The notes beneath the pieces are model-generated. The model was not told the origin of the DNA, did no database searches, and saw only the letters and a program-made list of their open reading frames with translations. 64,000 nucleotides of DNA, taken from the NCBI RefSeq assembly GCF_002205795.1, contig NZ_NIUY01000001.1, forward strand, positions 744,001 to 808,000, read 5' to 3'. Both the position numbers and the translations under genes were made by a program. Shown piece after piece: positions 1 to 64,000 of the stretch. The DNA is from Chryseobacterium sp. VAUSW3 (GTDB lineage: Bacteria; Bacteroidota; Bacteroidia; Flavobacteriales; Weeksellaceae). Each line of letters opens with the position of its first letter. The stretch's first letter is position 1.

Positions 1-500
1 ACAAAGCCAATATCAGAACCATACAGGGAGTTTACGCCATGAATGCCAGCAAAAACGAATATTTTGAAAAAGCCATTTCCTTAGCACAGAAATTTGAGGA
101 TGAGGAAGGCAGAAGACCAAGAATCATGGTCGTGAAAATGGGTCAGGACGGCCACGACCGCGGTGCAAAGGTTGTTGCTACCGCTTTCGCGGACATGGGA
201 TTTGATGTGGATGTTGCACCTTTATTCCAGACACCGGAAGAAGTTGCCAGACAGGCAGTGGAAAACGATATTCACATTTTGGGAGTTTCTTCTTTGGCTG
301 CCGGACATAAAACGCTCGTTCCGCAAGTAGTGGAAGAATTGAAAAAACTCGGTGCAGATGATATTACCATCGTTGTTGGTGGAGTAATTCCGCAACAGGA
401 TTATGAATTCCTTTACCAAAACGGAGCCGATCATATTTTCGGTCCGGGAACCAATTTACCCAAATCGGCTTGTGAAATTTTGGAGAAAATGTTAAGCTAA
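1..500 (+). CDS. scpA: Methylmalonyl-CoA mutase large subunit, C-terminal part (truncated by window edge)
   Basis: This is the C-terminal cobalamin-binding domain of methylmalonyl-CoA mutase, which interconverts methylmalonyl-CoA and succinyl-CoA. The B12 lower-ligand motif DGHDRG is visible, with the following GVSSLAAGH and VVGGVIP strands of the B12-binding Rossmann fold. The reading frame is open from base 3 (ending [12 protein letters not shown] before the internal Met at 39), so the Met at 39 is internal and the gene begins upstream of the window. It ends at TAA 498-500. Identity is secure from the family motifs; the catalytic barrel is not in view. Confidence 0.95.
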
Positions 501-524
501 AATTCGCAGTTCCAGAATTTATTC

Positions 525-532
525 TATATTTG
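525..532 (+). promoter_or_regulatory. Bacteroidota -7 promoter box (TATATTTG)
   Basis: TATATTTG fits the Bacteroidota primary-sigma -7 consensus TAnnTTTG. It lies just after the mutase stop codon and about 43 bp before a 25-codon ORF. No clear -33 TTG box is seen. Together with the terminator at 675-706 it delimits a transcript of roughly 170 nt. Confidence 0.55.
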
Positions 533-574
533 CACCTGAAAATCAAGTTCAACCAACAAAAAAACAACGAAGCA

Positions 575-652
575 ATGTTCAAATTTAATCAACATTCATC
601 AGTAGGATTGCCTTTTGCAAAGGCAGGGCTTCGCGGTTTGGTACATTCTTAG
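575..652 (+). CDS. Candidate 25-residue peptide in a small orphan transcript
   Basis: This 26-codon ORF (starts MFKFNQHS, ends GLRGLVHS, TAG stop) sits between a TAnnTTTG promoter box and a strong terminator, so it occupies its own short transcript. The RNA also contains a perfect 6-bp hairpin, GCCTTT/AAAGGC, at about 610-624, inside the ORF. It could be a translated micropeptide, a leader peptide, or a chance ORF in a small RNA. The peptide has no run of one regulatory amino acid, as a classical attenuator would. I do not recognise it; translation is not shown by sequence alone. Confidence 0.35.
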   Translation: MFKFNQHSSVGLPFAKAGLRGLVHS

Positions 653-674
653 AACAACAGTATAATGAAATATC

Positions 675-706
675 AAAACCCGAAGTCGTAAGATTTCGGG
701 TTTTTT
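675..706 (+). terminator. Rho-independent terminator of the small transcript
   Basis: A 10-bp stem (AAAACCCGAA paired with TTCGGGTTTT) closes a 10-nt loop and runs into a T tract. It ends the short unit that starts near 537 and separates it from rtcB. Confidence 0.75.
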
Positions 707-759
707 ATTGCGCAATATTTCAAACTCAAAATAACTTTCCCCGAAATCAGATTTTTATC

Positions 760-854
760 AGGAGCTTAATCCCGCTTTCCGTTGCAATCTTTTTTTGCCC
801 TCGCTTTTTTCAAGCCTACGCAAAAAAAAGGATTTCCACTGCAATCGGGGCTAA
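760..854 (+). repeat. Dispersed long-hairpin intergenic repeat, copy A
   Basis: The element begins AGGAGCTTAATCCCGCTTTC and ends CAATCGGGGCTA. Inner arms CAATCTTTTTTTGC and GCAAAAAAAGGATT are nearly complementary, giving a long imperfect hairpin. Related copies lie at 4225-4330 (reverse), 17311-17420 (reverse) and 27299-27380. Such CCCGCT...ATCGGGGCTA elements are common between genes in Flavobacteriia; their role is unknown to me. Confidence 0.6.
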
Positions 855-992
855 GGATTACAACTCCAAACAAACTTTGTCAGAAAATTGAAAACTTTGA
901 CAAAAAAAACAATCAACAAAAAATCTAGTTGGTACAAATATTTGATGCGAGAGTGTCTAACATCTCACATCTATTATCTAAAATCTAAAAAG

Positions 993-2384
993 ATGGGAAA
1001 TTTAAAACTTAAAGGAAAAGATATACTAAAATTAGGTTATCCAAATAATCAGAGCGTTAACATCGCTTTAGAAGTTATGAAAAGAAACTTCGCAACCAAA
1101 AATATTCACCACGTGAAATCTTTATTAAAAGAAATCCAGCAGAATCCGGATAACTTCGAGAAAGATTTAACATTCGGACAAATCGCAGAAGCTTTGCTTT
1201 CATCAAAGAAAACAGAAAAAAGAATGCTCAACACCAATAGAGCAACTTTCCAAATTTTCGGAAATAACATTTCGGATGAAGCAAAAAACCAATTGTACAC
1301 TGCTTTGAAACTACCAATTGCAACGCAAGGTGCTTTAATGCCCGATGCTCACAGCGGTTACGGACTTCCAATCGGTGGAGTTTTGGCGGTTGAAAATGCG
1401 GTAATTCCTTACGGAGTCGGCATGGATATTGGCTGCAGAATGTCGCTCAGTATTTTGGATACCCCGATTTCATATCTCGACGGAGCAAGAGACAAATACG
1501 AAAAAGCGCTTGCCGAACACACCAAATTCGGAATGTACGAAACGCACAAATCTCATGTCGATCACGAAATTTTCGAAAGAGATACGTTTAATTTAATTCC
1601 GGTTTTGAGAAGATTAAAAGGAAAAGCCATCAAGCAAATGGGAAGTTCCGGCGGCGGAAACCACTTTGTGGAATTTGGAGAAGTGGAGATTACGGAAGAG
1701 AACGAACAAATCAATCTTCCAAAAGGAAAATACCTCGGAATTCTTTCACACAGCGGTTCCCGTGGCTTGGGAGCCGAAATCGCCCAGTATTATTCAAGAG
1801 TAGCGACAGATCAGTGTCCGTTGCCAAAAGAAGCGCAAAACTTCGCCTGGCTGGATTTGAACACGCATCTTGGAATAGAATACTGGACAGCGATGAATCT
1901 CGCGGGAGATTACGCATCGGCCTGCCACGACGATATTCACAGAAGATTGGTAAAAGCAGTTGGTGGAAGAGTGAGAGCCAGAATCGAAAACCATCACAAT
2001 TTCGCGTGGAAAGAAATCCATAACGGAAAAGAAGTGATTGTTCACAGAAAAGGTGCAACTCCCGCCAACGAAAATGAGTTGGGAATGATTCCCGGTTCGA
2101 TGACAGCAAAAGGATTTATCGTTCGTGGAAAAGGAAATCCGGATTCTCTGAACTCAGCTTCGCACGGCGCAGGACGGGCTTTTTCTAGAGGAGAATGCAG
2201 AAACCGTTTCAGCCAAAATGACATTAAAAAAGAATTAAAACTTAAAAATGTCACCTTAATAGGCGGAAATGCGGAAGAAGCACCGCTGGCTTACAAAGAC
2301 ATCAATGAAGTGATGAATGCGCAAAGCGAACTGGTCGATATTCTGGGAACTTTTCAACCCCGAATTGTGAGAATGGATAAGTAA
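993..2384 (+). CDS. rtcB: RtcB-family RNA ligase, PrfH-linked (RtcB2) type
   Basis: An RtcB enzyme seals RNA ends carrying 2',3'-cyclic phosphate or 3'-phosphate and 5'-OH, using GTP and Mn2+. Family landmarks are MPDAHSGYG (about residue 117), GVGMDIGC (D145, C148), GGNHFVEF (N223, H224, E227), LSHSGSRG (H253), the NHH motif near 334, HRKGATPA (about 351), and HGAGR with the probable guanylylated His at 391. I take the ATG at 993 (463 aa), because the 35 codons upstream back to 888 are unlike the family. Linkage to prfH is the hallmark of the RtcB2-PrfH pair, described as repairing ribosomes cut in the decoding centre. Confidence 0.93.
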   Translation: MGNLKLKGKDILKLGYPNNQSVNIALEVMKRNFATKNIHHVKSLLKEIQQNPDNFEKDLTFGQIAEALLSSKKTEKRMLNTNRATFQIFGNNISDEAKNQLYTALKLPIATQGALMPDAHSGYGLPIGGVLAVENAVIPYGVGMDIGCRMSLSILDTPISYLDGARDKYEKALAEHTKFGMYETHKSHVDHEIFERDTFNLIPVLRRLKGKAIKQMGSSGGGNHFVEFGEVEITEENEQINLPKGKYLGILSHSGSRGLGAEIAQYYSRVATDQCPLPKEAQNFAWLDLNTHLGIEYWTAMNLAGDYASACHDDIHRRLVKAVGGRVRARIENHHNFAWKEIHNGKEVIVHRKGATPANENELGMIPGSMTAKGFIVRGKGNPDSLNSASHGAGRAFSRGECRNRFSQNDIKKELKLKNVTLIGGNAEEAPLAYKDINEVMNAQSELVDILGTFQPRIVRMDK

Positions 2385-2395
2385 ACTTTACAGTT

Positions 2396-2461
2396 TGTCA
2401 TTCTGAACGAAGTGAAGAATCTCAAAAATTCAGTTGTGATTCCTCCTTCGTCGGAATAACA
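2396..2461 (+). repeat. REP-like palindromic element
   Basis: The left arm TGTCATTCTGAACGAAG (continuing to 2423) and the right arm at 2438-2461 (GATTCCTCCTTCGTCGGAAT) form an imperfect palindrome of about 66 bp. It sits between rtcB and prfH. The GTCATTCTGA-CGAAG...GAATC signature resembles small dispersed palindromes common in Bacteroidota genomes. No second copy was noticed in this window. Confidence 0.55.
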
Positions 2462-2479
2462 GTTAATAAATTAAAAACA

Positions 2480-3178
2480 ATGGACAAAATAATACAAATA
2501 ACCTCGGGAAGAGGACCTTTGGAATGTCAGTGGGTAGTTGCCAAAGTTCTGAAGGTCTTTCTTGAGGAAGCAAAAAATAATAAAATCGATTACGAGATCA
2601 TTCACCGTGAAAATGGCGATGAAAACCTGACGTTGAAATCCGCAACCTTACTTTTAAAAGGAAAAGAAGTGAACGGGTTTTTGGAAACCTGGATCGGAAG
2701 CATTCTTTGGGTTGGCAAAAGCACTTTCAGAAAACTACATAAACGAAGCAATTGGTTTATCGGAATTTTTGAACTCGAAGGTTTGGAGAAAACTGAATTT
2801 AGTGAAAAACAAATTCAGTTTCAAACCGCGAGAAGCCAGGGAAGTGGCGGACAAAACGTGAATAAAGTGGAAACTGCAGTTCGGGCAACGGATCTGAAAA
2901 CCGGACAAAGCGTTTTCGTGCAGGATTCCCGTTCACAATTGGAGAATAAGAAGCTTTCTGTTATCCGATTGAAAGAAAAAGTAATGGCACTTCATATTCA
3001 GCAGTTGGAAAGGAGAGTGCAGGAAACGTGGAACAATCATTTAAATGTTCAGAGAGGAAATCCGATTCGGACATTTTCCGGAACCGATTTTAAAAAGAAT
3101 CATCAGGACAGATCTTTCAAAAAAGATAGAAATCGCCTGAAAAACGAATTAAAAAATTACAGAAATGAACTTAACTAA
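2480..3178 (+). CDS. prfH: Peptide chain release factor homologue PrfH
   Basis: A class I release-factor-like protein (232 aa) with the catalytic GGQ tripeptide at residues 123-125 in SQGSGGQNVNKVET, which catalyses peptidyl-tRNA hydrolysis on the ribosome. It lacks the N-terminal domain and the codon-recognition (PxT/SPF) superdomain of RF1/RF2, as PrfH proteins do, and ends in a Lys/Arg-rich tail. With RtcB next door, the accepted model is that PrfH senses ribosomes with 16S rRNA cleaved in the A site, releases the stalled chain and lets RtcB2 religate the RNA. Its last 14 bases overlap the next gene. Confidence 0.9.
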   Translation: MDKIIQITSGRGPLECQWVVAKVLKVFLEEAKNNKIDYEIIHRENGDENLTLKSATLLLKGKEVNGFLETWIGSILWVGKSTFRKLHKRSNWFIGIFELEGLEKTEFSEKQIQFQTARSQGSGGQNVNKVETAVRATDLKTGQSVFVQDSRSQLENKKLSVIRLKEKVMALHIQQLERRVQETWNNHLNVQRGNPIRTFSGTDFKKNHQDRSFKKDRNRLKNELKNYRNELN

Positions 3179-3674
3179 AAACAAATATTACTTCGAAGCG
3201 TTGGATAATTATCCGTACAGCTTGCCGGATTGCCTGGAAGCCTTGAATTATGCGCTTTCCTACGACCCGGAAGACGCGGATTCGCTTTGTCTGATGGGAA
3301 GAATCTACAGCGAAATGCTTCTGGATTATGAAAAAGCAAAACTCTATTTTGAAGAAGCGATGCAATGCGATGTGACCAATTTAAATACTCCAAAATATTA
3401 CATTAAATGTCTTCTAGATAATGAAGATTTTCAGGAAGCAGAAAAACTCATTAATTATTCTTTAAAAATAAAAGGAATTGATAAGTACTCGATCTTGTAT
3501 TACAGAGCCTTACTTTCCGAGATGAGAGGAAGTTTCACAAATGCATTACATTTTTTGAAAGAAACGGAAAAATATTGCTTCAATTCACAAAGTTTGGAAT
3601 CAGTGAAAGAGCGAAAGAAATTCATAAAATCAAAAATGCCGAAGAAATCTAAAAAAGTGAAGGAGACGAAATAA
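3165..3674 (+). CDS. TPR-repeat protein translationally coupled to prfH
   Basis: A 169-aa protein with TPR-like helical pairs (for example EDADSLCLMGRIYSEMLLDY and the segment around residues 90-130) and a strongly basic C-terminal tail (KKSKKVKETK). It has no signal peptide, so it is probably cytosolic. Its ATG lies inside the end of prfH (14-bp overlap), implying coupled translation. No catalytic motif is visible. Inference: it may be an accessory or scaffold for the RtcB-PrfH pair, or simply a neighbour; the function is unknown. Confidence 0.85.
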   Translation: MNLTKNKYYFEALDNYPYSLPDCLEALNYALSYDPEDADSLCLMGRIYSEMLLDYEKAKLYFEEAMQCDVTNLNTPKYYIKCLLDNEDFQEAEKLINYSLKIKGIDKYSILYYRALLSEMRGSFTNALHFLKETEKYCFNSQSLESVKERKKFIKSKMPKKSKKVKETK

Positions 3675-3687
3675 GTCTCCTTTTTTT
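3662..3687 (+). terminator. Terminator of the rtcB-prfH-TPR unit
   Basis: GGAGAC pairs with GTCTCC across a 7-nt loop, followed by seven T. The TAA stop of the TPR gene is in the loop, and the T tract touches the stop of the convergent gene. Confidence 0.75.
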
Positions 3688-4198
3688 ATTGAGTGACTGA
3701 GGAAATTAACTCTTCAATCTCCAGTTTTTCTTGTACATATTTTTGCTGCAATTCCGAATGCTCTCCCATTCTTCTGTAATATTCCAACGCTTTTTCACCA
3801 AAGAATTTCTTGTGAAAATCCGACACTTCAGGAACTTGCGGGAAAATTTTATGAAAAAGCATTTCGTAATACGCCTGAAACTCGCGCTCATTCTTATCCT
3901 CGACCAATGTTTGGGGATCTTTCTGCCGGACGTGCAGCATTTCGTGAGCCAGCATGTTAACTACTAAGTTCAAGTCGAAATCGAAGAGGTTTCTAGGAAT
4001 CATCACCATCTGCATTCCGCCGATTTCGCCTTCTGCCGTTAGAAGCATTTTGTTGGGTTCCAGTTCGGGCCGGAAACCGAAACCTGCAAAGTTTTCATGT
4101 TCCAAACCGAAGCTGCTGATGACGAAATTGGCCGCATCGATAATCTGGTCGTGCTGTTTGTAAGCTTTAAGATGATCCGTAATATTTTCTAAATTCAT
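3686..4198 (-). CDS. HExxH-containing protein, putative zinc metallopeptidase, unknown family
   Basis: A 170-aa soluble protein with the zincin motif in LAHEMLHVRQK (about residues 83-93), followed by NEREFQAYYEML, whose Glu residues could serve as a third metal ligand. No signal peptide is seen. I do not recognise the family. SprT-like or other small zincins share this layout, but no cysteines suited to a zinc ribbon are present. It lies downstream of sufD on the same strand, but a terminator-like hairpin and a long repeat separate them, so it is probably transcribed separately. Confidence 0.75.
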   Translation of the reverse strand: MNLENITDHLKAYKQHDQIIDAANFVISSFGLEHENFAGFGFRPELEPNKMLLTAEGEIGGMQMVMIPRNLFDFDLNLVVNMLAHEMLHVRQKDPQTLVEDKNEREFQAYYEMLFHKIFPQVPEVSDFHKKFFGEKALEYYRRMGEHSELQQKYVQEKLEIEELISSVTQ

Positions 4199-4224
4199 TT
4201 GATTACTGGTTTTGTTTGGAAACC

Positions 4225-4330
4225 GACTCTGCGGCCGTGATCGCAGCGGTTACCCCACAAGGATGCGGCGGAACGAAGTGGAGCCGCCGACTGAGGAGTA
4301 TGAGCGGAGAGCGCGAATTGTCCGCCCTAA
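4225..4330 (-). repeat. Dispersed long-hairpin intergenic repeat, copy B (reverse)
   Basis: Shares the TGATCGCA-CGG start and the ACGAAGTGGAGC / GAGCGGA pieces with the copy at 17311-17420. It contains a GC-rich inner stem, CGGCGG/CCGCCG, around 4267-4290. It lies between the HExxH gene and sufD. Confidence 0.45.
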
Positions 4331-4335
4331 AAATA

Positions 4336-4361
4336 ATAAAAAAAACGTGTCAGAAACACGT
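4336..4361 (-). terminator. Terminator after the suf operon
   Basis: On the minus strand ACGTGT-TTCTG-ACACGT is followed by a T-rich run. It lies 10 bases past the sufD stop, ending the sufABC-D operon. Confidence 0.7.
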
Positions 4362-4370
4362 TTTAATTTT

Positions 4371-5678
4371 TTAGAATTCGATATCCACTTCTAGCTTCTC
4401 GGCGAGCAGTTTCGAAATTTTCACCTTAAGCGGCTCAATATCAATATTCTGCATCGCATCATTTGCAAAAGCATATAACAGTAAAGCCTGGGCTTCTTTT
4501 TTCGAAATTCCGCGGGCACGCAGGTAGAAAAGCGCATCTTCATTGAGCTGACCAACGGTACAGCCGTGCGAACACTTCACATCATCAGCAAAAATTTCAA
4601 GCTGCGGTTTGGTATCAATCATGGCACCTTCGTTGAGCAAAATATTGTTGTTCTGCTGATAGGCATTGGTTTTCTGTGCAATTTTATCTACAAACACCTT
4701 CCCGTTGAAAACACCATGAGATTTATCTTTGTAAATTCCTTTGTAATTCTGGTAACTCTCGCAGTTCGGTTTTTTGTGGTGAACGGCGGTGTGATGATCT
4801 ACCGTCTGCTCGCCTCCGATAATCGTAATTCCGTTCATGAAAGAGTTGATGTTCTCGCCGTTATGAATGAAATCGAGGTTGTTTCTTACGAGTTTTCCAC
4901 CAAAAGTGAAAGTGTTCACCGTGGTTAAACTGTCGCGTTCCTGCTTTGCAAAAGTGTGATCAATCAGATACGAAGTATCGCTGTCGTTCTGCACTTTATG
5001 CCAGTCTGCTTTTGCGTTCTGGTACGCGAAAATTTCGGTCACCGAATTGGTAAAAACAAAAGTGTCGTCAAAATTATGATGACTTTCGATGACCTCCACC
5101 TTTGAGCCTTCTTCGGCAATCAGTAAATTACGGGTATTATAAACGGTGTTTTCGTCCTGATTCTGAGAAATATAGAAGACATGAATCGGTTTTTCAATCA
5201 CCATATTTTTCGGAACTTTCAGGAAAAATCCCTGTTTGCAGTAAGCCAGATTCAGATTAGGAAAAGCTAACTCTTTGGAAGCAATTGTATTGAAATATTT
5301 CTCGAAAACTTCTTTGTGTTTTGCGTCATTCAAAGCAAAATTAAAGGAAAGAAATTCCACATTTTCAATGGAAATTTTTGAAAGTTCTTTGTGCAGTTGC
5401 CCGTTAATAAAGACAATCCAGTCGAAGTTTTCTTCACCTAAATGAAGCTGATCGATCTGCTCTTTGGTAATGGTGTGCGCTTCTTTTGGGAAAAGGTTAT
5501 AGTTTTTCTCGGAAATTTCGCGCAAGTTGGTGTATTTGTATTCCTCGTCTTTTTTAGTGGGGATGCCCAGTTCAAAGAATTTATGTAAAGCCGATTTCCT
5601 CTGGTCATCCAGAAAACGGTGTTTCAGGGTTTCTAAAAAAGCGGCGTGGTTATTCTGTATATTTTCTAAAAGTGCCAT
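4371..5678 (-). CDS. sufD: Fe-S cluster assembly protein SufD
   Basis: A 435-aa SufBD-family scaffold subunit. It partners SufB and the SufC ATPase in the SufBC2D complex, which assembles Fe-S clusters in the cytosol. Seen here are the beta-helical SufBD core (HHKKPNCESYQNYKGIYKDK) and the conserved C-terminal motif DDVKCSHGCTVGQLNEDALFYLRARG. It is the last gene of the suf operon, separated from sufC by an inserted four-helix-bundle gene. Length is normal for SufD. Confidence 0.95.
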   Translation of the reverse strand: MALLENIQNNHAAFLETLKHRFLDDQRKSALHKFFELGIPTKKDEEYKYTNLREISEKNYNLFPKEAHTITKEQIDQLHLGEENFDWIVFINGQLHKELSKISIENVEFLSFNFALNDAKHKEVFEKYFNTIASKELAFPNLNLAYCKQGFFLKVPKNMVIEKPIHVFYISQNQDENTVYNTRNLLIAEEGSKVEVIESHHNFDDTFVFTNSVTEIFAYQNAKADWHKVQNDSDTSYLIDHTFAKQERDSLTTVNTFTFGGKLVRNNLDFIHNGENINSFMNGITIIGGEQTVDHHTAVHHKKPNCESYQNYKGIYKDKSHGVFNGKVFVDKIAQKTNAYQQNNNILLNEGAMIDTKPQLEIFADDVKCSHGCTVGQLNEDALFYLRARGISKKEAQALLLYAFANDAMQNIDIEPLKVKISKLLAEKLEVDIEF

Positions 5679-5735
5679 ATTAATTGGAGATTTGAGATTT
5701 GGAATTTGAAATTACGGATTGCTCTTTCTCAAATC

Positions 5736-6134
5736 TTATTCATTTTTTCGGTTAAATTTATTCCCCCTGAAATCGGAGTTCTTGAGATAGTTTATGAATC
5801 CTGAAAGCATTTTCGAAATTGCCTGTGTTTCATCTTTAAGGAGATTGAAGGTTTCTTCGTTCAGGTAGGCCCGGTCGTATGCACGAATAAGCTGAGAGCG
5901 GACTTCACCAGCTGAACCTTTGGACATCGACAGGAAATTTGAAAATTCTTTATTGCCTTCCCGCTCAAAACCTTCTGCAATATTATCCATTATTGATGCA
6001 GAGGCTCGGTCGATCTGAAACTTGTCGTGCTGAAAAAACTTAGGGTTTTTTAGACAATGCCGGTCAATCATTTGACATAAGACACGGGCTTTTTGCCAAA
6101 TATCTAAATCCTCAAAATTGCTGATTGTCCCCAT
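5736..6134 (-). CDS. Four-helix bundle protein (23S rRNA intervening-sequence type) inside the suf operon
   Basis: A 132-aa helical protein of the S23 / 23S-rRNA-IVS family: FEDLDIWQKARVL at the start, then DNIAEGFERE and FLSMSKGSAGEVRSQL. Family members occur inside rRNA intervening sequences and as orphan genes; the molecular role is unknown. It sits between sufC and sufD on the same strand, 30 and 57 bp from its neighbours. Both flanks carry degenerate AT-rich CAAATTTC / GAAATTTG tracts, suggesting it was inserted. Being co-oriented, it is probably co-transcribed with the suf genes. Confidence 0.88.
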   Translation of the reverse strand: MGTISNFEDLDIWQKARVLCQMIDRHCLKNPKFFQHDKFQIDRASASIMDNIAEGFEREGNKEFSNFLSMSKGSAGEVRSQLIRAYDRAYLNEETFNLLKDETQAISKMLSGFINYLKNSDFRGNKFNRKNE

Positions 6135-6164
6135 AATGTCAAATTTCAGACTTCAAATTTCTAA

Positions 6165-6908
6165 TCAATTAAGTAGCCAGTCGTAGCCTTTTTCTTCCAG
6201 TTCAAGCGCCAGATTCTTATCACCGGTTTTAATGATTTTTCCATCAGCTAAAACGTGCACAAAATCGGGCTGAATATAATCTAAAAGTCTTTGGTAGTGA
6301 GTAATCACCAAAACTGCATTACCTTCATTTCTGAATGAATTTACGCCATCGGCAACAATTCTTAGCGCATCAATATCCAAACCGGAATCGGTCTCGTCCA
6401 GAATAGCTAATTTCGGATTTAGCATCATCATCTGGAAAATTTCGTTCCTTTTCTTTTCGCCTCCTGAAAAACCTTCATTTAAAGATCTTGAAAGAAAATC
6501 TCTCTTGATTCCCAATTTTTCTGAGTTCTCGCGAATCATTGCCAACATTTCCTTTGCCGGCATATCTTCCAAACCTTTTGCTTTTCTGGTTTCATTAAGA
6601 GCAGCTTTAATAAAGTTCGTCACAGAAACTCCCGGAATTTCTACAGGATACTGAAATGACATGAAAATACCCTTGTGTGCGCGGTCTTCAGGAGCATCTT
6701 CAATAATATTTTCACCTTCAAAAAGAATTTCTCCGGCGGTAACTTCGTAATCTTCTTTCCCGGAAATAACCGATGAAAGGGTAGATTTTCCGGCGCCGTT
6801 TGGTCCCATAATGGCGTGAACTTCGCCCGGGTTGATCTGTAAATTGATTCCTTTTAAAATTTCTACGCCGTCTTCTATTTTAGCGTGTAAGTTATTGATA
6901 TTTAGCAT
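6165..6908 (-). CDS. sufC: Fe-S cluster assembly ATPase SufC
   Basis: A 247-aa ABC-type ATPase without membrane segments, which powers the SufBC2D scaffold. Walker A is GPNGAGKST (about residues 35-43), the signature loop is FSGGEKKRNE and Walker B with the D-loop is LAILDETDSGLD, as in other SufC proteins. Third in the sufA-B-C order. Confidence 0.96.
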   Translation of the reverse strand: MLNINNLHAKIEDGVEILKGINLQINPGEVHAIMGPNGAGKSTLSSVISGKEDYEVTAGEILFEGENIIEDAPEDRAHKGIFMSFQYPVEIPGVSVTNFIKAALNETRKAKGLEDMPAKEMLAMIRENSEKLGIKRDFLSRSLNEGFSGGEKKRNEIFQMMMLNPKLAILDETDSGLDIDALRIVADGVNSFRNEGNAVLVITHYQRLLDYIQPDFVHVLADGKIIKTGDKNLALELEEKGYDWLLN

Positions 6909-6975
6909 AATGTACTTCTGTTTTGTATTTTGTTCAAATGTAACAATCGGTTCTGAATCTTACTTTAAACTGTTT

Positions 6976-8424
6976 TTATCCAACTGATCCTTCCAGGGAA
7001 ATTTCAAGCAATTTCTGAGCTTCGATTGCAAATTCCATAGGAAGTTTGTTTAAAACCTCTTTCCCGAAACCGTTAACAATCAATGCAATAGCTTTTTCGG
7101 TATTTATTCCTCTCTGGTTGCAGTAGAAAATCTGGTCTTCGCCGATCTTTGAAGTGGTAGCTTCGTGTTCTAACTGTGCCGTGGGATCTTTGATTTCGAT
7201 ATATGGGAAAGTATGTGCACCACATTCGTTACCCATCAAAAGCGAATCGCACTGTGAAAAGTTTCTTGCTCCTTTCGCTGAAGGCATCACTTTTACTAAT
7301 CCCCGGTAAGAGTTATTGGATTTTCCTGCGGAAATACCTTTCGAAATAATGGTGGAACACGTGTTTTTACCGATGTGAATCATCTTGGTTCCGGTATCGG
7401 CATACTGATGATTATTCGTCACGGCAATGGAATAAAACTCGCCAATAGAATTGTCGCCTTTCAGAATACAGCTCGGATATTTCCACGTAACGGCAGAACC
7501 GGTTTCTACCTGCGTCCACGAAATTTTTGCATTTCTTTCGCAAATTCCTCTTTTCGTTACGAAATTGAAAACACCGCCTTTTCCTTCTGCATCACCTGGG
7601 AACCAGTTTTGGACGGTAGAATATTTAATTTCCGCATCATCCATCGCAATAAGTTCTACAACTGCCGCATGGAGTTGGTTTTCGTCTCTTGCCGGTGCGG
7701 TGCAGCCTTCGAGATAAGAAACATAACTTCCTTCATCAGCAATCACCAAAGTTCTTTCGAATTGCCCGCTTCCAGACTGGTTGATTCTGAAGTAGGTAGA
7801 AAGTTCCATCGGACACTTCACACCTTTAGGGATATAACAGAAACTTCCGTCGGAAAATACGGCAGAATTTAACGCGGCATAGAAGTTATCGCCTCGCGGA
7901 ACAACTTTACCGATGTATTTCTTTACAAGATCAGGATAATTCTGGATGGCTTCCGAAATCGGGCAGAAAATAATTCCTTTTTCCATCAAAGTATCCTGAA
8001 AGGTCGTTTTCACCGACACGGAATCCATCACGATATCTACCGCCACACCGGAAAGTCTTTTCTGCTCTTCGATGTTGATTCCTAATTTTTCGAATGTTTT
8101 TAAAAGTTCCGGATCTACTTCATCTAAACTTGCCAATTCCGGTTTTTTCTTAGGCGCAGCGTAATATTTTATTGCCTGAAAATCTGGTTTTTCATATTGT
8201 ACATTGGCCCAGTTTGGCTCCTCCATTTTCAGCCAGATTCTGTAAGATTCCAGCCTCCATTCCGTCATCCATTCCGGCTCATTTTTCTTTGCCGAAATCA
8301 TTCTTACCACTTCTTCGTTCAGACCGGTAGGAAAATCTTCATACTCAATATCTGTTTCGAAGCCGAATTCGTATTTTTGGTTTTCAAGATCAACCCTTAA
8401 GTCGTCTTCTGTATATTTTGACAT
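6976..8424 (-). CDS. sufB: Fe-S cluster assembly scaffold SufB
   Basis: A 482-aa SufB. It receives sulfur from SufS and builds nascent clusters together with SufC and SufD. Landmarks are [16 protein letters not shown], the central beta-helix ([22 protein letters not shown]) and the C-terminal [21 protein letters not shown], which carries the conserved Cys and Glu. It lies 6 bp after sufA. Length and motifs are normal. Confidence 0.97.
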
Positions 8425-8430
8425 AATTTT

Positions 8431-8760
8431 TTATAAACTAAAAGATTCACCGCATCCGCAAGTTCTGTTTGCATTGGGATTATTAAAAATAAAACCTTTC
8501 CCATTCAAACCTCCCGAATATTCCAGCGTTGTGCCTGCAAGATACAGGATCGATTTCTTATCGATGATAATTTTAATCCCGTTATCCTCGAAAACCTGAT
8601 CTGCATCAGTTTTTTCGTTATCGAACTTCAAAACATATTCAAGACCCGAACAGCCACCGCTTTTAACGCCGACTCTTATATAATCTTCAAAAGGCTTAAA
8701 ACCGTCTTCAGTCATCAACTGAATAGCTTTTTCTTTCGCATGATCGCTAACTTTTATCAT
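8431..8760 (-). CDS. sufA: A-type Fe-S carrier (SufA/ErpA/IscA family)
   Basis: A 109-aa HesB/IscA-fold protein with the three cluster-ligating cysteines in GGCSG (about residue 37) and CGCG near the C-terminus. It accepts or delivers Fe-S clusters. It is the first gene of the suf operon, with a TAnnTTTG promoter box about 28 bp upstream. Whether it is best called SufA, IscA or ErpA cannot be settled from sequence alone; the operon favours SufA. Confidence 0.92.
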   Translation of the reverse strand: MIKVSDHAKEKAIQLMTEDGFKPFEDYIRVGVKSGGCSGLEYVLKFDNEKTDADQVFEDNGIKIIIDKKSILYLAGTTLEYSGGLNGKGFIFNNPNANRTCGCGESFSL

Positions 8761-8788
8761 TGTTTTTATTTAGACTGATTTTAGATTG

Positions 8789-8796
8789 CAAAATTA
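8789..8796 (-). promoter_or_regulatory. -7 box of the suf operon
   Basis: On the minus strand this reads TAATTTTG, matching TAnnTTTG, 28 bp before the sufA ATG. Confidence 0.6.
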
Positions 8797-8829
8797 CTAA
8801 TAATATAATGAATATCAAATTTGTGGCGG

Positions 8830-8837
8830 TATATTTG
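8830..8837 (+). promoter_or_regulatory. -7 box upstream of the GLPGLI gene
   Basis: TATATTTG, 72 bp before the ATG at 8910. It is arranged divergently from the suf promoter. Confidence 0.6.
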
Positions 8838-8909
8838 TCTATCCGACTTATAGAAGAAAGAATTTAACTTTCCGGAACGATCCGGATCAAAAAACCAAAC
8901 AGCTATTCA

Positions 8910-9752
8910 ATGAAAAAAATCGGTCTTATTATTCTGGGATTATGTTCCCAATTGAGTTTTGCGCAGGCGAACCGTTTCATCTATCAGGTAACAATGAAAC
9001 CCGACTCTACCAACAGAAACGATATCAAAACTGAACTCGCCTATCTTGACGCTACGCCCGAAAAATCGATATTCTACGGAGAAAAAAGGCTTCAGCGCGA
9101 TTCTCTATTTACAAAAGTGAGACAAACAGGAAGTTTCAATTTCGACCGGAGCCAAATGCAGAATCTCCGTTCGAACATCGACTTTACAGTGAATAAAGAT
9201 TTTAAAACAAACACCAAAACTTTTACGTCCCGAATTGCCAGAGACCAGTATGCTTATGAAGAAGACCGGCCAATGGAATGGAAAATTCTACCGGAAACTG
9301 CAAAAATTGGAGATTACAAAACCCAGAAAGCTGAAACTCAGTTTGCCGGAAGATCATGGTTCGCATGGTTTACCACCGATATTCCTTTTCAGGATGGGCC
9401 GTATAAATTTTCCGGACTTCCAGGGCTTATCGTAAAAGTTGAGGATTCCAAAGGCGACTATTCTTTCGACCTGAAAGAGACTAAAAAAATCGCAGCAATT
9501 CAGGCTTTTAGCCAATCGGGAAATCCTGTTAAAGTAAAAAGAAAAGACTTTGTAAAACAGGAAACTCTTTTCCGCAAAGATCCGGCATCTTTCATGCAGG
9601 CATCAATGGGTTCGGCAAGAGGAGGATCCGGAATCACTGCTCCCCAGAGCAGAGGTTCAATGAGAACTCCCGACCCAAACCAGCGCAGGCAGATGGAAAC
9701 AAGAATGGCTGAAGAGCTGAAGAAAAACAACAACCCGATCGAATTAAAATAA
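8910..9752 (+). CDS. GLPGLI family secreted protein
   Basis: A 280-aa protein with a signal peptide (MKKIGLIILGLCSQLSFAQA) and the name-giving motif in YKFSGLPGLIVKVED near residue 170. This Bacteroidota family is exported to the cell envelope; its biochemical role is not established. The C-terminus is low-complexity (Gly/Ser/Arg-rich, MASMGSARGGSG-like). It stands alone between a divergent suf operon and a convergent L,D-transpeptidase-like gene. Confidence 0.92.
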   Translation: MKKIGLIILGLCSQLSFAQANRFIYQVTMKPDSTNRNDIKTELAYLDATPEKSIFYGEKRLQRDSLFTKVRQTGSFNFDRSQMQNLRSNIDFTVNKDFKTNTKTFTSRIARDQYAYEEDRPMEWKILPETAKIGDYKTQKAETQFAGRSWFAWFTTDIPFQDGPYKFSGLPGLIVKVEDSKGDYSFDLKETKKIAAIQAFSQSGNPVKVKRKDFVKQETLFRKDPASFMQASMGSARGGSGITAPQSRGSMRTPDPNQRRQMETRMAEELKKNNNPIELK

Positions 9753-9754
9753 AA

Positions 9755-9787
9755 GAAAATCCCGGTTCACATCGAACCGGGATTTTC
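9755..9787. terminator. Bidirectional terminator
   Basis: A 14-bp perfect stem (GAAAATCCCGGTTC / GAACCGGGATTTTC) with a 5-nt loop. A-runs and T-runs on both sides let it serve both convergent genes. Confidence 0.9.
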
Positions 9788-9806
9788 ATATCAACTATTG
9801 AAAAAA

Positions 9807-10571
9807 CTAAATGTTTTCGGGATTTTTCAGCCATTCCGTTTTTGAAAGATACCTTTCATCGGGATAATAAATAAAGAGGCAGTTCTGGCCTTTTATCGTA
9901 TTGATGATCGGTTCTGCCAGCGCTCTTGGCACCGCCGGACAACCCCAGCTTCTGCCAATTCTGTTCTGGCTTTTAATGAAATTTTCACTTACATAATCGG
10001 CACCGTGCATCACGATGGCTCGTTGCAAAGCGGCGTCATTATAGCCCGGATCCTGCCCCAGAAGTTTCAGTGAATAACCGTTGCTGCCATTATATGTATT
10101 TTCGGTAATATAAAATCCAAGGCTGCTCTGGTAAGAACTTTCGGTATTGGAAAACTTCGCTGCAAATTCTTCTCCCGTATTTTTTCCGTGAGCAACCAGC
10201 GAATTAAAAAGTACTTTTTTCTCTTCAAGATCAATAACCCAAAGTCTTTTCTGGGTAGAGGAAAGCGAAAAATCGCAGACCGTAAGCAAATGGGAATCTT
10301 CTGGAAGTTTGCCGGCTTTTTTCAGATTATTGAATCCTAAATAAGCTTTTGAAAAAACATCAGGATTTAAGGCGTTTATTCCTTCAAAACTGAGGGAGGA
10401 AAAAATTTCTTCGCCCGTTATTTTTATTGAATTGGCCATATTTCCGGCTGATAAAATTTTGGCGTGAGCTTTAAGTGAAGTTTTGGTGTCTGAAACTGTC
10501 GCTACATCCCTTTTATAGAAAGAGGTTGCGACAATAAATACCAAAAACAGTGTTAAAAGAACTTTCTTCAT
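9807..10571 (-). CDS. Murein L,D-transpeptidase-like (YkuD-related) family protein, exported
   Basis: A 254-aa protein with an N-terminal hydrophobic signal segment. It carries the family's catalytic-type motif: AIVMHGADY, then about 20 residues on, GRSWGCPAVP, matching the His and Ser-x-Gly-Cys layout of L,D-transpeptidases. It probably acts on peptidoglycan in the periplasm, forming or modifying cross-links. Many relatives are annotated only as murein L,D-transpeptidase catalytic domain family protein, so the substrate is inferred. Confidence 0.85.
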   Translation of the reverse strand: MKKVLLTLFLVFIVATSFYKRDVATVSDTKTSLKAHAKILSAGNMANSIKITGEEIFSSLSFEGINALNPDVFSKAYLGFNNLKKAGKLPEDSHLLTVCDFSLSSTQKRLWVIDLEEKKVLFNSLVAHGKNTGEEFAAKFSNTESSYQSSLGFYITENTYNGSNGYSLKLLGQDPGYNDAALQRAIVMHGADYVSENFIKSQNRIGRSWGCPAVPRALAEPIINTIKGQNCLFIYYPDERYLSKTEWLKNPENI

Positions 10572-10602
10572 AAAACATTATGTTAAATTGATTTTAAGAC
10601 CG

Positions 10603-10610
10603 CAAAACTA
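10603..10610 (-). promoter_or_regulatory. -7 box of the L,D-transpeptidase-like gene
   Basis: The minus strand reads TAGTTTTG (TAnnTTTG), 31 bp before the ATG. Confidence 0.5.
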
Positions 10611-10676
10611 CAAATAATTAAATATCAAGTGGTTGAATCAATTTTTTTTAACTGTTTTTTATGAAACTTTAACTGA

Positions 10677-10710
10677 TTTGGCTGCATTCGGATTTATTTT
10701 ATTAATTTTG
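10677..10710 (+). promoter_or_regulatory. Promoter of the Cys-rich / HMA receptor locus
   Basis: TTTG at 10677-10680 and TAATTTTG at 10703-10710 are separated by 22 bp. The ATG at 10718 begins only 7 nt after the box, so the mRNA is probably leaderless or nearly so. Confidence 0.6.
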
Positions 10711-10717
10711 CAGACGC

Positions 10718-11089
10718 ATGGCGAAATCATTAAAAATATTTTTAATTATTCTAGGGTTAGGAATTTTTATTCTACCCAAACAAACCGTGTTTGCGCAGAA
10801 GGTTGAAAATTGTTGTGAGCAGAAATCTAAAAAAGACGAATGCTGCAACACAGAAAAAACCAAACCCTGCCACGAAAGCAATCCGAAAAAAGGTTCTGAG
10901 AAAAATGGTTGCGGAAATGACTGTGCCAATTGCCACTCATGCTCGGTAAATATTGCGCTGAACTATATTTCTCCCGAATCATACACCTCGCAGAAGCAAC
11001 TGTTCATTAAAAAGATCAGTTATAATTACGAAATTTCTTTTTTTTCCTCAAGTATTCAAAACATTTGGCAACCGCCAAAACTTTGTTAA
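10718..11089 (+). CDS. Small exported cysteine-rich protein, putative metal binding
   Basis: A 123-aa protein with a signal peptide ending VFAQ. The mature part is dominated by Cys and Lys: ENCCEQ, DECCNTEK, KPCHESN, then NGCGNDCANCHSCSV, at least eleven Cys with His. This suggests heavy-metal (copper-like) binding in the periplasm. The ending WQPPKLC is typical of small proteins encoded beside metal-linked receptors in this group. The next gene, 69 bp on, is a TonB receptor with metal-binding modules. The family is not recognised; the role is inferred from composition and context. Confidence 0.8.
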   Translation: MAKSLKIFLIILGLGIFILPKQTVFAQKVENCCEQKSKKDECCNTEKTKPCHESNPKKGSEKNGCGNDCANCHSCSVNIALNYISPESYTSQKQLFIKKISYNYEISFFSSSIQNIWQPPKLC

Positions 11090-11158
11090 TTTATTGACCG
11101 TCAGCCAGAAGAATGTTCTTTTGGCAACACTTATTTTAAATTAACAAATTCAAATAAA

Positions 11159-13831
11159 ATGAAAATTTTACTGAAAAGTCTTCTGATTTTTTCACTCTTA
11201 TTCAATAATTTCCTTTTTGCACAAACAATTACCAAAGCCACCTTTAAGGTAAAGGGCGAATGCGGCATGTGTAAGGACCGAATAGAAACCACCGCAAAAA
11301 AAACAGGTGCAACATCTGCCAACTGGAGCGCAGAATCCCAACAACTTACTGTAGAATATGATGCAGCGAGAGTAAATCCCGAAGAATTACTTAAAAAAAT
11401 CGCCGAAGCCGGTCACGATAACGAAAAATTCAAAGCGCCGGACAGCGTTTACGAAAATCTTCCGGGCTGCTGTCATTACGAAAGAGAGCCTTCTTTTTTA
11501 ACTGTAACGACTGCAGAAAGTACAAAACCAGTAAAATCGGACAATCAGTTTTTCGTGAGAGGAAATTGTGTTTCGTGTAAAACAAGAATCGAAAAAGCTG
11601 CAAAAACTGCCGGCGCCGATGCGGCAGATTGGAATCCTGAAACCCAAACCGTAACGCTGGATTTTAATCCCGCAAAAACTTCAGCTGATGCAATTTTGAA
11701 AATGATTGCCGATGTGGGTCATGATAATGAAAAATATACCGCGAGCGATTCCGTTTATAAAAACCTTCCCGACTGTTGTCTTTACGACCGCACATTGCCT
11801 TTGGGCGTAAAGAGTGATTTGGTTCACATGGAAGAAAGCCCAGCTCCAAAAAAAGATTTCACCCAACATGCAGATCATGTTGACAAAAGCATTGAAGAGG
11901 TGAAACTCATAAAAATGGGCGAAGCTACAGCGCTCAGCAAAAAGGAAACCGGCCTTACCTTCAATATCAGTTCTAAAGAATTATTGAAAGCCGCTTGCTG
12001 TAATCTTTCCGAAAGTTTCGAAACCAACGCAACTGTTGATGTCGCATTCAGCAACGCCGTTACCGGAACTAAACAACTGAAAATGTTGGGACTGGACCAA
12101 AAATATACTTCATTAACAAAAGAACTTTTGCCTTCCATCCGCGGTTTGGCGTCTCCTTACGGAATGAATTTAATTCCCGGCAGATGGATTGGCGGAATTC
12201 AGCTTACGAAAGGCGGCAGCACTGTGACTAACGGATATGAAAGCATCACCGGACAGATTAATACCGAGCTTTTAAAAATGCAGGAAGAACCCGAAACTGC
12301 CATCAATTTTTTCGGAGACATCAATGGGAGATTTGAATCCAATATTACCTCAACTACCCAAATTAAGGACCACTGGAACCAGTCGGTGCTGCTTCATGGG
12401 AACGCTACATTAGCCAAAATGGATACCAACGATGATGGTTTCCTGGATCAACCAACAGGGAACCAGATCAATGCCGCGTATTTATTGGATTACAATGATC
12501 TGGAAAATTCTGGTTTGGGTTCACATTTCGGAATAAGTTTCGTTAAAGATGAAAGATTCGGCGGTCAGACAGATTTCGATAAAAATACAGACCGTTCACA
12601 GCAAAGCTTTTATGGAGTAGGAATTGATATTTCTAAATTCGACATTTGGAATAAAACCGGCTATGTCTTTAAGGGTAAACCTTACCAAAGTATCGGCTGG
12701 ATGAACCAGTTTACGTATCATCAGCAGGACAGTTTTTTCGGCCAAAGAAATTATCTCGGTAACCAGAAAACCTTTTATTCAAACTTAATTTTCGAAAGTA
12801 TTTTCGGGAATACCAATCATAAATACAAAACCGGAGCGAGTTTTCTGTATGATGATTTCGATGAAAATTATCTGACGCAGAATTTTAAAAGAACTGAAAC
12901 CGTTCCCGGACTCTTCTTCGAATATACGCTGACCGGTCTTAAATACACCTTGGTTGCAGGCGCCAGAACCGATTTTCACAACCTGGCCGGAACCCAGTTT
13001 ACGCCAAGACTTAACTTTAAATACGACATTTCTCCGAAGACAATCTTGAGACTTTCTGCCGGAAAAGGCTTCAGAACGGCCAATATTTTTGCTGAAAATC
13101 AGCAGTATTTCGCTTCAAACCGCCAGATTGAAATATTAGGAAACGGCGGAAACATTTATGACTTGAAGCCAGAGATTGCCTGGAATTATGGGGCAAGCCT
13201 TCAGCAGGAATTTAAATTGTTCAACAGAAAAGCGACCTTGGTGGCTGATTTTTTCCGAACCGATTTCCAAGATCAGGTTCTGGCGGATCTGGATACTTCT
13301 CCGAACAAAATTGTATTCTATAATCTTGATGGAAATTCTTACGCCAACAGTTTCCAGACACAACTTGATTTCGTACCGGCAAAAAATCTTGAACTGCGTT
13401 TGGCTTACAAATATTATGATGTTCAGGCAGATTTTTTAGGCGGAAAAAGAGAGATACCGTTTATGGCGAAAAACAGAGGATTCTTTAATGCCTCGTATGC
13501 TACTGATAAAAATGATAAAGGCAGCTTCTGGAGTTTTGATACGACCCTACAGCTTGTCGGCAAACAAAAACTCCCCAATTTAAATGCAAACCCTGCAGAA
13601 TTCAGACTTCCTGAATATTCCGCCTCGTTCGCCACTTTGAATGCACAGGTTTCGAGAAACTTCAATAAAAATATTCGTGTATATTTGGGTGGAGAAAACC
13701 TAACCGGTTACACCCAGGATCAGCCGATTATTGATGCTAAGAATCCTTTCGGCAATTATTTCGACGGCGGAATGGTGTATGCGCCAATTATGCCCGCAAA
13801 TGTGTATCTTGGTCTGGATGTTTCGTTTTAG
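11159..13831 (+). CDS. TonB-dependent receptor with two N-terminal HMA-type metal-binding modules
   Basis: An 890-aa outer-membrane receptor. After a signal peptide (cleavage near FLFAQ, residue 22) come two similar modules of about 100 residues. Each holds a heavy-metal-associated (HMA) motif, CGMC at 35-38 and CVSC at 137-140, followed by GHDNEK..DSVY.NLP.CC.Y. The TonB plug begins near 265 (ACCNLSESFETN) and the beta-barrel ends in the aromatic YLGLDVSF. HMA modules replace the usual carboxypeptidase-like N-domain. It probably imports or senses copper or another soft metal. Operon with the Cys-rich gene upstream and the lipoprotein 22 bp downstream. Confidence 0.9.
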   Translation: MKILLKSLLIFSLLFNNFLFAQTITKATFKVKGECGMCKDRIETTAKKTGATSANWSAESQQLTVEYDAARVNPEELLKKIAEAGHDNEKFKAPDSVYENLPGCCHYEREPSFLTVTTAESTKPVKSDNQFFVRGNCVSCKTRIEKAAKTAGADAADWNPETQTVTLDFNPAKTSADAILKMIADVGHDNEKYTASDSVYKNLPDCCLYDRTLPLGVKSDLVHMEESPAPKKDFTQHADHVDKSIEEVKLIKMGEATALSKKETGLTFNISSKELLKAACCNLSESFETNATVDVAFSNAVTGTKQLKMLGLDQKYTSLTKELLPSIRGLASPYGMNLIPGRWIGGIQLTKGGSTVTNGYESITGQINTELLKMQEEPETAINFFGDINGRFESNITSTTQIKDHWNQSVLLHGNATLAKMDTNDDGFLDQPTGNQINAAYLLDYNDLENSGLGSHFGISFVKDERFGGQTDFDKNTDRSQQSFYGVGIDISKFDIWNKTGYVFKGKPYQSIGWMNQFTYHQQDSFFGQRNYLGNQKTFYSNLIFESIFGNTNHKYKTGASFLYDDFDENYLTQNFKRTETVPGLFFEYTLTGLKYTLVAGARTDFHNLAGTQFTPRLNFKYDISPKTILRLSAGKGFRTANIFAENQQYFASNRQIEILGNGGNIYDLKPEIAWNYGASLQQEFKLFNRKATLVADFFRTDFQDQVLADLDTSPNKIVFYNLDGNSYANSFQTQLDFVPAKNLELRLAYKYYDVQADFLGGKREIPFMAKNRGFFNASYATDKNDKGSFWSFDTTLQLVGKQKLPNLNANPAEFRLPEYSASFATLNAQVSRNFNKNIRVYLGGENLTGYTQDQPIIDAKNPFGNYFDGGMVYAPIMPANVYLGLDVSF

Positions 13832-13853
13832 TTAAAAACTTAAATTAATCCTT

Positions 13854-14312
13854 ATGAAAAAAATATCAATCGTACTTTTTGCAGCCGCAGCTTTTACGGT
13901 TTCGTGCAAAAATACCAAAACAACGGAATCTCAAGCAAAAGATGGTTCAGAAACAGCAACCAGTGCTGCAGCTACTGGCGAAAATCCCCAGAGTACAGCA
14001 ACAGCAACTACTACAGCAGATCCCAACAGACCAGCGTTGAATCCCGCTCATGGCGAACCATATCACCGATGCGATATTCAGGTAGGTGCACCACTTGACA
14101 GCCCAGCTCCGGTTCAGGCTCCCGCCCCACAGGTTATTCCTCAACAGGCGCCGGTAAGTAATAATTTCAATACCAATCCTATTGCACCTTCAGCGGCACC
14201 GGCACCATCGGTGTCTTCAACTTCATCATTAGGACCGAAACCAGCGCTGAATCCACCACATGGCGAGCCGCACCACCGTTGCGACCTGCAGGTAGGCACG
14301 CCTTTGACTTAA
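13854..14312 (+). CDS. Lipoprotein with two HGEPxHRCD repeats
   Basis: A 152-aa protein with a lipoprotein signal (AAFTVSCKN, lipid Cys about residue 18). A long low-complexity Thr/Ala/Pro/Gln linker joins two copies of NP.HGEP.HRCD.QVG.PL, near residues 62-83 and 131-152. The His/Glu/His/Cys pattern suggests metal binding. It is last in the Cys-rich / HMA receptor operon, consistent with a metal-handling role. The motif family has no function known to me. Confidence 0.8.
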   Translation: MKKISIVLFAAAAFTVSCKNTKTTESQAKDGSETATSAAATGENPQSTATATTTADPNRPALNPAHGEPYHRCDIQVGAPLDSPAPVQAPAPQVIPQQAPVSNNFNTNPIAPSAAPAPSVSSTSSLGPKPALNPPHGEPHHRCDLQVGTPLT

Positions 14313-14332
14313 AAATTTAATTATTAAAATAG

Positions 14333-14366
14333 AAATTGCGGAATCATAAATTCCGCAATTTTTTTA
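14333..14366. terminator. Bidirectional terminator between lipoprotein and msrB
   Basis: A 12-bp perfect stem, AAATTGCGGAAT / ATTCCGCAATTT, loop CATAA, with a T tract downstream. Serves the convergent ends. Confidence 0.88.
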
Positions 14367-14894
14367 TTTTTTCTCTGAATCTCCTACAAATTCTAAACTT
14401 ACAGAATTCATACAATATCTCGTTCCGGTTGGCGGCGGCCCGTCATTAAAAACATGGCCCAAATGCGAATCGCAGCGTTTGCAAACCACTTCTATTCTTT
14501 CCATCCCATGAGAGGAGTCCCGTTTGTAAGCGGTACCTTCTTTATCGGCTTCAAAAAAGCTTGGCCACCCACAGGTAGAAGAAAATTTAGCATCTGAACG
14601 GAAGAGATGGTTACCACAAACCGCGCAGTAATAGTCGCCCAACTCATCAAATTCGTTATATTTTCCGGTGAAGGGTCTTTCAGTATCGGCTTCGCGGGCG
14701 ATAGCGTACAAATCCGGCGAAAGGATTTTTCTCCATTCAGAATTGGGAACATTCAGTTTCGTACGGTCGGTACGGGAATAATATGGATTGTTTTTTGTAG
14801 CAGAATTTTCCATTACTTCTTTATTTTGAGGTTGTTTTACCTGAGAACACATTTGCAGGGAAATGAGCATCAGCATCGAAATTATAATTTTCAT
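14364..14894 (-). CDS. msrB: Peptide-methionine (R)-S-oxide reductase, lipoprotein form
   Basis: MsrB reduces methionine-R-sulfoxide in proteins. Visible are two zinc-binding pairs, CAVC (YYCAVCGNHLF) and CKRC (VVCKRCDSHLGHVF), and the catalytic RYCMNSVSLEF. The N-terminus is a lipoprotein signal (ISLQMCSQ, Cys 16), so it probably acts in the periplasm, anchored to a membrane. 176 aa. It stands divergent from the DUF445 gene. Confidence 0.93.
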   Translation of the reverse strand: MKIIISMLMLISLQMCSQVKQPQNKEVMENSATKNNPYYSRTDRTKLNVPNSEWRKILSPDLYAIAREADTERPFTGKYNEFDELGDYYCAVCGNHLFRSDAKFSSTCGWPSFFEADKEGTAYKRDSSHGMERIEVVCKRCDSHLGHVFNDGPPPTGTRYCMNSVSLEFVGDSEKK

Positions 14895-14955
14895 TTTTTA
14901 AAAACTCATTTTTAAATTATTTAGTATTCAAAACGAATTTAGACTTCAAAATTAG

Positions 14956-14963
14956 TAAATTTG
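14956..14963 (+). promoter_or_regulatory. -7 box of the DUF445 gene
   Basis: TAAATTTG ends only 5 nt before the ATG at 14969, pointing to a leaderless or nearly leaderless mRNA. Confidence 0.55.
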
Positions 14964-14968
14964 AAACA

Positions 14969-16213
14969 ATGAACGACGAAGAAAAAAAAATACAGCTCCG
15001 AAAATACAAGACATTTGCCACCGGACTTTTTGTTTTGATGGCGGTAATTTTTGTGGTGATGACGATTCTCGAAAAGAAAAATCCGGCTCACTGGATCGGC
15101 TACATCCGCGCTTTTTCCGAAGCAGCAATGGTTGGGGCTTTGGCCGACTGGTTCGCCGTTACCGCACTTTTTAATTATCCTTTAGGCCTTAAAATTCCTC
15201 ACACGAATTTAATTGAAAACAGCAAGGAACGTATTGGGGATAATCTTGGGAATTTCGTGGTTTCTAACTTTCTTTCTCCCCAAAATATCCGGCCGTATAT
15301 TCAGAAGCTCAAAATTTCTCACTTTGCCGGCGAATGGCTTTCGAAGCAGCGCAACCAGGAAAATCTGGTGAAGGAACTTTCGAATATCGTTCTGGATATC
15401 CTTCATAAACTCGACGATACAGCGGTGGTGAAATTTATCGGACATAAAGCCAGAGAAATGTCGGATGACCTGAAAATCAATCAAATCGTAGGAACCGGAA
15501 TCGAATACGTTCTTAATAAGCAGGATCACCAGAAAATCATCACCAACCTCGCCAAACAGATTAAAGATTATGTGATCGCCAATCGGGATATTGTACAAGA
15601 GCGCGTTCAGAAAGAAAGTTATTTCCTCATTCCAAAATTTGTGGACAACAGCATCGCTGAAAAAATTACCAACGGACTATCCACTTTTTTCGAAGAGGTT
15701 GAAAACGATCACAGCCATTCTTTAAGGACAGAAATCACGCAGAAACTCTATACTTTTTCACACGAAATTCACTCTGAAGAAAAATGGGAAGATGAATTCC
15801 GCTCGATAAAAAATGATTTCATGAACGAAGAAAAACTACAACAATACTCGAAAGACATCTGGAATTCCATTAAAAAATCACTGTCAAAAGAACTGGAAGA
15901 AGAAAATTCGGCCCTTAAAAATTATATCAAAAAAAACCTGACGGAACTTTCTCAGAATTTAAAAGATGATGAAAATTTCCAGAATAAAATCGATCACTGG
16001 GTACGCGTCACCGCATATAAATACATTCTGAAAAACACGCACCAGGCAGCCAATCTCATCAGTTCAACGGTTGGAAACTGGCAAGGCCGTGACCTGAGCA
16101 GAAAACTGGAAGTGGAAGTGGGGAAAGACCTGCAGTTTATCCGCGTGAACGGCACTTTAGTCGGTGGTTTGGTGGGGCTGATTATTTATACCGTTACGAA
16201 TTTTTTCTTATAA
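14969..16213 (+). CDS. DUF445 family membrane protein
   Basis: A 414-aa protein with one N-terminal membrane helix (about 13-33), the conserved GALADWFAVTALFNYPLG segment, a long helical or coiled middle part, and a C-terminal membrane helix (GGLVGLIIYTVTNFF). This matches the DUF445 (YjiN-like) family, whose function is unknown. It converges on pyrD with only 22 bp between the stops. Confidence 0.88.
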   Translation: MNDEEKKIQLRKYKTFATGLFVLMAVIFVVMTILEKKNPAHWIGYIRAFSEAAMVGALADWFAVTALFNYPLGLKIPHTNLIENSKERIGDNLGNFVVSNFLSPQNIRPYIQKLKISHFAGEWLSKQRNQENLVKELSNIVLDILHKLDDTAVVKFIGHKAREMSDDLKINQIVGTGIEYVLNKQDHQKIITNLAKQIKDYVIANRDIVQERVQKESYFLIPKFVDNSIAEKITNGLSTFFEEVENDHSHSLRTEITQKLYTFSHEIHSEEKWEDEFRSIKNDFMNEEKLQQYSKDIWNSIKKSLSKELEEENSALKNYIKKNLTELSQNLKDDENFQNKIDHWVRVTAYKYILKNTHQAANLISSTVGNWQGRDLSRKLEVEVGKDLQFIRVNGTLVGGLVGLIIYTVTNFFL

Positions 16214-16235
16214 TCGGTGAGCGTTTTAACCGCTT

Positions 16236-17246
16236 TCAAACAGCTTTTTGCAGGAGTTTCTTGTTGATATCATGAATCAATCCTGGTCCTTCATAAATAA
16301 ATCCGGTGTAGAGTTGAATTAAACTTGCCCCGGCTTCCAGTTTTTCGAGCGCATCTTCCGCAGAATGAATTCCGCCAACACCGATTATGGGGAAAGCTTT
16401 TCCGCTATTTTCGGAAAGAAAACGGATGACTTCCGTGGAACGTTTTGTCAAAGGTTTACCCGAAAGCCCACCGGTTTCTTTTTGATTTTCTGAAATCAGA
16501 TGTTCTCTTGAAAGCGTAGTGTTTGTGGCAATAACGCCTGCGATTTTCGTGTCTTTTACAATGTCGATGATATCCAAAAGTTGTTCGTCTGTAAGATCAG
16601 GAGCGATTTTCAGTAGAATCGGTTTTTGTTTTTCTTTTTTGGAATTGAGTTCCTGAAGTTGACTTAAAAGTTTCGTTAAAGGTTCTTTTTCCTGTAAAGC
16701 ACGGAGATTTGGTGTATTAGGCGAACTCACATTTACCACGTAATAATCAACGTAAGGGAAAAGTTTTTCGAAACAGATGATATAATCGTTCACCGCTTCT
16801 TCGTTCGGCGTCACCTTATTTTTACCGATGTTTCCGCCAATCAGTACGTTTTTATTTTTCTTTAATCTTTCTACCGCCGCGTCTAATCCGCCATTATTGA
16901 AACCCATGCGGTTGATGATGGCAGAATCTTCTTTTAGGCGGAACAATCTTTTTTTAGGATTTCCATCCTGCGGTTTTGGGGTTAAAGTTCCGATTTCAAT
17001 AAAACCAAATCCAAGATCTGACAGTTCGCTGAACATTTTCGCATCTTTATCAAAACCTGCAGCCAACCCAACCGGATTTTTAAATTTGAGACCGAAAACT
17101 TCACGTTCTAATCTTTTGTCTTCAATGGGTTTCGAAAAAAACAATTTGGTGAGAAATCCGAAATTTTTAAGAAGATTAAATGTGAAATAATGTACTTCTT
17201 CAGGATCGAATTTAAAAAGAATAGGGCGGATAATGCTTTTGTACAT
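16236..17246 (-). CDS. pyrD: Dihydroorotate dehydrogenase (quinone), class 2
   Basis: An FMN enzyme of the membrane that oxidises dihydroorotate to orotate in pyrimidine synthesis, passing electrons to quinone. Seen are the N-terminal quinone-tunnel helices ([15 protein letters not shown]), the FMN site ([13 protein letters not shown]), the catalytic-Ser region [13 protein letters not shown] and KIAPDL. Start set at 17246 ([10 protein letters not shown]); six upstream codons are in frame but fit the family less well. 336 aa. Confidence 0.94.
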
Positions 17247-17310
17247 GGGAGAAAAGTTTAGCAAATTTAAGGATTTATAACTAAACTTTTTAAAGAAAAC
17301 TGCACGAACC

Positions 17311-17420
17311 TAGTTCTGATCGCAACGGCATCCTTTTGCGACACGAAGTAGAGCAAAAGATAGAGCGGAACCTAACGAAGTGGTTCGGCGAAGCCAAAGC
17401 AGGTTCCCGGCTCCTGAAAA
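17311..17420 (-). repeat. Dispersed long-hairpin intergenic repeat, copy C (reverse)
   Basis: Reading the plus strand, CTGATCGCAACGGCATCC leads into inner stems CTTTTGC/GCAAAAG and GAACC/GGTTC and ends CCCGGCTCCTGAAAA. This is the reverse complement of the copy A layout (AGGAGC..CCCGCT..). It lies between divergent pyrD and glyS. Confidence 0.55.
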
Positions 17421-17436
17421 TTAGAATAAAATTCCC

Positions 17437-17444
17437 TATTTTTG
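17437..17444 (+). promoter_or_regulatory. -7 box of glyS
   Basis: TATTTTTG, 18 nt before the ATG at 17463. Its position rules out the in-frame ATG at 17442, which lies inside the box. Confidence 0.6.
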
Positions 17445-17462
17445 CACAAATACTTAAAAACG

Positions 17463-19004
17463 ATGGCTAAACAGGAAGATGTTTTCAAAAAACTGATTTC
17501 ACATGCGAAAGAATATGGTTTTATTTTTCCTTCGAGTGAGATCTACGACGGACTTTCAGCGATTTACGATTACGGACAGAACGGTGCGGAACTGAAAAAC
17601 AACATCAAACAATATTGGTGGAAAGCAATGGTGCAGATGAATGAAAATATTGTGGGAATTGATTCTGCAATTTTCATGCATCCCACAATCTGGAAAGCTT
17701 CCGGGCACGTTGACGCCTTCAATGATCCTTTGATCGACAATAAAGACTCGAAAAAACGTTTCAGAGCCGATGTTTTGCTGGAAGACTACTGTGCGAAACT
17801 GGAAGAAAAAGCACAGAAAGAAATCGACAAAGCAGCCAAAAGATTCGGTGACGCTTTCGATAAAGATGAATTTGAAACGACCAATCCAAGAGTTTTAGAA
17901 TATCGCGAAAAACAGAAAACCATTCTTTCCAGAATGGCAAAATCTCTTGATAGTAATGATCTTGCCGATGTAAAAGCTTTGATCGAGGAACTCGAAATTG
18001 CCGATCCTGACACCGGTTCAAAAAATTGGACCGATGTTCGTCAGTTCAATCTGATGTTTGGGACAAAACTGGGTGCTTCCGCAGATTCAGCAACCGATTT
18101 ATACCTGAGACCTGAAACTGCACAGGGGATTTTTGTGAACTTCTTAAATGTTCAGAAAACTTCGCGTCATAAATTACCTTTCGGAATTGCCCAGATCGGG
18201 AAAGCCTTCAGAAACGAGATTGTTGCCAGACAGTTTATTTTCAGAATGCGTGAATTCGAACAGATGGAAATGCAGTTTTTCGTTCCACCGGGTACCGAAC
18301 TTGGTTTCTACGAAGAATGGAAACAGAAACGGCTGAACTGGCATTTGGCTTTAGGTTTAGGTGCCGAAAATTATAAATTCCACGATCACGAAAAACTAGC
18401 TCACTATGCGAATGCAGCTGCAGATATTGAATTTAAATTCCCGTTTGGATTTAAAGAGCTGGAAGGGATTCACTCCAGAACCGATTTCGATTTAAAAGCC
18501 CACGAAAAATTCTCAGGCAGAAAACTGCAGTATTTCGATTCGGAAAGAAACGAGAATTACATTCCTTATGTGGTAGAAACTTCGGTTGGTTTAGACCGAT
18601 TATTTTTAGCGATTTTCTCCAATTCACTGAAAGAGGAAGTTCTGGAAGACGGTTCGGAAAGAACAGTGCTTTCGCTTCCGCCAGCTTTGGCTCCGGTAAA
18701 AGCTGCGATTTTGCCTTTAATGAAAAAAGACGGGCTCGGCGAATATGGTGAGAAAATCTTCAACGATCTGAAATACGATTTCAACGTTATTTATGAAGAC
18801 AAAGACAGTATCGGAAAACGTTACAGACGGCAGGATGCGATCGGTACGCCGTTCTGTATTACCGTAGATCATGATTCTTTGGTGGTTAATACGGTCACTT
18901 TAAGAGACCGCGACACGATGAAACAAGAACGTGTTCCGGTGGCAGATTTACGCAGAATTATCGACGAGAAAACGAATTTCAGAAATTTACTTTCTAAGAT
19001 TTAA
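17463..19004 (+). CDS. glyS: Glycine-tRNA ligase, single-chain (dimeric, eukaryote/archaea-like) type
   Basis: A class II synthetase that charges tRNA-Gly. Landmarks are GFIFPSSEIYDGLSAIYDYG, the WKAMVQ stretch, the LYLRPETAQGIFVNF region, motif 2 AFRNEI, and the motif 3 region VVETSVGLDRLFLAI, then the anticodon-binding domain from about residue 415 (LAPVKAAILPL). 513 aa from MAKQED. This alpha2-type enzyme, rather than GlyQ/GlyS tetramers, is normal for Bacteroidota. A strong terminator follows. Confidence 0.96.
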   Translation: MAKQEDVFKKLISHAKEYGFIFPSSEIYDGLSAIYDYGQNGAELKNNIKQYWWKAMVQMNENIVGIDSAIFMHPTIWKASGHVDAFNDPLIDNKDSKKRFRADVLLEDYCAKLEEKAQKEIDKAAKRFGDAFDKDEFETTNPRVLEYREKQKTILSRMAKSLDSNDLADVKALIEELEIADPDTGSKNWTDVRQFNLMFGTKLGASADSATDLYLRPETAQGIFVNFLNVQKTSRHKLPFGIAQIGKAFRNEIVARQFIFRMREFEQMEMQFFVPPGTELGFYEEWKQKRLNWHLALGLGAENYKFHDHEKLAHYANAAADIEFKFPFGFKELEGIHSRTDFDLKAHEKFSGRKLQYFDSERNENYIPYVVETSVGLDRLFLAIFSNSLKEEVLEDGSERTVLSLPPALAPVKAAILPLMKKDGLGEYGEKIFNDLKYDFNVIYEDKDSIGKRYRRQDAIGTPFCITVDHDSLVVNTVTLRDRDTMKQERVPVADLRRIIDEKTNFRNLLSKI

Positions 19005-19026
19005 GTTTAAAAAACATATTAAATTG

Positions 19027-19056
19027 AAGTTCCGGATGTGCTCCGGAACTTTTTTG
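19027..19056 (+). terminator. Terminator of glyS
   Basis: 10-bp stem AAGTTCCGGA / TCCGGAACTT, loop TGTGC, then a T tract. Confidence 0.88.
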
Positions 19057-19092
19057 TTATTTAATCTTAAATTTGTAATTAAAGTTTAAATA

Positions 19093-20229
19093 ATGTTTTT
19101 GAAAATTATAAAAGGAATCCTGGTGTTTTTCGCTTTGCTGATCGCACTTACCTATTCATTTGGCTACGACTATCTTTTCAACGCAATCCGCCAGACTTAT
19201 CTTCGCGGAGAATCGGGTGCTACAATTCACGACGGGAAATATTTTCCGTCACATACCATCGCAAAGGGAAATACGTCGTTCTGGGAAAAAGATTCACTTT
19301 ACAATAAAAAGCCTTTATCTAAAGCTTTAGTGGAAGATCTTAAAAATACTGAAACCACATCTTTTTTAATCATTAAAGACGGAAAACTTCTTCACGAAGA
19401 ATATTGGGATGGCTACTCCGCAAATTCCAAAACCAATTCTTTTTCCATGGCGAAAGCCGTAACGGTTTTGCTGCTTGGCAAAGCCCTTGAAGAAAAAAAA
19501 ATCAGCAGTTTACACCAGCGTTATTCAGATTTTTATGAAAACTATAAAAATGTAGAATTCGGGAAAGATTTAACGGTCGGTGATATTGCAAAAATGGAGG
19601 CGGGGCTGAACTGGACTGAAAATTTTAGCAATCCTTTCCTCCAGAACGCAAAAGCCTATTACGGAAAATCTCTGGAAGAAGCTGTGCTGTTGCGGGGCTT
19701 TAAAAAACAGCCGGGAACGGAATTCGAATACCAAAGCGGCGCAACGCAGCTTCTCGGTTTTGCTCTGAGAAAATCCCTGAACCAACCTCTCGCCCAGTAC
19801 GCCTCTGAAAAACTTTGGAAGCCTTTGGGAATGGAAGAAAACGCAGATTGGAGCACCGATGAATTCGGGATGGAAAAAACTTTTTGCTGCATTCACTCCA
19901 CTTCGCGGGATTTTGCAAAACTCGGACAGCTGTTCCTGAACGATGGAAAAACAGGCAATCACCAGATCATCAGTTCGCAATTTTTAAATGAGATGAAAAG
20001 ACCGACAAAACTCTCGAAAAATGCTTACGGAATGGGACTTTGGATTAATAACGACACCACCATAAATCATTATTATTTCTGGGGACTTTACGGGCAATAC
20101 ATCATCATCGTTCCGGAAAAAAGCATGGTCATCGTAAGAACAGGAATGTATAAAGACCAACCAAAAGACGCCAAAGGAAGACCCGAACAGGCAGCATTCT
20201 TAGTAAATCAAGTGGCCACTCATTATTAA
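19093..20229 (+). CDS. Serine hydrolase, class C beta-lactamase / esterase-like
   Basis: A 378-aa protein with an N-terminal membrane segment or uncleaved signal (about residues 5-22). The catalytic Ser-x-x-Lys is in SFSMAKAV (about residue 118). The second motif, usually Tyr-x-Asn, reads YQS, and the third region is FWGLYGQYIII. The Tyr-x-Ser variant points to an esterase or peptidase-like member rather than an antibiotic-destroying lactamase. The substrate cannot be told from sequence. Confidence 0.87.
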   Translation: MFLKIIKGILVFFALLIALTYSFGYDYLFNAIRQTYLRGESGATIHDGKYFPSHTIAKGNTSFWEKDSLYNKKPLSKALVEDLKNTETTSFLIIKDGKLLHEEYWDGYSANSKTNSFSMAKAVTVLLLGKALEEKKISSLHQRYSDFYENYKNVEFGKDLTVGDIAKMEAGLNWTENFSNPFLQNAKAYYGKSLEEAVLLRGFKKQPGTEFEYQSGATQLLGFALRKSLNQPLAQYASEKLWKPLGMEENADWSTDEFGMEKTFCCIHSTSRDFAKLGQLFLNDGKTGNHQIISSQFLNEMKRPTKLSKNAYGMGLWINNDTTINHYYFWGLYGQYIIIVPEKSMVIVRTGMYKDQPKDAKGRPEQAAFLVNQVATHY

Positions 20230-20270
20230 CACAATCAATCAGAATACATAGTTTTCAAATATAAATTCCG

Positions 20271-20278
20271 TAAATTTG
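20271..20278 (+). promoter_or_regulatory. -7 box of sufS
   Basis: TAAATTTG, 20 nt before the ATG. sufS therefore has its own promoter, away from the sufABCD operon. Confidence 0.6.
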
Positions 20279-20298
20279 AAGCATTCTAAATAAGTAAA

Positions 20299-21519
20299 AT
20301 GTTCGATTTACAAAATATTCGCAGCCAGTTTCCTGTCCTTTCCCAACAAGTTAACGGAAAACCCTTGGTTTATCTCGACAATGCTGCCACTTCGCAGAAA
20401 CCGTTATCGGTACTGAATTCTTGGGAAAAATATTACCAGGAGATCAATGCGAATGTTCATCGCGGAATTCACACTTTAAGTCAATTGGCTACCGAGGAAA
20501 TGGAGCTTTCCAGGAGAAAAGTCCAAAAATTCATCAATGCAAAAAAAGATTTCGAAGTCATATTCACCAAAGGAACGACGGAAGGAATCAACCTCATCGC
20601 GTACGCGGTAACCAATTTAATTAAAGAAAACGACGAAATCATCATTTCTTATTTGGAGCACCACTCGAATATCGTTCCATGGCAGATGCTTTGCGAAAGA
20701 ACCGGCGCAAAACTAAAAGTAATTCCGATGGATGAAAACGGAATTCTGCAACTCGATTTTTTAGATGAAAACCTCAGCGAAAGAACAAAAATTGTCTCTG
20801 TAAATCAGGTTTCCAACGCGTTGGGAATTGTAAATCCCATTGAAGAGATTATTGCAAAAACACGCGCAAATTCTGACGCTATTATTGTAATCGACGGAGC
20901 TCAATCTGCGCCACATTTCGATATAGATGTTCAGAAAATGGATTGCGATTTTTTCGTTTTTTCGGGGCATAAAATGTACGCCCCGATGGGGACCGGCATT
21001 TTGTACGGAAAAGAAGAAATTCTGAGGAAAATTCAACCTTTCCACGGTGGTGGCGAGATGATCGCAACTTGCTCTTTCGAGAAAACCACTTATGCAGATT
21101 TGCCTTTCAAATTTGAAGCCGGCACACCAAACGTAGGCGGAAATATTGCGTTGGGAGCGGCCGTAGATTTCATTGAAAATATTGGCCATGAACAACTTCA
21201 GAACCATGAAAATGCCTTGCTCGAGTACGCTCAGACGAAGCTTCTGGAAATTGAAGGTTTAAAAATTTATGGCGAAAAGGCCCACAGAACCGGCGTGGTT
21301 TCTTTCAATCTGGAAGGAATTGGCATTTCTTCGGATGTTGGAATGATTCTGGACAAGTTGGGAATTGCTGTGAGAACCGGCCATCATTGTACGCAACCGA
21401 TTATGAATTTCTTCAATATCGCAGGAACAGTGCGTGCGAGTTTTGCGGTTTACAACACATTTGAAGAGATTGATATTCTTTTTGAAGGGGTGAAAAAAGC
21501 GCAAAAAATGTTGGGTTAA
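20299..21519 (+). CDS. sufS: Cysteine desulfurase SufS
   Basis: A PLP enzyme (406 aa) that takes sulfur from cysteine for the Suf pathway. The Schiff-base lysine is K225 in FSGHKMYAPMG; the persulfide Cys is C364 in RTGHHCTQPIM. DNAATSQKP and GTTEGINLIA are typical group II (SufS/CsdA) segments. No sufE-like gene lies next to it. It is encoded about 12 kb from sufABCD. Confidence 0.96.
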   Translation: MFDLQNIRSQFPVLSQQVNGKPLVYLDNAATSQKPLSVLNSWEKYYQEINANVHRGIHTLSQLATEEMELSRRKVQKFINAKKDFEVIFTKGTTEGINLIAYAVTNLIKENDEIIISYLEHHSNIVPWQMLCERTGAKLKVIPMDENGILQLDFLDENLSERTKIVSVNQVSNALGIVNPIEEIIAKTRANSDAIIVIDGAQSAPHFDIDVQKMDCDFFVFSGHKMYAPMGTGILYGKEEILRKIQPFHGGGEMIATCSFEKTTYADLPFKFEAGTPNVGGNIALGAAVDFIENIGHEQLQNHENALLEYAQTKLLEIEGLKIYGEKAHRTGVVSFNLEGIGISSDVGMILDKLGIAVRTGHHCTQPIMNFFNIAGTVRASFAVYNTFEEIDILFEGVKKAQKMLG

Positions 21520-21522
21520 ATC

Positions 21523-21972
21523 TTAGTTTTCCAAGATTTGTTTTGCCGCTTCTTTTGTTTTTACTTTTTCAATGACGCGAACGCATATTCCGTTTTCATC
21601 GAAAATAAAAGTGGTACGAACAATTCCCATGAATTCTCTACCCATGAATTTTTTGAGTTGCCAAACGCCAAATTTTTCGATGACATCCCGGTTTTCATCG
21701 GCAAGTAGCGGATATTGGAAGTCAAATTTTTCATGAAATTTTTTCTGATTTTTCACAGGATCTGCCGAAACGCCTAATAATTGAAAACCCTCTTTTTTCA
21801 GTTTTGAGAAATGATTATTTAGATCGCAGGCTTCCGCTGTACAGCCTGGCGTATTGGCTTTTGGATAAAAGAAAATCACAAGTTTTTTTCCTAATAAATC
21901 TTGGGAATTTACGGTTTCACCATCTTGATTTACACTTACAAATTCGGGCAACTGATCACCAACTTTCAACAT
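21523..21972 (-). CDS. bcp: Thioredoxin-dependent peroxiredoxin, BCP type
   Basis: A 149-aa peroxiredoxin that reduces hydroperoxides. The peroxidatic and resolving cysteines are in NTPGCTAEACDLNNH; VIFFYPKA-like strands precede them. The fold runs to the KVKTKEAAKQIL helix. Cytosolic. It is divergent from nth with overlapping promoter boxes, so the peroxidase and the DNA-repair gene share a 32-bp start region. Confidence 0.94.
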   Translation of the reverse strand: MLKVGDQLPEFVSVNQDGETVNSQDLLGKKLVIFFYPKANTPGCTAEACDLNNHFSKLKKEGFQLLGVSADPVKNQKKFHEKFDFQYPLLADENRDVIEKFGVWQLKKFMGREFMGIVRTTFIFDENGICVRVIEKVKTKEAAKQILEN

Positions 21973-21978
21973 AATGTT

Positions 21979-21996
21979 TAATTTTGCTCAAATTTA
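21979..21996. promoter_or_regulatory. Overlapping divergent -7 boxes of nth and bcp
   Basis: TAATTTTG at 21979-21986 reads toward nth (ATG 22005). TAAATTTG on the minus strand at 21989-21996 reads toward bcp (ATG 21972). The two boxes are 2 bp apart, so the promoters exclude each other sterically. Confidence 0.55.
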
Positions 21997-22004
21997 AAGC
22001 TAAA

Positions 22005-22625
22005 ATGACAAAAAAGCAAAGAGCCGAAACCGTGATGATGGAACTCGAAAAATTATATCCGGAAGTTCCAATTCCTTTGGATCATAGTGATCCTTATACG
22101 CTTTTGGTCGCGGTAGCTCTTTCAGCCCAAACGACTGATAAAAAGGTGAACCAAATTACCCCAAAATTATTTGAAGTTGCCGGAGACCCCTTTAGAATGA
22201 AGGATTTAGAAGTTGACGAGATTAAATATTTAATTAAAGAAATAGGACTGGCAAATAACAAGGCGAAAAACCTAAAAAAAATGGCAGAACTCCTGGTAGA
22301 AAGACATAACGGAGAAGTTCCGAAAACTTTTGAGGAACTGGAAGCGCTTCCTGGAGTTGGCCACAAAACTGCGTCGGTGGTGATGAGCCAAGCTTTCGGC
22401 ATACCTGCTTTTCCGGTCGACACGCATATTCATCGATTAATGGTTCAATGGCAACTAACTTCCGGAAAAAACGTTGTAGAAACAGAAAAAGACGCGAAAA
22501 AACTCTTCCCGAAAGAAAGCTGGAACAAACTTCATCTGCAAATTATTTTCTACGGCCGAGAATACTCTCCCGCAAGAGGAAATAAAGAAAAAGATTTTTT
22601 AACGAGAATGCTTTTTGAAAAATAA
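22005..22625 (+). CDS. nth: Endonuclease III homologue lacking the Fe-S cluster cysteines
   Basis: A 206-aa DNA glycosylase/AP lyase of base-excision repair. The helix-hairpin-helix LPGVGHKTASVV carries the catalytic Lys, and VDTHIHR the catalytic Asp. At the C-terminus, where Nth normally has four Cys for a [4Fe-4S] cluster, it reads GREYSPARGNKEKDFLTRMLFEK, and the whole protein contains no cysteine. Start taken at ATG 22005; the in-frame TTG at 21984 lies inside the promoter box. Either a cluster-free lineage variant or a shortened protein; the core active site is intact. Confidence 0.9.
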   Translation: MTKKQRAETVMMELEKLYPEVPIPLDHSDPYTLLVAVALSAQTTDKKVNQITPKLFEVAGDPFRMKDLEVDEIKYLIKEIGLANNKAKNLKKMAELLVERHNGEVPKTFEELEALPGVGHKTASVVMSQAFGIPAFPVDTHIHRLMVQWQLTSGKNVVETEKDAKKLFPKESWNKLHLQIIFYGREYSPARGNKEKDFLTRMLFEK

Positions 22626-22634
22626 ATATTGAGC

Positions 22635-22765
22635 TTATTTTAAAAGTGCTTCAACTTTGCTCACTAGCTCATAAATTTCGAAAGTTTTGGTAAGAAAATT
22701 ATCTACGCCAATGATTTCTTTTTCCGCATCGTATCGTCTCGACACATTCCTATAGTAATGGGCAA
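22635..22765 (-). pseudogene. Remnant of a response-regulator receiver domain
   Basis: The minus strand encodes RYDAEKEIIGVDNFLTK, then TFEIYELVSKVEALLK and a stop, which matches the C-terminal third of a CheY-like receiver domain (usual form ..TARYDAEKEIIG.DNFL.KPFE). A frame shift before it separates LPITIGMCR, equivalent to the beta-4 PIIALTAR strand. Nothing recognisable is left upstream. It is a decayed fragment between nth and the DUF885 gene. Confidence 0.6.
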
Positions 22766-22840
22766 ATAATTAATCATAAATGATAACCTAAATTATTTTA
22801 CTTAAATAGGATCGTTTATTAGAAAATGTTTTAATATTAA

Positions 22841-24634
22841 TTATTGTTTTTTTGCCCAGAGTTTCATTTTTCGGTCCAGAACATCCAGTGGCAAACAGCC
22901 CTGATTGAGCACTTCATCATGAAATTTCGCTAAGCTGAATTTACTGCCAAGTTCCTCCTGATACTGATCGCGAAGTTCGCGGATCTTGAGTGCGCCGATT
23001 TTATAGCTCAGCGCCTGTCCCGGCATTGCCATATATCGCTCTATTTCGGCAGTTGCCGCAGCTTCATCATACGAAATATTGCTCAGGAAATATTTGATGG
23101 CTTCTTCCCGGTTCATGGTTCCGGTGTGCAGTCCGGTATCTACCACAAGCCGCACTGCGCGAAGCATTTCATCGCTCAGTGAACCCATTTTCTGGTAAGG
23201 ATCTGTATAAAGCCCAAATTCTTTCCCAAGCGACTCACAATACAGCGCCCAGCCTTCACCATAAGCACCAAACCAGCCAAAACGCATGAATTTCGGCAGC
23301 GCAGTGTTTTCCTGCTGCAGCGAAATCTGGTAATGGTGACCCGGAATTGCTTCGTGCAGGAAAAGGGATTCCATTCCTGAAGTCACATTAAACTTCGCCG
23401 GATCAGGAATGGGAATATAAAAAATCCCTGGCCTTTTTCCGTCCGGAGTTCCCACCACGTATTCTGCACTTGCACTCGCTTCCCGAAATTTTTCGGTTTG
23501 CCGGATTTCGAAAGCAGTTTTTGGCGTCACGGTAAACATGGTTTTCAGTTTCGTTGTAATTTTCTTCAAAATCGCGTTGAATCCGTCTAAAACTTCCTGA
23601 CTTGTTTTATAAGGAAAAGCCTTCGGGTCAGTTTTTACATGAGCGATAAATTCATCCACACTGCCGCTGAACTTTACCTGCTGTTTTACTTTTTCCATCT
23701 CAGCGCGGATACCTGCCACCTGCTCTAATCCTATTTTATTGATTTCTTCAGGTGTTTTCCCGGTAGTCGTCCAGCTTTTTACATAGTACGAATAAATTTC
23801 TTTTCCTTTTGGCAACGCGTTGATTCCGTCTGAATTTCTGGCTTTAGGCAAATACTCTTTTTCCAGATAATCTCCCATTTTCGTGTAGGCCGGAATGATT
23901 TTCTTTGATATCAACTCCTTAAATAACGCGGTAAATTTTTCTTTCTGAGCATCGGTAAAGTTTTTCGGGAAATTTTTAACCGGACCGTAAAAGATATTTT
24001 TTTCGAAATCGGGCGTTACAATTTCCTCGGCACGCATCTGCGGAATCATTTTTACGACCAGTTTCTTTGGCAGCACATAATTATTGGCCGTTCCTTCGCG
24101 GAAGTTTTCGATCGCGGTATCCATCCAAACCGGAAATTTTTCGGCTCTCTTCAGCCAGTCTTCGTATTCTTTTTCAGTTTTAAAAGGCTGGCTTCCCTGC
24201 CCGCTGCCCAGTAAAGGAAAATCCAGCGGAAGTCCGGAAAACTGGCTGAAAGGAATATATTCCGGGTGATAAGCATAGCGCTCGATTTTATCTTTCAGCG
24301 TATAATCCAGCACATCATAAGTCGTTTTATCTTCGTCGCTTAAGGCTTCATAATCCACCTTTTTCATCTGGTTCTGTACGGTATTGTAAAACGATATTTC
24401 ACCCGAAATAAAATCTTTATCGATATTCACCGGCAACTGGTCATTGTACCTTAAGTCTCCCTGCGCGGTGGCTTCTAGCGGATAAAGCTTCAGATATTGC
24501 TCATAATAATTGGCGGCAATAGAATCTATTTCCAGCGGAGTTTCTTTGGTTAGCGGAGAATCCGATTTCTTGCAGGAAGCTAAACCTGCCGACAGACCGA
24601 TAATGAAAAGTACGCGGCGAAAAATTTTGTTCAT
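22841..24634 (-). CDS. DUF885 family lipoprotein, putative metallo-carboxypeptidase
   Basis: A 597-aa exported lipoprotein (lipobox in AGLASCKKS, Cys 21). The DUF885 core carries the zinc motif FLHEAIPGHHYQ, and a second conserved region, FGAYGEGWALYCESLG, supplies a further Glu. Family members resemble M32/M3-type carboxypeptidases acting on peptides. 597 aa is the usual size. Located in the periplasm or at the outer membrane; the substrate is unknown. Confidence 0.9.
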   Translation of the reverse strand: MNKIFRRVLFIIGLSAGLASCKKSDSPLTKETPLEIDSIAANYYEQYLKLYPLEATAQGDLRYNDQLPVNIDKDFISGEISFYNTVQNQMKKVDYEALSDEDKTTYDVLDYTLKDKIERYAYHPEYIPFSQFSGLPLDFPLLGSGQGSQPFKTEKEYEDWLKRAEKFPVWMDTAIENFREGTANNYVLPKKLVVKMIPQMRAEEIVTPDFEKNIFYGPVKNFPKNFTDAQKEKFTALFKELISKKIIPAYTKMGDYLEKEYLPKARNSDGINALPKGKEIYSYYVKSWTTTGKTPEEINKIGLEQVAGIRAEMEKVKQQVKFSGSVDEFIAHVKTDPKAFPYKTSQEVLDGFNAILKKITTKLKTMFTVTPKTAFEIRQTEKFREASASAEYVVGTPDGKRPGIFYIPIPDPAKFNVTSGMESLFLHEAIPGHHYQISLQQENTALPKFMRFGWFGAYGEGWALYCESLGKEFGLYTDPYQKMGSLSDEMLRAVRLVVDTGLHTGTMNREEAIKYFLSNISYDEAAATAEIERYMAMPGQALSYKIGALKIRELRDQYQEELGSKFSLAKFHDEVLNQGCLPLDVLDRKMKLWAKKQ

Positions 24635-24701
24635 TTCTAATCTTTTAAGAATTGCTAAATTATAGTATTTTGTTTAAAAATTTCTATTCAAAAAACCATT
24701 T

Positions 24702-24709
24702 CAAAGGTA
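24702..24709 (-). promoter_or_regulatory. -7 box of the DUF885 gene
   Basis: The minus strand reads TACCTTTG (TAnnTTTG), 67 bp before the ATG at 24634. Confidence 0.4.
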
Positions 24710-24754
24710 AATTCAAAAAAGAAACAAATAATTTTGCGCAATCAATCAATTTTT

Positions 24755-24762
24755 TATCTTTG
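24755..24762 (+). promoter_or_regulatory. -7 box of the acidic-protein gene
   Basis: TATCTTTG, 46 bp before the ATG at 24809. Confidence 0.5.
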
Positions 24763-24808
24763 TTGGGTTGGATCACAAACAATTAATTAACACTATTTTC
24801 TTAAAGAA

Positions 24809-25270
24809 ATGAAAGGGATTTTAAAAATCTACCATCCTGAAGAAACCCTTAAATACCACCTCAAAAGCACTTACTGCAAAGCGGTTTACAGCAACAAACA
24901 ACATTTTCTGGAAATTGAGATCATTACAGATGATTCTTTGGATCATGTAGATGATGATTCCCTGCAATATCCGTTTCCACAGATGTCTCTGAAAATTTTC
25001 GATTTTCTTATCGATGAAGACGAACTTAACGGGAAAACCTTTGTGATAAATGATACTGAAGACGAAACTTATACCGAAGTAGATCTTTTCGACGATGAGG
25101 ATGCCTATCTTTACGATAACGAATTGAAGTTCGACACCGACGCAAACGGCGAACTGCAGTTGTACTGGAAGGGAAACATCGATGATTTCTATACCGGATC
25201 CGATGAACCGATCCCGTTCAAACTCAAATGTCATTTCAAGGAAGATGAAATTATCGTAGAAGAAGACTAA
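24809..25270 (+). CDS. Conserved acidic cytosolic protein of unknown function
   Basis: A 153-aa protein without signal peptide or membrane segment, very rich in Asp and Glu (for example DDSLDHVDDDS, DLFDDEDAYLYDN). Alternating hydrophobic strands suggest a beta-rich fold. I do not recognise a family. Own promoter; followed after 99 bp by exbB on the same strand. Confidence 0.75.
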   Translation: MKGILKIYHPEETLKYHLKSTYCKAVYSNKQHFLEIEIITDDSLDHVDDDSLQYPFPQMSLKIFDFLIDEDELNGKTFVINDTEDETYTEVDLFDDEDAYLYDNELKFDTDANGELQLYWKGNIDDFYTGSDEPIPFKLKCHFKEDEIIVEED

Positions 25271-25369
25271 ACTTTACCGCAGTCTTTTTTAATTTAATCT
25301 TCTATTCATCGGCTTTTTTACAATATTATTTTAAAATTGCCGTTCAACTCTATAATCAAGAATTAAAAA

Positions 25370-26050
25370 ATGTTTTTACAAACTCCTACCCAAGTTATTA
25401 ATACCACGACCGAAAAACATGTGTTCTCGCTTTGGGAAATCCTTTTCAGCGGCGGTTTGCTCGGCAACATCATTATGGTTTTAATATTCCTGCTGGGGAT
25501 TCTCGCGCTTTATATATTTCTCGAAAGATATTTTTTTATTAAAAGAGCTTCAAAGGAAACTCCGAATTTCCTGGAAAACATTAAAGATTTCGTACAGGAC
25601 GGTAAAATACAGACTGCGGTAGATTACTGCAGAACCATCGACTCGCCTGAAGCAAGGATGATCGAAAAGGGTCTGGCAAGAATCGGAAGACCCATTTCAG
25701 ACATTTCGAATGCGATGCAGAACCAGGGTCAACTGGAGGTTTCAAAACTCGAGAAAAACCTGAACATCCTAGCTTCTGCTTCCGGAGCAGCACCAATGCT
25801 TGGGTTTTTAGGAACCGTTGTCGGGATGATCATGGCATTTTTTGAAATATCGAATGTTACCGGTGCGGTGAGCCCAAAACTTTTAGCATCGGGAATTTAT
25901 ACCGCGATGGCAACTACCGCAGTTGGGTTATTTGTCGGAATCCCTGCTTATTTCTTCTATAATATTCTGGTAACCAACGTTGACAGACTGGTGTTGAAAA
26001 TCCAGACCCATGTGAACGAGTTTCTTGATGCCCTAAATAAACCGCTTTAA
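25370..26050 (+). CDS. exbB: MotA/TolQ/ExbB proton channel protein
   Basis: A 226-aa inner-membrane protein with three predicted helices (about residues 25-50, 140-165 and 180-205). The conserved region is SGAAPMLGFLGTVVGMI...GIYTAMATTAVGL. With ExbD it couples the proton gradient to a TonB-like arm. It overlaps exbD by one base (TAATGG-type junction at 26050). Confidence 0.94.
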   Translation: MFLQTPTQVINTTTEKHVFSLWEILFSGGLLGNIIMVLIFLLGILALYIFLERYFFIKRASKETPNFLENIKDFVQDGKIQTAVDYCRTIDSPEARMIEKGLARIGRPISDISNAMQNQGQLEVSKLEKNLNILASASGAAPMLGFLGTVVGMIMAFFEISNVTGAVSPKLLASGIYTAMATTAVGLFVGIPAYFFYNILVTNVDRLVLKIQTHVNEFLDALNKPL

Positions 26051-26448
26051 TGGAACTGAAACGCAGAAACAGAGTAAATGCCGAATTCAGCATGGCGTCG
26101 ATGACAGATATAATTTTTCTGTTGTTGATATTTTTCATGATCACAAGTTCCGCCATCAGCCAAAGCGCCATCGATGTGAAACTTCCGAAAGCGGATGCTA
26201 CAAATCCCAGCGTTCAGGATCCTTCAACCGTAACTATTAAGGAAGATGGCAAATATTTTGTAAACGATAGGGAAATCCCGAAAGAACAGCTGGAAAATGT
26301 TTTGGTAACTGCCCTGAAAGACGTTCCCAATCCATCATTCACCATTCGGGCCGACGAAAACACCAAACACAAAGATGTGGTTTTTGTAATGGGAATTGCA
26401 GAAACGCACAAGTTTAATTTAGCGATTGCCACCACTCAGGAAAATTAA
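26050..26448 (+). CDS. exbD: ExbD/TolR biopolymer transport protein
   Basis: 132 aa. A single N-terminal membrane helix holds the proton-path Asp in SMTDIIFLLLIFFMI; the periplasmic domain follows. It overlaps both exbB and the TonB-like gene by one base, so the three are translated together. Confidence 0.94.
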   Translation: MELKRRNRVNAEFSMASMTDIIFLLLIFFMITSSAISQSAIDVKLPKADATNPSVQDPSTVTIKEDGKYFVNDREIPKEQLENVLVTALKDVPNPSFTIRADENTKHKDVVFVMGIAETHKFNLAIATTQEN

Positions 26449-27290
26449 TGAGTTATACCTTACAACATAAGAAAGCCGAAGAAAGAGACAGAAGGAACAG
26501 TGCAGTGATTACCTTCATCATCTCATTGTTGGTTTTTCTTGGAATATTCTTTTATAAATTTACCAAAATCACCGAAAAACCTGAGGAAATCACCACAATG
26601 CTCATTAATTTCGGCGATAACCAAAACGGTGCTGAGGCCGAAGAACCCGCAAATCAGGACGGAAGCTTAGCCGCAAATACAGAAATCGCAAACCCCGAAC
26701 CTGTAAAGGAAGTGATTGCTGAAACCAAACCCGAGCCCAAACCAGCCGTTACAAAACCTGTAATAAAAGAAAAAATTCTTACCGGAAGCAACACCAAAGT
26801 CTCTGTCCCGAAAACTGAAAAAGCGACAAAACCGGCACCGGCAAAAACCTCTGCCACCAAGGCTTCGACACCCAATTCCACCACAGGAACCGGCGACGGA
26901 AAAGGTACAGCTGCCATCGGAAATCTGATTAAAGGCCGTGGAACAAAGACCGGTACACAGGGCACCAACGGAACTGCAGGAAACCAAGGCGATCCATTGG
27001 GCGGCGACGGAGAGGGCGACAGTAAAATAGGCGTTGACAGAAACCTTATCGGTTTTATTCCCGGAACCATGGGTCGTGGCGGTGCGCAACCTTCGCACAA
27101 CTGCTCCGCAAGCGGCACCATCAGTATTGCCTACACCGTCGATAAAGCCGGAAATGTAATTTCTGCCCGCAGATCCGGCGGTATTTCCGATCCATGTATT
27201 TCCTCTACATCCGTGTCGTGGGTGAAAAAATATGTAAAGGCAGAAAAAGCCTCCACCTCATCTACAGGCACTTACCGCATAACTTTTTAA
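26448..27290 (+). CDS. TonB-like energy transducer
   Basis: 280 aa. One N-terminal membrane helix (about 22-40), a long Pro/Lys/Glu/Thr-rich and Gly-rich spacer (with PEPVKEVI, KPEPKPAVTKP), and a compact C-terminal domain (GTISIAYTVDKAGNVISARRSGG) resembling the TonB C-domain. It would span the periplasm to reach outer-membrane receptors. Third gene of the exbB-exbD unit. The C-domain is divergent, so TolA-like use is possible. Confidence 0.82.
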   Translation: MSYTLQHKKAEERDRRNSAVITFIISLLVFLGIFFYKFTKITEKPEEITTMLINFGDNQNGAEAEEPANQDGSLAANTEIANPEPVKEVIAETKPEPKPAVTKPVIKEKILTGSNTKVSVPKTEKATKPAPAKTSATKASTPNSTTGTGDGKGTAAIGNLIKGRGTKTGTQGTNGTAGNQGDPLGGDGEGDSKIGVDRNLIGFIPGTMGRGGAQPSHNCSASGTISIAYTVDKAGNVISARRSGGISDPCISSTSVSWVKKYVKAEKASTSSTGTYRITF

Positions 27291-27298
27291 TTTTTATT

Positions 27299-27380
27299 GG
27301 GCGCATATTTCCCGCTTTCACTACTCGCTTCCGCTGTCGCGGAGAGCTCAGACATGCCGTTCAATCGGGAGCGCGGGCAG
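27299..27380 (+). repeat. Dispersed long-hairpin intergenic repeat, copy D (divergent)
   Basis: Contains TTTCCCGCTTTCACTACTCG, an inner perfect stem TCCGC-TGTC-GCGGA and the end TTCAATCGGGAGCGCGGG, echoing CCCGCTTTC...CAATCGGGGC of copy A. Lies between the TonB-like gene and folC. Confidence 0.45.
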
Positions 27381-27467
27381 ATAATAGCAACGAAACCCGG
27401 CATGTTGAACACCGAAATTTAACCTCAAAATTTCCTGAATTCCAAAAACTTTAATCAAATTTGCACC

Positions 27468-28706
27468 ATGACAAACCAAGCATATCAGGAAGCCGTTGAA
27501 TGGCTTTTTGTACAGGCCCCGAATTACCAGATCGATGGGAAAAAAGCCTATAAACCGGGCCTCGGAAACATCACTAAACTCTGCGCATTCTTCGGAAACC
27601 CACAGTACAAAATAAAAACCATCCACATTGGCGGAACCAACGGCAAGGGCTCTTCCAGCAACATGCTCGCCTCAATTCTTCAGGAGTCGGGTTATAAAGT
27701 GGGAATTTACAATTCGCCCCACCTCATCGATTTCACCGAAAGAATTAAGGTAAACGGTCAAAACTGCGACAGGGAATTTGTTTATAATTTCATACAAAAG
27801 CTAAAAAACCTGCCCGCAGACATCCGCCCTTCCTTTTTCGAATTCACCACCATCATGGCTTTCGAATATTTTGCACAGCAAAATGTAGATTTCGCCATTA
27901 TTGAAGTAGGTCTCGGCGGCAGATTAGATTCTACCAATATCATACGTCCTTTGGTTTCAGCCATCACCAATGTTGCGCTGGACCATCAGAATATTCTGGG
28001 AAACACAGTGGAAGAAATCGCGACAGAAAAAGCAGGAATCATCAAACAAAACACGCCCATCATCAGCGGTGACGACGATGAAAGTGTAAAATCAATCATC
28101 AGAAAAAGAGCAGAAGAGAACAGCTCGGAATGGATTGATGCCACTTTAATTGAAGCATCTTTACCTTCAGATTTAAAGGGAAATTATCAGCAGAAGAATA
28201 CTAAGGTGGTGATTGCACTTGTTGAAGCACTGAGGAATTTAGGGCTGATAATTCCACAGGAAAAGGTAGAAAAAGGCTTGTTGAATGTTCAGAAAAACAC
28301 TGGTTTTATCGGCCGCTGGTTCGAGTTCTCCGAAGCTCCACAGATAATTTGCGACACCGCCCATAACCAGGCAGGTTTGGAAGAGGTTTTTGCTCAGCTC
28401 AATTCCATCCCGAAGTTCAAACATATTGTTCTTGGTTTCGTAAAAGACAAAAAAATTGATGAAGTTTTAAAGATTCTTCCGGAGAATGCCACCTTCTATT
28501 TTGCCAAACCTTACCTCAACCGGGGCCTTCATCCCAGTTTTTATGAAGATGAACTGAAAAAATCGAAAATTTTTTATAAAATTTTTGATCACGTCAATGA
28601 TGCATATCTTTCTGCAAAACAGAATCTTAAAAACGGGGAAATGATTTTTATCGGCGGAAGTAACTTTGTAGTGGGAGAATTTCTTGAAAAAAATTTGCAG
28701 AAATAA
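27468..28706 (+). CDS. folC: Bifunctional dihydrofolate synthase / folylpolyglutamate synthase
   Basis: 412 aa, a Mur-ligase-like ATPase that adds glutamate to dihydropteroate and folates. Seen are the P-loop GGTNGKGSSSNML, GIYNSPHLIDFTERIKVNG, EVGLGGRLDSTN and TNVALDHQNILG, and in the C-domain CDTAHNQAGLEEVF. Length and motifs are usual. Followed within 35 bp by tRNA-Val, which has its own promoter inside the folC 3' end. Confidence 0.94.
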   Translation: MTNQAYQEAVEWLFVQAPNYQIDGKKAYKPGLGNITKLCAFFGNPQYKIKTIHIGGTNGKGSSSNMLASILQESGYKVGIYNSPHLIDFTERIKVNGQNCDREFVYNFIQKLKNLPADIRPSFFEFTTIMAFEYFAQQNVDFAIIEVGLGGRLDSTNIIRPLVSAITNVALDHQNILGNTVEEIATEKAGIIKQNTPIISGDDDESVKSIIRKRAEENSSEWIDATLIEASLPSDLKGNYQQKNTKVVIALVEALRNLGLIIPQEKVEKGLLNVQKNTGFIGRWFEFSEAPQIICDTAHNQAGLEEVFAQLNSIPKFKHIVLGFVKDKKIDEVLKILPENATFYFAKPYLNRGLHPSFYEDELKKSKIFYKIFDHVNDAYLSAKQNLKNGEMIFIGGSNFVVGEFLEKNLQK

Positions 28707-28724
28707 AAAAAGCTTGTATATTTG
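28694..28724 (+). promoter_or_regulatory. Consensus promoter of tRNA-Val
   Basis: TTTG (28694-28697), 19 bp, TATATTTG (28717-28724): an exact -33/-7 Bacteroidota promoter. The -33 box lies in the last codons of folC. Confidence 0.75.
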
Positions 28725-28739
28725 CAACACCAAAAACAA

Positions 28740-28814
28740 GGGTTCTTAGCTCAGTTGGTTCAGAGCATCTGGTTTACACCCAGAGGGTCGGGGGTTCGAA
28801 TCCCTCAGGACCCA
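28740..28814 (+). tRNA. tRNA-Val (anticodon UAC)
   Basis: A complete cloverleaf of 75 nt. The acceptor GGGTTCT pairs with AGGACCC (one G-T); the D arm is GCTC..GAGC; the anticodon stem TCTGG/CCAGA encloses TTTACAC with TAC at positions 34-36; the T arm is GGGGG-TTCGAAT-CCCTC. Discriminator A; CCA is not encoded. Confidence 0.96.
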
Positions 28815-28816
28815 CA

Positions 28817-28845
28817 AACTCCTCAAGAAATTGAGGAGTTTTTTT
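28817..28845 (+). terminator. Terminator of tRNA-Val
   Basis: 10-bp perfect stem AACTCCTCAA / TTGAGGAGTT with a GAAA tetraloop and T tract, starting two bases after the tRNA. Confidence 0.9.
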
Positions 28846-28927
28846 GTGCTTAGAATCTAACATTAGGTTTAATGGATTTCTTACTCCTTTCTATATTTCA
28901 CTTTTTCCCTTAAATTATTCCATTTTA

Positions 28928-28966
28928 GGTTACCCTCCAGGTTACCCAAAAATTTCTCAGGTTACC
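28928..28966 (+). repeat. Three direct GGTTACC repeats
   Basis: Copies at 28928-28934, 28940-28946 and 28960-28966 (start-to-start 12 and 20 bp), two of them as CAGGTTACC. They begin about 115 bp past the tRNA-Val 3' end, so they could be arm-type sites of a lost tyrosine recombinase or protein-binding sites. Confidence 0.5.
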
Positions 28967-29198
28967 ATATCAACTACCCATTAAATCAATGAAAACCTCA
29001 ACACTATTCCTTATAAGAAATATAAAATCAATGTAAAAGGTTATAAAATAATCACAAATCGCAGTATTGGAAAATTTATTAAATTTGCAGCATGCTAAAA
29101 TACAGACGGTTATAGAGTTAGCTGCGACAAGAAACCATCATTTCTTATTAAATAAAACCTCCAGAACCACTTTTAATAAACATTTTAGAGAGATTGAG

Positions 29199-29231
29199 CC
29201 GTAGTTGCCCCGTAGTCGCGCCGTAACATCC
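29199..29231 (+). repeat. Three CCGTAR repeats with 11-bp period
   Basis: CCGTAG at 29199 and 29210, CCGTAA at 29221, each starting exactly 11 bp after the last, so they face the same side of the helix. GC-rich against an AT-rich surrounding. Confidence 0.5.
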
Positions 29232-29395
29232 GCTATTCTTCTTAACGTCCCCTTCATATCCTCCCCATTAATACTTCAGGTCAACAGTATATCAAAAGGA
29301 AAAGTTCTCATGCTTTTTAACGGTCCAAAAAAAACAGAAAACCGGTTGCTGACTAATCACAAAAAAAATTATTAATTTTATCTCAAAACACAGAT

Positions 29396-30931
29396 ATGTT
29401 GGTAAAAATTTACGGAAGTGCCATTTTTGGAGTCTCTGCACAAACGATTACGATCGAAGTGAATGTAGATACTTCAGGAGTGGGATATCATTTGGTGGGC
29501 CTGCCCGATAATGCAATTAAAGAAAGCAGCTACCGCATTTCTGCGGCTTTAAAGAACGTCGGTTATAAAATACCGGGCAAGAAGATTACCATCAACATGG
29601 CGCCCGCAGACCTGCGGAAAGAAGGCTCGGCATACGATCTCAGTATCGCTTTAGGCATTCTGGCCGCTTCAGAACAAATCAGAGCTGAAGACATCGGCGA
29701 TTACATCATCATGGGAGAACTTTCGCTGGACGGAGGACTATTGCCAATTAAAGGCGTTTTACCCATCGCCATCAAAGCCCGTGAAGAAGGTTTCAAAGGA
29801 ATTATTTTACCTAAACAGAATATCCGTGAGGCAGCTATTGTAGATCAGCTGGAGGTTTACGGGATTGAAAACATCAGGGAAGTCATCGGTTTTTTTAATG
29901 AAGGAATTCCACTGGAAAGAACAACCATCGATACCCGCAAAGAGTTTCAGGATAAAATCAACTTCTTTTCCACCGACTTTTCGGAAGTGAAAGGCCAGGA
30001 AACCGCCAAACGCGCCATGGAAGTTGCGGCGGCAGGCGGGCACAACATTATCTTAATCGGTCCGCCAGGAAGCGGAAAAACGATGCTCGCAAAAAGAGTT
30101 CCGAGTATTCTTCCGCCTTTAACCCTAAAAGAAGCCTTAGAGACCACCAAAATACATTCGGTAGCAGGAAAAATAGGAACAGAGACTTCTTTGATGACCG
30201 TTAGACCCTTCAGAAGTCCGCACCATACCATCTCTGATGTGGCTTTAGTTGGTGGCGGAAGCTATCCGCAACCGGGAGAAATTTCCCTGGCGCACAACGG
30301 CGTTTTATTTCTAGATGAAATGCCCGAATTTAAAAGAACCGTCCTCGAAGTCATGCGCCAGCCCTTGGAAGACCGCGAAGTCACCATTTCACGCGCCAAA
30401 TTTACCGTAAATTATCCCGCAAGCTTTATGCTGGTAGCAAGTATGAACCCCAGCCCGAGCGGTTATTTCCCAGATGACCCCAACAACACTTCCTCACAGT
30501 TTGAAATGCAGCGGTACATGAACAAACTTTCCGGACCGTTGCTCGACAGGATTGATATTCATATTGAAGTCCAGAAAGTGGAATTCGACCAGCTTTCTGA
30601 CAAGAGAAAAGGTGAAAAGAGTGATGAAATCCGGAGCCGCGTTTTAAAAGCCCGCGAGATTCAGTCCAAAAGATACCATAACTCCGAAATTCATTACAAC
30701 GCCCAAATGGGTCCCAGGGAAATTGAAAAATACTGTGAACTCGATGAAACCTCACAAAATCTCATCAAAACTGCCATGGAAAAACTAAATCTTTCGGCAA
30801 GAGCCTATGACAGAATCCTGAAAGTAGCCAGAACCATAGCAGATTTAGAACTCGAAGAGACGCTCAATTCAAGTCACATCGCAGAAGCCATTCAGTACAG
30901 AAGCCTCGACCGGGAATTTTGGAATGTATAA
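29396..30931 (+). CDS. comM: YifB/ComM family Mg-chelatase-like AAA ATPase
   Basis: 511 aa. An N-terminal Lon-protease-like domain (YGSAIFGVSAQTITIEV.., residues 1-170), an AAA+ core with Walker A GPPGSGKTMLAKR (about 222) and Walker B FLDEMPEF, the SPHHTISDVALVGGG insert, and a Mg-chelatase C-domain. ComM-type helicases promote branch migration during natural transformation. dprA lies 2.1 kb downstream, which fits a DNA-uptake/recombination capacity. Confidence 0.93.
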   Translation: MLVKIYGSAIFGVSAQTITIEVNVDTSGVGYHLVGLPDNAIKESSYRISAALKNVGYKIPGKKITINMAPADLRKEGSAYDLSIALGILAASEQIRAEDIGDYIIMGELSLDGGLLPIKGVLPIAIKAREEGFKGIILPKQNIREAAIVDQLEVYGIENIREVIGFFNEGIPLERTTIDTRKEFQDKINFFSTDFSEVKGQETAKRAMEVAAAGGHNIILIGPPGSGKTMLAKRVPSILPPLTLKEALETTKIHSVAGKIGTETSLMTVRPFRSPHHTISDVALVGGGSYPQPGEISLAHNGVLFLDEMPEFKRTVLEVMRQPLEDREVTISRAKFTVNYPASFMLVASMNPSPSGYFPDDPNNTSSQFEMQRYMNKLSGPLLDRIDIHIEVQKVEFDQLSDKRKGEKSDEIRSRVLKAREIQSKRYHNSEIHYNAQMGPREIEKYCELDETSQNLIKTAMEKLNLSARAYDRILKVARTIADLELEETLNSSHIAEAIQYRSLDREFWNV

Positions 30932-30943
30932 CACACACAAAAT

Positions 30944-32050
30944 TTAATTAACAAAAGGTTTTATAAGCTTCTTGTTTTTTTCTTTGTTTTCAAAACCTAA
31001 ATTATAGGAGAAACCAACTCCCAGGGTCTGTTTCATCTGAAGTTTCTGCAGCTGATCATGATCGTAAAGCAGATCCAGACTTACCACGGTGGAAATAAAT
31101 TTGTTGAACCTGATGTTTAAAGTTCCGTTATAAGCGATATCTACACGTTCCGGATGAAAGACGTAATTACTGAAGAAGTTGATTTGATTGACCAGATTAA
31201 TGTCTTTATAAATTTTCATTCGGTAAAGAATATTTACGAGCGCACCTAACTCCGAACGCACACTTTGCCCATCACGTTCCAAACCATATTTGCCTGCTTT
31301 CTGCAGAAAAGGATCAGTAACAAAAGTGAATTTACCGTTTACAGGCCGGAAGATCACCTGGAAATTCTCATTCGGGTTGTATGAAATACCTAAACCGGCG
31401 TTTAAATAACCGGGAGCCATAAATCTTGAAACGCGGTCGGCGAATTCCGGATCTGGCGTTACGCTGTAATTGTAACCGGGAGAAAACTGCGATAAAAACT
31501 GAAAACCGGTAGATAGATAGAAGTTTTTACCAACATCATATCCATAATTGGTCATAAGGTTAATGTAATCTTCAGTTTTTCTTGAAGATTCACCCTGAGA
31601 CGTAACAAACCCGTAACCCAGCTGCAGGTTGTTATCAAGGAAATGCTTTCTGTTTTTGTAACTTAAATTATAATTAATTTTCCCAATGATGCCAATGTTG
31701 TTATTTCCACCCGAATTCCAGTTAGAAAAAGACGATTGGTTAAATACCAGATTATTCTGCCCAAAATAAAACCATCTTACCGGTTCTTTAAGTTTCAGAA
31801 GGTTATAAGGTGTAATCGGAATATCTTCCGTTATGTTTGAAATCACTACTTTATCGCGGATTACAAGGGTGTCTTTAAAACGGACATCAAAGTTGATGAG
31901 CTTAGGATTCGCCAGACTGTCCAGATCTAAAGCTACGGAATCCCATCTTTGCTGAGAAATAGAATCAATCTCTTTTAAAATATTTCTGCCATTTTGGGAA
32001 TAGGCGGGCAACGCCAGCAATGTAAGAAAAACGATAATAAACTGTCTCAT
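30944..32050 (-). CDS. DUF3078 domain-containing exported protein
   Basis: 368 aa from ATG 32050 (MRQFIIVFLTLLALPAYSQ, a signal peptide). Eight further in-frame codons upstream overlap the promoter box, so they are excluded. The body is a beta-rich barrel-like sequence (NLVFNQSSFSNWNSGGNNN, LLYDHDQLQKLQMKQTLGVG) typical of DUF3078. Probably an outer-membrane protein of Bacteroidota; function unknown. Confidence 0.88.
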   Translation of the reverse strand: MRQFIIVFLTLLALPAYSQNGRNILKEIDSISQQRWDSVALDLDSLANPKLINFDVRFKDTLVIRDKVVISNITEDIPITPYNLLKLKEPVRWFYFGQNNLVFNQSSFSNWNSGGNNNIGIIGKINYNLSYKNRKHFLDNNLQLGYGFVTSQGESSRKTEDYINLMTNYGYDVGKNFYLSTGFQFLSQFSPGYNYSVTPDPEFADRVSRFMAPGYLNAGLGISYNPNENFQVIFRPVNGKFTFVTDPFLQKAGKYGLERDGQSVRSELGALVNILYRMKIYKDINLVNQINFFSNYVFHPERVDIAYNGTLNIRFNKFISTVVSLDLLYDHDQLQKLQMKQTLGVGFSYNLGFENKEKNKKLIKPFVN

Positions 32051-32056
32051 AGACTG

Positions 32057-32064
32057 CAAATTTA
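32057..32064 (-). promoter_or_regulatory. -7 box of the DUF3078 gene
   Basis: The minus strand reads TAAATTTG, ending 6 nt before the ATG at 32050: probably a leaderless mRNA. Confidence 0.5.
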
Positions 32065-32202
32065 ATGTAAACAAATAAAACCTTACAATTCCCTGCAGAT
32101 GTTTTTATTACTTTTTGTCTTATATAAGTTTTTAGGATTGTAAAAGATTAGCCATATTTACTTAAAATTTATTTTGGTAAAAGTTTTGACAAAGAAATAG
32201 GT

Positions 32203-32973
32203 ATGCTAAAAGAATCCCTGAATTACAGAGCGGTAATCTACGCAACCATAATGGTTTCAGCAATGTGGCTGGGGTTTTTCCTGCAATATCTCGGGCTGTT
32301 CGACGGTTGTAGTGGCGCCATTATTCCGCTGAATCCGGAAGGCCTGAAGGGAATTTTTTTATCCCCTTTCCTGCACGGCAATATCGAGCATATTTTTGGA
32401 AATTCAGTCCCTATTTTTGTCTTGATTTTTTTGCTGTTTCAGTTTTACCCTTTTATCGCAAAAAAAGTGTTCTTTCTTGGCTGGTTTGTATCAGCATTTT
32501 TGGTCTGGCTCCTGCCACCGATTGATATTTTTACCGGTAATTTCAATTTTGTGTGTATTATCGGTGCCAGCGGAATCGTATATGTATTGGCTTTTTTCCT
32601 TTTTTTCAGTGGCGTTTTCCGGTGGAATATGAAGCTGCTCACCGTTTCACTCATTGTGGCGTTATATTACGGAAGTTTGGTTTGGGGTGTGATGCCCGAA
32701 GAACTGTTTACGAATCTTGAAGAGCCCAGCAGAATTTCGTGGCAATCGCATCTTTCAGGGGCGGTAGTAGGGATGATCATGGCATTTGTTTTCAGAAAAA
32801 CAGGTGAAAAGAACAAACGTTTTATCTGGCAGTTCCCGAATTATTACAGCGAGAAAGACGATAAACTTTGGCAGGAATACAAAGAAAATCATCCCGATGA
32901 TTTTATGGAGCTTCCTTATCTTAAAAAAGAAGATCCTTGGGATCATTTAGACAAAATCCGGAAAAACGAATAA
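32203..32973 (+). CDS. Rhomboid family intramembrane serine protease
   Basis: 256 aa with six predicted membrane helices. The catalytic dyad is Ser123 in GASGIVY and His183 in WQSHLSG; HGNIEHIFGN (N67) matches the oxyanion segment. The C-terminal 60 residues are soluble and charged (ENHPDDFMELPYLKKEDPW). It cleaves substrates within the membrane; the substrate is unknown. Confidence 0.92.
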   Translation: MLKESLNYRAVIYATIMVSAMWLGFFLQYLGLFDGCSGAIIPLNPEGLKGIFLSPFLHGNIEHIFGNSVPIFVLIFLLFQFYPFIAKKVFFLGWFVSAFLVWLLPPIDIFTGNFNFVCIIGASGIVYVLAFFLFFSGVFRWNMKLLTVSLIVALYYGSLVWGVMPEELFTNLEEPSRISWQSHLSGAVVGMIMAFVFRKTGEKNKRFIWQFPNYYSEKDDKLWQEYKENHPDDFMELPYLKKEDPWDHLDKIRKNE

Positions 32974-32980
32974 TTTTTAA

Positions 32981-32988
32981 TAATTTTG
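32981..32988 (+). promoter_or_regulatory. -7 box of dprA
   Basis: TAATTTTG, 13 nt before the ATG at 33002, 8 bp after the rhomboid stop. Confidence 0.5.
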
Positions 32989-33001
32989 AGAAAAATAACC
33001 C

Positions 33002-34111
33002 ATGTTTTCCGAAGAAACCCTATATTCTGTTGCACTTCGCCACTGCCCGCTCATCGGCGACATGGTCTTCAGAAAATTGGTGAGTGAAATTGGCTCTGCA
33101 AAAGAAGTTTGGAAAATTTCAAAATCTGGATTGAAAAACATCTATGGGATCGGTCGGAAAATATCTCTCGAAATTGGCAATCCGAACCATCTGAAATTTG
33201 CGGAAGAAGAACTGGATTTCTGCGAGAAAAATAATATTAAAATCAACCTCCGCCATCTCGGCGACCTACCCTATCATCTTAACGAATGTGAAGATGCTCC
33301 CGCCATCCTTTACCAAAAAGGCAGTTACGATCCCGCCCGGCAACCGCTTAGTATTGTTGGTACCCGCAATATTACACCATACGGAAAAATGTTTGTACAG
33401 GATTTTCTGGAAGAGATTAAAACCAAAAAAGTCATTACAGTAAGTGGTTTGGCTTTAGGCGTTGATACTGAAGTTCACGAAGTTTCGCTTCAGAAAAACA
33501 TTCCGACTGCAGCGGTTTTAGCACATGGGTTCCACACGCTATATCCGAGCAAAAACAAAAAACTTTCCGAAAGAATTTTAGAAGAAAACGGCGTTCTTTT
33601 TACGGAATTCAATTCCAGGCAGAAACCCGACCGTGAAAATTTTATCCAAAGAAACCGGGTCATTGCTGGACTTTCTCCTGCAACAATAGTTGTAGAAACA
33701 GCTTTTGGCGGCGGCTCCATCAGTACTGCGACGTTTGCCAACAATTATAACCGCGAAGTGTATGCGCTGCCAGGCAAAATTACCGATAAATACAGCCAGG
33801 GCTGCAACCAGCTCATCTTTCAGAATAAAGCGGCGGCCATTTACACCCTTTCTGCTCTGGCAGAACAGTTGGGATTTCATAAAGAAAGTGAGAAAACGGG
33901 CGAGCTCTTTCCAAGTTCAGAAATCAGGATTCAACTGCCTGAAATTCAGCAAACCCTTTTAAAGGCCTTAGATAAAAACACCCCGCTTTCACTGGATGAG
34001 ATTTCGATAAAAATGCAGATTCCATCCTATAAAATATTGCCCGATTTGCTTCAACTTGAAATTTCCGGGTACATCAAAGCACTTTCGGGAAGACAATATC
34101 TGGCGAATTAA
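33002..34111 (+). CDS. dprA: DNA-processing protein DprA
   Basis: 369 aa. The Rossmann-like core shows SIVGTRNITPYG, SGLALGVDTEVHEVSL, HGFHTLYPSKNKKL and FIQRNRVIAGLSPATIVVE. The C-terminal 70 residues form a winged helix (LSLDEISIKMQIPSYKILPDLLQLEISGYI), and the N-terminal part resembles a HhH/SAM-like domain. DprA loads RecA on incoming single strands during natural transformation. Confidence 0.94.
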   Translation: MFSEETLYSVALRHCPLIGDMVFRKLVSEIGSAKEVWKISKSGLKNIYGIGRKISLEIGNPNHLKFAEEELDFCEKNNIKINLRHLGDLPYHLNECEDAPAILYQKGSYDPARQPLSIVGTRNITPYGKMFVQDFLEEIKTKKVITVSGLALGVDTEVHEVSLQKNIPTAAVLAHGFHTLYPSKNKKLSERILEENGVLFTEFNSRQKPDRENFIQRNRVIAGLSPATIVVETAFGGGSISTATFANNYNREVYALPGKITDKYSQGCNQLIFQNKAAAIYTLSALAEQLGFHKESEKTGELFPSSEIRIQLPEIQQTLLKALDKNTPLSLDEISIKMQIPSYKILPDLLQLEISGYIKALSGRQYLAN

Positions 34112-34244
34112 GATATGCAGGTTTTTAAAAATTTATTAATCTTAAGTTAACATTCAATAATTGATATTATAAATGTTAAAATTGTGAATTTAACAAAAAT
34201 AAACTCCAATATTATTAATATTTAATCAATTATTAAAATTTTTG

Positions 34245-34274
34245 TTGCAAGTTTTGAAAAAAAAATTAAATTTG
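34245..34274 (+). promoter_or_regulatory. Promoter of gdhA
   Basis: TTG (34245-34247), 19 bp, TAAATTTG (34267-34274). The ATG lies 23 nt on. The upstream 150 bp is very AT-rich, like an UP element. Confidence 0.65.
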
Positions 34275-34297
34275 TTGACAATAATAATCACCCCCTT

Positions 34298-35656
34298 ATG
34301 GAGCACTATAACGTAGACCAGAAAATTCAGGAATTTATGGCCAGAATTGAAGCTAAAAATCCGAATGAACCGGAATTTCTTCAGGCCGTGAAAGAAGTTG
34401 CAGTTACTGTAATTCCTTTTATTTCAACTAGAAAACAGTACACCGGAAAAAAACTTTTGGAAAGAATGGCTGAGCCGGAAAGAACAATTATCTTCCGTGT
34501 TCCGTGGGTTGATGACAAAGGTGAAATTCAGGTAAACAGAGGTTTCAGAATCCAGATGAACTCTGCAATTGGTCCATACAAAGGCGGCATCCGTTTTCAT
34601 CCTACCGTAAATTTATCAGTTCTGAAATTTTTGGCTTTCGAGCAGACTTTCAAAAACTCTTTAACCACATTACCAATGGGTGGTGGAAAAGGAGGTGCAG
34701 ATTTCGATCCACAAGGAAAATCTGATAATGAAATCATGCGTTTCTGCCAGGCTTTCATGACGGAAATGTGCAAACATATTGGTCCTGAAACCGATGTTCC
34801 TGCAGGAGATATTGGTGTTGGTGCAAGAGAAATCGGTTATTTATTCGGTCAGTATAAAAAAATCAGAAACGAATTTACAGGGGTACTTACCGGAAAAGGT
34901 TTAGCCTACGGTGGTTCATTGATCCGCCCGGAAGCGACAGGTTACGGGGTTGTATATTTCGCAGAGCAGATGCTGAAAACCATTGGACAGGATTTCAAGG
35001 GAAAAACGGTTTGTGTTTCAGGTTTCGGAAATGTTGCATGGGGTGTTGTGAAAAAAGCTACCGAACTTGGCGGAAAAGTTGTAACTATTTCCGGTCCAGA
35101 CGGTTACATCTATGATAAAGACGGCATCAGTGGCGAAAAAATCGATTATCTTTTAGAATTAAGAGCATCAGGGAACAACAGAGCCGAAGATTATGCGAAG
35201 AAATTCCCAAGTGCTGAATTCCATGCAGGGAAACGTCCATGGGAAGTTAAATGTGATGTTGCCATTCCTGCAGCAACACAAAACGAACTTCACCTGGAGG
35301 ATGCGAAGAATCTTGTAGCAAACGGAGTAATTTGCGTTACCGAAGCTGCAAATATGCCTTCAACTTTAGATGCAATTAATCATTTCTTAGGAAACAAAGT
35401 TCTTTTCTCTCCGGGGAAAGCTTCCAACGCTGGTGGTGTAGCCACTTCCGGTCTGGAAATGACCCAGAACTCCATCCGTTTGAACTGGTCTTCCGAGGAA
35501 GTTGATGCAAGACTTAAGGAAATTATGATCGGCATTCACAAAGCTTGTAGAGATTACGGCAAAGAAGAAGATGGCTATGTAAACTATGTGAAAGGTGCAA
35601 ATATCGCAGGTTTCGTAAAAGTTGCAGAAGCAATGCTTGCACAAGGTGTCGTATAA
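34298..35656 (+). CDS. gdhA: NADP-specific glutamate dehydrogenase
   Basis: 452 aa. Converts 2-oxoglutarate and ammonium to glutamate. The catalytic Lys region is LPMGGGKGGADFDP, the substrate-binding GGIRFHP, and the nucleotide fold VSGFGNVAWGVVKKA. The length (about 450) and Lys-rich start fit the hexameric NADPH type. With glnN (47389) it covers ammonium assimilation. Confidence 0.95.
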   Translation: MEHYNVDQKIQEFMARIEAKNPNEPEFLQAVKEVAVTVIPFISTRKQYTGKKLLERMAEPERTIIFRVPWVDDKGEIQVNRGFRIQMNSAIGPYKGGIRFHPTVNLSVLKFLAFEQTFKNSLTTLPMGGGKGGADFDPQGKSDNEIMRFCQAFMTEMCKHIGPETDVPAGDIGVGAREIGYLFGQYKKIRNEFTGVLTGKGLAYGGSLIRPEATGYGVVYFAEQMLKTIGQDFKGKTVCVSGFGNVAWGVVKKATELGGKVVTISGPDGYIYDKDGISGEKIDYLLELRASGNNRAEDYAKKFPSAEFHAGKRPWEVKCDVAIPAATQNELHLEDAKNLVANGVICVTEAANMPSTLDAINHFLGNKVLFSPGKASNAGGVATSGLEMTQNSIRLNWSSEEVDARLKEIMIGIHKACRDYGKEEDGYVNYVKGANIAGFVKVAEAMLAQGVV

Positions 35657-35662
35657 AAAATA

Positions 35663-35687
35663 AAGCCGGATTCTCTCCGGCTTTTTT
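35663..35687 (+). terminator. Terminator of gdhA
   Basis: Stem AAGCCGGA / TCCGGCTT, loop TTCTC, then T tract. Confidence 0.85.
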
Positions 35688-35859
35688 CATAAAGCCTGTC
35701 CCGGGATAATGGGAAAAAAAGTAAAATGAAAGGATAAAGAGCATTGATTTTTCAGTGCTTTTTATTTTGGTGAAAACTGAAGAAATTATTTTCACCCCGA
35801 ACTTTTAAAGAAGCCGCAGATTCTGTATTCCGAAAATTACTAATTTTACTTAAATCTTT

Positions 35860-36477
35860 ATGAACATGCCAACTTCAGAACCAAGGATTGACGCCTATAT
35901 TGAGAATGCCCAGCCCTTCGCAAAACCCATTCTTATTCATCTCCGCGAAATCATCCACGAAACCTGTCCGGAGGTGGAAGAAACCTGGAAGTGGAGTTTT
36001 CCGCATTTCATGTACAAGGGGAAAATCCTCTGCGCGTTCACTGCATTTAAGCAACACTGCGGCTTCGGGTTCTGGCTTGAAAAGGAAATGAAAACCATAA
36101 AAGAAATCACCGAGAACGCCGAAAGAACCGGAATGTTTACGTTAGGAAAAATTACAAGCATCGACGACCTTCCATCGAAAGTTCTGCTACAAGCAGCGAT
36201 TAAAGAAGCCATGGACCTTACCGACATGGGCGTTACGCTGAAGAAAGCAGCTCCCGAAAAGAAAGAAACCGAAGTTCCGGCCTATTTTTCTGAGGCGCTT
36301 AATCAAAATTCTGGTGCTAAAAAAGTCTTCGAAAACGCATCACCTTACTTCAGGAAAGAATACATCATGTGGATCACCGATGCAAAAACCGAAACTACCA
36401 GAAACAAAAGAATGCAACAGGCGCTAGAGTGGATTTCCGAAGGAAAAGGCCGCAACTGGAAATATGAGAAACGCTGA
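35860..36477 (+). CDS. DUF1801 / YdeI-OmdA-like domain protein
   Basis: 205 aa, cytosolic. The N-terminal part (EVEETWKWSFPHFMYKGKIL...CGFGFWL) is the DUF1801 fold. The C-terminal part (FENASPYFRKEYIMWITDAK ... RMQQALEWISEGKGRNWK) is the OmdA/YdeI-type bacteriocin-protection-like helix pair. Function unknown. Start may be ATG 35860 or ATG 35866. Converges on the dnaE2-type gene. Confidence 0.88.
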   Translation: MNMPTSEPRIDAYIENAQPFAKPILIHLREIIHETCPEVEETWKWSFPHFMYKGKILCAFTAFKQHCGFGFWLEKEMKTIKEITENAERTGMFTLGKITSIDDLPSKVLLQAAIKEAMDLTDMGVTLKKAAPEKKETEVPAYFSEALNQNSGAKKVFENASPYFRKEYIMWITDAKTETTRNKRMQQALEWISEGKGRNWKYEKR

Positions 36478-36486
36478 TTTTCTAAT

Positions 36487-39400
36487 TTAACTGATTTTAT
36501 GCCGCGGTAAACCGATTTCATGTTCCTGAGGATAAGGCTTCCGGAACGTCATGCTTACATCTTCTTTAATCTGGCGGTGAATATCGTACTGCTTCTCTTT
36601 GTGGTAAGCGTAACGCGGATCGGGAATCATCGGCATTTTAGCCATTTTAATGACGGTGATGGTCGGGAAATGATAGTCTACCTCAACCGTTCCCAACAGC
36701 AGATAACAGCCGCCACCCATAAAATCGTACTGCTTCAGAGAATCCGGAAAATGCGCCGTGTCGAAATAATCGCCGTTCACGTCGATCCAGGTGCCGAAAA
36801 ACATATTTCCTTTTTTGGTTGGCACGTGTTTTCGGGAAATCAGATACGCCAACATTTTTACCTGTTTTTTATGATTTTTCAAAAGATCTTTCACAAAAAC
36901 AGAACCTCTGTATTGGGTTTCCAGAAGGTCAAACGGTGTGTAGGAAACCGGAAATCCCAGGATTTCGATCTCATCAAAAGCATCTTCAAAAAAATCCCTT
37001 TTCAACTCCGGTAGATGATAGTCCTGAACAGGTTCTTCAAACAGCATTCTACCTCTGTTTTCGGGCTTGAAGTTAATGAGCAGCAATCTTGCTTCAATGA
37101 GAAGTTCATTTTTCTGTTTCCCGGTAAACCGGAAAGCGCCGATAAAAATTAGAATCTGTACTCCCTCAATCCCAATCGGAATGCGTCGGATAAAATCTTC
37201 CAATGATTGATAATTTCCGTTTCTCTCCCGTTCTTCAGAGATAAGCTGCGCAATTTTGGTATCGAGCGACTGAAGGTGCATAAATCCCAGAAAGATATTT
37301 TTTCCCTGCAGTGAAGTCTGAAATTCACTGGAATTAACACAGGGATTCTGAATGATTCCGCCCGACATTTTCGCTTCGTGAACATAAACTTCGGTCCTGT
37401 AAAACCCACCCTGATTATTAATGACCGAAACCATAAATTCCAGCGGATAATAAACCTTTAAATATAAACTCTGGTAACTTTCTACCGCATAAGACGCCGA
37501 GTGCGCCTTGCAGAACGAATATCCCGCAAAAGACTGAATCTGTCGGAAAGCTTCCGTAGTCATCTGTTCCGAATGTCCCTGATTTTTGCAGGATTCAAAA
37601 AAGTTGTTTTTCACTTCATTCAGCTTCTGAATGGACCGCTCTTTTCCGCTCATGGCCCGTCTTAAAATATCTCCATCGGCATGACTGAGGCCGCCAAAAT
37701 ACTGCGCAATTTTGATCACATCTTCCTGATAAACCATGATTCCGTAGGTTTCTTTCAGATTTTCTTCAAATACGGGATGAAAATATTCAAACTGATCGGG
37801 ATTGTTGTGACGGAAAATATATTCCTTCATCATTCCGCTTTGCGCCACACCCGGCCGGATGATGGAAGAGGCAGCCACCAAAGTTCTGTAATCACTGCAT
37901 TTTAAACGTCTTAAAAGTCCGCGCATTGCCGGGCTTTCTATATAAAAACATCCTATTGTTTTTCCTGTTGCCAAATACTCATTACACACCGCTTCATCTT
38001 TAGAAATAGAAGTATCCCGGATATTCACCTCAATTCCACGGTTTTTTTTAATGAGTTCCACCGTGTCGCTGATGGTTCCCAAGCCCCGCTGAGAAAGAAT
38101 ATCAAACTTTTCGAGCCCGATGTCTTCAGCCACATGCATATCAAACTGAACGATCGGAAATCCTTTTGGAGGCATTTCCAAGGCAGAGTAATTCGTAATA
38201 GGCTCTTCGGAAATCAGAATTCCGCAGGCATGCATACTTCTCTGGTTGGGGAATTTTTCCAGAAGTTTACCATATTTGTGAACGAGTTTTACGACTTTGT
38301 TGCCATCATGGGTTTCCATCGGTTTTGTCGCAAGATCATCAAGCTCTTCTTTGGGCAGACCAAAGGCTTTCCCCACTTCCCGGAATATCGAACGGTATTT
38401 GAATTCGACATTGGTTCCGCAAAACGCAACGTGATCTTTTCCGTATTTATTAAAAATATATTCCAGGATTGCGTCTCTGTTTTGCCAGCTCCAGTCGATA
38501 TCAAAATCCGGCGGCGAGGTTCGGTTAAGATTCAGAAAACGTTCAAAATAAAGATCCAGTTCTATCGGGCAGATATCGGTGATTCCCAAACAGTAACTTA
38601 CGATAGAATTGGCTCCACTTCCCCGTCCGACATGCATAAATCCCATGCTGTTGCTGTATTGAACGATATCCCAAGTGATGAGAAAGTATGCGGAAAATTT
38701 GAGGTCACCAATCACTTTAAGTTCTTTTTCAACTCTCTTGCGTGCGACCTCATCATCGGCTGCGTATCGTTTTTCTAATCCCGAATAGGCGAGACTGGTC
38801 AAAAGTTCCATATCCTCCTCTAAAGATCCTTTGAAATATTTTTTGTTTTTGTTTTCGGTGCTTCCACGTTCTTTGTAGGCAAATTCAAAACTGCATTCGG
38901 AGAGAATTTTCTTTGTATTTCTGATGATTTCGGGATACCGCTCGAATGATTTCAGTACACTTGCTTCAGAACTCAGATATTCTGATTTGCTGCAGATGTC
39001 TTCCTCAGAAAGTTTAGAAAGCAAAGTGTTATTTTCAATCGCCCTTAAAACCCGATGTAAATGATATTCTTTTTTGGTACTGAACGTTACCGGATGCAGA
39101 ATTACCATTTTGTAGGTTCTGCTCATCAACTCCGGACGGATCATTAAGTTTAATTCTTCCTCGCGCAAACCGATAAATTCATGCTCCTGAAGCGTTTCCG
39201 GAATGTTATTGATTGGATAGATCACAAAAACCTGTTCAAACGGGGGCGCTTTTTCCGTGAGTTCCTCGCCATCACAATTGTGTGCGGTCAGTACGCGGTT
39301 GATTTCTCCAATCCCGCTGAACTCTTTTGCCACAGCAATGTATAACAGTTTGTTTTCTTTTCTTACTTCAACACCTGCGATGGGTTTGATGCCATAGTTT

Positions 39401-39555
39401 TCGCACTCTTTTTTGAATTCATAAATTCCGGTAACGGTATTAATGTCCGTTAAAACTAATTCTTTAGTTCCTGATTTGTACGCCTGCTGTACCAGTGCCT
39501 CAATGGAGAGTGTGCCGTAGCGTAAACTGTGATATGAATGACAGTTCAGGAACAT
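36487..39555 (-). CDS. DnaE-type DNA polymerase III alpha subunit, second copy (DnaE2-like)
   Basis: 1022 aa, shorter than replicative DnaE (about 1160 or more) and without its long C-terminal tau-binding region. Order: PHP domain (1-260), palm/fingers with the catalytic Asp pair D352/D354 in SPPDFDIDW, the thumb region, a HhH segment (about 790-815, IPIGIEGVQILIFIGAFR) and an OB-like end. PHP metal ligands are partly lost (LNCHS and LTDIN in place of LHxHS and LTDHx). Its start shares a base with dinB's stop. Inference: translesion or error-prone polymerase induced with dinB. Confidence 0.9.
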   Translation of the reverse strand: MFLNCHSYHSLRYGTLSIEALVQQAYKSGTKELVLTDINTVTGIYEFKKECENYGIKPIAGVEVRKENKLLYIAVAKEFSGIGEINRVLTAHNCDGEELTEKAPPFEQVFVIYPINNIPETLQEHEFIGLREEELNLMIRPELMSRTYKMVILHPVTFSTKKEYHLHRVLRAIENNTLLSKLSEEDICSKSEYLSSEASVLKSFERYPEIIRNTKKILSECSFEFAYKERGSTENKNKKYFKGSLEEDMELLTSLAYSGLEKRYAADDEVARKRVEKELKVIGDLKFSAYFLITWDIVQYSNSMGFMHVGRGSGANSIVSYCLGITDICPIELDLYFERFLNLNRTSPPDFDIDWSWQNRDAILEYIFNKYGKDHVAFCGTNVEFKYRSIFREVGKAFGLPKEELDDLATKPMETHDGNKVVKLVHKYGKLLEKFPNQRSMHACGILISEEPITNYSALEMPPKGFPIVQFDMHVAEDIGLEKFDILSQRGLGTISDTVELIKKNRGIEVNIRDTSISKDEAVCNEYLATGKTIGCFYIESPAMRGLLRRLKCSDYRTLVAASSIIRPGVAQSGMMKEYIFRHNNPDQFEYFHPVFEENLKETYGIMVYQEDVIKIAQYFGGLSHADGDILRRAMSGKERSIQKLNEVKNNFFESCKNQGHSEQMTTEAFRQIQSFAGYSFCKAHSASYAVESYQSLYLKVYYPLEFMVSVINNQGGFYRTEVYVHEAKMSGGIIQNPCVNSSEFQTSLQGKNIFLGFMHLQSLDTKIAQLISEERERNGNYQSLEDFIRRIPIGIEGVQILIFIGAFRFTGKQKNELLIEARLLLINFKPENRGRMLFEEPVQDYHLPELKRDFFEDAFDEIEILGFPVSYTPFDLLETQYRGSVFVKDLLKNHKKQVKMLAYLISRKHVPTKKGNMFFGTWIDVNGDYFDTAHFPDSLKQYDFMGGGCYLLLGTVEVDYHFPTITVIKMAKMPMIPDPRYAYHKEKQYDIHRQIKEDVSMTFRKPYPQEHEIGLPRHKIS

Positions 39556-40733
39556 TATTTATATGTTTTTGGGGCATCTGCAGTTCCGTCCGAGAAATCA
39601 AACCCTGAAGCCCGTCTCACGGCATCAGCGCCAAAGCGGTTCTTAATACGGTCCATGGTTTGGTAAAGGTTCATCAGTTCTTCGGTATCTTCAAAAAGAT
39701 TCATCTGGTGACTGCCGTGTACCAAGCCGGTAAACCGTAAACCAACCAAACGCAGGCGCATTCTGCGGGTATAGATTTTATTAAACAAATCCTGAGCAAT
39801 CCGCGAAAGGGTATGATCTGCTGCAGTATAAGCCACTTTGCATTGTTTGGTCTCCGTATCGAAATTGGCGTAACGGATTTTGATGACCACGATGGAAGTG
39901 AGCCATTTTTCTTTGCGCAGCTGGTAAGCGAGTTCTTCTGCCATTCCTGAAATCAGACTTCTTATGGCAAACACATCCATAGTATCATTGGAAAAAGTAT
40001 GTTCTTTTGAAATTGATTTTCTTTCGGAATAAGGAATTACTGGGGTTTCATCGATTCCGTTGGCTTTTCTCCAGAGCTCGGTTCCATTTTTTCCGATCAT
40101 CTGCTGAAGGGCTAATACCGGCATTTCGGAAAGGGTTTTAATGGTCCGGATGCCGATTCTTGAGAGCAAGCGAAAGGTCGCTTCGCCAACCATTGGGATT
40201 TTCCGGATGGAAAGTGGATTAAGGAATGGCTTAATCTGGGATTCATTAATTTCAAGCTTACCGGAAGGTTTGGATTCTCCGGTTCCGATTTTCGAAACGG
40301 TTTTATTCACAGAAAGTGCAAAACTGATCGGCAATCCGGTTTCCTTAGTTACCTGTGATGCAATTTCCTGAGTCCACTGGTAACAGCCGAAAAATTTATC
40401 CATTCCGGTAAGATCCAGATAAAACTCATCAATACTTGCTTTTTCCATCACGGGGACACGCTGCTGAATGATTTCGGTGACATCATGTGATAATTTCGAG
40501 AACATTTCATAATCACCTTTCACCACTTTTGCATCGGGACAAAGTTTCAGCGCCATCTGGATCGGCATCGCCGAGCGCACACCAAAATATCGGGCTTCAT
40601 ATGAACATGATGCCACTACACCGCGCTCGCCACCACCTATGATCAGGGGAATGCCTTTCAGATCGCTGTTCTGAAGCCTGGCGCAGGAAACGAAGAACGC
40701 ATCCAAATCCATATGTGCAATTGCATGATTCAT
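39555..40733 (-). CDS. dinB: Y-family DNA polymerase (DinB/Pol IV-like)
   Basis: 392 aa. The catalytic carboxylates are present: D9 in HMDLDAFF and D102/E103 in ASIDEFYLDL, so it is active, unlike ImuB. The HhH thumb region GEATFRLLSRIGIRTIKTL and little-finger domain follow. The beta-clamp motif QMNLF lies near residue 352. It overlaps the dnaE2-type gene by one base and diverges from the S24 regulator with 61 bp between the start codons. Confidence 0.93.
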   Translation of the reverse strand: MNHAIAHMDLDAFFVSCARLQNSDLKGIPLIIGGGERGVVASCSYEARYFGVRSAMPIQMALKLCPDAKVVKGDYEMFSKLSHDVTEIIQQRVPVMEKASIDEFYLDLTGMDKFFGCYQWTQEIASQVTKETGLPISFALSVNKTVSKIGTGESKPSGKLEINESQIKPFLNPLSIRKIPMVGEATFRLLSRIGIRTIKTLSEMPVLALQQMIGKNGTELWRKANGIDETPVIPYSERKSISKEHTFSNDTMDVFAIRSLISGMAEELAYQLRKEKWLTSIVVIKIRYANFDTETKQCKVAYTAADHTLSRIAQDLFNKIYTRRMRLRLVGLRFTGLVHGSHQMNLFEDTEELMNLYQTMDRIKNRFGADAVRRASGFDFSDGTADAPKTYK

Positions 40734-40737
40734 GACG

Positions 40738-40794
40738 CAAAATTATACACTATTTGTCCCAAAATCATTATATTTGTGGATACAATTTGTCCCA
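40738..40794. promoter_or_regulatory. Shared divergent control region with two ATTTGTCCCA direct repeats
   Basis: ATTTGTCCCA occurs at 40752-40761 and 40785-40794 (start-to-start 33 bp, about three helical turns). Between them lies TATATTTG (40769-40776), the -7 box for the regulator. On the minus strand TAATTTTG (40738-40745) is the -7 box for dinB, ending 4 nt before its ATG. The left repeat sits just upstream of the dinB box; the right one abuts the regulator's ATG. They fit an operator for the S24 regulator, controlling both directions. Confidence 0.6.
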
Positions 40795-41571
40795 ATGTCA
40801 GTTTTTTCAGATAACATCAGGTTTTTAAGAGGTAAGAAGGATTTAGCTCAACAAGGGTTCGCAGATCAGCTCGGAATCAGTCGCGATCGCTATTCGAAAT
40901 ATGAAAGTGGCCGCTCGGAGCCACCGTATGAAATCCTCATCAAGATATCCAAATTTTTCCACATCAGTATTGATTTGCTCCTAACGGTGGATATCCGGAA
41001 ATATCCTTTGGAAGGAATGATGAAGCTGCCTGACAACCGGATTGTTTTGCCGGTAGTAGTCGATCAGCACGGCAATAATTTTATTGAAATTGTACCGCAG
41101 AAAGCTTCCATGGGCTATCTAAATGGGTACAGCGATCCGGAATATATGGAAAGTCTGCAGCGCATGAATCTTCCGTTTCTGAAACATGGAAAGTTCCGCG
41201 GATTTCTGGCTGATGGAGATTCCATGCCGCCATTTGCTGACGGATCTTATGTAATTGGCGAGTATGTAGAAAATATTGCAGACCTGAAACCCGAGAAGGA
41301 ATACATTTTTGTAACCCCACAGGGAATCACTTATAAAACTTTAGTGGCGGTAAATTCCTCTTCTGTCACCGTATCTGCTGACAACCCATTTTATCCGCCG
41401 TACGAAATCGCTCTCGAGGATCTTGTGGAAATCTGGCGTTATGTGCGCGGAATTTTGCCACAGGATTACAAACCCAACCAGTCTTATGATACAGGAATAA
41501 AAAGCATGTTCTTGGAAATTAAAAAAGATATTAAAGAATTGGATGATAAAGTCTCTAATTTTAAATCATAA
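40795..41571 (+). CDS. HTH-S24 (LexA/CI-like) transcriptional regulator
   Basis: 258 aa from MSVFSDNIRF; 21 in-frame codons upstream run through the promoter and operator and are excluded. An N-terminal XRE helix-turn-helix (residues 5-62, LAQQGFADQLGISRDRYSKYE) joins a LexA-like S24 domain with a Ser-Lys dyad, S143 in ADGDSMPPF and K181 in ITYKTLVAV (spacing 38, as in LexA). The usual Ala-Gly cleavage site reads Met106-Gly107 in KASMGYLNGY. A short coiled end (KKDIKELDDKVSNF) follows. Probably a DNA-damage-sensing repressor of dinB-dnaE2. Confidence 0.88.
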   Translation: MSVFSDNIRFLRGKKDLAQQGFADQLGISRDRYSKYESGRSEPPYEILIKISKFFHISIDLLLTVDIRKYPLEGMMKLPDNRIVLPVVVDQHGNNFIEIVPQKASMGYLNGYSDPEYMESLQRMNLPFLKHGKFRGFLADGDSMPPFADGSYVIGEYVENIADLKPEKEYIFVTPQGITYKTLVAVNSSSVTVSADNPFYPPYEIALEDLVEIWRYVRGILPQDYKPNQSYDTGIKSMFLEIKKDIKELDDKVSNFKS

Positions 41572-41667
41572 CAGGAAAGTACTTCATATTGGGGAATCTT
41601 TCGCGAAAATTCCTCTTCAAACGTATCGGATATTTTAACTATTTTTACACTCATATTAAGCAAAAAA

Positions 41668-42294
41668 GTGACTCGAAAATTATTTTATCTGATTTTATTT
41701 TTCTGCATGAATCTTTCTTTCGCGCAACAAAATGATGAATTCAAAAGTGCGAAAGACTATTTCGATTATCAAAGATTTATGCTGAATAGTGAATTCAAGA
41801 AAAAATTTGATAACGAAAAAGATATCACGCAAAAAATAGCGATCAAAAAAGACTTTTCGGAGTTTATGGTAAAGCTCGACAGTATTCAGAACACCGCTTT
41901 CATAGGAACTTTAATCAAAGTAAAAAACCGCGAAGATTTAGAAAAAATTAACGTTAAAAATCTGCCGGAACTTCGTTTAAATCCGAAAAAAGAGGACCTG
42001 AATAAGGAAGCCCAGTATCCCGGAGGTTTCGAAACTTTAAGAAAACAGGTTGCTGATTTATTCTACACCGATTCGGTTCTTCCTGATCAGAAATTGTTAA
42101 AAACAAATGTTGTTTTCGTTGTAGAAAAGGACGGGAGCATTGCAAATGTGCAGGCTCAGGGCGAAAATTTCACCTTCAACCGCCAGGCTGAAATTGCAAT
42201 GTACCTTCTTCCGGACAAATTTTCTCCCGCCACTATCAACGGAACTGCGGTTCGGTACCGCTTCCGACTGCCTTTATCAATGAGTTTTGATTAA
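41668..42294 (+). CDS. Exported protein with TonB-C-like end, unknown function
   Basis: 208 aa, GTG start, chosen because it directly precedes a good signal peptide (KLFYLILFFCMNLSFAQQ). The charged helical middle is followed by a TonB C-domain-like end (TNVVFVVEKDGSIANVQAQG ... LPDKFSPATINGTAVRYRFRLPL). Without a membrane anchor it is not a classical TonB. Periplasmic; role unknown. Confidence 0.75.
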   Translation: MTRKLFYLILFFCMNLSFAQQNDEFKSAKDYFDYQRFMLNSEFKKKFDNEKDITQKIAIKKDFSEFMVKLDSIQNTAFIGTLIKVKNREDLEKINVKNLPELRLNPKKEDLNKEAQYPGGFETLRKQVADLFYTDSVLPDQKLLKTNVVFVVEKDGSIANVQAQGENFTFNRQAEIAMYLLPDKFSPATINGTAVRYRFRLPLSMSFD

Positions 42295-42312
42295 ATAATA
42301 ACATTCAGAATT

Positions 42313-42744
42313 ATGTTTACTGACGAATATTACATGAAAATGGCCCTGCAGGAAGCTCAAGTTGCTTTGGAAAAAGACGAGGTTCCTGTCGGCTGCGTTA
42401 TTGTTTCGAATAATCGGGTTATTGCAAAAGCGCACAACCTTACCGAAACACTGAATGATGTTACGGCTCACGCAGAAATGCAGGCCATCACTTCGGCTGC
42501 TAATTTTATGGGCGGTAAATATCTGAGAAACTGCACCATGTACGTCACACTGGAGCCATGTGTAATGTGTTGCGGCGCACTGAACTGGTCGCAGATTTCC
42601 AAGGTGGTCATCGGTGCGCGCGACGAACAGCGCGGCTTTATCAATAAGCATCTTTCCCTCCATCCCAAAACAGAAATTGTGCTGGATGTGCTGGAAGCCA
42701 AATGCTCGCAGATTGTAAAAGATTTCTTTCAGAATAAAAGATAA
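42313..42744 (+). CDS. tadA: tRNA-specific adenosine deaminase-like nucleoside deaminase
   Basis: 143 aa zinc deaminase with HAE (H53, E55) in TAHAEMQAI and the PCVMC pair (C83, C86). TadA converts A34 to inosine in tRNA-Arg(ACG). The tail and size fit TadA; guanine deaminase is the main alternative. Confidence 0.88.
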   Translation: MFTDEYYMKMALQEAQVALEKDEVPVGCVIVSNNRVIAKAHNLTETLNDVTAHAEMQAITSAANFMGGKYLRNCTMYVTLEPCVMCCGALNWSQISKVVIGARDEQRGFINKHLSLHPKTEIVLDVLEAKCSQIVKDFFQNKR

Positions 42745-42757
42745 TCTCTCCGAAACT

Positions 42758-43516
42758 TTACAGATCCCTTCCTAAATAAAATAAACCTTTCAGCGTGTGC
42801 AGGCGGTCTGCCACATGAATCTTTTCGGTAAGCGGCTTGTAAACATGCGAAACACCGCCGGTAGCGACCACGAAACAGTCTTCTTCAACTTCTTCGTTTA
42901 TACGGTCGATAAAACCTTCTACCATACCCAGAAATCCGTAAACCATACCACTCTGCATACAGGAAACGGTATCCAGTCCCAATACTTTTTTAGGTTTTAT
43001 GAGTTCAATTTCAGGCAGTTGTGCGGTGTCATGAATCAGTGAATTGAGTGATGTGATAATTCCCGGCGCGATGATTACGCCTAAAGTTTCTCCTTTTTCA
43101 TCAATACAGCTTGCCGTTAAAGCCGTACCAAAATCAAAAATAATTTTCTTTCCTTCGGGATAAAGATGGTGTGCGGAAACGAGGTTGGCATAAATATCTG
43201 TACCCATTTGTTTGGACTTCGGCTGAACACCAGAATGGGTATTGCGGTCTACAATCACAGGTTTTTTCCCATGAATTTTCTGAATTGCACGGGTAATATC
43301 ATATGTAAGCTGCGGAACTACAGATCCAATAATGATTTTGTCGATATTCCCGGCATTGATCTTATGCGTTTGATACATCATCATAAACTGCATCTGCAGT
43401 TCGTCGCTCGTGCGGTATGGTTTTGTATTAAGAATCCAGGAAACATCGCAGTTTTCATCATCAAAAAGCCCAAACCTGATATTGGTATTCCCAATATTAA
43501 TTACAATTGAAGTCAT
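42758..43516 (-). CDS. coaX: Type III pantothenate kinase
   Basis: 252 aa ASKHA-fold kinase for the first step of CoA synthesis. Landmarks are INIGNTNIRFGLFD (phosphate 1), GTDIYANLVSAHHL (pantothenate site), FDFGTALTASCID (phosphate 2), and PGIITSLNSLIHDTAQLPEI. 20 bp after the M1 peptidase gene, same strand. Confidence 0.93.
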   Translation of the reverse strand: MTSIVINIGNTNIRFGLFDDENCDVSWILNTKPYRTSDELQMQFMMMYQTHKINAGNIDKIIIGSVVPQLTYDITRAIQKIHGKKPVIVDRNTHSGVQPKSKQMGTDIYANLVSAHHLYPEGKKIIFDFGTALTASCIDEKGETLGVIIAPGIITSLNSLIHDTAQLPEIELIKPKKVLGLDTVSCMQSGMVYGFLGMVEGFIDRINEEVEEDCFVVATGGVSHVYKPLTEKIHVADRLHTLKGLFYLGRDL

Positions 43517-43535
43517 TGGAAAACAGTTTTAAATA

Positions 43536-45380
43536 TTACTTCACCTCAACGAAATTATCTTCAGGATTCACATCAGCCATACGTTGTGAGAAATCGATTC
43601 CCACTACCGAAAGTTGGTCTTTGGTGTACGGAACGGTAATCGTGTATTCTTTCTGCGTCCAAGGCCAGTAATTAAGTGTGGTAAAATTACCGTAGATATC
43701 TTTACTCTTCCAGGTATGGGTCATATTCAGCGGAATATGATAGTTAATCACCTTTTTGTCTTTAGTCATGACCGAGAAATCTACCGGCATTGGGATTTTT
43801 CCTTGATTTTCTAAGGTAATGGTAGTGGAAGCTGTACCATACTCAATATTTTTAACGGCATAGTCGATGGTATTGGTGGTATTAATCCAATAATGGTGAA
43901 ACCACTTCAGATCCATCCCCGAAATTTTCTGTGCGATATGCATGAAATCACGGTCTGTAGGATGTTTGAGTTTCCACTGGCTGTAAAATTCTTTCATAAC
44001 CAGCGAAAGATTCTGTTCGCCCATGATATAGCCTAACTGTACCAAAAACAAATCACCTTTTACATAAGATGCGATGGAATAAGCCCGCCCGTCGTCGTGA
44101 TGGTCTGCCAGCCAAACCGCAGGTTCCTCTTTGCCGGTTTTGGTAAAGTTTACATAAGATTTTATGGATCCCACAAACGGATTCGCAACCGGTTCTTTCG
44201 GCGGAAATAACTGGTGCATTACATAATCGTCATAATAACTGGTAAAACCTTCATCCATCCATGGTCTCACGCTTTCGTTATATGCTAAAATCTGCTGGTT
44301 ATAAGAATGGCCGCCTTCATGAACCATTAATCCCACTAATCCTTCAAGCGATCTTCCTTCTCCTAAAATCATGGTACACATGCCGTATTCCATTCCGCCG
44401 TCACCGCCCTGGATGAAAGCGTACGACGGATAAACATACTGCCCAAAAGCTGCATTCATCAGCTGGAAAAATTTAGTCACATAAGGTTTTGATTCTTCCC
44501 AGAGTTTGGTTTTTTCCGATTTCTGGTACACGTAATACACTTTCGGTCCATCTAAAATCGTGAATTCCTCCACGGTATAATCTCTGTCGGCAGCCCACGC
44601 AAAATCGAGGAGGTTTTTGGCTGTCCAGCGCCAGGTTGCTTTGTTTTTATTGTCGGCTTTTATATTTGCTTTTGGATCGTAACCTTTCACTTCAAGTGGG
44701 TTTTCCAAAGTTCCGCCGGCACCAATTACATAATCTTTGTCAATTTTAATCGAAACATCAAAATCAGAAAACGGTGCATGAAATTCGCGGCCGATATAAT
44801 CAAATGTTGCCCACCCATCGTAATCGTACTCAGCAATTTTTGGATACCACTGCGTCATCGTCATATCGATTCCTTCACGGTTATTTCTGCCGGCACGGCG
44901 AATCTGATGAGGAATCACCGCATCCCATTCCATCGTAAATGTTGTGGTTGAATTAGGCTTCAGCGGCGTGTTAAGTTCCACTTTCATAATCGTTTCCTGA
45001 ACCTCGAACTTCAGATTTTTTCCGTTCTGCTTAATCCAGTGAATATTCTGGGCGCCCTCTTCACCTTTCGGTATTGAAGCAAGTCTTGAAATCCCGTTAA
45101 TCTGCAATCTCGAGTCTCCGTTTTTTCCCTGATTCTGTACACGCTGATCCATCATTGAGCCGGGTTTAAAGGCATTCCAGTAAAGGTGAAAATAAACGAC
45201 CTTCAGTTCGTCGGGTGAGTTATTGGTGTAGGTTAAAGTTTGCGCACCTTTGTAGGTGAAATTTGGCGCATCTACATCAATATCCATTTTGTATTTGGCA
45301 AATTGCTGGTAGTAGGCGTTTTGTTGTGCTGAAAGTATTCCGAAAACGAAAGTGAGAATAACAAGAAATCCTTTGTTCAT
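43536..45380 (-). CDS. M1 family metallopeptidase, exported
   Basis: 614 aa with a signal peptide (VILTFVFGILSAQQ). The zinc site is HEGGH followed by 18 residues and Glu (VHEGGHSYNQ ... WMDEGFTSYYDDY), the M1 spacing. GGMEYGMCT corresponds to the G-x-M-E-N substrate-binding motif with Tyr in place of Asn. An aminopeptidase-like enzyme for periplasmic peptides. Confidence 0.93.
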   Translation of the reverse strand: MNKGFLVILTFVFGILSAQQNAYYQQFAKYKMDIDVDAPNFTYKGAQTLTYTNNSPDELKVVYFHLYWNAFKPGSMMDQRVQNQGKNGDSRLQINGISRLASIPKGEEGAQNIHWIKQNGKNLKFEVQETIMKVELNTPLKPNSTTTFTMEWDAVIPHQIRRAGRNNREGIDMTMTQWYPKIAEYDYDGWATFDYIGREFHAPFSDFDVSIKIDKDYVIGAGGTLENPLEVKGYDPKANIKADNKNKATWRWTAKNLLDFAWAADRDYTVEEFTILDGPKVYYVYQKSEKTKLWEESKPYVTKFFQLMNAAFGQYVYPSYAFIQGGDGGMEYGMCTMILGEGRSLEGLVGLMVHEGGHSYNQQILAYNESVRPWMDEGFTSYYDDYVMHQLFPPKEPVANPFVGSIKSYVNFTKTGKEEPAVWLADHHDDGRAYSIASYVKGDLFLVQLGYIMGEQNLSLVMKEFYSQWKLKHPTDRDFMHIAQKISGMDLKWFHHYWINTTNTIDYAVKNIEYGTASTTITLENQGKIPMPVDFSVMTKDKKVINYHIPLNMTHTWKSKDIYGNFTTLNYWPWTQKEYTITVPYTKDQLSVVGIDFSQRMADVNPEDNFVEVK

Positions 45381-45460
45381 CTTTAAATAAATTTTTGAAG
45401 GGGAAAGATATGAATTTTAAAAAACATGGAAACGAATTCATTACACAACCGAAATAATAA

Positions 45461-45485
45461 ACCCTTTCAGGGATTCTGAAAGGGT
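45461..45485 (-). terminator. Terminator downstream of the 45504-47189 gene
   Basis: Perfect 10-bp stem ACCCTTTCAG / CTGAAAGGGT, loop GGATT, with T-rich sequence after it on the minus strand. Confidence 0.75.
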
Positions 45486-45503
45486 ATAAATCTGTTTAGA
45501 GTT

Positions 45504-47189
45504 TTATTTTTTATCGGCAACTTTTGCGCTGTTTAAAATTTTCTCTAAAATTCTCAGTGTAATTAAATACGTGGGTTTCACACCTGTAAGTCCAAGTCCG
45601 CCGGAAGAAAGCGTAGAACCGGTTTCCAGAGGATTATCGGAAGCATAATAAGCGTACATTACAAAAAGATCTTCGGAGATGTGATGACGGATTTTCGAGG
45701 CCACCTGAATGGCTTTCTGGTAATGCGCTCCTTCCATTTCGAGACCGATGGCTTTCCAGGACGTATCCATAAAATACTTTAAAATATCTTTATTCTGGAG
45801 CGATGTTCCTAAAACAGTAACCATTCCGCCTTCGAATGCCTGTAATTCATCGTCTTCGAAATCAGCAAGCGTCAATGCATTTTCGAACGGATAATTATCT
45901 GCGGTTCCTTCGAAAACATGTGAAGTCGGTATCATAATATCGCCTTTTCCGCCCATCAGAATTCCTGCTTTACCCATGATGGAGATGGATTTCACTTTCA
46001 TGGTGTAAATTTCGCCGTTGTAGTCGTACGGACGAAGAAGTTCATCCATCACTTCGTAAGCCTGTTCACCAAAAGCATAATCGAAAACCATCACCACATC
46101 ATCACCGGAAAATTTAATCCCTCCGAACGGCGTGTTTTTTAAGTTGGTTTTTGCCAAATCGATGATCTGTACATCAATATTACTTCCGCTTTGATCGTCG
46201 ATGTAGATTAATCCGGCTTTTTGGGAATGGGTAAGTACTTTTTCCTGAAGCGATTTTTTGTTGGAAATTTCTTCGTAAAGTTTAAAATCGACATCTTTCG
46301 TCGACTTTTTCCCTAATGCATCATTGGCGTAAAGCATATTCTTTACCGAGTGCATATTGGCGGAGATAATGTGCAAAGGTCTCATCTGCAGATTATTTTC
46401 TGCAAGAACTTCTTTTACTTTATTGGCCCATTTTTCACCAAAGAAATGATGCCCAACCCTTTCGCGGAGGATTGCAGAGAAATGCACTTCTCGCTCTCTA
46501 ATCTTTTTATTGTCATTGAAACTTTCGTTTCCAAGATGATAAATAATTTTGAAAAGTCTGTCCGGGTTGGCATCGTCGCCAAAATTATTATAAGCGTTAA
46601 GTGTTTCGTCGAAAGTTCTTCCCAACAGAGAAGAAAGATGAATCAGCGCTACCTCTTTTTCTTTACGGCTGAATTTTTTCTCACCTTTGGCCACTTCTTC
46701 GATGATTCTCCAGGCGCGTGTCGGCCTGTCGTTTTCATCAGAAACAAACGCAAGGTTCATGATTTTATCAGCTTCTATATATAAGAAGGTAAGGTGGGTA
46801 AGGATATCGTAAATTTCCGAACGACCTAGAAGCACTTCAATGTTCATCTGGTGCTGATCGATACGGTAACAGTTTCTCCGTCTTTTCTTAGGAACAATAA
46901 CCTCAAAACTGCCTTTCTCGAATCCTTCATCAGAAGTTAAGTGAATGAATGAGCATTCTTCGATCCCTTCGGGAAGGCGGTCCAGAACATACAGCAATCC
47001 ATCCAACTCAATTTTATTGGGAACGCCCATTGTTCCGTAAATTTCAGGGTTGATGGTCATTAACAAAGACCGGAGACTTTCGCCGGAGATCCCGGATGGT
47101 TTGAAGAAACCGCGATAGAATAAGTGTCGCATTGAAACATAAAGCCTTTCAATAGCTTCTGTAGTTTCCCGTGCACGTGAATTTACCAT
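45504..47189 (-). CDS. Conserved Bacteroidota protein with a nucleoside-phosphorylase-like C-terminal region
   Basis: 561 aa, no signal peptide. The helical N-terminal two thirds (residues 1-330) match no family I know; I recall such proteins being listed as DUF6909, but cannot confirm it. The C-terminal third has features of the PNP/UDP-phosphorylase fold: VVMVFDYAFGEQAYEVMDEL, GKAGILMGGKGDIMIPTSHV, and GLEMEGAHYQKA, where nucleoside phosphorylases have the M-E ribose-binding pair. The resemblance is by eye. Own promoter and terminator. Confidence 0.75.
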   Translation of the reverse strand: MVNSRARETTEAIERLYVSMRHLFYRGFFKPSGISGESLRSLLMTINPEIYGTMGVPNKIELDGLLYVLDRLPEGIEECSFIHLTSDEGFEKGSFEVIVPKKRRRNCYRIDQHQMNIEVLLGRSEIYDILTHLTFLYIEADKIMNLAFVSDENDRPTRAWRIIEEVAKGEKKFSRKEKEVALIHLSSLLGRTFDETLNAYNNFGDDANPDRLFKIIYHLGNESFNDNKKIREREVHFSAILRERVGHHFFGEKWANKVKEVLAENNLQMRPLHIISANMHSVKNMLYANDALGKKSTKDVDFKLYEEISNKKSLQEKVLTHSQKAGLIYIDDQSGSNIDVQIIDLAKTNLKNTPFGGIKFSGDDVVMVFDYAFGEQAYEVMDELLRPYDYNGEIYTMKVKSISIMGKAGILMGGKGDIMIPTSHVFEGTADNYPFENALTLADFEDDELQAFEGGMVTVLGTSLQNKDILKYFMDTSWKAIGLEMEGAHYQKAIQVASKIRHHISEDLFVMYAYYASDNPLETGSTLSSGGLGLTGVKPTYLITLRILEKILNSAKVADKK

Positions 47190-47203
47190 AGTGTATCTTT
47201 TGG

Positions 47204-47211
47204 CAAATATA
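47204..47211 (-). promoter_or_regulatory. -7 box of the 45504-47189 gene
   Basis: The minus strand reads TATATTTG, 14 nt before the ATG at 47189. Confidence 0.55.
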
Positions 47212-47388
47212 GCACATATCTCTCAAATTTGCTGCATTTATAGGATTATGATAAGATTAACTGTTTTTTAATTAATCAATCAGAACTCATTAATTTAATC
47301 TTTTTTTAAATAACCCCTATAATTTTTACATTTTTTCTCTTAGTTTTCTATTTTTTTGTAATTTTACCCCATCAAAAACAACCTAATT

Positions 47389-49590
47389 ATGTCATCATTA
47401 CGATTTAAGGCTTTAGAAATGTTATCTTTTACAGATTTCAGAAGAGATAATGCAGTTACAGTTCCTGCAAAATTATCAGAACTTTTCTGCCAGAATGTGT
47501 TTTCAGAGGAAACCATGAGGGAATATTTGACCAAGGAAGCATTTACTTCAATTCAGAATGCAATAAAGAGAGGAACGAAAATCCAGCGTGACGTTGCCGA
47601 CCAGATTGCCGTTGCCATGAAAGACTGGGCGCTGAGCAAAGGCGTAACACATTACACGCATTGGTTTCAGCCTTTAACCGGTTCTACTGCAGAAAAACAC
47701 GATTCGTTTTTCACTCCTTTCGAAAGCGACAGGGCTATTGAAAGATTCTCCGGCGGAATGCTCATTCAACAGGAACCCGATGCTTCTTCTTTCCCGAACG
47801 GGGGAATCAGAAATACTTTTGAAGCAAGGGGTTACACCGCTTGGGATCCTACTTCACCGGCATTTATTATGGGGACAACACTTTGTATACCATCAATTTT
47901 TATTTCGTATACCGGCGAAACTTTGGATTACAAGGCTCCTTTGTTACGAGCACTTCATGCGCTTGACGAGGCTGCTACGGATATTTGTAAGTCTTATTTC
48001 GATAAAAATGTTACAAAGGTGATTCCAACTCTGGGTTGGGAGCAGGAGTATTTCCTGGTAGATTCCGCTCTTTATCAGTCACGTCCGGATTTAGTGATTA
48101 CAGGAAAAACTTTATTGGGACATTCGCCGGCAAAAGGGCAGCAGCTTGATGACCATTATTTCGGCTCCATACCTACCCGTGTGATGAATTTCATGAAGGA
48201 GCTGGAAATTGAATGTATGAAGTTAGGAATTCCTGTGACCACAAGACATAATGAAGTGGCGCCAAACCAATTCGAACTTGCGCCAATGTTTGAGGAAGTA
48301 AACGTTGCAGTAGATCACAACTCCTTATTAATGGATATTATGGCAAGAGTAGCACATAAGCATCACTTCCATATTCTTTTTCATGAAAAACCATTCGCCG
48401 GAGTTAACGGAAGCGGGAAGCACAACAACTGGAGTTTGGCAACTGACACAGGAGAGAACCTTTTGATGCCAGGAAAAAACCCAAAAAAGAATCTGCAGTT
48501 CCTCACCTTCTTTGTGAATACTTTGAAGGCTGTACACGATTATGCAGATCTTTTAAGGGCAAGTATTGCTTCGGCCAGCAACGATCACCGTTTGGGGGCA
48601 AACGAAGCACCTCCTGCGATTATCTCAGCGTTTATCGGAACCCAACTTTTCGGGGTTTTGGAAGAACTTGAAAAAGTAACTGACGGAAAACTTTCGCCGG
48701 AAGAAAAAACCGAACTTAAACTAAATGTTGTAGGTAAAATTCCTGAAATTTTACTTGATAATACTGACAGAAACAGAACTTCACCCTTCGCATTCACCGG
48801 AAACAAATTTGAAATCCGGGCAGTGGGTTCTTCCGCAAACTGTGCGGAAGTAATGACGGTGATGAACTCCATCGTCGCAAAACAGCTGCAATCGTTTAAA
48901 ATTGAAGTTGATAAACTCATTACCGAAGATGGGCTGAAAAAAGATGAAGCAATCTTCAATATTTTAAGAGAGTATATTAAGGTATCGAAGAATATTATGT
49001 TTGAAGGAGACGGCTATTCCGAAGAATGGGCCGAAGAAGCCGCAAAAAGAGGCTTAAATAATCTGAAAACCACCCCTGAAGCACTAACAAAAGAACTCGA
49101 CCAAAAGTTTATTGATTTGTACGAAGGACTGGGCATTTATACCCATCGCGAGATTGAAGCTCGTAACGAAATTAAACTCGAAAAATATTCAACGGTAATT
49201 GCGATTGAAGGAACAGTTTTAGCTGATATTGCACGCAACCACATTATTCCGTGCGCACTTAAGTACCAGAACAGACTTATCGAAAACGTAAAAGGAATTA
49301 AAGAAATTTTCGGTGATAAAGAATTCAAGGATCTCGCAAAAGAACAGATGAATATGATTGCAGAAATTTCTCAGCATGTGTCGATTATTAAAGTTGAGGC
49401 TGATGCGCTTCTTGCAGCTATTAAAAATGCCAAATCAGTAGAAGACCCGCAAGCAAGCGCAACCCAATTCTGTAATGATGTGAAGCCAAGATTCGAAAAA
49501 ATAAGAGATTCTTCGGATGCCCTGGAGATGGTAGTAGATGATGAACTTTGGCCGATGACGAAGTACAGGGAACTTCTTTTTACAAGATAA
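47389..49590 (+). CDS. glnN: Glutamine synthetase type III
   Basis: 733 aa GSIII. Forms glutamine from glutamate, ammonium and ATP. The GSIII N-domain (THYTHWFQPLTGSTAEKHDSF), the NGSGKHNNWSLATDTGENL substrate/ATP region, RLGANEAPPAI and NRTSPFAFTGNKFEIRA place it. Length is the usual 700-730. The 200-bp upstream region is AT-rich with a TAATTTTA box near 47359. Own terminator downstream. Confidence 0.96.
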   Translation: MSSLRFKALEMLSFTDFRRDNAVTVPAKLSELFCQNVFSEETMREYLTKEAFTSIQNAIKRGTKIQRDVADQIAVAMKDWALSKGVTHYTHWFQPLTGSTAEKHDSFFTPFESDRAIERFSGGMLIQQEPDASSFPNGGIRNTFEARGYTAWDPTSPAFIMGTTLCIPSIFISYTGETLDYKAPLLRALHALDEAATDICKSYFDKNVTKVIPTLGWEQEYFLVDSALYQSRPDLVITGKTLLGHSPAKGQQLDDHYFGSIPTRVMNFMKELEIECMKLGIPVTTRHNEVAPNQFELAPMFEEVNVAVDHNSLLMDIMARVAHKHHFHILFHEKPFAGVNGSGKHNNWSLATDTGENLLMPGKNPKKNLQFLTFFVNTLKAVHDYADLLRASIASASNDHRLGANEAPPAIISAFIGTQLFGVLEELEKVTDGKLSPEEKTELKLNVVGKIPEILLDNTDRNRTSPFAFTGNKFEIRAVGSSANCAEVMTVMNSIVAKQLQSFKIEVDKLITEDGLKKDEAIFNILREYIKVSKNIMFEGDGYSEEWAEEAAKRGLNNLKTTPEALTKELDQKFIDLYEGLGIYTHREIEARNEIKLEKYSTVIAIEGTVLADIARNHIIPCALKYQNRLIENVKGIKEIFGDKEFKDLAKEQMNMIAEISQHVSIIKVEADALLAAIKNAKSVEDPQASATQFCNDVKPRFEKIRDSSDALEMVVDDELWPMTKYRELLFTR

Positions 49591-49605
49591 AACTTATAAC
49601 CTAAG

Positions 49606-49630
49606 GACCTGATTAATTCAGGTCTTTTTT
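49606..49630 (+). terminator. Terminator of glnN
   Basis: 7-bp stem GACCTGA / TCAGGTC, loop TTAAT, then six T. Confidence 0.8.
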
Positions 49631-49698
49631 ACTAACATTATAGAGCAATATAATATCCTTAATAGATGATTTGTATAAATGTTAACAAATCTTAAAAA

Positions 49699-49746
49699 AA
49701 ATAAAACCGCAACCTCTAAAATAAAGGGATTGCGGTTTATTTTTCT
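49699..49746. terminator. Second hairpin after glnN, possible bidirectional terminator
   Basis: AAACCGCAA (49704-49712) pairs with TTGCGGTTT (49730-49738), with A-rich and T-rich flanks on either side. Loop of 17 nt. Confidence 0.5.
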
Positions 49747-49760
49747 TTAACATAGCAAAG

Positions 49761-49811
49761 AAAAGTGTTAAAAAGTGTTAAACTGGGTTTTCAAAAAGGG
49801 TGTTTTCACCC
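49761..49811 (+). promoter_or_regulatory. Tandem decamer and small hairpin upstream of the NlpC/P60 gene
   Basis: AAAAGTGTTA occurs twice in exact tandem (49761-49780), followed 17 bp on by the hairpin GGGTG-TTTT-CACCC (49798-49811). Both lie just before the promoter at 49831, a likely place for regulator binding. Confidence 0.4.
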
Positions 49812-49830
49812 CCTATCTAACTCGAATACC

Positions 49831-49838
49831 TAATTTTG
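49831..49838 (+). promoter_or_regulatory. -7 box of the NlpC/P60 gene
   Basis: TAATTTTG, 51 nt before the ATG at 49890. Confidence 0.55.
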
Positions 49839-49889
49839 CTTTGCATTTAAAACGAAGTATCTCAATTTAACACAGATAATCAAATATAT

Positions 49890-50576
49890 ATGAAGAAAAG
49901 AGTTCTGTATTATTTAGTTGCTGTATCAGCTACATTTTCATTACAATCCTGCGTTACGAATTACGTTGTATCAACCCCAACAACCTACGCAAATGAATAC
50001 AAATCAGATGCCAAACTTGCATCAATCGATAACAAAAAATTAGAAACGGCAAAAGCTCAATTACTTAGCAGCTTTAGTGATGAAAAACTTGCAGCAGCAA
50101 GATCAATGGAGGCTACAATAAAGAATGATGAAATTGCAAAAACAGTTAGGTTCACCAAAAAAATTGATGACATCTTAACTGAAGCGGAATCTTATTTAGG
50201 AACTCCTTACAAATACGGCGGGATGACCAGAAGAGGAATCGACTGTTCAGCATTTGTACTTTCAGTTTTCGGCGCTGCTACAGGCATGACTTTACCAAGA
50301 GTTGCTGCATCACAGGCCCAGGAAGGTGAAAAAGTTGAGAAAAGCAATCTTCAGAAAGGTGACCTTGTTTTCTTTTCGCAGGGTAGAGGAAGAATCTCTC
50401 ATGTGGGAATCGTAGAAAATGTAACTGAAGAGGGAGATGTTAAATTTATTCATGCCGCAACTTCAAGAGGGGTAATGATTTCTTCACTTAATGATTCGTA
50501 TTGGGGACCAAAATACAGGTTTGCAAAAAGAATAATTTCTCCGGAAACCTTCAATAACAACCTTGCAAATAATTAA
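49890..50576 (+). CDS. NlpC/P60 (C40) peptidoglycan endopeptidase lipoprotein
   Basis: 228 aa. Lipobox FSLQSC (Cys 21), a helical linker, then the NlpC/P60 domain from about residue 93. The catalytic triad is C119 in GIDCSAF, H171 in ISHVGIV and H188 in FIHAAT. Cuts stem peptides of peptidoglycan at the envelope. Its control region carries distinctive repeats. Confidence 0.92.
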   Translation: MKKRVLYYLVAVSATFSLQSCVTNYVVSTPTTYANEYKSDAKLASIDNKKLETAKAQLLSSFSDEKLAAARSMEATIKNDEIAKTVRFTKKIDDILTEAESYLGTPYKYGGMTRRGIDCSAFVLSVFGAATGMTLPRVAASQAQEGEKVEKSNLQKGDLVFFSQGRGRISHVGIVENVTEEGDVKFIHAATSRGVMISSLNDSYWGPKYRFAKRIISPETFNNNLANN

Positions 50577-50596
50577 AAATAAATAATTGATCATAA

Positions 50597-50623
50597 AAAA
50601 CTGCTAATTCCGGCAGTTTTTTT
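50597..50623 (+). terminator. Terminator of the NlpC/P60 gene
   Basis: AAAACTGC pairs with GCAGTTTT across TAATTCCG, then T tract. Confidence 0.75.
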
Positions 50624-50731
50624 ATGTCTGAAACTCAAACTTTAATTATTGATATTTAAAACTGAAATAAAACCTTCCTTGCGCGTTATTTAGAAAGAAA
50701 TGCATTGATTAGGACTGTTGTCAACAAGAGA

Positions 50732-51961
50732 TTATACCAAACTGTTTCGGTCTGCGTAATTCAGTTTGAAGAAGATGAATGTCATGATAGAAAATGCCAA
50801 CAGTGAACTTCCACCGTAACTGAAATACGGCAGCGGAATCCCAACTGTAGGGAAAAGCCCCATAACCATCCCGAGATTTATGGCAAAGTGCATTAATAAA
50901 ATTGATGCAAAGGAATACCCGAAAACGCGGTTAAAAGCCGACTTCTGTTTCTCTGACAGATAATAGATTCTGCCGATAAAAACCGCGTAGAAAATAACCA
51001 AAAGCGAAGCTCCGAAGAACCCCCACTCTTCTCCCACTGTACAGAAAATATAATCGGTTTCCTGTTCCGGAACGAATTTCCCTTGGGTAACAGAACCTTC
51101 TTTATAACCTTTACCGAAAAACCCTCCGGAACCAATCGCAGTTTTTGAATAAAGTAAATTATAGCCCGACGTGTCGCGGAACGCTTTTTCGCCTTTATAA
51201 AGAACTTCAATTCTTTCGCGCTGGTGTTTGGGCATTTTTTCAAGTATTTTAGGCGATCCGTAAGCAATTCCGCATAAAAGCAGTAACGAGCCAAGGATTC
51301 CAGCCACGGAAAATACATTCCAGTGAATTTTGTAATAGTTGGCGAAAATTATCAATCCATAAATTACAGCAATCCCAATAATCAGATAAAGCGGATCAAC
51401 AGCCAGAGCCAAAAGGAAAACACCTGCGAGAATACCGCCAACTCCGAAAAGCCATCCGTTTAATCCTTCCCGGAAAAGGGCAATAAAAAAAGCAGTAAAG
51501 ACAAGCAGCGAGCCAACATCCGGAATCATTAAAACCACCAGCGCCGGGATCCCAATAATAACAAGTGCTGTGAGAAGCGACTTGCGTGTTGAAATGTTAA
51601 AATCTGGTCCTGAAACATAATTTGCGAGCATTAAAGCAACGCCAATTTTGGCAAATTCAACGGGCTGCATGGTAAAACCGCCGAATTTATACCAGTTTTT
51701 CTGTCCCAAAATTTCAGTTCCGAAAGGAAAAAGACCTATCAAAAGCAAAACTCCAAATACGTAGATGATACTGGCAAAATTCTCGAAAAATTTAGTCCTC
51801 ATAACAAAAATAATGAATCCCACCACGAGTGATAAGCACAAGAAAATAAACTGTTTCTTACCTAAACCTTCATCAACACTGTAAATGTTCGCAACTGCAA
51901 AAAGCGAGATTGCGAGATACAGAAACAGGCTGAGTTTATCTAATCCTTCTGTCCACTTCAT
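50732..51961 (-). CDS. rodA: Rod-shape-determining SEDS glycosyltransferase RodA
   Basis: 409 aa, about ten membrane helices. SEDS marks include QPVEFAKIGVALMLANY and the large loop with GSGGFFGKGYKEGSVTQGKF and PEQETDYIF. Polymerises glycan strands with PBP2 for lateral wall growth. Overlaps mrdA by 4 bp (50732-51961 / 51958) and is the last gene of the operon. Confidence 0.94.
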   Translation of the reverse strand: MKWTEGLDKLSLFLYLAISLFAVANIYSVDEGLGKKQFIFLCLSLVVGFIIFVMRTKFFENFASIIYVFGVLLLIGLFPFGTEILGQKNWYKFGGFTMQPVEFAKIGVALMLANYVSGPDFNISTRKSLLTALVIIGIPALVVLMIPDVGSLLVFTAFFIALFREGLNGWLFGVGGILAGVFLLALAVDPLYLIIGIAVIYGLIIFANYYKIHWNVFSVAGILGSLLLLCGIAYGSPKILEKMPKHQRERIEVLYKGEKAFRDTSGYNLLYSKTAIGSGGFFGKGYKEGSVTQGKFVPEQETDYIFCTVGEEWGFFGASLLVIFYAVFIGRIYYLSEKQKSAFNRVFGYSFASILLMHFAINLGMVMGLFPTVGIPLPYFSYGGSSLLAFSIMTFIFFKLNYADRNSLV

Positions 51962-53976
51962 TTTTTAGAGCTTTGTATTTTTAATCTTGTGCGAAGAGAA
52001 TCTCTTTTGTAAATCAGTCTTGCTCTGATTTGGTCATTTTTGATGAATTTCAGGCTGTCTTCAATAGATTCTATTTTCAGAGAGTCTTTATTGGGCTCTT
52101 TATAAAGACCTTTTCTTTTCAGGTCAACAACCCATTGTCTTTTATATTCAGGCATGAAACTCGCGTTTACAAGTTTATTATAAAGGTGTTCCCGCTTAAG
52201 CTCTCCGGTTAAATACTTCTCTGCAATTGCTGTAGCTGCCGGGCCGGCCCATGTTGCGCCAAAGCCTGCGTGTTCCATCACCGCTGCAATAACAATTTTT
52301 GGGTTTTCGGCTGGTGCTGCAAGAACAAATATTGAGTTATCTTTTCCCTGCGGAACCTGTGCTGTACCGGTTTTAGCGAGCATGGTGAATTCATTTGACT
52401 TTAAACTTCTTGCGGTTCCGCCGGTTACTACAGCTTCCATCCCTTTCATGATCGGTCCAAAATGTTTCGGATCAACCAGGGTTTTGTGTTTTACTTTAAA
52501 TCTTGGATCAGGATTTGGTTTTCCGTCGATTGATTTTACAATATGGGGCGTATAGTACCAGCCTTTATTCACAATAGCAGCCGTAGCATTCGCCATTTGT
52601 AATGGGGTAAGAAGTACATCGCCCTGTCCCATTCCGTTGAAGATGGAGCCGTTCATGGTGTAAGCAGAACTCCAGTCTTTTTTACCACCACTTCTTTTTT
52701 CATAAAATGCCCCGCTTGGGATTCTCCCTTTGGAGCCAACGGCAATATCATTATTCAGGTATTCACCTAACCCGAAACTGCTCATTATTTTTTTCCATTC
52801 ATCAACTCCTTTACTTGGGTTGCCGGGATATTTATTCATGATTGCAATAAAGGCATAAGAAAAGTAACAGTTACTGGAAACCTGAATCGCTGGCACTAAA
52901 GGATCAGCACCACCATGCCCCTTCACTCTCAAGCCCCGGTAATTAAATCCTCCGCCACAGGGGAAGATGGTATTTTCATCCATAACGCCCATTTGCATTG
53001 CCGCAGCGGCTGTAAGAAGTTTGAAAGTTGAACCCGGCGGATACGCTGCCTGAACCGACCTGTCAAACGTTGGCCGGTTATTATAGATGGTATCCATCTG
53101 AAGACGGTAAAGGTTTTTCGTTTTATCGGGACCGGTAAATAAATTGGGATCAATATCGGGGCCGGTAGCCATAACCAAGATTTCACCATTTGTAGGATCC
53201 AGTGCAACAATAGCGCCCTGCTTGTTCACAAGCATTTCTTCGGCCATTTTCTGCAAATCGTAGTCGATGGTGAGGGTGATGTCTTTTCCGGTAATTACTT
53301 CTTTATCTAAAGCACCGTTTTTATAGGAACCAATACTTCGCAAACGGATGTCTTTCTGGATATACTGCACGCCTTTTTCACCGCGCAATTCCTTTTCATA
53401 GGATTTTTCGACACCAGTTTTTCCTATAAAGTCTCCCGGAAGATAATAAAGCGAATCTTTCTTAATATCACGCTCGTTTACCTCATTGGTATAACCTAAA
53501 AGGTTGCCCGAAGTAGAAACCTCGTACTGTCGCTGAGGTCTTGAAACGATGCTGAAGGCAGGATATTTAAAAATGATTTCCTGAATTCTGGCGATTTCTT
53601 CCCTGCTCAAATTCTTCATAAAAGTCATGGGAGTAAGCTTCGAATAATATTTTTCGGCCTTAATCGCGTTAACTCTTTTAATGAAATCCTGCTTGCTTAT
53701 TCTCATAAGATTACAGAAATCAAGTGTATCGAAATCGGGTTTTATTAAAGCTTCGGTAAACGAAATTTCGTAGGAAGGCTGATTACCCACCATTATTTTT
53801 CCGTTTCTGTCGAAAATAACACCTCTCTGCGGAATAATATATTCTGTTTTAATTGAAGTGTTCGCCGCGTTTAATGCATAACGGTCCGTAAAAAGCTGCA
53901 GGTATGCAAGCCTGGCAATAAATATAATGGCCAGGAAGGTTAATAATACGGTGATTTTCAGATACTGTGATTTCAT
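51958..53976 (-). CDS. mrdA: Penicillin-binding protein 2
   Basis: 672 aa class B PBP. One N-terminal membrane helix (6-26), a dimerisation/pedestal domain (RGVIFDRNGKIM), then the transpeptidase domain with S316-x-x-K in PPGSTFKLL, S367-S-N and KTG in MLAKTGTAQVPQ. Cross-links new wall with RodA. The C-terminal tail (about 620-672) is charged and longer than usual. Confidence 0.95.
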   Translation of the reverse strand: MKSQYLKITVLLTFLAIIFIARLAYLQLFTDRYALNAANTSIKTEYIIPQRGVIFDRNGKIMVGNQPSYEISFTEALIKPDFDTLDFCNLMRISKQDFIKRVNAIKAEKYYSKLTPMTFMKNLSREEIARIQEIIFKYPAFSIVSRPQRQYEVSTSGNLLGYTNEVNERDIKKDSLYYLPGDFIGKTGVEKSYEKELRGEKGVQYIQKDIRLRSIGSYKNGALDKEVITGKDITLTIDYDLQKMAEEMLVNKQGAIVALDPTNGEILVMATGPDIDPNLFTGPDKTKNLYRLQMDTIYNNRPTFDRSVQAAYPPGSTFKLLTAAAAMQMGVMDENTIFPCGGGFNYRGLRVKGHGGADPLVPAIQVSSNCYFSYAFIAIMNKYPGNPSKGVDEWKKIMSSFGLGEYLNNDIAVGSKGRIPSGAFYEKRSGGKKDWSSAYTMNGSIFNGMGQGDVLLTPLQMANATAAIVNKGWYYTPHIVKSIDGKPNPDPRFKVKHKTLVDPKHFGPIMKGMEAVVTGGTARSLKSNEFTMLAKTGTAQVPQGKDNSIFVLAAPAENPKIVIAAVMEHAGFGATWAGPAATAIAEKYLTGELKREHLYNKLVNASFMPEYKRQWVVDLKRKGLYKEPNKDSLKIESIEDSLKFIKNDQIRARLIYKRDSLRTRLKIQSSKK

Positions 53977-54024
53977 GTGTCTGTGAATAACCTTTAGACA
54001 AGGTTTCTTTATGCAATAATAACG

Positions 54025-54531
54025 TTAAACTTTCTGTTTGATTTTAAAGGCCAGCGCGTACATCAGTATAAATATAAAGGAAATGGCGCTTGTTGCCAAA
54101 ACATTCATGAAGATTTCGAAAAATCTACTGAATTTAAAAAATTCAATATACTGAACCAACAGCTGGTGCAGGAAAATACTCGATAGGATAAAGAAAAAAT
54201 ATTGCGACCACTGCAAAGACTGGAAAGAAAAGAAGTCGGTGGAAGTATCCGTAGAAGTCCGGAAAATTAAGGTGCGGAAATAGGCAATAAGCGTGGTAGC
54301 AAAAGCATTAATTCCCCACGTATATAGAAATGCATCAATGCTGAGTCCCAAGATGAAACTCAGGGCCAGAAACTGAAATTTATTTCTGAAAAACGGATAA
54401 AACATGATGAACACAGGATAAAGCACCGGTGTATATTTTCCGAAAAGTGCAATCCGGTTCAGCACAAAAATCTGTAATGCCACCAGGAAAACAATCATCA
54501 GGATATCTGTAAAAAGTGTTCTGCTTATCAT
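54025..54531 (-). CDS. mreD: Rod-shape-determining protein MreD
   Basis: 168 aa, about five membrane helices. Little sequence motif, but position (between mreC and mrdA), size and hydrophobicity fit MreD. Overlaps mreC by 4 bp. Confidence 0.85.
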   Translation of the reverse strand: MISRTLFTDILMIVFLVALQIFVLNRIALFGKYTPVLYPVFIMFYPFFRNKFQFLALSFILGLSIDAFLYTWGINAFATTLIAYFRTLIFRTSTDTSTDFFSFQSLQWSQYFFFILSSIFLHQLLVQYIEFFKFSRFFEIFMNVLATSAISFIFILMYALAFKIKQKV

Positions 54532-55376
54532 TTTTCTCTCTTTATGGTAGCCTGCAAAGTATCCTGAATTCTCTGAACCTCAGCTTTCTTCAGGTTTTTC
54601 ACCACATATATTTTGCTGAGATTTCCCATTTTCTCAGTCAGTTCTACAGAAATATCCCAAAACCCTGTTTTGCTGTCAACTTCGTAGCCAGAAACTTTTC
54701 CAATGGTAATTCCTTGTGGAAATATTGCTGATTTCCCGTCGGTTACCACCGTGTCGCCAATTTGCAGCGGTACGTATTTCGGAACATCAGAGAGGTGCAT
54801 GATCCTCGAATCTTCGCCCTTCCAGGTTAAAGTCCCGAAATATCCGGATTTTTTAAGCGACGCATTAATCTTGATTTTATTTAAACTCAGCACAGACTGC
54901 ACTAAAGCATAAGAATCCGTGGAATTAATCACGATTCCGGCGATCCCTTTTGGAGCCATTACGCCCATCTGAGGAAAAACACCATCGCGTTTCCCGCGGT
55001 TGATAGTGAAGTAATTATCCTTGCGGTTAATACTGTTGAACACGATCTCTCCGTCTACAAAAGTATAGATTTGCCCGCCACCAATGGTATCATGAACTTT
55101 TCTAAAAACTGGAACACCAGAATTTTTCCCATAAACCTGCTCCATGAGCAACTTATTTTGCGCTACAAGCTGGTCATTAATCTGCTTAAGCTTTAAATAA
55201 GAGGTGCCTTCATCGATATATCCCGAAACCCAGGAATTGAACGCCGCAGTTTGGCCCGCAAGCCACGACTGCTGCATGGAGTTTCTGCTGAAAATCAATA
55301 CCAAAGCGATAAGCTGCAGAAATATAAAGAAGACGAATAAACCGTTCTTCGAAAATAATCGCAGCAAAAATCCCAT
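54528..55376 (-). CDS. mreC: Rod-shape-determining protein MreC
   Basis: 282 aa. One N-terminal membrane helix (about 12-30), a short coiled coil (YLKLKQINDQLVAQNKLL), then the MreC beta-domain (NYFTINRGKRDGVFPQMGVMAPKGIAGIV). Periplasmic scaffold linking MreB to PBP2/RodA. Confidence 0.93.
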   Translation of the reverse strand: MGFLLRLFSKNGLFVFFIFLQLIALVLIFSRNSMQQSWLAGQTAAFNSWVSGYIDEGTSYLKLKQINDQLVAQNKLLMEQVYGKNSGVPVFRKVHDTIGGGQIYTFVDGEIVFNSINRKDNYFTINRGKRDGVFPQMGVMAPKGIAGIVINSTDSYALVQSVLSLNKIKINASLKKSGYFGTLTWKGEDSRIMHLSDVPKYVPLQIGDTVVTDGKSAIFPQGITIGKVSGYEVDSKTGFWDISVELTEKMGNLSKIYVVKNLKKAEVQRIQDTLQATIKREK

Positions 55377-55402
55377 CTGTTAATGTCGTAAAAAGTTATA
55401 AA

Positions 55403-56428
55403 TTATTTAATCAGAAAGTTGAATTTATCCATATTTTTAAGGGCTATACCTGTTCCGCGAACTACAGCTCTCAAAGGATCTTCAGCCACAAAAACCGGCA
55501 AACCTGTTTTCTTGTGAAGTCTGTCTGCAAGTCCTCTCAGCAAAGCGCCACCACCTGCAAGATAAATTCCCGTTTTATAGATATCAGCAGCAAGTTCCGG
55601 CGGAGTAAGCGAAAGTGTTTCCATTACCGCATCTTCAATTCTGATGATAGATTTGTCTAGAGCTCTTGCGATTTCTTTGTAGTTCACCATAATTTCTTTT
55701 GGCTTACCGGTAATTAAATCACGTCCCTGAACCGGAATATCTTCAATCTCAACATCAAGATCTTCAACCGCTGAACCAACTTCGATTTTTACTCTTTCTG
55801 CAGTTCTTTCTCCGATATATAAATTATGGTGCGTTCTTAAATAATACGCAATATCATTGGTGAAAACATCACCGGCAATTTTTACTGATTTATCGCAAAC
55901 GATTCCTCCTAAAGCTACTACAGCAATTTCGGTAGTTCCTCCTCCTATATCGATGATCATGTTACCCTCAGGTTTCTGTACATCAATTCCTACTCCAATC
56001 GCTGCCGCCATTGGTTCGTAAATTAAACGTACTTCTTTCGCATTTACTTTTTGTGCAGAATCTCTTACGGCTCTTTTTTCAACTTCGGTAATGCCGGAAG
56101 GGATACAGATTACAATTTTTAAGGTGGGCTGAAAAAGCTTTCCTTTGATACCCGGAATTTGTTTGATGAATTCCTTAATCATGTGCTCAGATGCATGAAA
56201 ATCAGCAATTACTCCGTCTTTCAGTGGTCTGATGGTTTTTATGTCTTCGTGGGTTTTCCCCTGCATATGTTTTGCCTTTTCACCAACAGCGATTGGTTTT
56301 CCGCTGGAACGTTCGATGGCTACAATCGAAGGCTGATCTATAACTATTTTATTGTTATGTATAATTAGTGTGTTTGCAGTTCCCAAGTCAATCGCAATAT
56401 CCTGCGTGAACATATCAAATAAACCCAT
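55403..56428 (-). CDS. mreB: Actin-like cell-shape protein MreB
   Basis: 341 aa. Actin-fold phosphate loops IDLGTANTLI and MIDIGGGTTEIAV; adenosine segment YLAGGGALLRG. Forms filaments that steer the elongation machinery. First gene of the mreB-mreC-mreD-mrdA-rodA operon; the upstream box at 56455-56462 is its promoter. Confidence 0.96.
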   Translation of the reverse strand: MGLFDMFTQDIAIDLGTANTLIIHNNKIVIDQPSIVAIERSSGKPIAVGEKAKHMQGKTHEDIKTIRPLKDGVIADFHASEHMIKEFIKQIPGIKGKLFQPTLKIVICIPSGITEVEKRAVRDSAQKVNAKEVRLIYEPMAAAIGVGIDVQKPEGNMIIDIGGGTTEIAVVALGGIVCDKSVKIAGDVFTNDIAYYLRTHHNLYIGERTAERVKIEVGSAVEDLDVEIEDIPVQGRDLITGKPKEIMVNYKEIARALDKSIIRIEDAVMETLSLTPPELAADIYKTGIYLAGGGALLRGLADRLHKKTGLPVFVAEDPLRAVVRGTGIALKNMDKFNFLIK

Positions 56429-56454
56429 TTTTTTTCGTGATTTTTTTAAGTGTA

Positions 56455-56462
56455 CAAAGATA
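56455..56462 (-). promoter_or_regulatory. -7 box of the mre operon
   Basis: The minus strand reads TATCTTTG, 26 nt before the mreB ATG. No other convincing promoter is seen between the operon's five genes. Confidence 0.5.
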
Positions 56463-56665
56463 TAAATTTAGAACCGTTCTAAAAATTAGATTCAGACTAA
56501 ATTAGGTTAAAATTTTATTAAAGTTAAAAGCTATTCTACAATAACTTTTTTATTTCTTAATTATTTCATTTTTAAATGAAAATTCGGAAATAATTGATCT
56601 CCATACCATATATTTTACTGATAATGTTCATCTTGTAGAATCTTCGCCAATTCAATTTAAAGTCT

Positions 56666-56673
56666 TAAATTTG
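56666..56673 (+). promoter_or_regulatory. -7 box of the hemACDE cluster
   Basis: TAAATTTG, 10 nt before the ATG at 56684. The 56430-56680 stretch otherwise holds AT-rich sequence without a gene. Confidence 0.55.
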
Positions 56674-56683
56674 CGGTTGCTTT

Positions 56684-57958
56684 ATGAATCAGGATACCAA
56701 CATTCACAAAACCGCTAATTTTGCCGTTCTAAGTGTCAGTTTTGAAAAGGCTGATGCCGAGACGCGGGGGAAATTTGCGTTTTTTGATGAGAATATTAAA
56801 AATTTTGTCAGCGAAATTCATAATGAAAATCTTGGTGACGCATTCGTGGTTTCCACCTGTAACCGTACAGAGATTTATACTACATCGCAAAATTATCTTC
56901 TGATTGCCGAATTATACTGCAAAACAATTGGCGTAAGCCTTACCGAATTTATGCAGTATGTTAACATTCTGAAGCATGAAGAAGCGCTGAATCACCTTTT
57001 TCGTGTTGCTGCCGGTCTGGAGAGCCAGATTATCGGCGATTTCGAAATCATTGGGCAGATAAAAAACGCGTATCACCGTTTCAAAAAAGAAAAGAAAAAC
57101 TCCAACCCGTTTTTGGAACGTGCGATTAACTCTGCGATCCAGATTTCCAAAAGAATTAAAAACGAAACCGGAATTTCTAATGGTGCCGCTTCTGTGTCTT
57201 ATGCAGCAGTTCACTATATACTGAAAAATCAACCCCAGATTTCAGATAAAAACATTCTGCTTTTAGGAGTGGGAGAAATTGGCCAGAACACCGTAGAAAA
57301 TCTGGTGAAACATGTTTACAAACCCAAAGTAAAAATCGCCAACAGAACATCAGACAAAGCTGAAAAAATTGCTGAAAAATATAAAATTCCACATATCGAA
57401 TTCGAGAATTTTCAGGAAGAACTTGCCCAAACCGATATTCTTATTGTGGCTACCGGTGCGCAGCATCCCATTATAAACAAAACCCACTTCCCGAACGGAA
57501 AAGAAACGCTGGTCATCGACCTTTCAATTCCCAATAATGTGGAAAAAAATATTACCGAAAATACAAATATAAGTTTGGTAGATGTTGACCAACTTTCCCT
57601 GCACATCAGCGAAACAATGGTTCAGCGTCAAAAGGAAATCCCGAAAGCAGAAGGCATCATTAAAGAAATGACCAAGGATTTTCTGGAATGGGAAAAGAAA
57701 AGAAAACTGGCCCCTAACATCCATCATTTTAAAGCTGTTCTAAAAAATATGGAACGCAACGAAATGCACAATATCCACAAAAAACATAAATATGTTGAGG
57801 TAACAGATATGCAGCTTTCGGATAAAATGATTCAGAAAATCACCAACAGATTTGCAAAATATATCATTGATAATCCCTGGAAAGCCGAGGAAATCAGCAA
57901 GTTAATGCACGAAATTTTAGTCGAACAGCCTAACAACGAATTCAATGAGAAGCATTAA
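56684..57958 (+). CDS. hemA: Glutamyl-tRNA reductase
   Basis: 424 aa. Makes glutamate-1-semialdehyde, the first committed haem precursor. The catalytic Cys is C59 in VVSTCNRTEIY; the NADPH fold has LLGVGEIGQNTVEN; the C-terminal dimerisation helices follow. Overlaps hemC by 14 bp. Confidence 0.95.
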   Translation: MNQDTNIHKTANFAVLSVSFEKADAETRGKFAFFDENIKNFVSEIHNENLGDAFVVSTCNRTEIYTTSQNYLLIAELYCKTIGVSLTEFMQYVNILKHEEALNHLFRVAAGLESQIIGDFEIIGQIKNAYHRFKKEKKNSNPFLERAINSAIQISKRIKNETGISNGAASVSYAAVHYILKNQPQISDKNILLLGVGEIGQNTVENLVKHVYKPKVKIANRTSDKAEKIAEKYKIPHIEFENFQEELAQTDILIVATGAQHPIINKTHFPNGKETLVIDLSIPNNVEKNITENTNISLVDVDQLSLHISETMVQRQKEIPKAEGIIKEMTKDFLEWEKKRKLAPNIHHFKAVLKNMERNEMHNIHKKHKYVEVTDMQLSDKMIQKITNRFAKYIIDNPWKAEEISKLMHEILVEQPNNEFNEKH

Positions 57959-58856
57959 AATAGGAACGAGAAATTCACCTCTGGCCATGTGGCAGGCCCG
58001 TGAAGTGGCGCGTAACTTACAGAATCTTAACTATACCACCGATATCGTTCCAGTACTTGCAACGGGTGACAAAAATCTTACCCAGCCGCTGTACAAATTA
58101 GGGATAACCGGCATTTTTACAAAAGATTTAGATTTAGCGCTCCTTAATAACGAAATTGATATCGCGGTACATTCTTTAAAAGACATTCCTACTGAACTTC
58201 CGGAAAACATTGAAATCATCGCTGTTTTAGAGCGCGATTATCCACAGGATGTCTTGGTAAGAAAAAAAGACGCACAAAATCTGGAGCTCCACGATCTGAA
58301 AATTGCAACCAGCAGCCTACGCCGACGTGCTTTTTGGTGCAAAGAATTTCCCGACACCCAATTTTCAGATATTCGCGGGAATGTACAGACCCGTTTGAAC
58401 AAACTTGAAGAAAACGATTTCGACGCTACCATGTTTTCCCTCGCTGCCATTGAGCGAATGGGTTTAGATGTTCATTATGAGCATCTTCCGATCATGATTT
58501 CGGCACCTGCACAAGGAGTTGTTGCGATTTGTGGACGAAGCGATAATGCAGAAATGAAAGAAATTTTCAGCCAAATCAACCACAAACCCACACAAATTTG
58601 TGTTGAAATCGAAAGAAACTTCCTCAACACCCTTGAAGGTGGCTGTACCGCGCCAATTGGTGCTTTTGCAGAAATTAACGACCGCAACGAAGTACGTTTT
58701 ATTGGCAGACTCTGCTCACTCGACGGCAAAAACTGTATCGAAACCGATGAAATCTTCGAGTGGAACGAACATGAAAATTTTGGGAAAACTTTAGCCCAAA
58801 AAGTTCTTGAAAACGGCGGACGCGAGTTGATGCATCAAATTAAAAGTGAGATTTAA
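57945..58856 (+). CDS. hemC: Hydroxymethylbilane synthase
   Basis: 303 aa. Joins four porphobilinogens into hydroxymethylbilane. Landmarks are KIGTRNSPLAMWQA, AVHSLKDIPT, SSLRRRA and the dipyrromethane-cofactor Cys C234 in LEGGCTAPIGA. Confidence 0.95.
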   Translation: MRSIKIGTRNSPLAMWQAREVARNLQNLNYTTDIVPVLATGDKNLTQPLYKLGITGIFTKDLDLALLNNEIDIAVHSLKDIPTELPENIEIIAVLERDYPQDVLVRKKDAQNLELHDLKIATSSLRRRAFWCKEFPDTQFSDIRGNVQTRLNKLEENDFDATMFSLAAIERMGLDVHYEHLPIMISAPAQGVVAICGRSDNAEMKEIFSQINHKPTQICVEIERNFLNTLEGGCTAPIGAFAEINDRNEVRFIGRLCSLDGKNCIETDEIFEWNEHENFGKTLAQKVLENGGRELMHQIKSEI

Positions 58857-58874
58857 GTTTCTGACGATATAAAC

Positions 58875-59582
58875 ATGAAGATTATTTTCACCAAAAAAAT
58901 CAGTAAAATAATGATTTCCAAAAAGTTAGGAAGTCATTTTTCTTATGATTTTATGGATGTCATCAAGATAAATCCCATGACCGTGGAATCTTTTGACCTG
59001 AAAAACAAATCGTTGATTTTCACCAGCGTAAATGCCGTACAAAGCTTTTTCGCAAACGGCTTTAAACCCGACGAAGACTTTACCAGTAAGAAATACAATA
59101 AGATTTATACCGTAGGAATCACGACCAAAAGAGAATTACGGAAATACGGTTACGGAACATTCAAAGTGACCAAACATGCCAAAGAGCTGTCAGAATTTAT
59201 TATTGAAAACAGCAGCAAAGAAAAATTTCTTCATTTCTGTGGGAATCTTGCGCTCGATGTACTGAACAAAACGCTGCCGCTGCAAAATATATCTTATAAA
59301 AAAATCCCCGTTTACGAGACACAACTGCTTTACCCGAAGTTTTCCGGAGCTTATGATGCGGTGTGTTTTTTTAGTCCGAGCGGAGTGCGTAGTTTTGCAA
59401 AGTTTAATGCTCTGGAGAATGTGAAGATTTTCTCCATCGGCGAAACGACCGAAAAAGAGATCAGAAAATTCACTAAAAGCCCAATAATTACCAGTAAAGA
59501 AAGTAATCTTGATGATTTGCTGAATTTAATTGCCGAACACAGCAGTGAGGCCGAAGCATCAGGATCAAAAAAAATATTATGA
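58875..59582 (+). CDS. hemD: Uroporphyrinogen-III synthase
   Basis: 235 aa. The poorly conserved HemD family is recognised from position between hemC and hemE, size, and segments such as [43 protein letters not shown] and [12 protein letters not shown]. Cyclises hydroxymethylbilane. Overlaps hemE by 4 bp. Confidence 0.9.
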
Positions 59583-60607
59583 TTAAAAATGACCTTTATT
59601 TAAAAGCATTAAGAGGCGAAACCGTTGAAAGACCACCGGTTTGGATGATGAGACAGGCCGGAAGATTTCTGCCGGAATTCCGTGCACTTCGAGATGAGTA
59701 CGATTTCTTTACCAGATGCCGTACACCCGAGCTGGCCGCAGAAATCACCATGATGCCAATCCGCAGATATCCTTTGGATGCGGCAATCCTTTTTTCTGAT
59801 ATTTTAGTTGTTCCACAGGCGATGGGAATCGATTTTAAAATGAAGGAAGGCGTTGGCCCCTGGCTCGATAATCCGATCCGTACATTAGAAGAAGTGCAGA
59901 ATGTGGTGGTTCCTGATGTAAACGACACTTTAGGCTACGTTTTTGATGCCATCGAACTGACGCTGCAGAAGTTGGATAACAATATTCCGCTGATTGGTTT
60001 TGCCGGTTCACCGTGGACAATTTTATGTTATTGCGTTGAAGGTAAAGGCTCTAAAGCTTTTGAAATCGCTAAAACGTTCTGCTTCCAAAATCCGGAAGCT
60101 GCCCATTTATTATTGCAGAAGATTACCGATACTACGATTGCTTATCTGAAAAGAAAAGTAGAAAAAGGTGTTTCTGCCGTACAGGTCTTCGATTCCTGGG
60201 GCGGTATGCTGTCTCCCGAAGATTATCAGGAATTCTCCTGGAAATATATCAACCAGATTGTTGAAGCTTTGAGCCCACTGACTCACGTTGTGGTTTTCGG
60301 TAAAGGCTGTTGGTTTGCACTGGAAGAAATGACGATGTCTAAAGTTTCGGCATTAGGTGTTGACTGGACAATAAAACCTGAATTCGCCAGAGTTTTAACG
60401 AATCATACGATGACGTTGCAGGGAAATTTCGATCCTACAAGACTACATTCTTCTCCGGAAACCATCCGCAAAATGGTGCACGAAATGATTAACCGTTTCG
60501 GAAAAGACCGTTATATTGTAAATCTTGGTCACGGAATTTTACCCAATATTCCATTAGAAAACGCCAAAGCGTTTATCCGCGCTGTAGTTGACTGGAAACC
60601 GATTTAA
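59579..60607 (+). CDS. hemE: Uroporphyrinogen decarboxylase
   Basis: 342 aa. Decarboxylates uroporphyrinogen III to coproporphyrinogen III. Landmarks are [42 protein letters not shown] and [11 protein letters not shown]. Last of the hem cluster; a terminator follows. Confidence 0.96.
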
Positions 60608-60650
60608 TATAATGGCGCGAGCGAAGCGAGCGTCAAAAAGTTTAATTATA

Positions 60651-60683
60651 AAAAAAAGGAAACGCTTACGGTGTTTCCTTTTT
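60651..60683. terminator. Bidirectional terminator between hemE and the GNAT gene
   Basis: AAAAAAAGGAAAC pairs with GTTTCCTTTTTT across an 8-nt loop, with A- and T-runs on the outside. Confidence 0.85.
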
Positions 60684-60686
60684 TAA

Positions 60687-61193
60687 TTATATTTCATAGT
60701 ACCTCAATTCCTCATGATCATTCGGTAACTGAACTTTCTTTTGATAAGTTAAACCCAGTTTTTCAATCAGTTTTCGGGAAGATAGGTTGGAATCACTGGT
60801 AATGGCCGATATTTTTTTCAAACCAAATTCTTTGAAAGCCTTATCAAGCAACACCGAAGCGGCTTCAAATCCATAACCTTTACCTTCATAATCCGGCAGC
60901 AACGAGAATCCAATATCGGGAACATCTAGTCCTTCTCGTTCGAAAACACCAACACTTCCGAGTTTCTTTCCATCGTCTTTTTGGGTGATTACATAATTAC
61001 CGTATCCTAATTTCTCAATCTGCGGCAAAAATCGGTTCTTGATGTATTCTTCCGCATCAGCCACCGAGCGTATGTTTTTATCTCCAATAAACTCGATGAA
61101 CCTCGGGCTGTTATACAGCTGATATATAAATTCAGCATCTACAACCGAAACAGGCTTCAGAATAAGACGTTCGGTTACTATGTTTTCGGTCAT
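60687..61193 (-). CDS. GNAT family N-acetyltransferase
   Basis: 168 aa, RimJ/RimL-like: TERLILKPVSVVDAEFIYQL, GSVGVFEREGLDVPDIGFSL, then the acetyl-CoA segment DYEGKGYGFEAA and ISAITSDSNLSSRKLIEKLGL. Acetylates an unknown amine, possibly a protein N-terminus. Confidence 0.9.
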   Translation of the reverse strand: MTENIVTERLILKPVSVVDAEFIYQLYNSPRFIEFIGDKNIRSVADAEEYIKNRFLPQIEKLGYGNYVITQKDDGKKLGSVGVFEREGLDVPDIGFSLLPDYEGKGYGFEAASVLLDKAFKEFGLKKISAITSDSNLSSRKLIEKLGLTYQKKVQLPNDHEELRYYEI

Positions 61194-61222
61194 CAGATTA
61201 AGATTTTAGGTTTTATATCATT

Positions 61223-61230
61223 CAAAAATA
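61223..61230 (-). promoter_or_regulatory. -7 box of the GNAT gene
   Basis: The minus strand reads TATTTTTG, 29 nt before the ATG at 61193. Confidence 0.45.
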
Positions 61231-61303
61231 TAAAAATCGCGGCATAAAAATGGAATATTACTGAGTTAAAACCCACAATCACTCTTCCACCAAAAAATTA
61301 TAA

Positions 61304-61573
61304 ATGAATATTAATCCCGAAATTATAGGTTTTGTCGCCGGCGGACTGTCATCCGCGCTTTTTATCCCACAGATCGTAAAGATTTTAAAAGAAAAATCTG
61401 CAGAAGAAATTGCTTTACTCACGTGTATCATCGGAATTATAAGTTCCGGGCTATGGCTGTGGTACGGCGTGATGAGAGAACACATTTCCATGATCATCAC
61501 AAACAGCATTTCTATTGTCGCTACAAGCGTGTTGATTGTGCTAAAAATCATTTATACCGAAGAAAAAAACTAA
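61304..61573 (+). CDS. SemiSWEET-type sugar transporter
   Basis: 89 aa with three membrane helices and the PQ-loop signature SSALFIPQIVKILKEKSAEE in helix 1. Half-size SWEETs dimerise to move sugars across the inner membrane. Family clear; substrate not known. Confidence 0.9.
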   Translation: MNINPEIIGFVAGGLSSALFIPQIVKILKEKSAEEIALLTCIIGIISSGLWLWYGVMREHISMIITNSISIVATSVLIVLKIIYTEEKN

Positions 61574-61578
61574 TTTTG
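61571..61578 (+). promoter_or_regulatory. -7 box of hflX overlapping the SemiSWEET stop codon
   Basis: TAATTTTG begins with the TAA stop of the transporter gene; the hflX ATG is 24 nt further on. Confidence 0.5.
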
Positions 61579-61602
61579 TACTCATCAGAAAAAAACTAAT
61601 CT

Positions 61603-62814
61603 ATGCTCGACAATAAAGAACATTTATACGAAAAAGCCGTTTTGGTAGGCTTAATCACTCAGAATCAGGACGAAGACAAACTTACAGAATATATGGATGA
61701 GTTGGAGTTTCTTGCTTTAACCGCGGGCGCCACCGTAGTAAAACGCTTTACCCAAAAACTTACCCAACCCGATCCTAAAACCTTTATCGGAAGCGGAAAA
61801 GCCCAGGAAGTACGCGATTTTGTAAAAGAAAATGAAATCGGAACCGTAATTTTTGATGACGAACTTTCGCCTTCGCAACTCAAGAACCTCGAACGTGAAA
61901 TCGAAGTTAAAATCCTTGACAGAACCAACCTTATTTTAGATATTTTTGCCCAACGTGCTCAAACTTCTTATGCGAGAACTCAGGTAGAATTAGCTCAGTA
62001 TCAGTATCTTCTACCAAGACTTACAAGAATGTGGACTCACCTTGAAAGACAAAAAGGAGGAATCGGGATGAGAGGTCCGGGGGAAACAGAAATCGAGACC
62101 GACAGAAGGATTATCCGCGATAGAATCTCATTGCTCAAAGAAAAACTGAAAACCATCGACCGCCAAATGGCTACCCAGCGCACCAACCGCGGAAAAGTAG
62201 TGCGTGCAGCCTTGGTAGGTTATACCAACGTGGGCAAATCTACTTTAATGAACGCACTGGCAAAATCTGATGTGTTCGCTGAAAATAAACTATTTGCGAC
62301 GCTGGATACCACAGTAAGAAAAGTTGTTATCGGAAATTTACCATTTCTGCTCACCGATACGGTAGGTTTTATCAGAAAGCTTCCTACCCAACTTGTTGAA
62401 AGTTTTAAATCGACGTTGGACGAGGTTCGGGAGGCCGATCTGCTGATTCATGTAGTGGATATTTCTCATGAAAGTTTTGAAGACCATATTGCATCCGTGA
62501 ACCAGATTCTGATGGAAATAAACGCCCATCAGAAACCGATGATCATGGTTTTCAATAAAATTGATGATTTCAGCTATGAGAAAAAGGAAGAAGATGACCT
62601 GACACCGGAATCCCGCAAAAATATTTCGCTGGAAGAATGGGAAAAAACCTGGATGTCGAAATCAAAATATCCCACTGTATTTATCTCGGCCTTAACCAAG
62701 CAGAATTTCGAGCAGATGAAGAAGCTGATCTACGACGAAGTGCTTAAAATTCATATTTCCAGATTCCCGTACAACGATTTCCTTTTCGAATATTTTGAAG
62801 AAGAAACAACTTAA
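61603..62814 (+). CDS. hflX: GTPase HflX
   Basis: 403 aa ribosome-associated GTPase. The N-domain with a coiled stretch (about 140-195, TEIETDRRIIRDRI) precedes the G domain: G1 GYTNVGKST, G3 DTVGFIRKLPTQL, G4 NKID. HflX splits or rescues stalled ribosomes in stress. Normal length. Confidence 0.95.
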   Translation: MLDNKEHLYEKAVLVGLITQNQDEDKLTEYMDELEFLALTAGATVVKRFTQKLTQPDPKTFIGSGKAQEVRDFVKENEIGTVIFDDELSPSQLKNLEREIEVKILDRTNLILDIFAQRAQTSYARTQVELAQYQYLLPRLTRMWTHLERQKGGIGMRGPGETEIETDRRIIRDRISLLKEKLKTIDRQMATQRTNRGKVVRAALVGYTNVGKSTLMNALAKSDVFAENKLFATLDTTVRKVVIGNLPFLLTDTVGFIRKLPTQLVESFKSTLDEVREADLLIHVVDISHESFEDHIASVNQILMEINAHQKPMIMVFNKIDDFSYEKKEEDDLTPESRKNISLEEWEKTWMSKSKYPTVFISALTKQNFEQMKKLIYDEVLKIHISRFPYNDFLFEYFEEETT

Positions 62815-62828
62815 ATCAAGGCTTTAGA

Positions 62829-63482
62829 ATGAAAGAATTGTATGGTGTTTTAATGATTTTCTGTGTTTCTGTTGTTTTCGGCCAGGTGAATATCGACGAA
62901 ATTAAAAAAAACGTTACCGAAAACCCTCAGAAATTTTATTACCAAAATCTCGAAACGTTTAAAACGAATCCCTCTGCACTTTCTCAGGAACAGTTGAACT
63001 ATATTTATTATGGCAATAATTATGTGGATTATGGTTTCGACAGAGGTGATTTTAATAAAAAACTGAGTGAAGTCTCAAAATTTGCAGGAAGAAAACTTTC
63101 AAAAAAACTTTCGGGTGAAGTTTTAACTAAAGCTTTATCTCTTTATCAACTTAATCCGCTCAACAAAACATTACTTAATGACTTGGCACTCCTGTACGGG
63201 TACTCCGGCGATCATGAAAAAAGGGATTTCCATTTGCTACAGTATCAATTGTTGGTAGAAACTATCGGCAAAAGCGGAACAGGACTTTTAGAAGAAACGC
63301 CAATTGTGGTAACAAGCTTCCAGGACAAATTTCTGGCATTGGAGCAGTTTTCGAAAGTTCTTGCAAGTGGAATAAGTTTTAAAACAAAACAACTCGAAGA
63401 CGGATCCTGGTTAGACATTTTTAAAAACGGTCTTGACTTATATTTCATAAAAACCGTGCATCATAAAGACATGTTTAAATAA
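62829..63482 (+). CDS. Exported DUF4919-like protein
   Basis: 217 aa with a signal peptide (MKELYGVLMIFCVSVVFGQ). LSQEQLNYIYYGNNYVDYGF and a helical body, with a beta-rich end, resemble DUF4919 proteins of Bacteroidota. Periplasmic, function unknown. Ends in TAATG, sharing bases with the next gene's start. Confidence 0.75.
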   Translation: MKELYGVLMIFCVSVVFGQVNIDEIKKNVTENPQKFYYQNLETFKTNPSALSQEQLNYIYYGNNYVDYGFDRGDFNKKLSEVSKFAGRKLSKKLSGEVLTKALSLYQLNPLNKTLLNDLALLYGYSGDHEKRDFHLLQYQLLVETIGKSGTGLLEETPIVVTSFQDKFLALEQFSKVLASGISFKTKQLEDGSWLDIFKNGLDLYFIKTVHHKDMFK

Positions 63483-64000
63483 TGAATACAGTTCAGGAAA
63501 TAAAAGCTGCACTTCAGGATTTAGCTCTGCCCGAAAAGGCCGCTTTTTTTCCACGGTTTTTTAAAGCCGGAAAAGGCGAATATGCTGAAGGCGACAAATT
63601 TCTTGGCGTTATCGTTCCCGATCAGCGAAAAGTTGTTAAAGAATACTGGAACCGGATTTCATTAGAGGAAATTGCTGAACTTTTATCTTCAACAATCCAT
63701 GAACACCGCCACTGCGCTTTGCTCATACTGGTAAATAAATTCGAAAAAGCAAAGACTGAAAAGGAGAAAAAAGAGATTGTCAACTTTTATCTTAAACATA
63801 AAAAATTTATCAACAACTGGGATTTGGTCGATAATTCTGCTTATAAAATACTTGGCAGACATGCATACGAAACAAAGGATGATGACCTGTTAAGAACACT
63901 TTCCCGGGAAGAAAATATGTGGAGCAAAAGGATGGCCATTGTAGCGACGATGTTTCATGTAAAACTCGGAGAATTTTCGTTGCTTAAGGAACTGGCACTG
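63482..64000 (+). CDS. AlkD-type DNA alkylation repair protein (cut off by window end)
   Basis: 173 codons, open to the window edge. It starts MNTVQEIKAALQDLAL and contains FFKAGKGEYAEGDKFLGVIV, HCALLILVNKF, FINNWDLVDNSAYKILG and ENMWSKRMAIVATM, all typical of the HEAT-like AlkC/AlkD glycosylases that remove alkylated bases. The TGG/W pocket segment NNWDLVD is intact. The start codon overlaps the previous stop (TAATG). Confidence 0.92.
   Translation, partial: MNTVQEIKAALQDLALPEKAAFFPRFFKAGKGEYAEGDKFLGVIVPDQRKVVKEYWNRISLEEIAELLSSTIHEHRHCALLILVNKFEKAKTEKEKKEIVNFYLKHKKFINNWDLVDNSAYKILGRHAYETKDDDLLRTLSREENMWSKRMAIVATMFHVKLGEFSLLKELAL

Follow-up and report, generated by a model that had tools for sequence, protein, structure and literature searches.

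A divergent S24-type repressor and dinB-dnaE2-like operon in Chryseobacterium as a probable local mutagenesis switch with exchangeable operator specificity

Introduction

Regulators of the kind studied here were identified by Sanchez-Osuna et al. 2021 as SOS repressors of the Bacteroidetes with dinB-dnaE operons in their regulon, and the regulator of Elizabethkingia anophelis, a member of the Weeksellaceae, was found to bind its own operator and to be mitomycin C-inducible together with its divergent polymerase (PMC8565304). The same authors accepted diverged motifs in the Weeksellaceae, gave the Ala-Gly scissile bond as conserved and proposed a gradual duplication-divergence model for operator specificity (PMC8565304). 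As binding and induction were demonstrated there in a relative, the core idea, an SOS polymerase operon of the Bacteroidota under S24 control, was already known.

The module analysed here lies in a window of 64,000 nucleotides from Chryseobacterium sp. VAUSW3 ("the window" being that whole stretch). Judged from the published description, it shares with the non-canonical LexA of the Bacteroidetes an HTH_3 plus S24 architecture with a Ser-Lys dyad, operators in its own promoter, a divergent error-prone polymerase, a dinB-dnaE operon and the absence of canonical LexA. The family, Weeksellaceae, also fits, the named close relatives being Chryseobacterium and Kaistella, and the operator core ACAATTTGT is common to the module and the tested TTAC-AAATT-GTAA site. 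The module differs in its Met-Gly scissile bond and in its operators, GATACAATTTGTCCC and TACACTATTTGTCCC, for which the GGA-N5-TCC and CTAA-N5-TTAG motifs of non-canonical LexA were tried and rejected, their sequence or spacing being wrong. It also differs in that its operator was found at its own module only, and in a specificity that has apparently changed by cassette replacement, beside the published gradual model.

Three further systems invite comparison. The immunity regions of lambdoid phages (CI and P22 c2) resemble the module in repressor architecture, by Foldseek, and in joining repressor and operators in an exchangeable specificity cassette, whereas the module controls host translesion polymerases rather than phage lysis genes and no phage genes were seen beside it. 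UmuDAb and HdiR are likewise S24 repressors that control mainly error-prone polymerases without LexA, but they belong to Moraxellaceae and Streptococcaceae, form separate S24 clades and have other partners such as DdrR. An earlier note on this DNA had drawn a parallel with imuA-imuB-dnaE2, with the regulator in place of imuA. Both have a DnaE2-type polymerase on one transcript with a Y-family protein; the parallel otherwise fails, because there is no ImuA, the neighbour is a divergent, local HTH repressor, and the DinB keeps its active-site residues, unlike the inactive ImuB. The regulator is unrelated to ImuA and carries no ImuA-like feature, and nothing has been replaced.

Results

The module consists of an HTH-S24 regulator facing a dinB-dnaE2 pair whose reading frames overlap by 1 bp, an arrangement that had been drawn correctly in the earlier note and is borne out by open reading frames, Pfam, S24 residues and Foldseek (Table 1). 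Pfam assigned IMS and IMS_C to DinB, and DNA_pol3_alpha, finger, HHH_6 and PHP to the DnaE2-like protein, and NCBIfam agreed with it that the first is a Y polymerase of the DinB type and the second a polymerase of the DnaE type. Read by eye, the catalytic acids are kept in both DinB (MDLDAFF and SIDEFYLD, in line with the intact active site claimed earlier) and the DnaE2-like protein (PPDFDID and KFDIL), and a QMNLF motif in DinB resembles a clamp-binding site. As the genome encodes another DnaE (an open frame of 1564 aa) and another Y polymerase (a second dinB) elsewhere, the pair in the module is accessory.

Table 1. Features of the module, in positions of the window
Feature	Position	Strand	Basis or remark
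dnaE2-like gene, second DNA polymerase III alpha subunit, 1022 aa	36487..39555	-	ORF list and Pfam/NCBIfam
dinB, Y-family polymerase, 392 aa	39555..40733	-	ORF list and Pfam/NCBIfam; catalytic acids intact
dinB -7 box TAATTTTG	40738..40745	-	4 bp from dinB start codon; conserved columns
Predicted operator 1 TACACTATTTGTCCCA	40746..40761	+	adjoins dinB -7 box, upstream of regulator -7 box
Regulator -7 box TATATTTG	40769..40776	+	conserved columns
Predicted operator 2 GATACAATTTGTCCCA	40779..40794	+	ends at regulator start codon; aligned in 82 loci
S24-type repressor, 258 aa, HTH_3 and Ser143/Lys181 dyad	40795..41571	+	Pfam, alignments, Foldseek

The repressor gene had previously been started at 40732, which is too early: the conserved start is the ATG at 40795, which is common to the homologs and is the codon from which NCBI annotates a plasmid homolog, and the longer frame would run through both operators. 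Pfam finds only HTH_3-type domains on the protein (PF01381, E 4e-13), the penta-helical, CI-like kind that non-canonical LexA carries at its N terminus, with the recognition helix SRDRYSKYE including D31 and S34; the canonical LexA combination PF01726 plus PF00717 is absent from it, and PF00717 (S24) gives no match. That the regulator is of S24 type despite this missing match is supported by GDSM (S143) and YKT (K181) motifs at LexA-like spacing from M106-G107 in alignments, by the NCBI name of the plasmid homolog ('LexA family transcriptional regulator') and by the AlphaFold model, whose best Foldseek matches in the PDB were lambda CI (E 1.2e-7), LexA and P22 c2. The model is of medium confidence (mean pLDDT 78, pTM 0.51), its domains being usable and their arrangement not.

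Homologs were found across the class (E 1e-25 to 1e-135) and in 73 of 149 Weeksellaceae genomes, several of which carry 2-4 paralogs; no paralog was found in the genome of the window, and the matches to phage-borne copies were all weak and spanned less than 80% of the query.

The 61-bp gap between the dinB and regulator starts holds two predicted operators 33 bp apart, marked by two occurrences of ATTTGTCCCA and lying across or beside the -7 box of each promoter. The boxes of both genes are of Bacteroidota type, that of dinB, TAATTTTG, matching the consensus TAnnTTTG. Operator 2 forms a 15-bp dyad (G-NN-AYAANTTRT-NN-C) whose symmetry is complete in many relatives; in the clade of the window one arm has changed, and the operators there are only partly palindromic (GATAC...GTCCC). 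Comparison of neighbourhoods, as the earlier note had advised, showed dinB divergent from the regulator at 65 of the 82 analysed family loci, 59 of these with a gap of 61-62 bp, a degree of conservation which argues that the layout is not due to chance.

The regulator was also seen with other partners. At four loci (L058, L059, L061 and L065) a regulator of this kind is divergent not from dinB-dnaE2 but from a Y polymerase that shares only 23-24% identity with the DinB of the window and is UmuC-like by eye, and the switch is therefore paired with different polymerases. At a further three (L074, L084 and L088) a regulator clade lacks dinB, and a conserved Gly-rich peptide of 94 aa (MKNLKKLDRNELKTISGNG...) is encoded divergently, some 450 bp upstream of the regulator; this looks like a bacteriocin precursor, making a damage-induced bacteriocin possible.

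The putative cleavage bond, M106-G107, has Met at P1 in all 82 analysed family homologs of the repressor's type, and further family homologs of that type, beyond the 82, are also Met-Gly. Outside the family 75 of 77 homologs have Ala-Gly, as do two divergent homologs in one genus of the family that belong to another type. Met as the P1 residue of a LexA was not reported in the literature searched. As P1 is Met rather than Ala in every analysed homolog of the type, RecA-stimulated autocleavage is not guaranteed, and related Ser/Lys peptidases prefer a small P1 residue. The bond might be cut without RecA or not at all, and the repressor relieved in some other way, be it by an antirepressor, by ClpX-type degradation or by a small ligand; the module would then be a regulated mutagenesis cassette and not a classical SOS switch. 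Cyanobacterial LexAs that are uncut or outside the SOS response provide a precedent; it has been proposed that the LexA of Synechocystis, which has neither Ala-Gly nor the catalytic Ser, stands outside such a response (PMC4759255). We consider this rather unlikely here, since the Ser-Lys dyad and the Gly at P1' are invariant in alignments, the strong conservation suggests that the site is still in use, and a mitomycin-inducible regulator is published for the same bacterial family, although it may differ at P1. In a distant homolog (L229) the cleavage Gly has been lost (D-V for A-G) and the Ser is still in its motif; this is possibly a non-cleavable repressor.

Residues 31 and 34 of the recognition helix tracked the outer bases of the operator half-site. 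D31 paired with CCC at 7 of 7 loci, V31 with S34 paired with ATC at 14 of 14, V or I at 34 paired with AAC or GAC at 35 of 35, and G31 without V34 paired with AGC at 16 of 21. On a tree built from the C-terminal domain only, independent pairs agreed in 6.6/8, 4.5/5, 4/4 and 3.6/4, with the opposite direction almost never seen, the covariation tests all being made on this one tree and the sign test falling below p<0.05 for AAC only (0.016). The operator was predicted correctly at 13 of 16 held-out loci fetched later, all 3 misses being G31/A34 regulators, which are a loose class, and at 7 of 8 out-of-family homologs with a clear dyad. Residue 31 aligns with Val33 of P22 c2, which contacts bases in the solved complex. 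Selection for differing operators among the paralogs of one genome was considered but found no support, the right arm being common to 10 of 28 pairs against a background of 26%.

Comparison of near relatives revealed replacement of the regulator beside conserved polymerases. L075 is a locus of the same genus whose dinB (92%) and dnaE2 (94%) are nearly those of the window and whose flanks are the same on both sides, but its repressor is only 64% identical and its operator differs (GTTACAAATTGTAAC). Nucleotide identity between the two was 74-95% across dnaE2-dinB, fell to 51-71% between the start of dinB and the end of the regulator and was about 83-88% beyond, whereas a control locus (L002) retained 87-91% identity to the window across the regulator. 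In trees the L075 dinB nested with that of the window (97) and its regulator grouped with that of L069 (95). Similarly, L081 and L092 have dinB 99% and regulators 55% identical. The exchange may also be confined to one domain: L072 and L079 are 97% identical in dinB, 88% in the C-terminal and 60% in the N-terminal domain, with differing operators, while L090 and L096 are 95% identical in the N-terminal domain, with an identical operator, and 54% in the C-terminal domain. In these alignments the operator goes with the DNA-binding domain. A complete dnaE-dinB-regulator module (L258; NZ_CP033916.1, 55312-60365) was found on a mobilizable plasmid of Chryseobacterium shandongense, which is possibly one vehicle for such replacement.

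Shared ancestry alone could in principle produce the agreement of helix and operator, with the apparent swaps reflecting differential loss of paralogous modules, and the 2-4 paralogs in several genomes provide material in which recombination or loss could mix alleles. This is distinctly improbable. The agreement persists on the tree made without the HTH domain, and most held-out loci follow the code. The window and L075 have both flanks in common, so that the change between them is replacement at the same locus, and the domain mosaics of L090/L096 and L072/L079, in which the operator follows the N-terminal domain, likewise speak against it.

To define the regulon of the repressor, the genome was searched by pattern and by stretch. 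The earlier note had asked for a check for lexA and further operator sites, and had held that a LexA box regulon elsewhere would count against its proposal: PF00717 had no match in the genome (the model also misses the repressor of the module itself) and the operator was found at the module only. ATTTGTCCCA occurs 12 times, 2 in the module and 10 elsewhere; none of these 10 has the left operator arm and they were treated as chance occurrences (8 intragenic, 1 just before the pyrG start and 1 just before the likely mraZ start). Allowing <=1 mismatch, the fuller operator pattern returned a single intragenic site besides the pair in the module, and recA and the second dinB are without an operator (scores of 0.9 and 3.8 vs 24-27 for real sites). 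The genome scan, which could miss a degenerate site, thus supports a regulon consisting of the module only. A broad SOS regulon with overlooked degenerate operators is nonetheless a poor prospect, for although other families of Bacteroidetes have larger published regulons (8.9 +/- 3.3 operons) and HTH_3 repressors can use imperfect sites, near-matches were not enriched in the scan (426 sites within three mismatches vs 506 for the control) and neither recA nor the second dinB has a site. Outside the window, near-identical sites at G000:C1:553507, 553804 and 554101 lie exactly 297 bp apart inside long open reading frames, pointing to a gene of 99-codon tandem repeats.

Discussion

The module is probably an autoregulated, damage-triggered local mutagenesis switch whose specificity evolves by cassette exchange. 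Its anatomy, the placement of the operators, their absence elsewhere, helix-operator covariation and cassette replacement are read here from sequence; repression, damage induction, RecA dependence and Met-Gly cleavage we infer. Dimers of the S24 repressor would occupy both 15-bp operators of the 61-bp divergent promoter and thereby prevent transcription of dinB-dnaE2 as well as of the repressor's own gene. On DNA damage, RecA filaments would provoke self-cleavage of the repressor at Met106-Gly107 via Ser143/Lys181, freeing both promoters and allowing DinB and DnaE2 to carry out mutagenic lesion bypass. The regulon in this genome would be the module alone, with specificity lying in helix residues 31 and 34, co-varying with the outer operator bases, and with repressor and operators exchanged jointly among strains and paralogs and the polymerases left in place. 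The earlier suggestion of a local damage response stands to the extent that local S24 control of the polymerase pair is most likely (the operator being found only here, with no PF00717 match and no paralog), while its core idea is a published one. Within the literature searched, the novel features appear to be the confinement of the operator to the module in this genome, the code linking helix and operator, replacement as a cassette, and Met-Gly as the scissile bond.

For the family as a whole, we lean towards the view that the Weeksellaceae SOS polymerase switch acts like a phage immunity region, in which the repressor, or its DNA-binding domain alone, is repeatedly swapped together with its operators beside near-unchanged polymerases under a two-residue code, with Met-Gly fixed. 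The Met-Gly bond would be a natural variation on S24 self-cleavage, the step that governs how readily mutagenic polymerases are set free. Evolution has altered LexA-binding motifs with unusual frequency, and it has long been asked how this can happen while the regulon stays intact. A small, self-contained module whose two-residue code can be read, and in which replacements have occurred naturally at the same locus, makes the question directly testable. If this view is true, SOS-box change in the Weeksellaceae would come about by cassette exchange and not only by gradual drift after duplication.
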